From the IMG/VR virus record IMGVR_UViG_3300048797_000367, positions 1 through 34,065 of that record: a stretch of DNA of 34,065 nucleotides; one strand, given 5' to 3'. Both the position numbers and the translations under genes were made by a program. Under the pieces are notes generated by a model. It saw only the letters and a program-made list of their open reading frames with translations, was not told the origin of the DNA and did no database searches. Of the stretch, positions 1 through 34,065 are shown piece after piece; the first letter of the stretch is position 1, and the number at the start of each line of letters is the position of its first letter. Origin of the DNA: a virus.

Positions 1-2
1 TC

Positions 3-2132
3 ATGGAAACCCATATCAAAACCCTGCCTCTGCTGGGATTGCCGGGGGTACCAGTCTCGACGGCAAAAATACAAGCCGACCAGGTGCGCAGTGTTGAACG
101 GAAGCTAGCGAAACTTGGAGGCCGGTTTATAAAACTGTCAGAACCTGGTGCCCCCAAAGCCTGGGAGATTGCTTCTCTCCCCCTCGCCACCCAGGCAGCG
201 CTGATGCCGACCAGCAACCTTCCGGCAACCACCTCCCCTCCCCCGCTGCCGGTCATCGCCGCCACAATCCAGCCCGCCAAGGCGCCGGAGCAGCTGAAAC
301 AGTGGCAGCGCACCATCATGAACGCTCGTGAATCTATCGTGCATCTGATTGATCGCGCCATTAATAACGATCAGCTCAATCTGTCTGTCGAAGAGGCGAT
401 TAAGACCATCGTCAAAGACGCCAGCGAGAACAGCACACTATCTATATACCGCAACGCCAATGCTCGTCCCGGAAAACAGCGCACACTTTCAGCCAGCGGC
501 GTCATGAAATGGTGGTGCCTCTGGCAGAAATCAAAGCAGGTGATACCGACCGGCAACCCTATGGCCTTGGCACCAAAAGACACCGAGAACTATTGCGAGC
601 CCGCCTGGGCAGAATCATTCATGAAATGCTGGAGCAAAGGGCAAAACCCCTGCTTGACGGACGTGATGGAACAGTATCTCCGGGTTACCGGGTGCAAAGT
701 TCCATCCTATAGCCAGGCGCGCCACTATCTGGAAAAGATCGGCAAAGTACAGAGCGCCAAAGGGCGCGTCACCGGCAAAGACCTGCGCGCACTCAAACCG
801 TTTCGCCGCCGTGATACCAGCCAAATGTACCCCGGCGATGCCTATACCGCCGATGGTCACTGTTTTGATGCCGAGGTGTATCACCCCTTTACCGGCAAAG
901 CGTTCAGGCCGGAAGTGACCCCGGTGCTCGATGTCTTCAGCCGCAAATGCATCGGCTGGTCGGTTGATCTGGCTGAAAGCGGCCTGGCAGTGCTTGATGC
1001 CCTGCGGATGGCGTGTGAAACGCACGGCATACCGTCAATATTCTATACCGACAACGGCAGCGGCTTCAAAAACCAGATGATGACCGCGCCAGGCACCGGG
1101 ATCTTGGACCGCCTGGGCATAACACCCAAATACAGCCGGCCGCGCAACCCGCAAGCGCACGGCCTGTCAGAGCGTGGCCACCAGACCATCTTGATCAAAG
1201 CGGCGCAAAAGCTCTGTACCTATATCGGCAGCAAAATGGATGGCGACACGGCGCAAGCGGTTTTCAAAAAGACCCGCAAAGCTATGGCAGACGGTGAAAA
1301 ATCAGACCTGATGCCGGAGTTTGATGAGTTTGTCAACAGCGTCAACTTCATGGCGGAAAAGTACAACGACACGCCGCACCGTGGCCTGCCTGCCCTGCGT
1401 GACCCGATCAGCCGCAAACTGACCCACCAGAGCCCTAATCAAAGCTGGCAGTTGGGCATAGAGCGGATGAAGCGCGAACTGCCCCAGGATGAATGGCTGG
1501 TACTGTCGATAGATCAGCCGGATCTGTATCGCCCGACTGTCGAGCGCACCTGCATAAAGGGTGAAATCCAGTTCGGCAAACTCTCCAACGGCCTGGCCAA
1601 GCGCTATTTCAGCAAAGAGCTGGAGCACTGGACCGGTCAGCGGGTGCAGGTGGCGTACAGCCCAAGCGATGCCAGCCGTGTCTGGGTGCGGGATCTGGAG
1701 CACCAGAGGTTACTGGCCGTGGCAGAGCTGGCAGCAAACAGCAGCGCTTATTTTGCCGAAACCGAACTTGAAACTGCCCGTAAAAAGCGGGGTAAAGCGG
1801 GGTTGAAGCGGCTGGAAAATCATGCGGAAGAAAAACGCCTTGAGATGTACGGACCGGTGCCGGTGATGGTGGAACAACCAGAAGAAGTGCAGCAGCAGGT
1901 TGCTATCGGCAGGCAACTGATCGAAGAAGCAACGCTGGCGCAGGAAGAAGATATCCCCGTAGACCCCACAGGGAAAAACTACCTGTGGGATGAACTGACT
2001 ATCAGGATAAAGGGCGGTGAAACCCTGTCGCCGGTTCTAGCTGGCTTTTATCGCGGCTGGCCGTCCGACCCCTACCACAAAGCCTGGCAGGAGATGAAGA
2101 CTATTATGGAGGCAGGCGATGACGATAAATGA
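3..2132 (+). CDS. MuA-type DDE transposase (possibly 5'-partial)
   Basis: This is the DDE transposase that carries out strand transfer during replicative transposition of a Mu-like phage. The catalytic triad is visible as D284 (YTADGH), D350 (YTDNGSG) and E390 (LSERGHQ), inside an RNase H-like core at about residues 270-460. A Mu-type C-terminal beta-barrel follows at about 540-600, and a charged C-terminal tail, the usual contact region for the MuB partner, ends the protein. The first 60 residues (LLGLPGVPVSTA, then WEIASLP) resemble the end of the Mu N-terminal DNA-binding domain. The reading frame is open to the window edge, and Mu proteins have a few residues before that motif, so the true start may lie upstream. 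The gene overlaps the next ORF by 14 bases, which suggests coupling. Family and catalytic residues are secure; the start is not. Confidence 0.93.
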   Translation: METHIKTLPLLGLPGVPVSTAKIQADQVRSVERKLAKLGGRFIKLSEPGAPKAWEIASLPLATQAALMPTSNLPATTSPPPLPVIAATIQPAKAPEQLKQWQRTIMNARESIVHLIDRAINNDQLNLSVEEAIKTIVKDASENSTLSIYRNANARPGKQRTLSASGVMKWWCLWQKSKQVIPTGNPMALAPKDTENYCEPAWAESFMKCWSKGQNPCLTDVMEQYLRVTGCKVPSYSQARHYLEKIGKVQSAKGRVTGKDLRALKPFRRRDTSQMYPGDAYTADGHCFDAEVYHPFTGKAFRPEVTPVLDVFSRKCIGWSVDLAESGLAVLDALRMACETHGIPSIFYTDNGSGFKNQMMTAPGTGILDRLGITPKYSRPRNPQAHGLSERGHQTILIKAAQKLCTYIGSKMDGDTAQAVFKKTRKAMADGEKSDLMPEFDEFVNSVNFMAEKYNDTPHRGLPALRDPISRKLTHQSPNQSWQLGIERMKRELPQDEWLVLSIDQPDLYRPTVERTCIKGEIQFGKLSNGLAKRYFSKELEHWTGQRVQVAYSPSDASRVWVRDLEHQRLLAVAELAANSSAYFAETELETARKKRGKAGLKRLENHAEEKRLEMYGPVPVMVEQPEEVQQQVAIGRQLIEEATLAQEEDIPVDPTGKNYLWDELTIRIKGGETLSPVLAGFYRGWPSDPYHKAWQEMKTIMEAGDDDK

Positions 2133-2385
2133 AGAGCGCAAAGTGATGCAGGAGATGTTGGACAGGATTTCAAGGGGAACGATTGCCACGGAAAAAATGT
2201 GTTTGGAGCTGAATCTGGGTACAGCGGAAAAGAGCGGCAATGAACCTTTGAAAGTGCGCTGTAAAGCAGCATTACAGACGATTGAAAATATTGAGTTGTC
2301 TCTGGGTGCTCTGGCCTGGCTTACCGGCCTGCGCTTCCCTCATTTGCCGGAATGTAACCTTAAACTGGTTGTAAATAACAAATAA
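2119..2385 (+). CDS. Small hypothetical early protein (88 aa)
   Basis: I do not recognise this gene. The 88-residue product is mostly helical by composition, with alternating charged and hydrophobic residues, and has no signal peptide or membrane segment. It starts inside the 3' end of the transposase gene (14-base overlap), with a purine-rich stretch (ATGGAGG) upstream as a ribosome binding site. It sits between the MuA and MuB homologues, where Mu relatives often carry small ORFs. Two palindromes follow its stop codon directly, so it may be the last gene of a transcript segment. A role in transposition is only suggested by position. Confidence 0.6.
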   Translation: MTINEERKVMQEMLDRISRGTIATEKMCLELNLGTAEKSGNEPLKVRCKAALQTIENIELSLGALAWLTGLRFPHLPECNLKLVVNNK

Positions 2386-2412
2386 AGGCCAGGAACTCGC
2401 GATTCCTGGCCT
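2386..2412 (+). repeat. Perfect 10-bp palindrome after the 88-aa gene
   Basis: AGGCCAGGAA and TTCCTGGCCT form a perfect 10-bp stem around a 7-base loop, starting one base after the stop codon at 2385. No T-run follows, so a classical intrinsic terminator is unlikely. It could be an RNA-stabilising hairpin, a weak terminator or a dispersed palindromic repeat. Confidence 0.6.
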
Positions 2413-2419
2413 CTAACAC

Positions 2420-2440
2420 CGGGCGCATTGCATGCGCCCG
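2420..2440 (+). repeat. GGGCGCA...TGCGCCC dispersed-type palindrome
   Basis: CGGGCGCA and TGCGCCCG form an 8-bp stem with loop TTGCA. The core (CGCATTGCA...TGCG) resembles the larger palindrome at 7030-7057, so the two look like diverged copies of one dispersed family. It lies in the gap before the MuB-like gene, whose ribosome binding site begins 13 bases downstream. Confidence 0.55.
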
Positions 2441-2461
2441 TACTAAAACAATGGGGGGATT

Positions 2462-3199
2462 ATGACAAAACACGGATTAGATGTCAAGACGGCAGGATTA
2501 AACATCGTGATGCTGGCAATGGGCTGTTTGCAGAGGATTATGGAGCGCCGCGATCACCTCCCTGGTATGGCGGTACTGTACGGTTTCAGCGGCTTCGGCA
2601 AATCCACCGCTGCCGCCTACATCAGCTGCAAGTTGAGCGCCTATTATGTCGAATGTAAGTCGGTCTGGAGCAAAAAAGCCTTCATGGAAAATGTCCTGAA
2701 GGTCATGGGCATCACTCCTGCCCGAACAGTATCCGACATGCTCGACCAGATCTGCGAACAGCTGGCCAAAAGCGGCCGCCCGCTGATCATCGACGAGATG
2801 GATCATATCGTAGAGAAGGTCGCCGTGGAAGTAGTCCGCGACATCTACGAAGGATCCCGCGCCCCAATCCTGCTGATTGGCGAGGAACGCCTGCCTGCCA
2901 AACTGGCCAAGTGGGAACGCTTTCACGGCCGTATCATGGAATGGGCTGCAGCTCCCCCGGCCGATCTGCATGATGCCAAGGTCCTGGCTGATTTCTACTG
3001 CGCCGGCGTCGCCGTCAATGATGATCTGCTCAGCGCCATCCACGGCAAAAGCAGCGGCAGCGTGCGCCGGATCGTTACCAACCTCGACCTGGTGCGCAAA
3101 GAAGCCCAGAGCCAGGGATTGGGTGCCATCGGGCTGAAGGAATGGGGCAAGCGCGAACTCTACACCGGCGTAGCACCGCAACCAAGGAGGTTCCAGTGA
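2462..3199 (+). CDS. MuB-type AAA+ transposition ATPase
   Basis: This is the ATP-dependent DNA-binding partner of the MuA transposase, which in Mu selects target DNA and stimulates strand transfer. The Walker A motif GFSGFGKST is at residues 41-49 and Walker B PLIIDEMD at 107-114, with D111 and E112. The C-terminal part (about 165-235) matches the four-helix region of MuB/TnsC-type ATPases. At 245 aa it is shorter than Mu MuB (312 aa) because the N-terminal helix-turn-helix region is missing. The ribosome binding site GGGGGA lies 4 bases before the ATG. Its TGA overlaps the GTG start of the next gene, so the two are translationally coupled. Confidence 0.9.
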   Translation: MTKHGLDVKTAGLNIVMLAMGCLQRIMERRDHLPGMAVLYGFSGFGKSTAAAYISCKLSAYYVECKSVWSKKAFMENVLKVMGITPARTVSDMLDQICEQLAKSGRPLIIDEMDHIVEKVAVEVVRDIYEGSRAPILLIGEERLPAKLAKWERFHGRIMEWAAAPPADLHDAKVLADFYCAGVAVNDDLLSAIHGKSSGSVRRIVTNLDLVRKEAQSQGLGAIGLKEWGKRELYTGVAPQPRRFQ

Positions 3200-3783
3200 G
3201 CCGGAAGCCGATTGATCAGCAGCAGCCGACCGAATGCCGTCAGGCGGTGTGGGAAGAGATCCGACAGCGGGGAGCCGGGGCACTCTTCACCATGGCCGAA
3301 ATAGCCAAATGTGTCCGCCTGGAGCAATCCAGTGTCCGCGAATATATGATCGGATTGGTTAACGCCGGATATCTGGGCACTCATACCATCCGCAAGGCCA
3401 CCAGCGGCGGTAATATCCTGTTTATGGAAAACGATATCGGAAATGACGCTCCTAGAGTCCGCAAAGACGGCACGCCCGTTACTCAGGGACAAGGTCGGCA
3501 GCAGATGTGGAACGCCATGCGGATTCTCAAGGTTTTCCGCCCGGTAGATTTGGCCTTCAATGCCAGCACCGACTGCCACACCGTAGCCGAATCAGAAGCC
3601 ACCGGTTACTGCACGGCGCTCTGCAAAGCCGGTTACTTGTCCGACCGGCCCGCAGCAGGTTACATGCTCATCCCGAGCATGTGGACAGGGCCGCACCCGC
3701 CACAGATCCAGCGGACCAAACAGGTCTACGATCCGAACCTGAAGCGGGTTGTATGGGCACGGGTTGAAGGGGGCGCCGAGTGA
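3196..3783 (+). CDS. Double winged-helix DNA-binding protein
   Basis: This 195-aa protein appears to be a DNA-binding protein of the early transposition operon. I place the start at the GTG at 3196 because AAGGAGG (3184-3190) sits 5 bases upstream and the GTGA overlaps the MuB stop. The longer in-frame extension upstream has no such site. The sequence holds two related winged-helix-like units, at about residues 10-60 (ending LVNAGYLG) and 100-155 (ending LCKAGYLS), separated by a basic linker. This suggests an internal duplication. The role is unknown; similar small regulators lie next to MuB in other Mu-like phages. It overlaps the next gene by four bases (GTGA). Confidence 0.7.
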   Translation: MSRKPIDQQQPTECRQAVWEEIRQRGAGALFTMAEIAKCVRLEQSSVREYMIGLVNAGYLGTHTIRKATSGGNILFMENDIGNDAPRVRKDGTPVTQGQGRQQMWNAMRILKVFRPVDLAFNASTDCHTVAESEATGYCTALCKAGYLSDRPAAGYMLIPSMWTGPHPPQIQRTKQVYDPNLKRVVWARVEGGAE

Positions 3784-4091
3784 CCTACCCCGATGCCAGA
3801 AAGCTGTTAACCGAAAAGGTTAATGAAATAGGTCAAGCCGAAGTAGCCCGCCGCCTGGGGATATCGGCTGCCGCTATCAGCCAGGTGTTATCCGGCAAAT
3901 ACCAGGCGGCGCCGGATGCCATCCTCAAACGGGTAATCGAAGTATTTGGTGGTATCTCGGTCGAGTGCCCGGTACTGGGAGAGATTCCCCTCAGCCAGTG
4001 CTCCGGCGAACGTAAGAAACCCTTCGCCGCCACCAGTCATCAGCGGGTGTCCCTGTGGAAAGCCTGCCAAAAATGTGCCCACAGGGGATAG
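3780..4091 (+). CDS. XRE-type helix-turn-helix regulator with Cys-rich tail
   Basis: This 103-aa protein has an N-terminal Cro/XRE-like helix-turn-helix at about residues 17-45 (AEVARRLGISAAAISQVLSG). A C-terminal tail with two cysteine pairs (C61 and C72, then CQKC near the end) could bind zinc. The GTG start overlaps the previous stop as GTGA. Proteins of this type sit next to MuB in Mu-like phages and are presumed regulators. No binding site can be assigned from sequence alone. The HTH is clear; the zinc site is inferred from cysteine spacing. Confidence 0.75.
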   Translation: MTYPDARKLLTEKVNEIGQAEVARRLGISAAAISQVLSGKYQAAPDAILKRVIEVFGGISVECPVLGEIPLSQCSGERKKPFAATSHQRVSLWKACQKCAHRG

Positions 4092-4146
4092 TTCGTTTAC
4101 GAATCCGTTTTCAACGGATTCTAACTCACTAAAAGGAGGTAACACC

Positions 4147-4254
4147 ATGATCAGAAGAATTATCAGAGGAATTATCGACGTTATCCGCCAGGAAGTAGCT
4201 TTTTACAAAACACGAGTCTGGCTGAAAAGCCGGGCGGTCAGGTGGGCACGATGA
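4147..4254 (+). CDS. Small basic peptide (35 aa)
   Basis: The ORF begins MIRRIIRGIIDVIR and is strongly basic and amphipathic. A near-perfect ribosome binding site, AAAGGAGGT (4133-4141), lies 5 bases before the ATG. Its stop overlaps the next ATG (ATGA). I do not recognise a family. The strong translation signal and coupling support it being a real gene; the amphipathic helix could associate with membrane or nucleic acid. Confidence 0.55.
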   Translation: MIRRIIRGIIDVIRQEVAFYKTRVWLKSRAVRWAR

Positions 4255-4472
4255 AACGGACTTCCGGACAAGCCATGGTGCAGATGCTCGATAGAATGAT
4301 GGGTGCCGACCTCACTGGCCCCGCCAACGCTATCGGCGAAATCAAAGGGCTCGGCCCCTCGTGGGTCTGCGACAAGTACGCCACCACAGGGCACGATTAC
4401 CAGGACTGCGACGCCTGCTATAACAACTATGAAACCGACTTTTTAGCCAACCTCAAAGGAGCAAAAGCATGA
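4251..4472 (+). CDS. Small Cys/His protein (73 aa), hypothetical
   Basis: I start this ORF at the ATG at 4251, which overlaps the previous stop (ATGA), rather than at an earlier GTG. The C-terminal half contains C, H, C, C (VCDKYATTGHDYQDCDAC), a spacing that could form a small zinc site. No family is recognised. It is coupled to the following DUF3164 gene, whose ATG overlaps its TGA. Confidence 0.6.
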   Translation: MKRTSGQAMVQMLDRMMGADLTGPANAIGEIKGLGPSWVCDKYATTGHDYQDCDACYNNYETDFLANLKGAKA

Positions 4473-5314
4473 ACTTTTACAGTCACTCACTAAACACCGG
4501 CATACAGTATCACGCCACCGGGGCCGAGGCCAAAGCCGCCGCCGATAAAGCTATCCGGATATTTGCCCACAACGGGATTACCAACGGCGACGTTATGGAC
4601 ACCATCACCTGGGGCGAGGTCACCGAACGGGCTACTCCAACCGGTGACTTCGGTTATGCCCTCAAACGCCAGGATCGGCTCAGCTACGAAGCCGCCCACC
4701 CCCAGGTGGTCAATAACCGGATGGAGAACGGCGAAGGCGATATGATCCAGATCAAGAACATCAAAGAAAAGGACCTGTTGGAACATGACATGGTCCTGAG
4801 CATCGCTATCATCTGGCTGCACGTAAGCGCCGTTCTTGGCCGCTTCAAGCTGCATACATTCGAGGACATCACGACGTTTGTGCAGCTCTTGTTCGAAGCC
4901 CACGGGGTGAAGCGCGGCGGCTCCGAGGGGAACATGCAGTTCACCACCTTCGACAAAAAATACAAGCTGATCGTAGGGATTCAGAAGACCATCGACTTCG
5001 GGCCGGAGATCGAGGTGGCCAAGCAGAAGATGTTGGAGGCGGTCGAGATGTACCCTGAAGAGGCGAACGACCTGAAAACGATGCTGCTCGCCGCCTATAC
5101 CCAGGTTGACGGGAAATTACGCGTCGCCGAAATCCTGCGGCTGCGTACCTACGAAATAAGTAACCCCACAGCTCGCCCACTCTGGGACGAGGGCATGAAG
5201 ATCATTAACGACGCCCTAACGGTGATCTCCAGCAAGAAGCAGATCAGGCTCTACATGCGCAACAATCCGGGCGACGAATACACAGCCGTACCGCTGCATA
5301 TAGCGGCGCTGTAG
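4469..5314 (+). CDS. DUF3164 family protein with extra N-terminal domain
   Basis: The region from about residue 95 to 281 matches the DUF3164 family found in Mu-like early operons: a segment around GGSEGNMQFTTFDKKYKL, then a helical part, then LRLRTYEI and a C-terminal stretch ending in SSKKQIRLYMR. The biochemical role of DUF3164 is unknown. Residues 1-90 (starting MNFYSHSLNTGIQYHATG) form a separate region not usual for the family, so this may be a fusion of two small early proteins. A GGAGC ribosome binding site precedes the ATG, which overlaps the upstream stop. Confidence 0.75.
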   Translation: MNFYSHSLNTGIQYHATGAEAKAAADKAIRIFAHNGITNGDVMDTITWGEVTERATPTGDFGYALKRQDRLSYEAAHPQVVNNRMENGEGDMIQIKNIKEKDLLEHDMVLSIAIIWLHVSAVLGRFKLHTFEDITTFVQLLFEAHGVKRGGSEGNMQFTTFDKKYKLIVGIQKTIDFGPEIEVAKQKMLEAVEMYPEEANDLKTMLLAAYTQVDGKLRVAEILRLRTYEISNPTARPLWDEGMKIINDALTVISSKKQIRLYMRNNPGDEYTAVPLHIAAL

Positions 5315-5326
5315 GGGGGCTGGGTT

Positions 5327-5509
5327 ATGTTTATCCTGACCGCAATCTGCAGAGAGAAGAAGTGCGACAATAAAGGTATTGCCTTCACAAAAAAGGTGTT
5401 GAAACAAACGTATGAATCCAGTGACGGAACCACGCGGATCAGAACCGACCTGGCATGTCCCATCTGCCGTACATGGGCTCGTATCATCAAAAATGAGGAG
5501 GTGCAGTGA
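5327..5509 (+). CDS. Small zinc-ribbon-like protein (60 aa)
   Basis: The 60-aa product has two cysteine pairs, C8/C13 (CREKKC) and C44/C47 (CPIC), which would suit a small zinc ribbon. No enzymatic motif is seen. It follows the DUF3164 gene after 12 bases, and its TGA overlaps the next ATG. It belongs to the run of tiny coupled genes typical of phage early regions. Its function is not known. Confidence 0.6.
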   Translation: MFILTAICREKKCDNKGIAFTKKVLKQTYESSDGTTRIRTDLACPICRTWARIIKNEEVQ

Positions 5510-5676
5510 TGGCTAAGCCCAAACTTTTATTAGATATGAGCGTTAAGGACGTCGGCGAACTGCGGTCACTGTTGTCCGTGGTGCAGCCGGAAATGCGCGT
5601 TTCTGACGCCAACGGCACCCTACTGCGTGTCAGGGTATACGAGAACGACGGCGAACAGTTTATGGAGGTGGAGTGA
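5509..5676 (+). CDS. Small hypothetical protein (55 aa)
   Basis: This ORF begins MAKPKLLLDMSVKDVGEL and ends EQFMEVE. It has a GAGGTG ribosome binding site, and its ATG overlaps the previous TGA while its own TGA overlaps the next ATG. Both overlaps and the good codon structure support a real gene despite the short length. It is acidic, with no cysteine or membrane segment. I do not recognise a family. Confidence 0.6.
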   Translation: MAKPKLLLDMSVKDVGELRSLLSVVQPEMRVSDANGTLLRVRVYENDGEQFMEVE

Positions 5677-6056
5677 TGCATTGTCCGACGTGCAAAACCA
5701 ATATTGACAGATCAGACATCGGCATCAATCCCAGCCGGGTAGACTTCTCGGCAATCACCGTAGTTATGATCTGCCCCAAATGTGACAAGGGGTGGATGGT
5801 GATGCTGACGTCTCAATCGTTTGTCGAGATTCCGGATCAGCTGGTTCCGCCGCGTGACGATAGCGTAACAGTCGGGATCATGTCGCTGGTCGGCATTATC
5901 GTAGACGAAGCAATGGTTGCTCAGTGGACTGATGAACAGTGTATGAACGCGGTGGACTGGGCCGGGGCGGTGTATATGGAGGCATCGGACAACGACGATG
6001 TCGAGATACCGGAGATGCCGGAATTTTTGGAGCAGTATCAACAAGGAGGTATGTGA
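5676..6056 (+). CDS. Zinc-ribbon protein (126 aa), hypothetical
   Basis: An N-terminal zinc ribbon is evident from CPTC (residues 3-6) and CPKC (34-37), followed by an acidic C-terminal half (SDNDDVEIPEMPEF). Such ribbons occur in DNA- or RNA-binding and assembly proteins; no specific role is visible. I use the ATG at 5676, which overlaps the previous stop, rather than the GTG one codon earlier. The next gene's ATG overlaps this stop, and its ribosome binding site AAGGAGGT lies within this gene's last codons. Confidence 0.65.
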   Translation: MHCPTCKTNIDRSDIGINPSRVDFSAITVVMICPKCDKGWMVMLTSQSFVEIPDQLVPPRDDSVTVGIMSLVGIIVDEAMVAQWTDEQCMNAVDWAGAVYMEASDNDDVEIPEMPEFLEQYQQGGM

Positions 6057-6241
6057 TGTTGATGGATGAAAAAGAGATTGACAACATTGAAACCATTGGC
6101 GACCTGAAGAGGGCAATAGCCACCGTTCCGGATGATACGCCGCTGGAAGATGGGATGGAGAGCGGCATGCTTCTTCGTTATCACGAGGTGGGTGCCAGGA
6201 TTGGAGAACCGGAGTCCCCGGCATTCGTTGAATTTCGCTGA
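6056..6241 (+). CDS. Small acidic protein (61 aa), hypothetical
   Basis: The start is the ATG at 6056, 5 bases after AAGGAGGT (6043-6050) and overlapping the previous stop. The product is acidic and contains GDLKRAIATVPDDTPLEDG. This resembles short phage and plasmid proteins annotated only as conserved hypothetical. No function can be assigned. Confidence 0.6.
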   Translation: MLMDEKEIDNIETIGDLKRAIATVPDDTPLEDGMESGMLLRYHEVGARIGEPESPAFVEFR

Positions 6242-6312
6242 TCGTTGAACCGAGGGCCGGAAGTAGCAAAAAAAATCGGTGACCGCGTCGACGCAGTGAA
6301 AAGAGGGGAAAT

Positions 6313-6624
6313 ATGAAAACAATTCTTGAAAAATTCTCGAAGCCAATACTCATAGAGTTCATCCGTGAGAACGTTACGCCCTTTCGATTCAAGGATGGCA
6401 AAGACCTCGAAGGTCAACTGCTCTATATCCAGTGGGACTGTGAAACTAAAGTGGCTATGGTTGAAATGGATGCAGCATGTGCAGCAATGACGGCCGCCGA
6501 CAAAGACACCCCTGAAGGTCAAACCGAATGGTTTGCTGCCCAAAAGAGTTGGGGAAAGGCTAACAAACTATATAACAAAGCAGTTCGACTCCTTGAAAAA
6601 TCAAACCAGTTGAGAGGGCGATAA
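6313..6624 (+). CDS. Hypothetical early protein (103 aa)
   Basis: The ORF starts at the ATG at 6313 with GAGGGGAAAT as ribosome binding site, after a 71-base gap with no other gene. The protein is mainly helical with a basic C-terminus and no motif I recognise. It lies 1 base before the next ORF, so the two are probably co-transcribed. Confidence 0.6.
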   Translation: MKTILEKFSKPILIEFIRENVTPFRFKDGKDLEGQLLYIQWDCETKVAMVEMDAACAAMTAADKDTPEGQTEWFAAQKSWGKANKLYNKAVRLLEKSNQLRGR

Positions 6625-6625
6625 C

Positions 6626-6901
6626 ATGGCCATGCACGCTGCAAAAATAGACGACAGCCCGCGCCTCCAGAAGGTGCGGGATTTTCTTCGCCGCAAGGGC
6701 AGCGCCACTACCCGAGAGATCAGCCAGGCATGCGACGTCTACGCCGTCAACAGCATCGTCGCTGAGCTGCGGGCCAACGGCTTCATGGTGGAGTGCAAGG
6801 CGGTCAAGGGCAAACGAGGGGTGTATTGCTACACACTGCATGAAGCGGGGCAGATGCTGTTGTTTGCCTGCCCTGAGCGAAGTCGAAGCGGGAGGGTGTG
6901 A
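6626..6901 (+). CDS. Winged-helix DNA-binding protein with repeat-derived C-terminus
   Basis: Residues 10-70 (RLQKVRDFLRRKGSATTREI, then a recognition helix region and RANGFMVECK) fit a small winged-helix fold ending in the typical GVYCYTL strand. This type is common in Mu-like early regions, where it is presumed regulatory. The last residues (CPERSRSGRV) are encoded by a copy of the dispersed motif CCCTGAGCGAAGTCGAAGCG (from 6871), so the natural C-terminus has probably been replaced. The next gene starts 1 base after the stop. Confidence 0.65.
   Translation: MAMHAAKIDDSPRLQKVRDFLRRKGSATTREISQACDVYAVNSIVAELRANGFMVECKAVKGKRGVYCYTLHEAGQMLLFACPERSRSGRV
6871..6892 (+). repeat. CCCTGAGCGAAGTCGAAG dispersed motif inside a CDS
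   Basis: The sequence CCCTGAGCGAAGTCGAAGCG matches, by recall, a short interspersed motif seen in intergenic regions of many environmental bacteria. Here it forms the 3' end of the winged-helix gene in frame. No second copy was seen in the window, so the identification rests on recognition only. Confidence 0.4.
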
Positions 6902-6902
6902 C

Positions 6903-7370
6903 ATGCATCCGCGCTGTCCACAATGTAAGGGGTTACTGAAGCACGAACCGGCCGACATTCTCGGACCGGAACGGGTTAAATGCATCCTGTGCGGCTGGGA
7001 GCTGGTACGGGCAGCAGCGCCCAGAAAAAGTAGAGACGCATTGCAATGCGTCTCTACGGAGGTCTGCAGCTGGGTCACAAAAGCACTATCAGTAAAAACA
7101 CTGATAAAAATAACAGTATCAAAAAGGAGAACAGCCATGACGACAGCCAATACCAACACACTCAGCACCCTCAACGATCATCTGCACGGCCAATTAGACC
7201 GCCTGACCTCGGCCAAAGGCGACAACCTCCGGCAGGAGATCGACCGGGCCAAGGCTATGTCCAACGTCGCGAACAATATCATCGAAAATGCCAAACTGGC
7301 GCTTGAAGCGGCGCGCACCCTGGGCGGCGGCAAGACAGTACCGGCCCTGCTCGGGATTGAGGCAAAGTAA
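6903..7370 (+). CDS. Small zinc-ribbon protein reading through a palindrome
   Basis: The first 45 residues (MHPRCPQCKGLLKHE, then KCILCGWELV) are a complete small zinc ribbon with two CxxC pairs, a common short phage protein. No stop codon follows. The frame runs through a 28-bp palindrome at 7030-7057 and then in frame into the next gene, whose own start is at 7137. The palindrome may have removed the original stop, giving a potential 155-aa fusion. The alternative is that the ribbon is translated as a fusion and the downstream gene also starts independently. Confidence 0.5.
   Translation: MHPRCPQCKGLLKHEPADILGPERVKCILCGWELVRAAAPRKSRDALQCVSTEVCSWVTKALSVKTLIKITVSKRRTAMTTANTNTLSTLNDHLHGQLDRLTSAKGDNLRQEIDRAKAMSNVANNIIENAKLALEAARTLGGGKTVPALLGIEAK
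7030..7057 (+). repeat. Perfect 28-bp GTAGAGACG palindrome
   Basis: GTAGAGACGCATTG followed by CAATGCGTCTCTAC is a perfect inverted repeat with no loop. It matches, by recall, a dispersed palindrome family (GTAGAGACG...CGTCTCTAC) seen in many environmental genomes. The core resembles the copy at 2420-2440. It is read in frame by the zinc-ribbon ORF. Confidence 0.65.
7137..7370 (+). CDS. Mu-like early conserved protein (77 aa)
   Basis: The start is the ATG at 7137, preceded by AAAAAGGAGAACA. The protein (MTTANTNTLSTLNDHLHGQL, then a long helix and LEAARTLGGGK) resembles a short helical protein found in Mu-like early operons that also begins with a NTLNTLN-type segment. Function is unknown. 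It overlaps the following HNH gene by one base (TAATG). It shares its frame with the upstream zinc-ribbon ORF because a repeat has opened that frame. Confidence 0.7.
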   Translation: MTTANTNTLSTLNDHLHGQLDRLTSAKGDNLRQEIDRAKAMSNVANNIIENAKLALEAARTLGGGKTVPALLGIEAK

Positions 7371-8014
7371 TGAGCATCCCGATCCCGACAGAGTTGATTG
7401 CATTCGTGCGTGAGCGCTATGCCTCAATGCAGATTGCAGAGATCACGGTGGCCTATAATCTCCAGTTCGGCGCGCAGTTGACCGAGCGCCAGGTACTGAA
7501 TGTTACCCGCAATCACAAGATCAAATCCGGCCGTGATACCCGTTTCGGTGCTCAGGGGTTCAAGCCGTGGAACACCGGTACCAAAGGGCAAGGGCTGACC
7601 GGTCCGAATGCGGGCACGTTCAAAAAAGGCAATCTGCCTCATAACCATAAACCGCTCTGGTCCGAGCGGGTTGACACTAAAGATGGCTATATCCAGATCA
7701 GCGTCCCGGAAACTAACCCTCATACCGGCTTTTCCAGCAGATACAAACACAAACACGTTTGGATCTGGGAGCAGGCAAACGGGCCGGTGCCCAAAGGCAA
7801 GTGCGTCATCATCCTCGATGGTATCAAGCCCCACTGCGAACTTGACAACCTGGCCCTGGTGTCCCGGAAAGAGTTGCTGACGCTAAACCAGCACAACTAT
7901 GCCGCCGCCCCACCCGAGTTGAAGCCGTCGATACTGGCCCTGGCCAGGCTCGAAGCCAATGCCGGTATACGATCATGCCCAGCCGTGGGCCGGGCCAAAC
8001 GAAAGGAAGCATAA
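7370..8014 (+). CDS. HNH endonuclease-type phage protein
   Basis: The C-terminal part has the layout of phage HNH proteins: a basic glycine-rich stretch (about 58-100), DGYIQISV, then H129 before VWIWEQANGPVPKGK, then VIILDG (D150) and LDNL (N160). The central H of the motif is replaced by I/L, as in a common phage subgroup (IxLDG), so activity is uncertain. The N-terminal 50 residues resemble a small helix-turn-helix (ITVAYNLQFGAQLTERQVLN). The ATG overlaps the previous stop. It may nick or cut DNA or be a homing-type passenger. Confidence 0.7.
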   Translation: MSIPIPTELIAFVRERYASMQIAEITVAYNLQFGAQLTERQVLNVTRNHKIKSGRDTRFGAQGFKPWNTGTKGQGLTGPNAGTFKKGNLPHNHKPLWSERVDTKDGYIQISVPETNPHTGFSSRYKHKHVWIWEQANGPVPKGKCVIILDGIKPHCELDNLALVSRKELLTLNQHNYAAAPPELKPSILALARLEANAGIRSCPAVGRAKRKEA

Positions 8015-8018
8015 CACC

Positions 8019-8465
8019 ATGCCGACAAAGAACCAGATCATCAAGATCCACGCCCTCAAGGGCTCGCTCAAGCTGGACGACGACACCTACCGCGCCATCC
8101 TGGGCGGCTATGACGTCAAGACGTCCACCAAGCTCACAATCACCAAGGCTGATTTGTTGATCGATGACCTGACCAGGAAGGCCGTCGCTGCCGGTGTCTG
8201 GGAGACGCGCAAGCCTGCCGCCAAAGCCCGTTCCACCCGCAAATTGGCCGACGATGACCAGAGCCGCATGATCCGGGGTATCTGGATTGAGCTGCACGAA
8301 ATGGGTGCGGTGCGCGATTCGTCCGAAACGGCCCTCGCCTCCTACGTCAAGCGCATGACTAACGTCGCCGCCCTGCAATGGCTGGATGTCAAGCAAGCCC
8401 AGCTGGTGATCGAGGCGCTCAAGAAGTGGCGCAAACGAGTAACAATTTTGAATGGTGAATTATGA
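8019..8465 (+). CDS. gemA: GemA / Mu gp16-like regulatory protein (DUF1018)
   Basis: The protein (MPTKNQIIKIHALKGSLKLD, then DDTYRAILGGYDVKTSTKLT) matches the GemA/DUF1018 family of Mu-like phages. In Mu it affects host gene expression and DNA topology during the early phase. The start is the ATG at 8019, with GAAAGGAAGC upstream. The last residues (about TILNGEL) and the stop codon come from an AT-rich dispersed repeat at 8444-8504, so the C-terminus is probably altered. The stop overlaps the next ATG (ATGA). Its position just before mor is as in Mu. Confidence 0.85.
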   Translation: MPTKNQIIKIHALKGSLKLDDDTYRAILGGYDVKTSTKLTITKADLLIDDLTRKAVAAGVWETRKPAAKARSTRKLADDDQSRMIRGIWIELHEMGAVRDSSETALASYVKRMTNVAALQWLDVKQAQLVIEALKKWRKRVTILNGEL

Positions 8466-8504
8466 ATTCTGAATTTAATTCAAAATCCAACATCCAAAAT
8501 CCAT
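8444..8504 (+). repeat. AT-rich dispersed repeat forming a gene junction
   Basis: This stretch (TTTTGAATGGTGAATTATGA, then GAATTCTGAATTTAATTC and a row of CAAAATCCAA-type repeats) is AT-rich, unlike the flanking GC-rich genes. By recall it matches a dispersed AT-rich repeat found between genes in Geobacter-like and other genomes. It encodes the end of GemA, the start codon of the next gene and that gene's first residues. Confidence 0.55.
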
Positions 8505-9007
8505 CATTGCAGATGACCGTCCAGGGCTTCCCCGTCCGCACTTCCGGCCCCAGCTATGTACCGCGCAGCATCCAGGCGCTGCAGATCATCAGTGAATGGA
8601 AATACCAGGTACCCGCTGAGCCGGATCTATGGCTTCGCATGGAAATTGCGATCGCGTTTTCTCAATTCCTCTGCATGCGCCTGGGTAACACACCCGCTGT
8701 CGAGATGCTGCCCTTCACCGCTGAGTCCTGGTTGAATACGGTTGGCGAGGGCATGACAGAACAGCTTGACCGGGAGCGCATTAAAGCCGGGTTTAAACAG
8801 CTCTACAGAACGCTTAAATGGTGGCTGCAACCGGCCGAGTTGTTGAATGTTCTGCCGCGCCGCATCGCGCCGCCACCCTCAAATAAAGTAGCAAAAGCGG
8901 AAGAGGCCGATATCGACACCTCGGCCGGCGGCGATAAGCTCCAGGACATTTTGAATTTGTTGGATGAGAAGGATAGGGAGGGGCACCATGGCAAAACGAC
9001 AGATTGA
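8462..9007 (+). CDS. Mu-like conserved protein between GemA and Mor
   Basis: Residues 30-135 resemble a conserved protein found between GemA and Mor in Mu-like prophages of proteobacteria: the LRLGNTPAVEML-type segment, an ERIKAGFKQLYRTLKWW helix and a closing LNVLPRR. Function is unknown. The ATG at 8462 and the first 14 or so residues (MNSEFNSKSNIQNP) are encoded by the AT-rich repeat at 8444-8504, so the original start may have been lost. It overlaps mor by 20 bases. Confidence 0.7.
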   Translation: MNSEFNSKSNIQNPSLQMTVQGFPVRTSGPSYVPRSIQALQIISEWKYQVPAEPDLWLRMEIAIAFSQFLCMRLGNTPAVEMLPFTAESWLNTVGEGMTEQLDRERIKAGFKQLYRTLKWWLQPAELLNVLPRRIAPPPSNKVAKAEEADIDTSAGGDKLQDILNLLDEKDREGHHGKTTD

Positions 9008-9353
9008 CACGGCGAGGCGAGGCAAGTTCACCGAAATTTTAGAGCAGTTGGTGGCCGGCATTGCTGCCGGATTTATCGAGGAATTCAAGGACGCCGCCGA
9101 GGTTGCCCGCAAGCGCGCCGAGCTGGCCATGAGCAGAATCCAGGCCGAGGCGTCCGGTACCGAGATTTATATCGCCAAGGGACATCTCTGGTTCGTCGGC
9201 GAGAAGCATCGGCGCATCTATCGCCGCTTTACTGGCTCCAACCATGCCGCCCTGGCCAGGGAGTTCAACCTGACCGAGCGACAGATCTACAGCATCATCG
9301 CGATGGTGGGTGCGGAAGAGTTCGAGCGGAAACAGTGCAAATTGTTTGAGTAA
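8988..9353 (+). CDS. mor: Mor-family transcription activator
   Basis: This 121-aa protein matches the Mor/C activator family, which in Mu binds upstream of the middle promoter and recruits RNA polymerase. The N-terminal half is a helical dimerisation region. GTEIYIAKG fits the conserved strand, and GSNHAALAREFNLTERQIYS is the helix-turn-helix (about residues 85-106). The start is the ATG at 8988, with AGGGAGGGG upstream; the longer upstream extension lacks such a site. It is the last gene of the early region. Its TAA stop falls in the 5' core of the first attC-like element. No separate C activator was found in the window. Confidence 0.88.
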   Translation: MAKRQIDTARRGKFTEILEQLVAGIAAGFIEEFKDAAEVARKRAELAMSRIQAEASGTEIYIAKGHLWFVGEKHRRIYRRFTGSNHAALAREFNLTERQIYSIIAMVGAEEFERKQCKLFE

Positions 9354-9410
9354 CGCTCTTCGGGGTGTGCTGCGGGCGCTTCATTCGTCTGCACCACCCC
9401 GTGGTTCTAA
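9348..9410 (+). other. attC-like hairpin after mor
   Basis: Seven bases GAGTAAC at the mor stop and GTTCTAA at 9404-9410 bracket a stem: CGGGGTG (9361-9367) pairs with CACCCCG (9395-9401). Three more pairs continue inward past one unpaired C (9394). Terminal AAC...GTT triplets plus a stem with an extrahelical base are the layout of integron attC sites. It could instead be the mor terminator hairpin, although no T-run follows. This is weaker than the site at 10291-10356. Confidence 0.35.
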
Positions 9411-9422
9411 AGCCTATCGCGC
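9404..9422 (+). repeat. Left arm of 19-bp inverted repeat around methylase
   Basis: The 19 bases starting GTTCTAAAGCC are the exact reverse complement of 10279-10297. The pair encloses the methylase gene. The arms are about 860 bases apart, so a perfect 19-bp match by chance is very unlikely. No target-site duplication is visible outside the arms. Confidence 0.9.
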
Positions 9423-9453
9423 TGGCGACAGCCATAGTTTTTGAGGAAATGAG

Positions 9454-10287
9454 ATGACACCACAACGACCCATATTGAGATACCACGGCGGAAAATGGCG
9501 CATGGCCGCCTGGATCATCCGACACTTTCCCCCCCATGAAGTCTATGTGGAACCGTTTGCCGGATCTGCGAGCGTACTGTTGCAAAAACAGACAGCTCGT
9601 ACCGAAGTGCTGAATGACCTGAACGGTCGGATTGTCTCTGCCTTTCGAGTATTGCGAGATCCGGCGATGTCGGCACGACTGAAAGACATGTTGCAGATGA
9701 CGCCGTGCTCGATCGTGGAATATCTGGCTGCGCGTGAAGTTTCGCCGGACCCGATCGAGGATGCCCGGCGGCTGATCATTTTGGGGCACCAATCGCACGG
9801 CAGCACTGGCGCCTCTGGCAAAAAAAGCGGATGGCGCCGGGGGCTTCGTCCGCGAGGGCCGGCCAGTGCGAACGAATGGGCCAGCTTGCATGAAGCAGTT
9901 ATGGCATGGGCTGACCGGCTCCGCGCCACATATCTAGAATGCAATCCCGCCATCGCGGTTATTGCTCAGTGGGACAGCCCGCAAACTCTGCATTACGTTG
10001 ATCCGCCGTATGTGGCCACAACCCGCGCCAACGGGTTATCAGCATACACCCACGAAATGACCGATAATGACCACCGGGATCTGGCGGAAACGCTGCACAA
10101 ATGCGTGGGGATGGTGGTTTTGTCTGGATACCCGTGCGAATTGTACGATTGGGAATTATACCCTGGCTGGCATCGGGTATATCGATCTACGGTGGCTGAT
10201 AAACAGAAGCCGACCACCGAAGTGCTGTGGATGAACGAGGCGGCTGTCAGGGGGCAAGGGCAGGCTGCATTAGATTTTGCGCGATAG
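9454..10287 (+). CDS. Solitary D12-class adenine-N6 DNA methyltransferase
   Basis: This 277-aa enzyme would methylate adenine in DNA using S-adenosylmethionine. Motif X is seen as LRYHGGKWRM (8-17), the AdoMet-binding motif I as YVEPFAGSASV (31-41) and the catalytic motif IV as DPPY (183-186). The order is that of the Dam/D12 class. No partner restriction enzyme is present nearby, so it is probably an orphan methylase protecting phage DNA or altering regulation. Its target site cannot be read from the sequence. A GAGGAAAT ribosome binding site precedes the ATG. The gene sits in the accessory region, enclosed by perfect 19-bp inverted repeats; its TAG stop is inside the right arm. Confidence 0.9.
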   Translation: MTPQRPILRYHGGKWRMAAWIIRHFPPHEVYVEPFAGSASVLLQKQTARTEVLNDLNGRIVSAFRVLRDPAMSARLKDMLQMTPCSIVEYLAAREVSPDPIEDARRLIILGHQSHGSTGASGKKSGWRRGLRPRGPASANEWASLHEAVMAWADRLRATYLECNPAIAVIAQWDSPQTLHYVDPPYVATTRANGLSAYTHEMTDNDHRDLAETLHKCVGMVVLSGYPCELYDWELYPGWHRVYRSTVADKQKPTTEVLWMNEAAVRGQGQAALDFAR

Positions 10288-10297
10288 GCTTTAGAAC
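10279..10297 (+). repeat. Right arm of 19-bp inverted repeat around methylase
   Basis: This arm, ending CTTTAGAAC, is the exact reverse complement of 9404-9422. It includes the last codons and stop of the methylase, and its last seven bases (TTAGAAC) form the 5' core of the attC-like element that follows. Confidence 0.9.
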
Positions 10298-10356
10298 GAC
10301 CAAGCCCACCAGCGCGGGGGCAGTTTCCCGCGACTGTGTGCGGCGACTGGTTAGGG
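10291..10356 (+). other. attC-like hairpin with extrahelical bases
   Basis: AAC (10295-10297) and GTT (10350-10352) bracket a folded region. After short spacers of 6 and 5 unpaired bases comes a 15-bp stem: GCC CAC CAG CGCGGG (10304-10318) pairs with CCCGCG, CTG, GTG and GGC (10327-10344). Single unpaired bases A333, T337 and C341 (last three digits of position) bulge on the 3' side only. Paired outer core, open central spacer, stem with extrahelical bases on one arm and a terminal loop is the architecture of integron attC sites. Part of the 105-base gap after the methylase is explained by this element. Confidence 0.5.
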
Positions 10357-10381
10357 CAGTGAATCGCCCGCCAGTTAGCAC

Positions 10382-10404
10382 AAAAAAGCCCCTTATTCAG
10401 GGGC
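10382..10404 (-). terminator. Intrinsic terminator of the antisense operon
   Basis: On the minus strand, GCCCCT-loop-AGGGGC forms a 6-bp GC-rich stem followed by six T. The stem overlaps the stop codon of the 144-aa minus-strand gene. This is a standard rho-independent terminator and prevents minus-strand transcripts from entering the methylase gene. Confidence 0.8.
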
Positions 10405-10827
10405 GACGATCTTTGACAACTCCATGCGTATTTTTTCAGGATCAACCTTGGCAAGCTGGGCTTTAAGTTCGGCGGGAACGCGGATGTGAAACATTGCCAT
10501 TGCTTTTCCGGTAGGCTTCCGGCCTGCCCCGTTGCGGTGTCCGCCTCTGCTTTCGCATTTACTGGCGTACCGCTTGGCCCAGCTCGGCAGCATTTCAACG
10601 CACACTGCAAACTGTGCATCTGTGCCGCTCCATGTTGCGCCGAAGTCGGTGGATTTTACAAATGTAAGTCCGGCTTTTTTGGCCTGACAAGCAAGTTCTT
10701 CATAGAGTTGCTGGCCGTTGTCATTTTTGCAGGCTTCTTCATCGCCTTCATAGCAATCAATCAGGGCGGCGACTGTATCTTCTTCGCTGTTGTAATCATT
10801 CGGAATGTCGATCTGAAAAGTTTTCAT
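10393..10827 (-). CDS. Antisense-encoded protein with basic C-terminal segment
   Basis: This 144-aa protein is the second gene of a minus-strand pair. The first 90 residues (MKTFQIDIPNDYNSEEDTVA) are acidic, and no known fold is recognised. The last 55 contain RNGAGRKPTGKAMAMFHIRV followed by PAELKAQL, a basic linker plus strand-helix that resembles ribbon-helix-helix type DNA-binding tails. It could therefore regulate its own operon, but that is inference. GGAGA lies 7 bases before the ATG. It ends in its own intrinsic terminator. Confidence 0.65.
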   Translation of the reverse strand: MKTFQIDIPNDYNSEEDTVAALIDCYEGDEEACKNDNGQQLYEELACQAKKAGLTFVKSTDFGATWSGTDAQFAVCVEMLPSWAKRYASKCESRGGHRNGAGRKPTGKAMAMFHIRVPAELKAQLAKVDPEKIRMELSKIVAPE

Positions 10828-10872
10828 TGTGGTCTCCTGGCCGGGTACGAAGCCCCCGGCAGGCTGAGAGTT

Positions 10873-11064
10873 TTAGATATAGAGAGGTGGGTTTTTTGCG
10901 CGGCTGATAGCTTCTTCCAGCGTTGATGCCTGGTCTTTAATATCTTCGCCGATGGTCACGTAAAAAAGGTTTTCTTTTCTTTGCACTATTTTGATTCCGC
11001 CTGCGAGGTATTCAACAACTTTGCCGCCGAATCTAATTTCGTTTTCGTTTTTATTTGCTTTCAT
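10873..11064 (-). CDS. Small antisense-encoded hypothetical protein (63 aa)
   Basis: This is the first gene of the minus-strand unit. It encodes a 63-aa lysine- and glutamate-rich protein (MKANKNENEIRFGGKVVEYL) with a strand-rich pattern. I do not recognise a family. The ribosome binding site AAGGAGT lies before the ATG, and a strong promoter is about 40 bases upstream. Small paired genes with their own promoter are common as stabilising modules in phage and cassette DNA, but no toxin or antitoxin motif is clear here. Confidence 0.55.
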   Translation of the reverse strand: MKANKNENEIRFGGKVVEYLAGGIKIVQRKENLFYVTIGEDIKDQASTLEEAISRAKNPPLYI

Positions 11065-11104
11065 GGCTGACTCCTTGGTTCGTTTTTTCCTTCACTATGA
11101 TTAT

Positions 11105-11132
11105 AGTATATCACAACTTTGATTATTGTCAA
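11105..11132 (-). promoter_or_regulatory. Sigma70-type promoter for the antisense operon
   Basis: Reading the minus strand, TTGACA (11127-11132) and TATACT (11105-11110) are separated by 16 bases. The -35 is perfect and the -10 matches five of six. It lies about 40 bases upstream of the start codon at 11064, so the small operon should be transcribed independently of phage promoters. Confidence 0.8.
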
Positions 11133-11145
11133 GCGAAAATCAAAG
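11117..11145. promoter_or_regulatory. Putative operator: CTTTGATT inverted repeat over the -35
   Basis: CTTTGATT (11117-11124) and AATCAAAG (11138-11145) are perfect 8-bp inverted arms with centres 21 bp apart, two helical turns. The element overlaps the -35 and spacer of the antisense promoter. A second small palindrome (ACTAT-GATT-ATAGT, 11094-11107) overlaps the -10. Both are well placed for repression by an autoregulator such as the 144-aa protein, but binding is not shown. Confidence 0.55.
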
Positions 11146-11193
11146 AAAAATACGCATAGAGTAAAAATAATTTGCCGACTAAGTTGCAGAGCG

Positions 11194-11257
11194 GCCTAAC
11201 GGCCAGAGCGTTCACCGGGGCGGTTTCATCGCCCCCGGTGAAATAGCCTGGTTATAT
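11194..11257 (+). other. attC-like hairpin before the 86-aa gene
   Basis: GCCTAAC (11194-11200), which fits the RYYYAAC attC core exactly, and GTTATAT (11251-11257) bracket a strong stem: TTCACCGGGG (11211-11220) pairs with CCCCGGTGAA (11233-11242), and CG/CG continues past an unpaired C232. Spacers between core and stem are 10 and 8 bases. It lies between the antisense promoter and the start of the next gene and carries no T-run. It may be an attC site; a simple hairpin is the alternative. Confidence 0.42.
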
Positions 11258-11280
11258 CAAAAACTTAGGAGGTAACGACA

Positions 11281-11541
11281 ATGGTGGAATTAAGAAGAGT
11301 CTCCAAAAGCTGCACGATCTCTATGGGTGGCAGAAGCTACTATGCACAAGAATTACGGCCACATGTTGGAACGGTAATTAAGGCATTTATTGACGACTCA
11401 ATAGGCGGTGCCGATGCCATCTGTTTTACTGTCGACGGCGAATTCATTGCCAATTCTCAAAACAGGTTATTGTGGCTCCAAATGAGTTACAAACGAGATC
11501 CGAGATTGCTTGATGAAATGGTCAACTACAAATCGATATAA
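11281..11541 (+). CDS. Orphan 86-aa protein, possible cassette gene
   Basis: This 86-aa protein (MVELRRVSKSCTISMGGRSY) has no family I recognise. AGGAGGT lies 7 bases upstream of the ATG. The gene begins 24 bases after a GTTATAT core, and its TAA stop is embedded in ATATAAC, the exact reverse complement of that core. A short gene whose ends carry complementary core sites is how integron gene cassettes look. It lies between the antisense unit and the late leader. Its function is not known. Confidence 0.65.
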   Translation: MVELRRVSKSCTISMGGRSYYAQELRPHVGTVIKAFIDDSIGGADAICFTVDGEFIANSQNRLLWLQMSYKRDPRLLDEMVNYKSI

Positions 11542-11592
11542 CGGCTTTAGCTGAACGGTGCGAAGCATCCGCTTCGAGCGTTTTCGTTATGC
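11536..11592 (+). other. attC-like hairpin after the 86-aa gene
   Basis: ATATAAC (11536-11542) and GTTATGC (11586-11592) bracket a stem CGAAGC-ATCC-GCTTCG (11561-11576), with further pairs AACG/CGTT (11554-11557 with 11579-11582) around a small internal loop. The length of 57 bases is in the range of short attC sites. The unpaired spacers are uneven (11 and 3 bases), so this is less regular than 10291-10356. The stop codon of the preceding gene lies in the 5' core. Confidence 0.4.
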
Positions 11593-11594
11593 TG

Positions 11595-11623
11595 TTGACA
11601 TTCCTACCCCATCGCGCTATAAG
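11595..11623 (+). promoter_or_regulatory. Strong sigma70-type promoter before the late region
   Basis: TTGACA (11595-11600) and TATAAG (11618-11623) are separated by exactly 17 bases. The -35 is perfect and the -10 matches five of six positions. Transcription would start near 11630 and run toward the lysis genes, but a strong terminator begins only about 7 bases later. Confidence 0.75.
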
Positions 11624-11636
11624 GCGAAAATACACC

Positions 11637-11676
11637 AAAGCCCTTCTCAACCCCCATTGAGATGGGCTTTTCTTTT
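11637..11676 (+). terminator. Strong intrinsic terminator directly after the promoter
   Basis: AAAGCCC pairs with GGGCTTT (11637-11643 with 11664-11670) and, past a T/T mismatch, TCTCAA with TTGAGA (11645-11650 with 11657-11662). The loop is six bases and the tail is TCTTTT after the stem's own T's. This is a good rho-independent terminator reading toward the late genes, and it may also work on the minus strand. Confidence 0.8.
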
Positions 11677-12014
11677 GAAGCGCTTCAAGTAGAACCCACC
11701 CACCGCATCCCGTATTATCCCCCACATTGAACATCGAATACACGATTACCGGCGGCGCATCATGCCGCCCCCAGGCGGAGGTGGTTATGTCCACTGGCAG
11801 GGTAACGCCCTGCCATCCCGCCCCGGTCCAACAGAGACACCGCCCGAGAGAGGCCGAAAAAAACGCAATAGGTTGGTGAGGCGTGAGCTGCGGGAAGCCT
11901 CCTAGATCCCCGGTCCCTGGCAATGACCGGACAGAAGCCAAAGCGCAGTATTGCGGGCCATGAAAATGGGGGAGCGACAACCCGCTCCCCCCGCCACCAC
12001 GAAAGGAAACCGTC
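11677..12014 (+). other. Late leader region with several hairpins
   Basis: No convincing large gene is seen here. Hairpins are GGCGGC/GCCGCC (11751-11769), GTGG/CCAC (11781-11794), a perfect GGCAGGG/CCCTGCC (11796-11814) and GGGGGAGC/GCTCCCCC (11968-11991). Two short overlapping ORFs are possible: 30 aa from the ATG at 11787 (GGAGG 5 bases upstream) and 47 aa from the ATG at 11762. Neither has a recognisable product. The region could be a structured 5' leader, hold the activator-dependent late promoter, or both. A 14-bp palindrome TTGAAGCGCTTCAA (11675-11688) recurs at 20103-20116. Confidence 0.4.
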
Positions 12015-12653
12015 ATGCTAACACCCGACCAATTCAAACAACTCTTCCCCACCAACAAAACCCCGGACGTCTGGGTGAACGCCCTCAATACCATTCTGCC
12101 GAAATACGGCATCGACACCCCTCTGCGGGTTGCCGCCTTTCTCGCCCAGTGCGGCCATGAAAGCGAAGGCTTTACGCATCTGATTGAAAACCTCAATTAC
12201 AGCGCCGATGCCCTGGCAGCCACCTGGCCGAGCCGCTATGCCGCCGATCCAAAGGCCAAAGTCAAAGCGCCCAACGATCTGGCCAAGCGCCTCGCACGCA
12301 ATCCGGAGGCCATCGGTAACAACGTCTATGCCAACCGCCTGGGCAACAGCAACGAAGCCTCAGGTGACGGTTGGGCGCATCGTGGCCGTGGTGCTATCCA
12401 ATGTACCGGCAAGGGTAACTACATCAACTTTGCCCGATCGGTCGGCAAACCATACGCCGAGATCACCGCCTATCTCGAAACCCCTGAAGGCGCGATCGAG
12501 TCGGCCTGCTGGTACTGGACCAACAACAACCTCAACCATCTCGCCGATGCCGCAAACGTGTTCGGCCTGACCAAGGCAATCAACGGAGGCACCAACGGAC
12601 TGGCAGATCGTAAAGCGCGTTATGACCACGCCATAACCATATTCCAAGCATAA
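12015..12653 (+). CDS. Endolysin, glycoside hydrolase family 19
   Basis: This 212-aa enzyme would cut peptidoglycan at lysis. It matches the GH19 chitinase-like lysozyme family: the catalytic region is AFLAQCGHESEGF, with E49 as likely proton donor. The family blocks GWAHRGRGAIQCTGKGNY and AINGGTNGLADR follow. There is no signal peptide, so it would need a holin or similar to reach the wall. GAAAGGAAAC precedes the ATG. It is the first gene of the lysis and late operon, 14 bases before the holin-like gene. Confidence 0.9.
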   Translation: MLTPDQFKQLFPTNKTPDVWVNALNTILPKYGIDTPLRVAAFLAQCGHESEGFTHLIENLNYSADALAATWPSRYAADPKAKVKAPNDLAKRLARNPEAIGNNVYANRLGNSNEASGDGWAHRGRGAIQCTGKGNYINFARSVGKPYAEITAYLETPEGAIESACWYWTNNNLNHLADAANVFGLTKAINGGTNGLADRKARYDHAITIFQA

Positions 12654-12667
12654 AGGAGACTTAAACC

Positions 12668-13360
12668 ATGCTTCAAATTGACATCAAAAAGCTATTGGCC
12701 CTTATCACCGTCGCCGGGTTTTTCGGCATTATCCTGGCCCTGTTTTTCTTCGCTATTCCCCAGGGCAACACGGATCTGCTCAAAACGTTCGGCATTGCCC
12801 TGATCTCCATTGTTTCCGCCGTGGCCGGTTATTACTTCGGATCCTCCGAGGGCAGCGCCCGCAAAACCGAGCTTATGGTTCCGCCTGCAGATACGCCGAA
12901 TACAGCGTCTTCTGACCCGTCATTAGCCGCTGTATCAGATCAAGCCCAGGCCGGTTTCATCCGCCTGCCGCTCCTGTTTCTTATTGCCGCCTTTGCCGGT
13001 GCGATAGCCCTGACCGGCTGCGCCACGACAGCGCCACCTTCAGCCACCACAAGCACAGTGGCGGCAGCCAGCGACAGCCCCATGGCCCTGGCCGGTAAAT
13101 CGCTTCTGGCCGTCAAGACAGCTATCGTTACCGCCGCCACTGCCACCGATGCCTTCTGCAAGGCAGGCAAGATCGGACCTGACAAGTGCGCCCAGGCCAA
13201 AGCCGCTTATGAAATGGCAAAACCGGCCTATGACGCCGCAGTAGACGCCTACCTGCTCATGTCCCAGGGCTATGGCGACCCCGCCGCCTTCGGTACTGCC
13301 CTGGCGCGGATACAAGGCATAGCGGATAACTTGTTGATCCTGACAGGAGGTGCCAATTGA
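12668..13360 (+). CDS. Holin-like membrane protein fused to a lipoprotein-like domain
   Basis: Residues 8-30 and 39-57 are two membrane segments followed by SSEGSARKTELM, the layout of small phage holins. After a flexible linker, residues 100-116 form a third hydrophobic stretch ending in a lipobox (LTGC, C118) and then a threonine- and serine-rich start of a helical, alanine-rich domain to residue 230. That part looks like an Rz1 or spanin-type outer membrane lipoprotein, so one reading frame seems to combine holin and lipoprotein. A simple explanation is loss of a stop between two genes. GGAGACTTAAACC precedes the ATG. The stop overlaps the next TTG start. Confidence 0.65.
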   Translation: MLQIDIKKLLALITVAGFFGIILALFFFAIPQGNTDLLKTFGIALISIVSAVAGYYFGSSEGSARKTELMVPPADTPNTASSDPSLAAVSDQAQAGFIRLPLLFLIAAFAGAIALTGCATTAPPSATTSTVAAASDSPMALAGKSLLAVKTAIVTAATATDAFCKAGKIGPDKCAQAKAAYEMAKPAYDAAVDAYLLMSQGYGDPAAFGTALARIQGIADNLLILTGGAN

Positions 13361-13545
13361 ATCCGCTCGTAATTGCTCAACTGGCCGTTATTCTGGCCCC
13401 CTTGGCCAATAACCTCGTTATCGAGGGTGGCAAGATGATCGCCTCCTTCCGTACCGACCTGACTCAGGACGATCTCAATAAAGCCCTGGAGCTGGCCAAG
13501 TCGGCATCATGGCCGGAGCTGGACTTTGGACAGAAGGGGCTATAG
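13357..13545 (+). CDS. Small hydrophobic protein (62 aa), hypothetical
   Basis: The frame starts at TTG 13357, overlapping the previous stop, with AGGAGGTG upstream. An N-terminal hydrophobic segment (LVIAQLAVILAPLANNLVI) is followed by a charged helical tail. It may be an accessory lysis protein by position; no family is recognised. Only 2 bases separate it from the next GTG start. Confidence 0.55.
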   Translation: MNPLVIAQLAVILAPLANNLVIEGGKMIASFRTDLTQDDLNKALELAKSASWPELDFGQKGL

Positions 13546-13547
13546 CC

Positions 13548-13775
13548 GTGCCCGATGAAATGGATCTCGTCCAGGATGCCTGTGACAGGCTGTTGGAAGA
13601 GGCACTGGCTGAACGGTTTCGCCGGGCGAGGACAGCTTTCACCCGCCCAGCTTCCCTCCTCTCGGCTGTTGAGATTTGCGAAGATTGTGACGAGGAAATA
13701 CCCTTACGGCGGCGGCAGGCGGTACCCGGTTGCATTCGCTGTATAGAGTGCCAGACATTATATGAAAAACGGTAA
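13548..13775 (+). CDS. DksA/TraR-type C4 zinc finger protein
   Basis: The start is GTG 13548, with AGAAGGGG upstream. This 75-aa protein has a helical N-terminus and a C-terminal zinc finger with C, C, then C, C (CEDCDEEIPLRRR, then CIRCIEC), the pattern of TraR/DksA family proteins. TraR-like phage proteins bind RNA polymerase at the secondary channel, so this one may tune host transcription during the late phase. The family is reasonably secure; the effect is inferred. Confidence 0.8.
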   Translation: MPDEMDLVQDACDRLLEEALAERFRRARTAFTRPASLLSAVEICEDCDEEIPLRRRQAVPGCIRCIECQTLYEKR

Positions 13776-13778
13776 AGA

Positions 13779-13811
13779 AGACCTCCGAGGTTTTTAAAAC
13801 CTCGAAGGTCT
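13779..13811 (+). repeat. AGACCTCCGAGGTTT palindrome between genes
   Basis: AGACCTCCGAGGTTT and AAACCTCGAAGGTCT are inverted with one mismatch around a 3-base centre. The palindrome sits between the zinc finger gene and the DUF2730 gene. Recalled relatives occur as dispersed intergenic palindromes in other genomes. It may also act as a bidirectional terminator-like hairpin. Confidence 0.55.
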
Positions 13812-13831
13812 GAAAGAGGAGGGGGCTGTAG

Positions 13832-14347
13832 ATGACTATAACCGTAACATGGCCGATGGTGGTTTATATCACCGGTATTATCCTGAGCTGGAGCGGTTTC
13901 CTGATCGGCCTCATTCGCTGGTCGCTGAAACGCAATCTGGCCAGCTTCGAAGATAAACTCACCGACACCGCCGCCATAGCAGCAAAAGCCACTCTGGATC
14001 TCGGCACGCATAAGGAAGATATCCAGAAAGAGATCACTAACATCACCGCCAAGCTGAACAATATGCCGGCTGGCTGCGGTGGCCACCAAATGACGGAACA
14101 ACGACTAAACGGCCACAGCGACCGGCTAGGCCAGCACAAAGAGCTGATCGTTAAGATTGAGGGCGAGTTTAAGTCAATGCCGAAAAAACACGATTTGGAT
14201 GCCGTCTATGACCGGGTTAACAAAGTCAGTGAGCAGATGAGCGACCTACGCAGTGAAATCAGTAAGATTGCCGGCACTATGCCGGGCCTCACCCATATAA
14301 CCGAGATGATGAACGACTTTCTATTGCGGCAAGGAGGGAAAAACTAA
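13832..14347 (+). CDS. DUF2730 / Mu gp25-like membrane-anchored coiled coil
   Basis: The N-terminal membrane segment (VVYITGIILSWSGFLIGLI, about 10-28) is followed by a long helical region with heptad-like spacing. This matches the Mu gp25/DUF2730 proteins located at the start of the packaging genes. The function is not known. GAGGAGGGGG lies upstream. The stop overlaps the next ATG (TAATG), as expected for the gp25-gp26-gp27 block. Confidence 0.75.
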   Translation: MTITVTWPMVVYITGIILSWSGFLIGLIRWSLKRNLASFEDKLTDTAAIAAKATLDLGTHKEDIQKEITNITAKLNNMPAGCGGHQMTEQRLNGHSDRLGQHKELIVKIEGEFKSMPKKHDLDAVYDRVNKVSEQMSDLRSEISKIAGTMPGLTHITEMMNDFLLRQGGKN

Positions 14348-14652
14348 TGGGCAACTACGCCGATGTAATAACCGCCGACATTCGCCTGGTGCTGCTGCGC
14401 TTTTTAATGGAGTCTGACGGCGACTATCGCCTTAACTCCTCCATCCTGCATAAGCTGCTGGATATGAAAGCGGGCTACACCACACCACGGGACAAGATGG
14501 TCACCGAACTGTTCTGGCTCAAAGAGCAAGGTCTGATCGAACTGGACGAGTCCGGCAACATCTATATTGCCACCCTCACGCTGCGCGGCATGGATATCGC
14601 GTCCGGATCTGCCAGACTGCCGGGTGTCGCCCGCCCCAGCCCGAGGAACTGA
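14347..14652 (+). CDS. VpaChn25_0724-type / Mu gp26-like winged-helix protein
   Basis: This 101-aa protein (YRLNSSILHKLLDMKAGYTT, then MVTELFWLKEQGLIEL and ATLTLRGMDIASG) fits the Mu gp26-type family, a small winged-helix-like protein that precedes the small terminase. The role is unknown. It overlaps the upstream gene by one base and ends 1 base before the next ATG. Confidence 0.8.
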   Translation: MGNYADVITADIRLVLLRFLMESDGDYRLNSSILHKLLDMKAGYTTPRDKMVTELFWLKEQGLIELDESGNIYIATLTLRGMDIASGSARLPGVARPSPRN

Positions 14653-14653
14653 T

Positions 14654-15256
14654 ATGCCCAAGGCCTCTACCATCGAATGTCTGCCCGCCGATATCCTGTC
14701 CCAGTTGCAGCAGCTGCTCCAGGATCCCCGCGTGACCCAGTTGGACGCTACCGTTAAAATTAACAGTATCCTGGCGGCCGACGGGCATCCAGATCGCGTC
14801 AGCAAGTCCGCCGTCAACCGCTATGCCGTGCGCATGGAAGAGGTCGGTGCAAAGCTCAGGCAAAGTCGAGAAGTCGCGCAGATGTACATCGCCCAGGTCG
14901 GTGCAGCGCCCCAGGGCCAATCCGGCCTGCTGATCAATGAAATGTTGCGTTCAATGGCGTTTGAAGTGTCGTTAAAGATGCAGGAAGCCGACGCCGACGA
15001 TCCCGAATCCATGGCCGCCACCATCAGCCAGCTGAAGAATCTGGCCCTCACCATGCAGCGGTTGGAGCAGAGCGCCACCATTAATGTCAAGCGTGAAGGG
15101 GAGATCAGGAAAAACGAGCGGGAGAATGCGCTCAAGGATGCGGCCAACGCCATCAAAGAAGCCACTTCCAAGGCACCAATAGATGGCAACTTCCAGTTCG
15201 ACCCCCAAACAATCGATTATGTCACCACGGTGCTCTATGGACTCAGGCCGAAATAA
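14654..15256 (+). CDS. Small terminase subunit-type protein (DUF3486, Mu gp27)
   Basis: I start at the ATG at 14654 after the gp26 stop. The protein matches DUF3486/gp27, thought to be the small terminase subunit that recognises phage DNA for packaging. The N-terminal segment SIECLPADILSQLQ-like (here STIECLPADILSQLQ) and the SKSAVNRYAVRMEE region are the family hallmarks of a helix-turn-helix. A long helical middle part is followed by a short strand tail. It overlaps the large terminase ORF by 20 bases. Confidence 0.85.
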   Translation: MPKASTIECLPADILSQLQQLLQDPRVTQLDATVKINSILAADGHPDRVSKSAVNRYAVRMEEVGAKLRQSREVAQMYIAQVGAAPQGQSGLLINEMLRSMAFEVSLKMQEADADDPESMAATISQLKNLALTMQRLEQSATINVKREGEIRKNERENALKDAANAIKEATSKAPIDGNFQFDPQTIDYVTTVLYGLRPK

Positions 15257-16883
15257 CATCCACATATTCCTGCTGGCCCTGGCGGTATCCGTCCTTGTCT
15301 ATCTGGCTGGGCCGTCCATCGTGCTGGCCAACGACCTGGCCAGCACGGCCAACCCACCGACGCATATCCCGACCGGCGATACCGTCGCCGCGTCTAGTGT
15401 CGCTACGATCGCCGGACCACTGATTCCGCTGACCCTGTATCAGCAACGCTGGGTACAGGATGATTCGCGCCTGAAGATCGGCATGATGTCCCGCCAGAGT
15501 GGCAAGTCGTTCGGTACCGCCCTGGAAGCGGTTGTCGATTGCTTCAAGCGTAAGACCACCTGGGTATTCCTGTCTGCAGGTGAGCGCCAGTCCAAGGAGC
15601 TGATGGCCAAGGCCGCCATGCATGCCAAGGCCATGAACCTGGCGATCCTGGAGATCTCCGACACCTTCAAGGATGAAAACGACGTCCGGACCGAATACAA
15701 GCAGCTGGAGATCATCTTCCCGAACGGCAGCCGTATCATCGGCCTGCCGGCAAATCCGGCCACCGCCCGAGGTCATTCCGCCAACATCCTGCTGGATGAA
15801 TTCGGCCTGCACAAGGATTCCCGTGCCATCTGGACCGCGCTCTATCCATCTATCACCCGTGGCTACAAGATCCGCGTCATCAGCACGCCGCTCGGCAAGA
15901 AGAATAAATTCTACGAGATATGGACCGGACTGACGCTCCAGATCTGGGACGGCATGGAGTATCGCCACGTCGGCGATAAGGGGGGCTGGTCCAAGCACAA
16001 GGTCACGATTTATGACGCCGTGGCCATGGGGCTGGAGCTGTACGACGATGACTTTAACCCGACTACCGACCCGGAATATTTGCGCCTCGGTCTGGGCGAT
16101 GACGAAGCCTGGCATCAGGAATACCTGTGCGAATTCATCGATGAGGCCACCGCCTGGCTGACATACGACCTGATTGAGTCGGTTGAGGATGTCCGCCTGG
16201 ATGCCTCCCCGGCCTGGATAGAAGAACTGATCTCCTCTGCTGTGACGTACTACGAAATATGGAAAACCGTCGAGCGGCCTCCGGTAGCATTCGAGGCCGG
16301 GCATATCCTGGACAAGGCCATGATCGCCGGCGATCTGTACGGCGGCTTCGACGTGGCCCGGCACCGCGACATGTCCCTGATCTGGCTGGATGAGATGGTC
16401 GGAGATACCGCCCGCTGCAGGGGCGTAGTTAATCTAACCAAACAGACGTTTGGAGTACAAAAGCTGGTCCTGTTCGCCGTCCTCAAACATCCCCGGATGC
16501 GCCGCTGCTGTATTGATGAAACCGGCCTCGGCGCCATGCTGGCCGAGGAGGCCGTAACCATGTTCGGCAGCCTGGCCGAAGGCGTGACCTTCACCAACGC
16601 CAGCAAAGAAGCGCTGGCCGTGGGTATCAAGAGAAGTTTCCAGGATCGCAGGGACGCCATACCGCCCGATACCACCATCCGGCTGAGTCTGCATACGGTC
16701 AAGAAGATCGCCACCGCCGCCGGCAACTTCCGCTTCGACGCCGACCGCGACGAAAAGATCGGCCATGCCGATCATTTCTGGGCCAAAGCGCTGGCGGTGG
16801 AGGCACGGTCGACGCCTGTCGTAGAAGATACGATCCTCTCCGGATCCACCCGCGAGAGTTTTAATATGATGGAGAGGTATTGA
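15237..16883 (+). CDS. Large terminase subunit (Mu gp28-like) with hydrophobic N-terminus
   Basis: This is the packaging motor: an ATPase plus nuclease that cuts and translocates phage DNA. The ATPase has a Walker A-like SRQSGKS at 85-91, Walker B ILLDEFG at 184-190 (D187, E188) and a coupling motif VISTPLGKKNKF at 214-225. The nuclease-type acidic residues are in GGFDVARHRD, CCIDETGLG and near HADHFW. Unusually, residues 8-31 (IHIFLLALAVSVLVYLAG and following) form a signal-peptide-like segment ending SIVLAND, before the normal gp28 core at about residue 60. Neither the ATG at 15237 nor a GTG at 15321 has a clear ribosome binding site, so the start is uncertain, but the frame is open through the segment. 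Confidence 0.88.
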   Translation: MDSGRNNIHIFLLALAVSVLVYLAGPSIVLANDLASTANPPTHIPTGDTVAASSVATIAGPLIPLTLYQQRWVQDDSRLKIGMMSRQSGKSFGTALEAVVDCFKRKTTWVFLSAGERQSKELMAKAAMHAKAMNLAILEISDTFKDENDVRTEYKQLEIIFPNGSRIIGLPANPATARGHSANILLDEFGLHKDSRAIWTALYPSITRGYKIRVISTPLGKKNKFYEIWTGLTLQIWDGMEYRHVGDKGGWSKHKVTIYDAVAMGLELYDDDFNPTTDPEYLRLGLGDDEAWHQEYLCEFIDEATAWLTYDLIESVEDVRLDASPAWIEELISSAVTYYEIWKTVERPPVAFEAGHILDKAMIAGDLYGGFDVARHRDMSLIWLDEMVGDTARCRGVVNLTKQTFGVQKLVLFAVLKHPRMRRCCIDETGLGAMLAEEAVTMFGSLAEGVTFTNASKEALAVGIKRSFQDRRDAIPPDTTIRLSLHTVKKIATAAGNFRFDADRDEKIGHADHFWAKALAVEARSTPVVEDTILSGSTRESFNMMERY

Positions 16884-16884
16884 C

Positions 16885-18486
16885 ATGACCAAAGGCATCT
16901 GGGTTTCCCCCACACAATTCGTTGATTTTTCCGACACCACTCCCGATCGCGAGCGCCTCCAGGACGAGATCGCTACCCGCCAGGCTGCCTGGGACTGGAG
17001 CGGCTTCATGGGGTTGCTCCCCGATCCCGACCCGATCCTGCGCAAGCTGGGGGATGGCTCGGAGATCCTGGAGAGCCTGACCGCCGACGGGCATCTGATC
17101 GCCGTCATACAACAGCGCAAACTGGGAACACTGAAAAAGGAGTTCCGCTGGGAAGCGGGCCTTGCACCCGGAGAAAAGCAAGCGGGCAGCCAAGCCGCAA
17201 AACTGGCGGAAGGCCTCACCGCCGACCTGGAGAACGTCGATCTCTATAACCTGATTTCCGCCCTGCTCGACGCGCCACTCTACGGCAATACCCCGGTGGA
17301 AATTAAGTGGGAGCCGAAAGGAGATCGCCTGGCGATTAAGGACATCGAGGCGAAGCCAACCCGCTGGTTCAGTTTCAACGAATATAACGAGCCGCGTTTT
17401 GTAACGATGCAGAATGCCTGGGACGGTCTGGAACTCCCGTTCGGCAAGTTCGTTCTGGCCAGGCACTTCCCCACTTACGACAACCCGTTTGGCCTGCGCC
17501 TCCTCTCCCGCTGTTTCTGGCCGGTCGCCTTCAAAAAGGGCGGCATTAAGTTCTGGACCGTCCTGGCTGAAAAATACGGCATCCCGTTCCTGCTCGGCAA
17601 ACATCGCGTTGGCGCTACCCCGCTCGAAAAGCAGGAGATGCTTACCAACCTGTCCAGGATGGTGCGCGACGCCGTGGCTGTAATCGCCCAGGGCGGCTCC
17701 GTGGAGATCGTCGAGACCGGCAAGGCTGGCGGTGGCGCCGACATCCATTCCGGCCTGGTTCACGAGATGAACGCCGAGATGTCCAAGGTCATTATGTGCC
17801 AGACCCTCACCGCCGAGGTCAGCGCCCAGGGCGGCAGCCGCGCCCAGGGGCAGGTGCATGCCGATATTCTGGAGGATGTTCGCCAGGGGGATCAGACCCT
17901 CGTCAAAAAGGCCATGGAGGAAATCGCCTGGTTATACGGTTTGGTGAATGCGCCGGGGATCCCCGCGCCGAAGTTTGTCTGGTTCGAAGAGGCCGACCCG
18001 AAAAGAGATTTCGCGGAGCGCGACAAACTACTGACCGATGGCGGCGTCAAGTTCCAAAAATCGCATTATGTAAAGGTTTATGGCTTCGAGGAGGAGGACT
18101 TCGAACTGACCACCCCTAACCCACCCCCCCTAACCCCCCTTGACAGGGGGGGACTTAAGCTCTCCCCTGTTAAGGGGAGCGGGGAGGGGTTGGTTCCAGG
18201 GACTGAGAATGGTAAGGACTTTGCCGCACAATCCGTTAATCCGGACACGGCTGATCTGCTCGCCGAACAGCTGTCAGGTCAGGCCATGGCCGAGACGGAT
18301 AAATGGATCGAACAGCTGCGTCAGCTCACCATGTCCGCTACCAGCCTGGAGGATCTACGCGATCGTATCATCGGACTGTATGGTGATATGGATCCGGCCG
18401 AGCTGGGTGGCATTATTGCCCAGGCTATGACCCTGTCTGACTGTGCCGGGCGGGTTGATGTCCAGGATGAGACGAAGGGTGTGTAG
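16885..18486 (+). CDS. Portal protein (DUF935, Mu gp29) with in-frame repeat
   Basis: This is the dodecameric portal through which DNA enters the head. The start MTKGIWVSPTQFVDF and the core (LPFGKFVLARHFPTYDNPFG, then FWPVAFKKGGIKFW) match the Mu gp29/DUF935 family. Residues about 411-437 (PNPPPLTPLDRGGLKLSP onward) are encoded by a dispersed double-hairpin repeat inserted in frame, which adds a proline- and glycine-rich loop absent from the family. The TAG stop is also contributed by a second repeat (18483-18555). It begins 1 base after the terminase stop. Function should survive if the insert lies in a surface loop. Confidence 0.88.
   Translation: MTKGIWVSPTQFVDFSDTTPDRERLQDEIATRQAAWDWSGFMGLLPDPDPILRKLGDGSEILESLTADGHLIAVIQQRKLGTLKKEFRWEAGLAPGEKQAGSQAAKLAEGLTADLENVDLYNLISALLDAPLYGNTPVEIKWEPKGDRLAIKDIEAKPTRWFSFNEYNEPRFVTMQNAWDGLELPFGKFVLARHFPTYDNPFGLRLLSRCFWPVAFKKGGIKFWTVLAEKYGIPFLLGKHRVGATPLEKQEMLTNLSRMVRDAVAVIAQGGSVEIVETGKAGGGADIHSGLVHEMNAEMSKVIMCQTLTAEVSAQGGSRAQGQVHADILEDVRQGDQTLVKKAMEEIAWLYGLVNAPGIPAPKFVWFEEADPKRDFAERDKLLTDGGVKFQKSHYVKVYGFEEEDFELTTPNPPPLTPLDRGGLKLSPVKGSGEGLVPGTENGKDFAAQSVNPDTADLLAEQLSGQAMAETDKWIEQLRQLTMSATSLEDLRDRIIGLYGDMDPAELGGIIAQAMTLSDCAGRVDVQDETKGV
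18113..18195 (+). repeat. Double-hairpin dispersed repeat, copy 1 (inside the portal gene)
   Basis: Two hairpins, CCCCCCT/AGGGGGG (18134-18151) and CTCCCCT/AGGGGAG (18162-18179), are flanked by CCCCTAACC-like and GGGGTTGG-like ends. It is related to the copies at 19871-19953 and 22663-22744. It is read in frame without a stop as part of the portal protein. Confidence 0.75.
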
Positions 18487-18555
18487 GGGCGCGGGCTTGC
18501 CCCGCCCTTGTTGCCACGGAGATCAAAGGCGGGCGGGCCAAGGCCGCGCCCCTAC
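18483..18555 (+). repeat. GTAGGGGCGCGGGCTTGCCCC repeat, copy 1 (73 bp)
   Basis: The element starts GTAGGGGCGCGG and ends CCGCGCCCCTAC, inverted ends around a GCCC/GGGC-rich middle. A second copy of the same length, 73 bp, is at 21066-21138. The portal stop codon TAG is within its first bases. The start codon of the next gene follows 9 bases after it, so its 3' edge also forms the leader of that gene. Confidence 0.8.
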
Positions 18556-18564
18556 GGAAATCAT

Positions 18565-19332
18565 ATGACCCCTGAAGAGTTCCAAAACATCTTTAACCTC
18601 CCATTTACCGAGGCTTCACAGTTCTTCCGGAACAAGCTGAATATCCCCACGGAGGCCTGGGATGACCTCTGGAAAGAAGAACACGCCAAGGGCTTCATGG
18701 TGGCCGGCGCGCAAAAGGCCGATCTGCTGACTGACTTCCGCGACGCGGTGCAAAAGTCCATTGACGGCGGCATGACGCTGCCGGAATTTCAGAGTCAGTT
18801 TGACACCATCGTCGCCAAACATGGCTGGAGTTATAACGGTTCCCGCAATTGGCGATCTGAACTGATCTACAATACCAACGTCCGCACCGCCAACCAGGCA
18901 GGGCGCTGGAAACAGCTGACCGATGTACCGGCCGGCGAGGTGGTCTACCTGATCTACCGCCACCGTGACGGCGTCAGACATCCCCGGCCCATGCATGTGT
19001 CCTGGAATGGCATCACCCTGCCGTCAACGCATCCCTGGTGGCAAACCCATTACACGCCCAACGGCTGGGGTTGCCATTGTACCGTCTTCCGGGCTTCGGC
19101 GGCCGAATACCGGGCAGCAACCGCCGCCGGGATGATCCCGCCTGTAGACGAGATCATCGATCCTAAAACCGGCGCGCCGATCGGCATCGACAAGGGGTGG
19201 GATTATAACGTCGGCCAGGCCGGGCAGCAGCACGATTACGAAGTACTGCGCGACAAGATCATCAGCCTGCCTCCGGATATAGCAGATAAGTTGCGCGCCG
19301 AAATGGCCGCGCACGGCATTGAGGTGACATGA
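18565..19332 (+). CDS. Minor head protein, Mu gpF-like (gp30)
   Basis: I start at the ATG at 18565. The longer ORF reads through the upstream repeat, which is not coding in this family. The 255-aa protein has the gpF-type signature: RSELIYNTNVRTANQAGRW, then RHRDGVRHPRPMHVSWNG and HYTPNGWGCHCTV. It is a minor capsid/head morphogenesis protein connected with the portal. Only a weak GGAAATC precedes the ATG, probably because the repeat replaced the normal leader. Its stop overlaps the next ATG. Confidence 0.88.
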   Translation: MTPEEFQNIFNLPFTEASQFFRNKLNIPTEAWDDLWKEEHAKGFMVAGAQKADLLTDFRDAVQKSIDGGMTLPEFQSQFDTIVAKHGWSYNGSRNWRSELIYNTNVRTANQAGRWKQLTDVPAGEVVYLIYRHRDGVRHPRPMHVSWNGITLPSTHPWWQTHYTPNGWGCHCTVFRASAAEYRAATAAGMIPPVDEIIDPKTGAPIGIDKGWDYNVGQAGQQHDYEVLRDKIISLPPDIADKLRAEMAAHGIEVT

Positions 19333-19895
19333 TGGGAATACGCGGCACGCTCCAAACCGATGAAGCAAAACAGCTGCTAGCGGCGGTGTCGGCCCGCTAT
19401 GGCACCCTTGGCCCGGTATTTACCAAAATCGGCGAAATGATGCTGCGCCGGGTCGATGACCGCTTTGTGAGCGAGACGGATCCGGACGGCAACAAGTGGC
19501 TGCCGACCAAGGTGCTTTCCAATTATTTGGGCTATGTCGGCACCCGCAAGGGTTACAAACGCAAGGAAGCCTACACGAAAAAAGGCGGCTTTCGTGCCGC
19601 CTTCTCCCGTTACCTGGCTGACAAGAAGATCCTGCATCTCACCGGCGCGCTGCGTAACGACATCCATTATCAGGCGAGCGAGCGCGGCGTCGAGTGGGGC
19701 ACCTCCGGACGCATCCCGTATGCGGGAATCCAACATATGGGCGGCATGGCCGGGCGAGGGCGTAAAACTTACATTCCGGCCCGCCCGTATCTGGGGCGCA
19801 ATGTGGGTGATGGCATAGAGATCGCCCCGGCTGATCAACAGGCAGCCATCGGGATGATTGTGGAACACCTTAACCCCTCCCCCGCCTCCCCTTAA
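19329..19895 (+). CDS. Phage virion morphogenesis protein, Mu gpG-like
   Basis: This 188-aa protein matches the virion morphogenesis/tail completion family of Mu gpG: MLRRVDDRFVSETDPDGNKW in the N-terminal half, LTGALRNDIHYQASERGVEW, then IPYAGIQHMGG and IPARPYLG. It is thought to act at head completion or head-tail joining. ATG 19329 or 19332 could be used; GAGGTG sits just upstream. The last residues (NPSPASP) come from the repeat that begins about 19871, so the C-terminus is likely altered. Confidence 0.85.
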   Translation: MMGIRGTLQTDEAKQLLAAVSARYGTLGPVFTKIGEMMLRRVDDRFVSETDPDGNKWLPTKVLSNYLGYVGTRKGYKRKEAYTKKGGFRAAFSRYLADKKILHLTGALRNDIHYQASERGVEWGTSGRIPYAGIQHMGGMAGRGRKTYIPARPYLGRNVGDGIEIAPADQQAAIGMIVEHLNPSPASP

Positions 19896-19953
19896 CATCA
19901 AGGGGAGGAGCCTTGAAGTCTCCCCTTATTTAAGGGGAGATTTAGAGGGGTTA
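19871..19953 (+). repeat. Double-hairpin dispersed repeat, copy 2
   Basis: Outer arms TAACCCCTC (19871-19879) and GAGGGGTTA (19945-19953) enclose two hairpins, CCTCCCCTT/AAGGGGAGG (19885-19908) and TCTCCCCTT/AAGGGGAGA (19919-19940). This would form a three-way junction. It overlaps the 3' end of the gpG-like gene. Confidence 0.85.
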
Positions 19954-19957
19954 GCTT

Positions 19958-20176
19958 TTGGGCTACCTTCGCCTTCCAAATTTGCCCCGTACGGCGTTTG
20001 AAGATGCCAGCGCTCACAAGGACACCAATATTTTATTTGAACGCGATACGCGAAAGTTTAAAGACTGTTTTAACATGGTTCCGAAACGTGGCAGAGAAAG
20101 AATTGAAGCGCTTCAAATAGCAATGGCGTTGTTTTTGACTGAATGTACCCGTGCGATTAAAAATCGCACGGGGTAA
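19958..20176 (+). CDS. Possible small or truncated ORF (72 aa)
   Basis: The frame starts at TTG 19958, immediately after the repeat, and has no clear ribosome binding site. Codon structure looks coding (LPNLPRTAFEDASAHKDTN, then ERIEALQIAMALFLTEC). An in-frame ATG exists only in the middle. The product is not recognised and is absent from the standard Mu order between gpG and the protease, so it may be the 3' part of a gene whose start was displaced by the repeat. The last codons read through an 11-bp hairpin (20148-20172). Confidence 0.4.
   Translation: MGYLRLPNLPRTAFEDASAHKDTNILFERDTRKFKDCFNMVPKRGRERIEALQIAMALFLTECTRAIKNRTG
20148..20172 (+). repeat. Perfect 11-bp hairpin before the protease gene
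   Basis: CCCGTGCGATT and AATCGCACGGG are separated by AAA. The hairpin lies just before the ribosome binding site of the protease gene and inside the end of the small ORF. There is no T-run. It may regulate translation of the protease or be another dispersed palindrome. Confidence 0.65.
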
Positions 20177-20187
20177 AGGAGACCACG

Positions 20188-21063
20188 ATGGACGATTGGA
20201 TCGAGATATTCAGGGCGGGCAAGAATACCGACAGTAAGGGGCGCACCCGTACCTGGACACAGGCCGACCTTGACAAGATGGTCAGTTCCTACAGTCCCTC
20301 TGATTATGAGGCACCGATAGTGATCGGCCATCCCCAACAGGATAATGCTCCTGCCTACGGATGGGTCAAGGGGTTGAAACGTGTGGGTGACCTGCTCCTG
20401 GCAAAATTCAAGCAGGTAGCTCCCGAGTTTTCGAAACTGGTTGAAGAGGGCCGCTACAAAAAACGCTCGATACGGGTGCATCAAAACGGGACTCTCGGCC
20501 ATGTTGCCTTTCTCGGCGCGGTCCCGGCTGCCATCAACGGACTAAAAGATATTCAGTTCTCATCGGACATTGAATCCAACGACTACGACTACAGCGAGGA
20601 GGCAGAATTTATGGACGTAACACTCAAGCAGTTAGAGGAACAGCTGGCCACGGAAAAGGCCTTGCGGGCAACGGCTGAAAAACTGGCGGCTGATTTTAAG
20701 GCCAAGGCTGAAAAAGGCGCCGCCGATTTCTCGGCGGCACAGAAACTGGCGAAGCGAACAGAGATTGTCGCTTTTGTCGAGGCCGGGATCAAGGAGGCCC
20801 GGATTCTCCCCGCCTGGAAGGACAAGGGGCTGGTCGAATTCATGACCACCCTGGAGGAACAGGATGGCGATTATGAATTTTCCTCGGGGAAAAAGGAGAG
20901 CGCCGGTGATTGGTTCAAAACGTTTATCTCCGATTTCTCCAGTCATCCGCTCTTCAAGGAGATGGTAAAGCCCGAGCAGGAAGACAAACAGAAAAACGCC
21001 GACTTCGCAGCCGACGAGAAACTGGCCGAGGAGATGGTTTCCTACGTGACGCCGGCAAAATAA
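20188..21063 (+). CDS. Head maturation protease, Mu gpI-like
   Basis: This 291-aa protein matches the Mu gpI protease: WIEIFRAGKNTDSKGRTRTW at the N-terminus, then APIVIGHPQQDNAPAYGWVK and RYKKRSIRVHQNG. The conserved H48 and S94 are candidate catalytic residues by family. It would cleave scaffold and capsid proteins during head maturation. The C-terminal half (about 142-291) is a long charged helix, the scaffold part, which can also be made from an internal start. AAAGGAGACC precedes the ATG. Confidence 0.87.
   Translation: MDDWIEIFRAGKNTDSKGRTRTWTQADLDKMVSSYSPSDYEAPIVIGHPQQDNAPAYGWVKGLKRVGDLLLAKFKQVAPEFSKLVEEGRYKKRSIRVHQNGTLGHVAFLGAVPAAINGLKDIQFSSDIESNDYDYSEEAEFMDVTLKQLEEQLATEKALRATAEKLAADFKAKAEKGAADFSAAQKLAKRTEIVAFVEAGIKEARILPAWKDKGLVEFMTTLEEQDGDYEFSSGKKESAGDWFKTFISDFSSHPLFKEMVKPEQEDKQKNADFAADEKLAEEMVSYVTPAK
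20611..21063 (+). CDS. Internal-start scaffold protein (Mu gpZ-like)
   Basis: ATG 20611 (M142 of the protease frame) is preceded by a perfect GAGGAGG (20596-20602) at 8 bases, inside the coding region. Translation from it would give a 150-aa helical, charged protein (MDVTLKQLEEQLATEKALRA), as in Mu, where the scaffold is made from the 3' part of the protease gene. Such nested protease-scaffold pairs also occur in lambda. The start signal is visible; production is inferred. Confidence 0.65.
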   Translation: MDVTLKQLEEQLATEKALRATAEKLAADFKAKAEKGAADFSAAQKLAKRTEIVAFVEAGIKEARILPAWKDKGLVEFMTTLEEQDGDYEFSSGKKESAGDWFKTFISDFSSHPLFKEMVKPEQEDKQKNADFAADEKLAEEMVSYVTPAK

Positions 21064-21065
21064 TT

Positions 21066-21138
21066 GTAGGGGCGCGGGCTTGCCCCGCCCTTATTGAAAT
21101 CGCCACCAAAAGCGGGCGGGCCAAGGCCACGCCCCTAC
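21066..21138 (+). repeat. GTAGGGGCGCGGGCTTGCCCC repeat, copy 2 (73 bp)
   Basis: This element has the same 73-bp length and ends as 18483-18555, with a less conserved middle. It begins 2 bases after the protease stop and ends before the ribosome binding site of the decoration protein gene. Confidence 0.8.
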
Positions 21139-21162
21139 GAATAAAAACATGGAGGTAGGAAA

Positions 21163-21495
21163 ATGACAGAATACGAACTGCTGCAAAAAGCCCTTATCGC
21201 TGCCGGCAACCCGGTCCGCAAAAAGGTCACCATCGCCGCCGGCACCGATCTCGTTGCCGGTACCATCGTCGGTAGGATCACCGTCGGCCGCAAATTCAAA
21301 CAATCCCTTATTGCCGATGCCGATGACGGTTCGCGGACAGCAGTCGCCGTGCTGTTAGAGGACGCTCCCGCAGCTTCAGCGGATGTGGAGGCAATCATCG
21401 GTCTGGGCGGTGGCGCCTACGCCAGGGACAACGTGGTCGGCCTGACCGAGGCTGCCGAAGATGCCCTGGAAGCCCGCGGCCTCTATTTCCTTTAA
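21163..21495 (+). CDS. Head decoration protein, lambda gpD-like
   Basis: This 110-aa protein (KKVTIAAGTDLVAGTIVGRI, then RTAVAVLLEDAPAASADVEA and VGLTEAAEDALEARGLYF) has the pattern of lambda-type head decoration proteins that trimerise on the shell and stabilise it. The neighbouring E-type capsid supports the call. GGAGGTAGGAAA precedes the ATG. Confidence 0.75.
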   Translation: MTEYELLQKALIAAGNPVRKKVTIAAGTDLVAGTIVGRITVGRKFKQSLIADADDGSRTAVAVLLEDAPAASADVEAIIGLGGGAYARDNVVGLTEAAEDALEARGLYFL

Positions 21496-21527
21496 TCGTC
21501 ACACAATAAATTATTTTGGAGGTAGTC

Positions 21528-22655
21528 ATGAAATTCCGTTTTGCAACACCGTTCGCCTGGCTGGGGTTGACAGTCCTGGCTGTAGCAATCTGCCCGCTCG
21601 GAGCCGTGGCCGGGATACCGGATACCGGCAGCGTCGCACCGGCGCTCCTTCTGGCCGGCACCGTTTCCCTCGACCAGATTTTCAAAGTCCGCGTCCTCAC
21701 CATCGCCATCAACAAAATGCGCCCCTTTACTACCCGAGCGCTCGACCTGATTTTCGGCCGCAAAAAGGGCCAGCTCTCCAGCCTGTTCGCCTGGGACATC
21801 AAGTCCAGCAACGAACGGCTGCTGAAAAACATCCGCGTTTCCGACGCTGCCCAGGTCACCAACGGCGTCAAACGCAAAACCGTCACGTGTGAAGCGCCCC
21901 GCTTTGCCGAAAAACGTTTCATCGGCGCCGACAAGCTCGATGCCGCCCGCAAGTCGGGCGAGATCGGCGTTGAGTTGATGAAAGAGAAAATTGCCGATGA
22001 GCAGTTCGACATGCGCGGCGACGTCGACCGCACCCGCGAATTTATGGCGGTCAAGTGCCTCTCCGGCCAGGTGGTCGATGAGAGCGGCGCCGTCATCGTC
22101 GATTACAACTTCCCGGCCGGGCAGAAGCCGGTGCTGGCCGGTGGTGCGAAATGGACCGACGTCGGGGTTGACCCGCTCCCCAACCTGCGGGCCTGGAAAA
22201 AGTATATCGGTGCCCGCGTCGGCGTCGATAGGTTCGTCGCCCTCTGCGGCTCCGACGCCATGGACGCCCTGATATCAAATGAGGCAATCGGCGACAAGCT
22301 CAAATATGCCGCGGGCAAGCAAATCGCCGAAGAAGGGCGCATCGCGTTCCTGGCCGGCATTCAGATTGACGAGTACTTCGGCACCTACAAAGACGCCGCC
22401 GGTGTGTTGCAAGACATGGTACCCGCCAACGCCTTCATCCTGGTCGGTATCGGCCCTGATACAGCTGCCGAGCTTTACGCCCCGGTTGTGGATCTCGATG
22501 ACGATGCGGGTGTCGGCTCCGGCAAGGATCCTAACATCTTCTTTTCCAAGGCCTGGGACGAAAAGGATCCGTCCGGCAAGTGGGTCAAGGTTGAATCCCG
22601 GCCGCTGCCGGTATTGTTCCAGCCCGAGTGCATCATCTTCGCGATCGTCTGCTAA
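21528..22655 (+). CDS. Major capsid protein, lambda gpE-like, with signal-like N-terminus
   Basis: This 375-aa protein matches the lambda E-type major capsid family: VRVLTIAINKMRPFTTRALD at the family start, then FVALCGSDAMDALISNEAIG, and near the C-terminus FILVGIGPDTAAELY and WVKVESRPLPVLFQPECI. It forms the shell hexamers and pentamers. The first 28 or so residues (MKFRFATPFAWLGLTVLAV onward to GAVAG) look like a signal peptide, an extension of about 45 residues compared with lambda E. The start at ATG 21528 has a strong GGAGGTAGTC, so the extension is most likely translated. It may be a propeptide removed by the protease. Confidence 0.85.
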   Translation: MKFRFATPFAWLGLTVLAVAICPLGAVAGIPDTGSVAPALLLAGTVSLDQIFKVRVLTIAINKMRPFTTRALDLIFGRKKGQLSSLFAWDIKSSNERLLKNIRVSDAAQVTNGVKRKTVTCEAPRFAEKRFIGADKLDAARKSGEIGVELMKEKIADEQFDMRGDVDRTREFMAVKCLSGQVVDESGAVIVDYNFPAGQKPVLAGGAKWTDVGVDPLPNLRAWKKYIGARVGVDRFVALCGSDAMDALISNEAIGDKLKYAAGKQIAEEGRIAFLAGIQIDEYFGTYKDAAGVLQDMVPANAFILVGIGPDTAAELYAPVVDLDDDAGVGSGKDPNIFFSKAWDEKDPSGKWVKVESRPLPVLFQPECIIFAIVC

Positions 22656-22662
22656 TACAAAT

Positions 22663-22744
22663 CTAATCCCACTCAGTCCCCCCTTACCTAAGGGGGGAAG
22701 CCTTTAAGTCTCCCCTTGAATAAGGGGAGATTTAGAGGGGTTAG
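22663..22744 (+). repeat. Double-hairpin dispersed repeat, copy 3
   Basis: Two hairpins, TCCCCCCTT/AAGGGGGGA (22677-22698) and TCTCCCCTT/AAGGGGAGA (22709-22730), are closed by CTAATCCC/GGGGTTAG (22663-22670 with 22737-22744). It is intergenic between capsid and the next gene and shares its second hairpin with copy 2 almost base for base. Confidence 0.85.
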
Positions 22745-22772
22745 CCTCGAAAACAACTGGAGGAGTTAACCT

Positions 22773-23066
22773 ATGAAAGTTGAAGTTCAACCCGGCTACC
22801 ACGTAGTCACCAAACAGTGCAAAGAGCCTTTTTACCCCGGTGACAAACTCGACCTGGATGATAAGGAAGGCGCCCGCCTGATTGCCGCCGGTGTGGTCAC
22901 AGTGGCACTGGTGGGAGGTGCTAAAGGCCTGAACGCCGCCGGCACAATCGCCGCCGTCCAGAAAGCCGCGCTTGAAGAACTGGACGCACTAGCCACAGGC
23001 GAGACGCGCAAAACCGTCATCGAGGCGATCGAAAAGCGCCGCACAGAGATCGCCACAGAGGAGTAA
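22773..23066 (+). CDS. Small head or head-tail protein (97 aa), hypothetical
   Basis: The 97-aa protein begins with a beta-type stretch (MKVEVQPGYHVVTKQCKEPF, then YPGDKLDLDDKEGARLIAAG), a pattern seen in small proteins next to Mu-like capsid genes, and ends in a charged helix. Function is not known. GGAGGAGTTAACCT precedes the ATG. It lies 3 bases before the gp36-like gene. Confidence 0.65.
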   Translation: MKVEVQPGYHVVTKQCKEPFYPGDKLDLDDKEGARLIAAGVVTVALVGGAKGLNAAGTIAAVQKAALEELDALATGETRKTVIEAIEKRRTEIATEE

Positions 23067-23069
23067 GCC

Positions 23070-23510
23070 GTGCCCTACAACACCCTCGAAAAAATCATAA
23101 AGCTAAGGATCCCCGAGAGTGTCCTGATCCAGCTGACCGACGATAACAATCTGGATATCGTCGATGCCGAGACGGTCGCTGGTGTGATCAGCGCCGGCGA
23201 TGCCCTGATCGACAGCTATCTGCGCGGCAGACTGATGTTACCGCTCAATCCCGTCCCTGACTTGATCCCGGAACTGGCGCTCGATATCTATGCCTACGGC
23301 ATCTACAGCCTCAAGCCACAGTTCGATATGCCCAAGACGACCGGCGAACGCTACAGCGCCGCAGTCGCCACGCTGAAACTGATTCAGAAAGGCGATGTCA
23401 AGCTGGGCGCCGCAGAAATCGAAACCCCACCGGCCGCGGGATCGTCATCCGAACTTTCAGTCAAAGCCGGTACGGCGATGTTCAACTCTGAATGCCTGGA
23501 TAGATACTGA
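23070..23510 (+). CDS. Head completion / neck protein, Mu gp36-like (DUF1320)
   Basis: The frame starts at GTG 23070. The 146-aa protein matches DUF1320: VIQLTDD-type opening (VLIQLTDDNNLDIVDAETVA), then ALIDSYLRGRLMLPL and LALDIYAYGIYSLK. These proteins are small adaptors for head completion next to the tail. The stop overlaps the next ATG (GATACTGATGC). Confidence 0.85.
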   Translation: MPYNTLEKIIKLRIPESVLIQLTDDNNLDIVDAETVAGVISAGDALIDSYLRGRLMLPLNPVPDLIPELALDIYAYGIYSLKPQFDMPKTTGERYSAAVATLKLIQKGDVKLGAAEIETPPAAGSSSELSVKAGTAMFNSECLDRY

Positions 23511-23950
23511 TGCTGACCGAAGTGCAAAACGATATCCTGGCCGTCCTGGACACCATCACCGCCTTCAAGGAGCGTGGTGTCTGGCAGGGCAATCTGGATG
23601 AGTTATTGAAAACACCGCAGAAAACGCCCTCGGTACATGTGGCCCTGACTTCCGGGCTGTTCGGTGCGCCAGCAACGGCCCCTGCAAAAGCCTCAATGGC
23701 TCGCCTGGGGTGGGATATCATCATCGTCTATCAATGCCTGAAAGATCGTCGCATTGCTTCCGATCAAGGCTACGGCCTTATCGAGGCAATCGTCAAACCG
23801 GTTCCAAAAGGCAGCCACATCGTCGGCGGGCTCACTGGCCTGAAGACTCAGGGCGGAATACTCTGGCCCGCATCGTTGGAACTACTCGACACTATTAACG
23901 GTATCACCGCTTACGCTATCCGCTTTGAAATTGAACGCAGCATTACTTAA
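23510..23950 (+). CDS. Tail-terminator/neck protein, Mu gp37-like (DUF1834)
   Basis: This 146-aa protein (MLTEVQNDILAVLDTITAFK, then VHVALTSGLFGAPATAPAKA and GWDIIIVYQCL) fits the DUF1834/gp37 family, small proteins at the head-tail junction of Mu-like phages. It follows gp36 directly, as in Mu. The family call is good; the exact position in the particle is inferred. Confidence 0.82.
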   Translation: MLTEVQNDILAVLDTITAFKERGVWQGNLDELLKTPQKTPSVHVALTSGLFGAPATAPAKASMARLGWDIIIVYQCLKDRRIASDQGYGLIEAIVKPVPKGSHIVGGLTGLKTQGGILWPASLELLDTINGITAYAIRFEIERSIT

Positions 23951-23964
23951 ACAAGGAGGCCTAT

Positions 23965-25371
23965 ATGGCACATTCATCCGCAACCCGCGAACTGTCCAAG
24001 GTTCGCGAAACTTCATTCGGAGTAACCCCGGCCACACCTACCATGGTGCAAGTACGGGCGCTCAAGGATTACGACTTTAACGTCACCCCCGGAACAATCG
24101 AGAACAACGAACAGCGCGCACATCGTATGACGCTCAAAACCCGCAACGGCAGCAAAAAGGGTGATTTTTCCATCCCCTTCCAGCTCTCCTATGGCGATTT
24201 TGACGATTTCTTTGAAGAAGCGCTGGGAGGCACCTGGGCTCCGGTGGCTACCAGCGCCGTCGCTCTCACCGTTGGCGCTGTCGGCAAAACATTTACCCGC
24301 GCCGCCGGGTCATTTGTAGATGTCGGCTTCGCCGTTGGGCAGCAGATCACTACTTCCGGTTTCACCACTCCCGCCAACAACGGCACCTTTGTCATTTCCA
24401 CCGTCACTGCCCTTGTAATCACCTGCAGCACTGCCACCGGCCTGGCTGATGAAACCTGCGCCACCGCCGTAACCGTTACCACCGTCGCGACCAGGCTGCG
24501 CGTCGGCAACCTGATCCGCAGCTCGACTTTTGAGGACCGCAACCCCGATGCCAACCTGTTCGAGCAATACAACGGCTGCGCGATCAGCGGTTTTGACCTG
24601 GATATTTCGCCGGAAAAGGTCGTGTCCGGAACGTTCAAGGGTATCGCCCGCGACTGTGTTTTGGCCGGTGTGGCCAATGCCGCCATTGCTGTGGCAAGCG
24701 GCGGCAAAACTTTCACCTGCGCAGCAGGTGGCTTTTTGGCGACCGGAGCCCCGTTCAGGGTCGGCGACCCTATCATCACCACCGGTTTTACCAATGCCGG
24801 CAACAACGGCATCTTTATGATCAGCGCTGTTACCGACACAGTCATCACCTGTTCCACCGCCTCCGGGTTGGTTACCGAGGCGGCCGGCACCTCCACGCGC
24901 AACGTCTTTCTTGGTTCCCTTGGCACCCCTACGGAAGCAGGGACAGATGATGCCTACGAATCGTACACCGGAGACCTGAGCGAAGGGTCCGTGGATCAGG
25001 CCGAGGTCACCGGAGTCAAGATCAGCTTTGATATCGGCCTGGAGCCCAAGTTCGTCATTCTGACCAGCGGCGCCGATGCGGCCGCCTCGATCAGGCCCAA
25101 AAACGAAGACATCAAGTGTACCGGTGACGTGATGCTGTTTTTTGAAAATCAGGAGTTCAAAAAGAAGTTCCTGGCTGGTACCGAATCGTCACTCAACGTC
25201 CTGCTGGGCACAGGCCTGCCGGGCGGCAAGTCGATGCGCTTCATCATGAATGCCACCCAGTACACCGGCGTCAAGCGCGACAAGGGGAGCACGATCGTAG
25301 AGACCGGCAGTTACAAGGCCAACTACCATCCCGGTACCGCCACCTGTCTGGAGATTCAGAAAATACCCTAA
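23965..25371 (+). CDS. Major tail tube protein with two inserted domain copies
   Basis: This 468-aa protein forms the tail tube. The N-terminus (RELSKVRETSFGVTPATP) and C-terminus (KFLAGTESSLNVLLGTG, then MRFIMNATQYTGVKRDKGS) match siphovirus-type tail tube proteins. Two related inserts lie in between, at about 106-172 (GKTFTRAAGSFVDVGFAVGQ) and 247-308 (GKTFTCAAGGFLATGAPFRV). They are about 45-50% identical to each other and look like added surface domains projecting from the tube. No tail sheath gene accompanies it, so the tail is non-contractile. AGGAGGCCTAT precedes the ATG. Confidence 0.82.
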   Translation: MAHSSATRELSKVRETSFGVTPATPTMVQVRALKDYDFNVTPGTIENNEQRAHRMTLKTRNGSKKGDFSIPFQLSYGDFDDFFEEALGGTWAPVATSAVALTVGAVGKTFTRAAGSFVDVGFAVGQQITTSGFTTPANNGTFVISTVTALVITCSTATGLADETCATAVTVTTVATRLRVGNLIRSSTFEDRNPDANLFEQYNGCAISGFDLDISPEKVVSGTFKGIARDCVLAGVANAAIAVASGGKTFTCAAGGFLATGAPFRVGDPIITTGFTNAGNNGIFMISAVTDTVITCSTASGLVTEAAGTSTRNVFLGSLGTPTEAGTDDAYESYTGDLSEGSVDQAEVTGVKISFDIGLEPKFVILTSGADAAASIRPKNEDIKCTGDVMLFFENQEFKKKFLAGTESSLNVLLGTGLPGGKSMRFIMNATQYTGVKRDKGSTIVETGSYKANYHPGTATCLEIQKIP

Positions 25372-25502
25372 CGAGTTTGGCGGCGCCTCCTCTTCTCCTT
25401 GCGAGGCCGGAGGCCCGGCCAGCCTCCTTACCGCCTGTTTTAGTTAGTTAGAATATATTTGACGGGGTATTACCTCATACACCACACAGAGGAGACATCG
25501 AC
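25372..25502 (+). other. GC-rich folded gap between tail tube and chaperone genes
   Basis: The outer arms GGCGG (25379-25383) and CCGCC (25431-25435) enclose a region where GGAGGC (25409-25414) can pair with either GCCTCC at 25385-25390 or GCCTCC at 25422-25427. GGCCGG/CCGGCC also forms a short hairpin. The fold is followed by GTTTTAG. It could reduce read-through after the abundantly expressed tail tube gene, as an attenuator or weak terminator. Confidence 0.4.
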
Positions 25503-25967
25503 ATGGCACTAGCAAATTTGAACACCAGCGAAATCGCAAACAAGGGACGGGCGGTAGATCTGCTCCATCCGATACAACAGATCCCGATCGGGATTCGTTT
25601 TTATTTACTTGGCTTTGATTCCAAAGAGGCTAAACGCATTTTGCGGGAGCAGGAGACCATCAGGTTGGAAAAACAAAAGAAGTCCCGCCGGGGGCTGTAC
25701 TTGTCAACACCTGAAGAAACCGAGGCCAACGGCCTGGATCTGTTGGTCGGCCTGACCACTGGATGGGACGAAGATATTACCGATGCTGAAGGCAAAGTGA
25801 TCGGTGTGCGCCTCGAGATAGAACTTAAAGAAGGCCAGCTCGTGCCCTTCAGCCCTGAAGCCGTCAGAGAGATTTATAAGGATCTCGGTTTTTCCTGGAT
25901 CAAAGAGCAGGTCGATGCCGATATCGGTGATAGAAAGGATTTTTTGCCACAGGCGAAGAAGGGTTAA
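25503..25967 (+). CDS. Tail assembly chaperone, short form (gpG-like)
   Basis: This 154-aa protein sits between tail tube and tape measure, the standard position of the tail assembly chaperone that coats the tape measure before tube assembly. It starts MALANLNTSEIANKGRAVDL, after GAGGAGACATC. Near its end the slippery heptamer T TTT TTG (25940-25946) lies in frame (25941 ttt, 25944 ttg), and the -1 frame is open onward. The short form ends at the normal TAA. The function is inferred from position and frameshift, as the sequence is not close to lambda gpG. Confidence 0.78.
   Translation: MALANLNTSEIANKGRAVDLLHPIQQIPIGIRFYLLGFDSKEAKRILREQETIRLEKQKKSRRGLYLSTPEETEANGLDLLVGLTTGWDEDITDAEGKVIGVRLEIELKEGQLVPFSPEAVREIYKDLGFSWIKEQVDADIGDRKDFLPQAKKG
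25940..25946 (+). promoter_or_regulatory. Programmed -1 frameshift site (T TTT TTG)
   Basis: The heptamer TTTTTTG fits the X XXY YYZ rule in the reading frame of the chaperone gene. Shifting back one base gives codons ttt-ttt-gcc and an open frame from 25934 to 26359. A downstream stimulatory hairpin was not obvious. Such shifts are conserved in tail assembly chaperone genes, including those of Mu. Confidence 0.75.
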
Positions 25968-26359
25968 GCGACCACATTGCTGCCTATGCCGAGTGGCAGT
26001 TCAAAATCAACGCCGCCACCGATGACGGCAGCACCGTCTCGGCGCATCTCCGACAGGCGCAGAAGCGCCGCAAGGGGGCGGCAAAGGTGCTGGATGATGA
26101 ACCGGAGCTTTACCCGGCAGTGCAACATATCTGGACCTGGTTTCATCAGTTGTCCTGGACAAGAGGGGGCGGGTTCGGTCCCGCCCCTTTGACACATCAG
26201 GAGATTAAAGCCTGGCGGCAGAATATGGGTATCAAACCCAGACCCACTCCCTGGGAGATCGAGCAGATATTAAGGCTGGACGGGATCTGGTTCAAGGTGC
26301 AGAACGAAAAAGACAAGAACAAACCGGGCAAGGGTAAGGATAAGGGCACAGAGGATTAA
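25946..26359 (+). CDS. Frameshift extension of the tail assembly chaperone (T part)
   Basis: In the -1 frame the sequence continues as ATGEEGLSDHIAAYAEWQFK, with good coding character to the stop at 26357-26359. Joined at 25946, the long form would be 285 aa: 148 from the first frame plus 137. The T part is rich in W and ends in a lysine-rich tail (NEKDKNKPGKGKDKG). An internal start at GTG 26087 has no ribosome binding site, so the frameshift is the likely route of expression. Confidence 0.75.
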   Translation, partial: ATGEEGLSDHIAAYAEWQFKINAATDDGSTVSAHLRQAQKRRKGAAKVLDDEPELYPAVQHIWTWFHQLSWTRGGGFGPAPLTHQEIKAWRQNMGIKPRPTPWEIEQILRLDGIWFKVQNEKDKNKPGKGKDKGTED

Positions 26360-26382
26360 CCGCAGGTTAAAAGGGTCATTAT

Positions 26383-29300
26383 ATGGCTGGTGGACTGGCA
26401 AAATTACGATTGGTGATGGAGATCGATGGCGACAAAGCTGTTGTCACCGGTATGGAGCGGGTAGACGCCGCCATCGATCGCACCGCTCGTACGAGCCAGA
26501 CCGCTACCGAGCGCATGACCGGTGGCATGGGTAATGTTGAGACAGCCACCGGGCGCATGGCGGCAGGCATGGGTAATGTTGAGACTGCTTCTGGTAAGAT
26601 GGCGGCAGGTATGCAGGATCACGCCAAAACGGCCTATATGGGCATGTCCGAGCTGGAAATGGGGATCATGTCTGTTACCATGCGGATCATGAACCTCACC
26701 ATGGCGGTCGGGCTGATCGCCGCGCCATTCGCTTTAGCTGCTAATTCATCCATCGGTTACCTCGCACAGATCGAAACATCTTCTTTAGGCATCGCTGCCG
26801 CGTATATGGCCGGCGGAAAGTACATCGACAATACCACCGGCAAGGCACTGGAAGGCCAGCAGGCTATGAAGGCTGCACAAGCCGATACTGCTCAGGTCAT
26901 GGATCAGTTGAAGGTTGCCAACATGCAGACTATCGCCACCCTTGACCAACTGGTAAGGGCCTATCAAGAAACCCTTCCCGTAGCCATGGCCAAGGGGTTC
27001 AATCGTGACCAGGTTATGCAGTTCACCCAAGCAATGGTACAAGCGGCCGGTGCGATAGGTCTACCCTTTGACCAGATGGGTGAGGAAACCCGTTCGCTCC
27101 TCACCGGTAGCATCAATCCGCGCAACTCCAGGATCGCCACCGTTTTGGGTTTGCGAAATGAAGATATTGCGCCACTGGAAGGCAATGCCACGGCGCTTTT
27201 CGACTTTTTGATGGGAAAGCTTGATGCCTACAGGATCGCCGGGATTGAGTCGCAGAAAACTTGGGCCGGCCTGACAAGCAACCTAAAGGATATTGCTGGA
27301 CAATCGGGCGGGATGGCATTTGAAGGACTTTTTGAGGCGGTCAAATATGAACTAACCGAGATAACAAATAAGATTGTCACCATCGATGAAAAAACCAAAA
27401 CCATTACATGGAACCCTGAGTTTTTATCGTTTATTGAAAATATCAAGCTCGCGGTAGATTCGGTGATAGCCGAGGTTTACCGCCTCAATATGTTGCTGGA
27501 TAAGGCAGGCGGGACTAAAACTTCTATTGATATGCTTGGCGCCGGAGTTGGTTCAGGCTTGGGCATATCTAAACAAGAACATCCTTTTTTAGCCATGGTG
27601 TTCGGATCAAAAGAAGAATTCGAGGCAGCTGCAAAAAAGAACATTGAATATGCTGACAGATATCTGGCAAGCGACAAGGCTCTCCAAACGATGGCGAATA
27701 GGGAGGCTGGTCTTGATGCAAGTGGTAACCCGTTGAAAAAATCAGCAGGGAACAATTCTTATAACTCCAACCCGCATAAATCTGAAGATGACGCCGCGGC
27801 TAAGCAAAAGTTGGCCGAAGAACAGGCTAAATACGACAAACAATACCTCGACTCCGAAGCCGCGCTAAAACACCAGTACCTGGAGAACGCCAAGAGCGTC
27901 GATAACGCCGCGCTCAAAGACCGTCTCGCGCAACTCCAATACGAAAAGGATATGGGGCTCAAAACCACACAGGAGTATCTTGATGCCAAGTATGCCATGG
28001 AGCGTGTCGCGTGGCAAAAGGAGCTTGATACAGCCAATGAGCAGGCCAAGGCAAGCTATCTGGTATATGCCGCCGTAAGCAAAAATCCCGGTGCTGATGC
28101 CATTATGCAAAATAAGGCGGAGCAAGAGTACGTCAAGACGCTTGGTGAAGCTTTTAAGATCAAAGAGAAGATGGACGCTGCTACCACCCAGAAACCGCGT
28201 GATGAGGCCAAAAACGCCGACGTCGAATACTGGAACAGCGTCAACGCCAACTGGCACGAGGGTAAGAAATCGATTGATGAGGTTGAATCGGCCATTAAAG
28301 CGGTCTTTGCCCTGGGTAAAAACGGCGATGAATCCCCTTTGCACTTCTTTGCCGAGGATGTCCGCAAAGCCACTCTGGCGTTTTCACAGGCCGGTGATTC
28401 CTTCGGCGTTACTGCCGAGGCCTACGTATCTACTATCGAAGAAGCCGTTGCCAAGCTGACCGGCATTTCGCTCAAAGACCTCACCGCCTCAAATAATACC
28501 CTTGCCGCCAGTCAGATTGGCGTCGATATGACCACCGGTCAGGTCACTGATCCGTACGCCAACCAGACGGCAATGATGGAGGATCGGTATAAAAAAGAAT
28601 TCGCTCTTATCGATGAGCGGACCGACAGAATCAAAGCAGCCATGGCCGCCGAATTGGATCTCGGCCCACCTAACCTGGCCGTCTATGCCACCCTGCAAAA
28701 GCAAATGGCTGGAGAGACTACAAAGCGAACTCTGACTGAGAACGAGCAGACGATAGCCCAGGCAAAGCTTGATGATGAATCCTACCGGGGCCGCCTATCC
28801 GCCGCTTCACAATATACCGGCATGGCCGGGCAGCTGTTCGGTGAACTTGCCGGGGCTCAGGATCAATCCAGCCGGGCGGGTTTTGAAAGCGCAAAAGCCT
28901 ATAACCTGGCCGCTGTCATAATGAACACCGCCTCGGCGATCATGGCGCAACTGTCCACCCCTGGGCCGGTTGGTTGGGCTGGCGCCACCTTGGCTGGGCT
29001 TACTGGGATTATAGAATATACCAAAGTTGCAAATACAACATTTGGTGGCGGTGGCTCGGTCTCCACCGCTCCTGGTTCGCCTGGCAGTTCAGGCGGCAGC
29101 GGAGGTGCTGCAGGCAGCGGCATAGGCGCAAGAGTCACGAGCATTCAAGATCAGCAGACCGGCGCACAGCTTGACGTAATAGCCGACAGAATGGGCAGCG
29201 CGTCACTGGCAATGGGGAAAGCGGCTGGCAGCCTCTACGACATCAGCAAATCATTCACGGACCCGCAGGGCAAGGCTGCTCTGTCCGGTGCGCCTGGCGT

Positions 29301-32300
29301 CAACGCTCCTTTGGCAAGCAAGGCGATAACATGGTCATCCGTGGGTGAGAGTTTGTTCGGAGGAGGTTGGAGGCCTACCGGCAGCGGCTTTAACATGGGC
29401 TTATCTGGTGGCAATGTCACCGGCAGCGAGTATCTGGACAGCACCAAAAAAGGCGGCTTGTTCCAAAGCGATAGTCACTATACGGAAATTACTGCCATGG
29501 ATGCAGGATTTAGAGCCGCATTGCAGTTTGAAGTGACTTCAATGGTGGGTGATATACGCAAAAACGCTATTGCCATGGGGTTCAATGGCACGTCGTTCGA
29601 CAGCAGTGTCAGTGGTGTATCTGTCAAGGATGCCAGAATAGCCACAGCAGGCAGATCACAAGAGGATATCGCCAAGGACGTACAGGCACAGCAGCTCCTG
29701 TATGCCAATACCATTGCCGCACTGATACCGGGTCTGGAACAGTTCCGTCTGTACGGGGAGGATATTTCAGCGACAGTCCAGCGGTTAGGTGGGGCGATTC
29801 GTGATGTTAACGACCAGTTTGCCTTAGTCGGGAAAACCTTGATTATTTCCTCTAATGAAGGTGCAAACGCAGCTTTTAAATTGCAGGACGCTTTCGGTGG
29901 CGCTGAAGCTATGGCAACCGCCATGGATGACTATTTCACCGCCATGTATACCGACACCGAACAAGCGGCAATGAATGCGGCAGCAGCAACACGCACCGTC
30001 AACACCGGTTTTGCTGAAATGGGGCTTCAAGTTCCCAAAACAAACGCCGAATTCAACGCACTGCGTAATAGCGTTACTGATCCGGCATTATTTGCGGCAC
30101 TTACCCTTCTCGGCCCGACGTTCGCGGAGATAACCAAAAGAGCCACGGAACTTGCAGACACCAACGATAACCTGACCGTGACGCTGTTGGACCTCCAAGG
30201 CAAATCCGTCGAGTCCCTGGCACTCAAGCGTAAACTGGAAACCGCTGAAATGGATGCCTCCACCCTCGCTATCCAGAATCAGATATACGCGCTGACCGAC
30301 CAGAAAATCGCCACGGATGCCGCTGCCGCTGCCGCTGCCGCTGCCGCTGCTTTTAATGCCGATATCACTACACGTCTACTAAATGTTACTGGTCAAACTC
30401 AATTAGCTAGTCTGATTACCCTCCAAACATCCCAGGAAAAGGAACTTTCCGCCGCAAAACTGGCGGGCATGGATACCACCTTTCTTGTAGAGTTGCAGAC
30501 CCTTGAAATGGCTGATGCGATGAAGACCGCCGCTAACACCATATCTGCTGCTACTCAGAAGATTCTTGACGCCGCCAAGTCGGCCCTCACTGATTCGATC
30601 AGTGTCACACAATCTATTTTACAGACCAAGGTAACGCTACTCACTGGCCCTGCGGCGAACCTGTCACCTGAAGCGGCGTACAATCAAGCCAAGGCCCGCT
30701 TTGAAGGAGCAGACGTCAACACGGTATCTGCCCTAACCACCGCGTTTATCGATGCATCCAAAAACTACAACGGCAGTGGCACCGCGTACAAAACTGATTA
30801 TCAGGCGGGACTTGATAAACTGGATTCCTTCGCAGGCGTGAAAGGCGACTTGACCCAGACGGAACAGCAGCTGGCTTTGCTGGACAAAATTGCAAAAGCG
30901 GTAGGAGATAATAACGGGGTATTGGTTCAGCAGCTCTCGCTGACATGGGAGGCGTTGCAGATTGATACAGGTGCAGCTAGTAGCAGTCTATCTACCGCGT
31001 ACTCTGCTCTGTCAACAATGCTGGCTACACCGCTAACACTGGCCGACGATAATGCTGCAAGTTCCGCCCAGACCAAAATCAGCTTGCTTCAAGGGGTTCT
31101 AAATACCGGTGTCAGTGGTTCTGCGGCGGCGGTTATAACAAACCAGATTGGCATATTGCAGGCAGCGGTTGACGGCACTATATCGGCAGATGCAGCTCAG
31201 GCGGCAATATACACGTCGTATGTAACTGTGCAGGGTGCATTGGACGGCACTATCAACGGCGATACCGCGATGGCAGCGATTAATGCGCAAGGGCTGACTA
31301 TCCAGAACACGTTAAACTGTACTATTAACGGGACGACAGCTGGGGATCTCATTGCAGCACAAGCGGTGCTGGTACAAGCGGCTGTATCAGGTGCTATTGA
31401 CGGGGCAACGGCGGTAACGGCGTTGGGGCTACAGGCTGATCTTATCAATAACACCCTGAACGGCACTATTAACGGCCCAGATGTCGCCAATGTAATTTCT
31501 GGTCAGGCGGGGATTGCAGTATTGGCATTGTCAGGGGCTATCGACGGCCCAACGGCTTGGACTGAAATCGACACTCAGGCAAAAATCGTGAGAGGGGCTC
31601 TTAGCGGTTCGATTGATGGGACTGTGGCAAGCGCCGCAATCGGCATCCAGTCCGGTTACATCAATGCGGCTGTGATTGGTTTGCAAACTGCTGTCGGTTC
31701 TAACATTAACACCACCGTTTCACCAACTCTGGCTGCAGGGGTAGGAAATCTCCAAACTGCTGTGGAAACGGGTATAGCAACGGAGATTTCAGGTACGCTC
31801 GCAACCGGTAGAGGAAATCTGCAAACCGCTGTTGGTGCCGGGATCACCACTACCGTGTCTCCAACCCTTGGAACAGGCGTGAGCAACCTGCAAACCGCTG
31901 TCGGTACCGGGATCACCACTACCGTGTCTCCGACCCTGGCAACCGGGCGTACGAACTTACAGGGCGCTATTAGTACGGCAATTATAACTGATATATCCAC
32001 TTCGCTTGCTACTGGTCGCAACAACCTGCAAACCTCTGTCGGTACGGGAATAATCTCTACTGTATCTCCAACCCTTGGAACAGGCGTGAGCAACCTACAA
32101 ACCGCTGTCGGTACCGGGATCACCACTACCGTGTCTCCAACCCTTGGAACAGGCGTGAGCAACCTGCAAACCGCTGTCGGCACGGCAATAACAACAACTG
32201 TTTCGTCAACTTTAGCTACTGGTCGCGGCAACCTGCAAAGTGCCGTGGGTACGGGAATAACTACCGCTATTTCAACAACCTTCGCCGATGGTAGAGCTGC

Positions 32301-33327
32301 TGTACAAACGGCACTTAATACCGGGCTTACGGGTGTGACAACTACAGGAATTACAGGCTCTACCGGATACGGCGGGATAGTAACGGCACTAAATACTGGT
32401 ATTAACATCTCCACTGCAACTGCCAATATCGCGGGTTCAACTGGGTTCGGAGGGATCACTACTGCACTTAATACAGGCCTAAACGGACCTACAAACTCAG
32501 TTAGCGCCAACCTCATAACATTCAACAAAGCCCTGGCCGATTCCGCAACCGCTACCCAAACCGGATTAACCAAATTCGTCAATGCTCTGGCTATTGTGAG
32601 TAACTACACGAGTCAACAAACAGCCGCTCAAGCAGCATTAAGCTCTTTACGTGATCAGTATACCTCTGGTGCCATCACTGGCGATCAGTATACTGCCCAA
32701 ACAGCGGCGGCCTTAGCACCAATTAACGCCACGATTGCGGCAGGAACAGCGGTAGGGCTAACGACATTAACAGCACCCAGAGATGTAAATACGGAAATGA
32801 GGGTACATGCAAATAACATTATAGGTAGGCTTGGAGAATTTGTCCTCTCTTACGGGAACCCACGGACTGGCGACCCGAACGTCTATGTTCCATACTCCGC
32901 AGCGACAGCTAAATATGATCTTAATAGGGATGGGGTACTAAACCTTGCCGATCAAAATCTTTGGGCTTCAATAGGTAATGGCTCTCTGAGCTGGTCGTCA
33001 CTCGGTATGCCTGCTTTCGCCACTGGCGGCGATCACCTCGGCGGCTATCGTATCGTCGGTGAACGTGGAATCGAACTTGAGGCCACTGGCCCCTCACGGA
33101 TCTTCAATGCCGACCAGACCCGCAACATCTTCCGAAATGGCAGTGCCGACAACAAAGAGCCGGTAGCAGAGCTGAAAGAGCAAAACCGTCTCTTGCGGGA
33201 ATTATTGGCGGAGGCAAAAGCTGGTGTCCGCGTAGCACAGGCGGTGGGTACTGAAACAATAGCAATCGGCAAACGGCAGGAACGCAACGGCAAAGACCTT
33301 GCAAATTCAGCACGACTGGCGGCGTAA
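26383..33327 (+). CDS. Tape measure protein (2314 aa)
   Basis: This protein sets tail length and is ejected during infection. The N-terminus has a small duplication around GNVETATGRMAAGM, then hydrophobic stretches at about residues 89-118 and 838-882. Residues about 470-640 are coiled-coil-like, and an alanine run of 11 is encoded by a GCCGCT repeat (30319-30351). Two repeat ladders follow: 24-aa units at 31099-31671 and 23-aa units at 31678-32298. The end (ATGGDHLGGYRIVGERGIEL, then a coiled-coil tail) is typical of tape measure C-termini. At about 1.5 angstrom per residue the tail would be near 350 nm. A dockerin-like DLNRDGVLNLADQN lies at 2179-2192. The ATG at 26383 is preceded by AAAAGGG. 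Confidence 0.9.
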   Translation: MAGGLAKLRLVMEIDGDKAVVTGMERVDAAIDRTARTSQTATERMTGGMGNVETATGRMAAGMGNVETASGKMAAGMQDHAKTAYMGMSELEMGIMSVTMRIMNLTMAVGLIAAPFALAANSSIGYLAQIETSSLGIAAAYMAGGKYIDNTTGKALEGQQAMKAAQADTAQVMDQLKVANMQTIATLDQLVRAYQETLPVAMAKGFNRDQVMQFTQAMVQAAGAIGLPFDQMGEETRSLLTGSINPRNSRIATVLGLRNEDIAPLEGNATALFDFLMGKLDAYRIAGIESQKTWAGLTSNLKDIAGQSGGMAFEGLFEAVKYELTEITNKIVTIDEKTKTITWNPEFLSFIENIKLAVDSVIAEVYRLNMLLDKAGGTKTSIDMLGAGVGSGLGISKQEHPFLAMVFGSKEEFEAAAKKNIEYADRYLASDKALQTMANREAGLDASGNPLKKSAGNNSYNSNPHKSEDDAAAKQKLAEEQAKYDKQYLDSEAALKHQYLENAKSVDNAALKDRLAQLQYEKDMGLKTTQEYLDAKYAMERVAWQKELDTANEQAKASYLVYAAVSKNPGADAIMQNKAEQEYVKTLGEAFKIKEKMDAATTQKPRDEAKNADVEYWNSVNANWHEGKKSIDEVESAIKAVFALGKNGDESPLHFFAEDVRKATLAFSQAGDSFGVTAEAYVSTIEEAVAKLTGISLKDLTASNNTLAASQIGVDMTTGQVTDPYANQTAMMEDRYKKEFALIDERTDRIKAAMAAELDLGPPNLAVYATLQKQMAGETTKRTLTENEQTIAQAKLDDESYRGRLSAASQYTGMAGQLFGELAGAQDQSSRAGFESAKAYNLAAVIMNTASAIMAQLSTPGPVGWAGATLAGLTGIIEYTKVANTTFGGGGSVSTAPGSPGSSGGSGGAAGSGIGARVTSIQDQQTGAQLDVIADRMGSASLAMGKAAGSLYDISKSFTDPQGKAALSGAPGVNAPLASKAITWSSVGESLFGGGWRPTGSGFNMGLSGGNVTGSEYLDSTKKGGLFQSDSHYTEITAMDAGFRAALQFEVTSMVGDIRKNAIAMGFNGTSFDSSVSGVSVKDARIATAGRSQEDIAKDVQAQQLLYANTIAALIPGLEQFRLYGEDISATVQRLGGAIRDVNDQFALVGKTLIISSNEGANAAFKLQDAFGGAEAMATAMDDYFTAMYTDTEQAAMNAAAATRTVNTGFAEMGLQVPKTNAEFNALRNSVTDPALFAALTLLGPTFAEITKRATELADTNDNLTVTLLDLQGKSVESLALKRKLETAEMDASTLAIQNQIYALTDQKIATDAAAAAAAAAAAFNADITTRLLNVTGQTQLASLITLQTSQEKELSAAKLAGMDTTFLVELQTLEMADAMKTAANTISAATQKILDAAKSALTDSISVTQSILQTKVTLLTGPAANLSPEAAYNQAKARFEGADVNTVSALTTAFIDASKNYNGSGTAYKTDYQAGLDKLDSFAGVKGDLTQTEQQLALLDKIAKAVGDNNGVLVQQLSLTWEALQIDTGAASSSLSTAYSALSTMLATPLTLADDNAASSAQTKISLLQGVLNTGVSGSAAAVITNQIGILQAAVDGTISADAAQAAIYTSYVTVQGALDGTINGDTAMAAINAQGLTIQNTLNCTINGTTAGDLIAAQAVLVQAAVSGAIDGATAVTALGLQADLINNTLNGTINGPDVANVISGQAGIAVLALSGAIDGPTAWTEIDTQAKIVRGALSGSIDGTVASAAIGIQSGYINAAVIGLQTAVGSNINTTVSPTLAAGVGNLQTAVETGIATEISGTLATGRGNLQTAVGAGITTTVSPTLGTGVSNLQTAVGTGITTTVSPTLATGRTNLQGAISTAIITDISTSLATGRNNLQTSVGTGIISTVSPTLGTGVSNLQTAVGTGITTTVSPTLGTGVSNLQTAVGTAITTTVSSTLATGRGNLQSAVGTGITTAISTTFADGRAAVQTALNTGLTGVTTTGITGSTGYGGIVTALNTGINISTATANIAGSTGFGGITTALNTGLNGPTNSVSANLITFNKALADSATATQTGLTKFVNALAIVSNYTSQQTAAQAALSSLRDQYTSGAITGDQYTAQTAAALAPINATIAAGTAVGLTTLTAPRDVNTEMRVHANNIIGRLGEFVLSYGNPRTGDPNVYVPYSAATAKYDLNRDGVLNLADQNLWASIGNGSLSWSSLGMPAFATGGDHLGGYRIVGERGIELEATGPSRIFNADQTRNIFRNGSADNKEPVAELKEQNRLLRELLAEAKAGVRVAQAVGTETIAIGKRQERNGKDLANSARLAA
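31099..31671 (+). repeat. Tape measure repeat ladder A (24-aa units)
   Basis: Eight consecutive units of 24 aa (first one 23) share the pattern L/V-x-G-x-I-x-G followed by a helix, for example LSGAIDGPTAWTEIDTQAKI. At the DNA level the units differ more than those of ladder B, so this array is older. It would give a regular rod-like structure of fixed repeat length. Confidence 0.8.
31678..32298 (+). repeat. Tape measure repeat ladder B (23-aa / 69-bp units)
   Basis: Nine units of 23 aa read NLQTAVGTGITTTVSPTLGT with few changes. Several neighbouring units are nearly identical at the DNA level over most of 69 bp, for example around 31888, 32092 and 32161, which points to recent duplication or gene conversion. 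Three more divergent, slightly longer units (about 26 aa) continue to about 32500. Confidence 0.85.
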
Positions 33328-34065
33328 ATGAGCGAAGAAACAATCTATCTGATTGAAGCCACAGACAGCACCGGCACCGTGCACCGCTTTTGTACCGGTA
33401 CTGGCTACACCTCCCTCCCGACCGACGAACCGCCGAACGCTTACTATGTGCCGCGTGTGGATCAGCCGGGACTCTACCGTCAAAACATGTACGCAGTCGG
33501 CACAACCAGCGGCTCGTCCACCGGCGGCAACGGCAAAATAGACCTGATGAATACCGATGGCGGGCTTGATACATTTGTTGATCTCGGCTTTGATGGTCAA
33601 TTGTGTATCGTCAAGGAAGGCAACCCCGGCGGGCCGTTATCGCAATTCGCCCCGGTCATCACCGGCACGATCGAACAAGTGGAGGTGTCCTGGAATCGCA
33701 TTACCTTCAATTTGAAAGACAATACAACTCTACTTGGCGTACCCGTCCAGTCTGTTCACTATCTCGGTAATAACGTGCTCCCTGACGGCATTGAGGGTGG
33801 AATTGATTTGAAGGACAAACAAAAGCCCCGGCTGTTCGGCGTCTGCAATAACGTCACGCCGATCCTGGTCAATTCAGCAAAACTTGTGTACCAGGTCAAT
33901 TATGGACCGATTGCCGCTATCCCGGCCGTCCATGACGGCGGCAACGTCAACCAGATCGTCCAGGGCGCGGATTATGCCACCAGTGCCGATCTGCTGGCCG
34001 TTGTTATGCCTGAGGTGACAAACCCGGCCACCGCGCCCGGCAGTTATTCGACCTGCCTGGCTTAA
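33328..34065 (+). CDS. Tail tip-type protein after the tape measure (possibly truncated)
   Basis: The 245-aa protein follows the tape measure gene with only the stop codon between. Its content is mainly beta strands (IYLIEATDSTGTVHRFCTGT, then RITFNLKDNTTLLGVPVQSV), and an aspartate-rich region around GIDLKDKQKPRLFGV follows. The position suggests a distal tail or tail tip protein, as in transposable siphoviruses. The frame ends at GSYSTCLA-stop, exactly at the window edge. Related proteins as I recall them continue well past a TCLA-like motif, so this stop could be premature, but I cannot check. The family is not certain. Confidence 0.55.
   Translation: MSEETIYLIEATDSTGTVHRFCTGTGYTSLPTDEPPNAYYVPRVDQPGLYRQNMYAVGTTSGSSTGGNGKIDLMNTDGGLDTFVDLGFDGQLCIVKEGNPGGPLSQFAPVITGTIEQVEVSWNRITFNLKDNTTLLGVPVQSVHYLGNNVLPDGIEGGIDLKDKQKPRLFGVCNNVTPILVNSAKLVYQVNYGPIAAIPAVHDGGNVNQIVQGADYATSADLLAVVMPEVTNPATAPGSYSTCLA

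Follow-up and report, generated by a model that had tools for sequence, protein, structure and literature searches.

The segment between positions 9352 and 11592 of the window (the whole stretch of DNA analysed here, a 34,065-nt virus fragment from IMG/VR) is very probably an integron cassette array, consisting of three cassettes and four attC sites without an integrase (CALIN). The CALIN criterion of at least two attC sites with no integrase nearby is met by the window, which agrees with the preliminary description of an integrase-free attC cluster carried as cargo of a Mu-like phage directly after mor. A complete integron is not supported, as no tyrosine-recombinase or Phage_integrase family match was found in the record (a linear fragment), again as the preliminary description had it, and the attI motif of the phage IntI clade described below is absent from the window. 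Since neither the attI motif nor an integrase is present, the array may be inert in this copy. Beyond the window, the reading somewhat favoured here is that of a dedicated phage-integron lineage with its own IntI clade and attI, and with a private pool of gene-inverted cassettes read with the phage. It would reside within operons of terminase, portal, primase or middle genes in temperate phages that are unrelated to one another, with cassettes moving between phage families and mainly varying anti-restriction methylases.

The record carries a Mu-like gene set, namely a transposase (rve and Mu-transpos_C domains), an AAA ATPase, GemA and Mor, followed past the cargo by an endolysin, a terminase, a Mu-type portal and a Mu F-like protein. 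The middle-operon activator gene mor (8964-9353, plus strand; PF08765, 2.9e-20) ends in a TAA stop codon (9351-9353) that extends into the core of the leftmost attC site. At the right border of the slot stands a promoter-like block, TTGACA...ATAAGGCG (11595-11626, plus strand), which is conserved among relatives and is inferred to be the Mor-dependent middle promoter Pm; the last attC site lies three bases from its TTGACA. In four relatives (L004, L005, L009 and L012) the block follows directly 3' of mor and the slot is empty, while it holds a short unit in L003, several kb of other genes in L002 and cassette arrays in the window, L010 and L011. Such very different contents between mor and Pm among related phages identify 9352-11592 as a cargo slot. 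Relatives found via Mor include four bacterial MAG contigs (one from Geobacteraceae), all four from one class (the host class below); the sister phages are mostly known as metagenomic contigs from a few samples, and GenBank phages with similar DNA gave endolysin-type matches only. As separate observations, the slot of L001 (2040-5050) and of L006/L007 (L006 7360-10250) appears, judged by eye, to hold diversity-generating retroelement-like content, with repeated variable-protein genes and a reverse-transcriptase-like ORF. The empty-slot Mu-like relative L012 has a lone attC-like site (4951-5010; 13.3 bits with the R2 model described below) upstream of mor; over 54 bp it shares 96% identity with a site in L087, a contig of an unrelated phage, and its identity to a site in L101 is 94%. 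Close to the end of the window (26383-33327), a very long ORF (2314 aa) remains without annotation here.

Four hairpins bounded by AAC and GTT are found where the preliminary description had placed them, and they are identified as attC sites oriented on the minus strand by their fit to covariance models, the match of attC1 being too weak to count by itself. On its own score attC1, the site of the methylase cassette (9352-9406; AAC 9352-9354, GTT 9404-9406), reaches only 9.0 bits with the R2 covariance model (E 0.4 within 2.6 kb), and its position is also occupied in L010 and L011. The site of the two-gene cassette, attC2 (10291-10356; AAC 10295-10297, GTT 10350-10352), scores only 15.2 bits with R2 (E 0.01) and 15.3 bits with R1. 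Higher scores were obtained for attC3 (11194-11257; AAC 11198-11200, GTT 11251-11253; 25.4 bits, E 2.5e-5), which belongs to the cassette of an 86-aa ORF, and for the best site, attC4 (11536-11592; AAC 11540-11542, GTT 11586-11588; 33.0 bits, E 3e-7), whose cassette body is inferred to be lost here and to which a 47-bit attC of chromosomal type in genome G003 (L084 9255-9312) is similar. The top four R2 matches in 9200-11800 are exactly these sites, with identical boundaries and all on the minus strand; the next-best match there scores 6.8 bits, and the best elsewhere in the window 12.8 bits. Of the 18 R2 matches in 246 kb of loci from phages and relatives, 17 lie on the minus strand.

The attC check proposed earlier was carried out with covariance models built for this analysis (not those of IntegronFinder or HattCI), whose E-values are roughly calibrated. 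Eleven class 1 attC sites from plasmids made up R1; class 1 copies overwhelmed the IntI1 search of plasmids, which served only as a source of these seeds. Long arrays beside IntI in host-class chromosomes were recovered by R1, nearly all on the strand opposite intI, as expected. Since R1 alone was borderline on the window (15.4 bits; 20.3 bits unfiltered), it was extended with chromosomal sites only to give R2, which rests on 56 such R1 matches (chromosomal and class 1, three wrong-strand class 1 matches included) and on zero phage sites. Rfam gave no match at gathering level, and no attC family was hit. A simple hairpin scanner anchored on AAC/GTT was dropped as too unspecific and the covariance models were used instead. 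The folding energies of the hairpins are only modestly better than those of shuffles (z about -1.6 to -3.1), and hence the hairpins alone are no proof.

With all attC sites on the minus strand, the array reads from the Pm side towards mor. The preliminary description had assumed the opposite orientation and had given each unit the attC on its right; this has to be revised, as each unit's own attC lies on its left (confirmed by a homologous cassette in genome G264), and the rightmost site belongs to the lost cassette instead of the 86-aa unit. The stop codons noticed at attC edges are indeed there, but they lie on the R' side of the adjacent attC and not in the 5' core of a unit's own site, a consequence of the inversion of most genes relative to attC.

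The body of the methylase cassette carries a DNA N6-adenine methyltransferase gene (9454-10287, plus strand; PF02086, 1e-18; phrog_56, 1.7e-64), for which relatives in IMG/VR show only 37-56% identity. The two-gene cassette comprises a 144-aa ORF (10393-10827, minus strand), which is sense with its attC, has no family match and has a 73% identical protein in G264, and a 63-aa ORF (10873-11064, minus strand) known only as an ORF with weak PHROG matches. Its sigma-70-like promoter (TTGACA-16-TATACT; 11103-11132, minus strand) agrees with 11 of 12 consensus bases, and the G264 cassette likewise has TTGACA and a TATACT-like hexamer. The 86-aa ORF (11281-11541, plus strand), antisense to its attC, is weakly like a C-terminal piece of Mu transposase (PF09299, E 0.011; phrog_310, 7.4e-6). 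No cassette-protein relatives of the two-gene and 86-aa units were found in IMG/VR. The complementarity between unit start and unit end (R''/R'), claimed earlier as 7/7, 6/7 and 7/7, is borne out and measures 19, 6 and 8 nt for the methylase, two-gene and 86-aa units, longer than claimed for the first and the last; by the same measure 9-13 nt is typical for host-class chromosomal cassettes and 10-13 nt occurs in other phage cassettes. The 19 nt correspond to a perfect inverted repeat round the methylase body (left arm 9404-9422, plus strand; right arm 10279-10297, minus strand). This repeat exceeds the usual 9-13 nt and could allow flipping of the body relative to attC, creating inverted cassettes.

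Comparison with G264 (contig L128/L111) indicates that the cassettes are mobile and exchanged whole with breaks at G/TT, even though no recombination was observed. The window's two-gene cassette is present in G264 (DNA identity of 78% and 90% over two stretches, protein identity of 73%), with an attC of the same type, the attC2 homologue, on its left as in the window. Rightward, it is joined straight to the window's attC4 sequence (45/45 bases) at G/TTAGGC. On the minus strand, the junction reads ...TCAGCTAAAGCCG/TTAGGCCGCTC in G264, and the window junctions read ...TCTGGCCG/TTAGGCCGCTC and ...TCAGCTAAAGCCG/TTATATC. The window thus holds one additional cassette (the 86-aa ORF with attC3) with both junctions at G/TT, and the G264 junctions reveal which attC goes with which body, in agreement with the minus orientation. 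The expectation of related arrays distinguished by entire cassettes, with the breaks at G/TT, is met here in one direct comparison; as the two-gene and 86-aa units lack relatives in IMG/VR, gain and loss rest on this comparison and on the attI border described below. In G264, the site identical to attC4 ends a C5-methylase-like cassette, and the array contig, with its DUF1064-like and RdgC-like genes, looks phage-like. Apart from this, a single attC sequence was seen to close two different cassettes within the G264 array (L128, L111).

The same slot in L010, a Mu-like relative with mor 85% and endolysin 72% identical to the window on either side, houses a full platform of array, attI-like site and intI, any activity of attI being inferred from sequence alone. 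It contains six attC-like sites (four found by R2), together with an integron integrase on the plus strand; the site at mor shares 90% identity with one that adjoins an IntI in G248. This IntI scores 375.6 bits with TIGR02249 (cut-off 265), meets the criterion of an IntI-specific domain and finds its best PDB match in VchIntIA (2a3v, 1.8e-64); its catalytic residues were identified by eye. The intI gene lies downstream of the array, and the orientation of attC relative to it is the usual divergent one. Between intI and the array, at 10190, stands the attI-like motif TAACWAYNNTTATC, the attI-like sequence of this IntI being given as TAACAATAATTATC. The motif occurs upstream of intI in L010, L014/L086, L015, L016/L087, L017/L088 and L018/L089, also beside an intI remnant in L020, and in none of the unrelated loci examined. 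When six phage platforms are aligned, the sequence to the left of intI varies until a TAAC core is reached and is conserved from there on, and this onset of similarity marks attI.

Integrases 77-82% identical to that of L010 are found in other IMG/VR contigs, and a profile scan reached 20 loci. Seventeen of these phage IntIs, that of L010 among them, group in a single clade (SH-aLRT 99, quick tree) beside chromosomal IntIs. The sampling of the tree favours such clustering, but in 277 class genomes no other IntI exceeds about 52% identity to that of L010; GenBank phages yielded distant IntIs only. According to PHROGs, a terminase large subunit gene is located downstream of IntI in L014/L086, L093-L097, L101 and L104 and a portal gene in L099; in L018/L089 the terminase precedes IntI and the portal follows it, and L016/L087, L017/L088 and L091 carry a primase gene. 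The matching integrase in the core genomes of related viruses suggests that a whole phage lineage runs its own gene-capture device. The host search for IntI suggested earlier was also productive, with IntI above the cut-off in 65 of 146 host-class genomes, apart from the one in the related phage's slot.

Integron insertion fixes the orientation of attC. In the phage arrays 28 genes are antisense and 4 sense to attC (antisense at 28 of 35 phage sites), whereas ordinary arrays (chromosomal and class 1) show 38 sense and 5 antisense (Fisher p about 2e-11). The count takes ORFs of at least 60 aa stopping within 12 nt of the attC edge; as the ORFs were called mechanically and sites within one array are not independent, the p value is only a guide. 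In the window, the methylase and the 86-aa ORF, i.e., two of the three cassettes, are antisense to attC and do not fit the ordinary cassette, while the two-gene cassette, on the attC strand, does. Being inverted relative to attC, the methylase, mor (also antisense) and the 86-aa ORF run in the phage's transcription direction. It may be inferred that, with attI and attC setting the polarity of insertion, it is the gene-inverted cassettes that are of use to a rightward phage operon. The origin of such cassettes, given that attC orientation is fixed on insertion, is a question raised by these data. Separately, an integron on a bacterial contig (L084 8400-11230, genome G003) holds phage-like gene-inverted cassettes and is possibly a prophage or an integron of phage origin.

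Hairpins that are ordinary terminators or intergenic stem-loops between phage morons, with GTT/AAC matches by chance, could account for folding energies only modestly better than those of shuffles, and attC sites can double as weak terminators (PMC9892861). Nevertheless, this explanation is scarcely tenable: the attC models pick exactly these sites on a single strand, the three terminator-like matches in the region are as many as in shuffles and none falls at an attC site, attC4 is identical over 45/45 bases to the site adjoining the swapped cassette in G264, the G264 junctions contradict it, and the same slot in L010 contains intI and attI. Equally implausible is a separate small transposon or MITE formed by the methylase unit, in which the 19-bp repeat would be its terminal inverted repeats. 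The repeat is perfect, but the unit has no transposase, no target duplication was seen, and the repeat starts inside the attC cores and extends the normal 9-13 nt R''/R' complementarity.

A fossil origin is doubtful but deserves more weight. Illegitimate-recombination capture of attC from host integrons has reportedly been proposed for some phage CALINs, and an array captured in this way from a host chromosomal integron and never used in the phage would be consistent with the missing integrase, the weak attC1, the truncated first cassette and a host class rich in IntI. Such an origin is opposed by the intI-bearing sister arrays at the same phage position, the gene orientation (28 antisense to 4 sense in phages, 5 to 38 in hosts) and the occurrence of the nearest array (G264) on a phage-looking contig.

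Under the preferred reading of a cassette array used by the phages, IntI of the phage lineage or of the host would fold the attC bottom strand (inferred to be the plus strand of the window) and would cut at G/TT, inserting or excising cassettes at attI beside intI or at attC. For the window copy, a later loss of attI/intI and of the first cassette's body is inferred, and the array could still be acted on by IntI of the host or of a co-infecting phage. The two-gene cassette, in ordinary orientation, would use its own promoter. The likely benefit would be swappable anti-restriction methylases and other accessory genes.

Integrons are best known for collecting antibiotic-resistance genes and are usually viewed as bacterial devices occasionally picked up by phages. 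The related integrases and the conserved attI-like site adjoining core phage genes in several different phages make phages possible owners, and not merely carriers, of a cassette-capture system, which would provide a route for shuffling counter-defence genes between unrelated phages. CALINs and integrons have been described in bacteriophage genomes, and IntI1 recombines some of the attC sites found there with attI1 (Qi et al., 2023; PMC9892861). Like the window, these phage CALINs have attC-bounded cassettes, no integrase and methyltransferase cargo; however, they do not occupy a fixed slot in Mu-like phages, most of them follow the arrangement of host cassettes, and the phage IntIs look host-captured, in contrast to the distinct clade among core phage genes and the inverted genes reported here. 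A phage IntI clade residing in head/packaging operons was not found in the open-access literature, and neither were gene-inverted cassettes (the scope excluded subscription papers and preprints).

The sedentary chromosomal integrons of the host class share the attC type, the cassette-end complementarity and the divergence of intI from attC orientation, but in them, as in class 1 arrays, cassette genes run with attC, unlike in phage arrays. Besides L010's own, the best host IntI is about 52% identical to the phage IntI. In Treponema-type integrons (PMC3607928) intI lies upstream and faces attI, whereas in the phage platform intI lies downstream of the array, the attC-intI orientation is usual and it is the genes that are inverted. 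In the phage Virus Rctr41k (KX853513.1, L105), an IntI-like gene (42% identical) occurs together with two attC-like matches, but the attC sites lie on the plus strand downstream of intI and the integrase falls outside the phage clade in the tree. This virus comes from an anaerobic methane-oxidising enrichment, and its IntI-like gene is annotated xerD (features at 4680-5678 and 8415-8813, with intI upstream).
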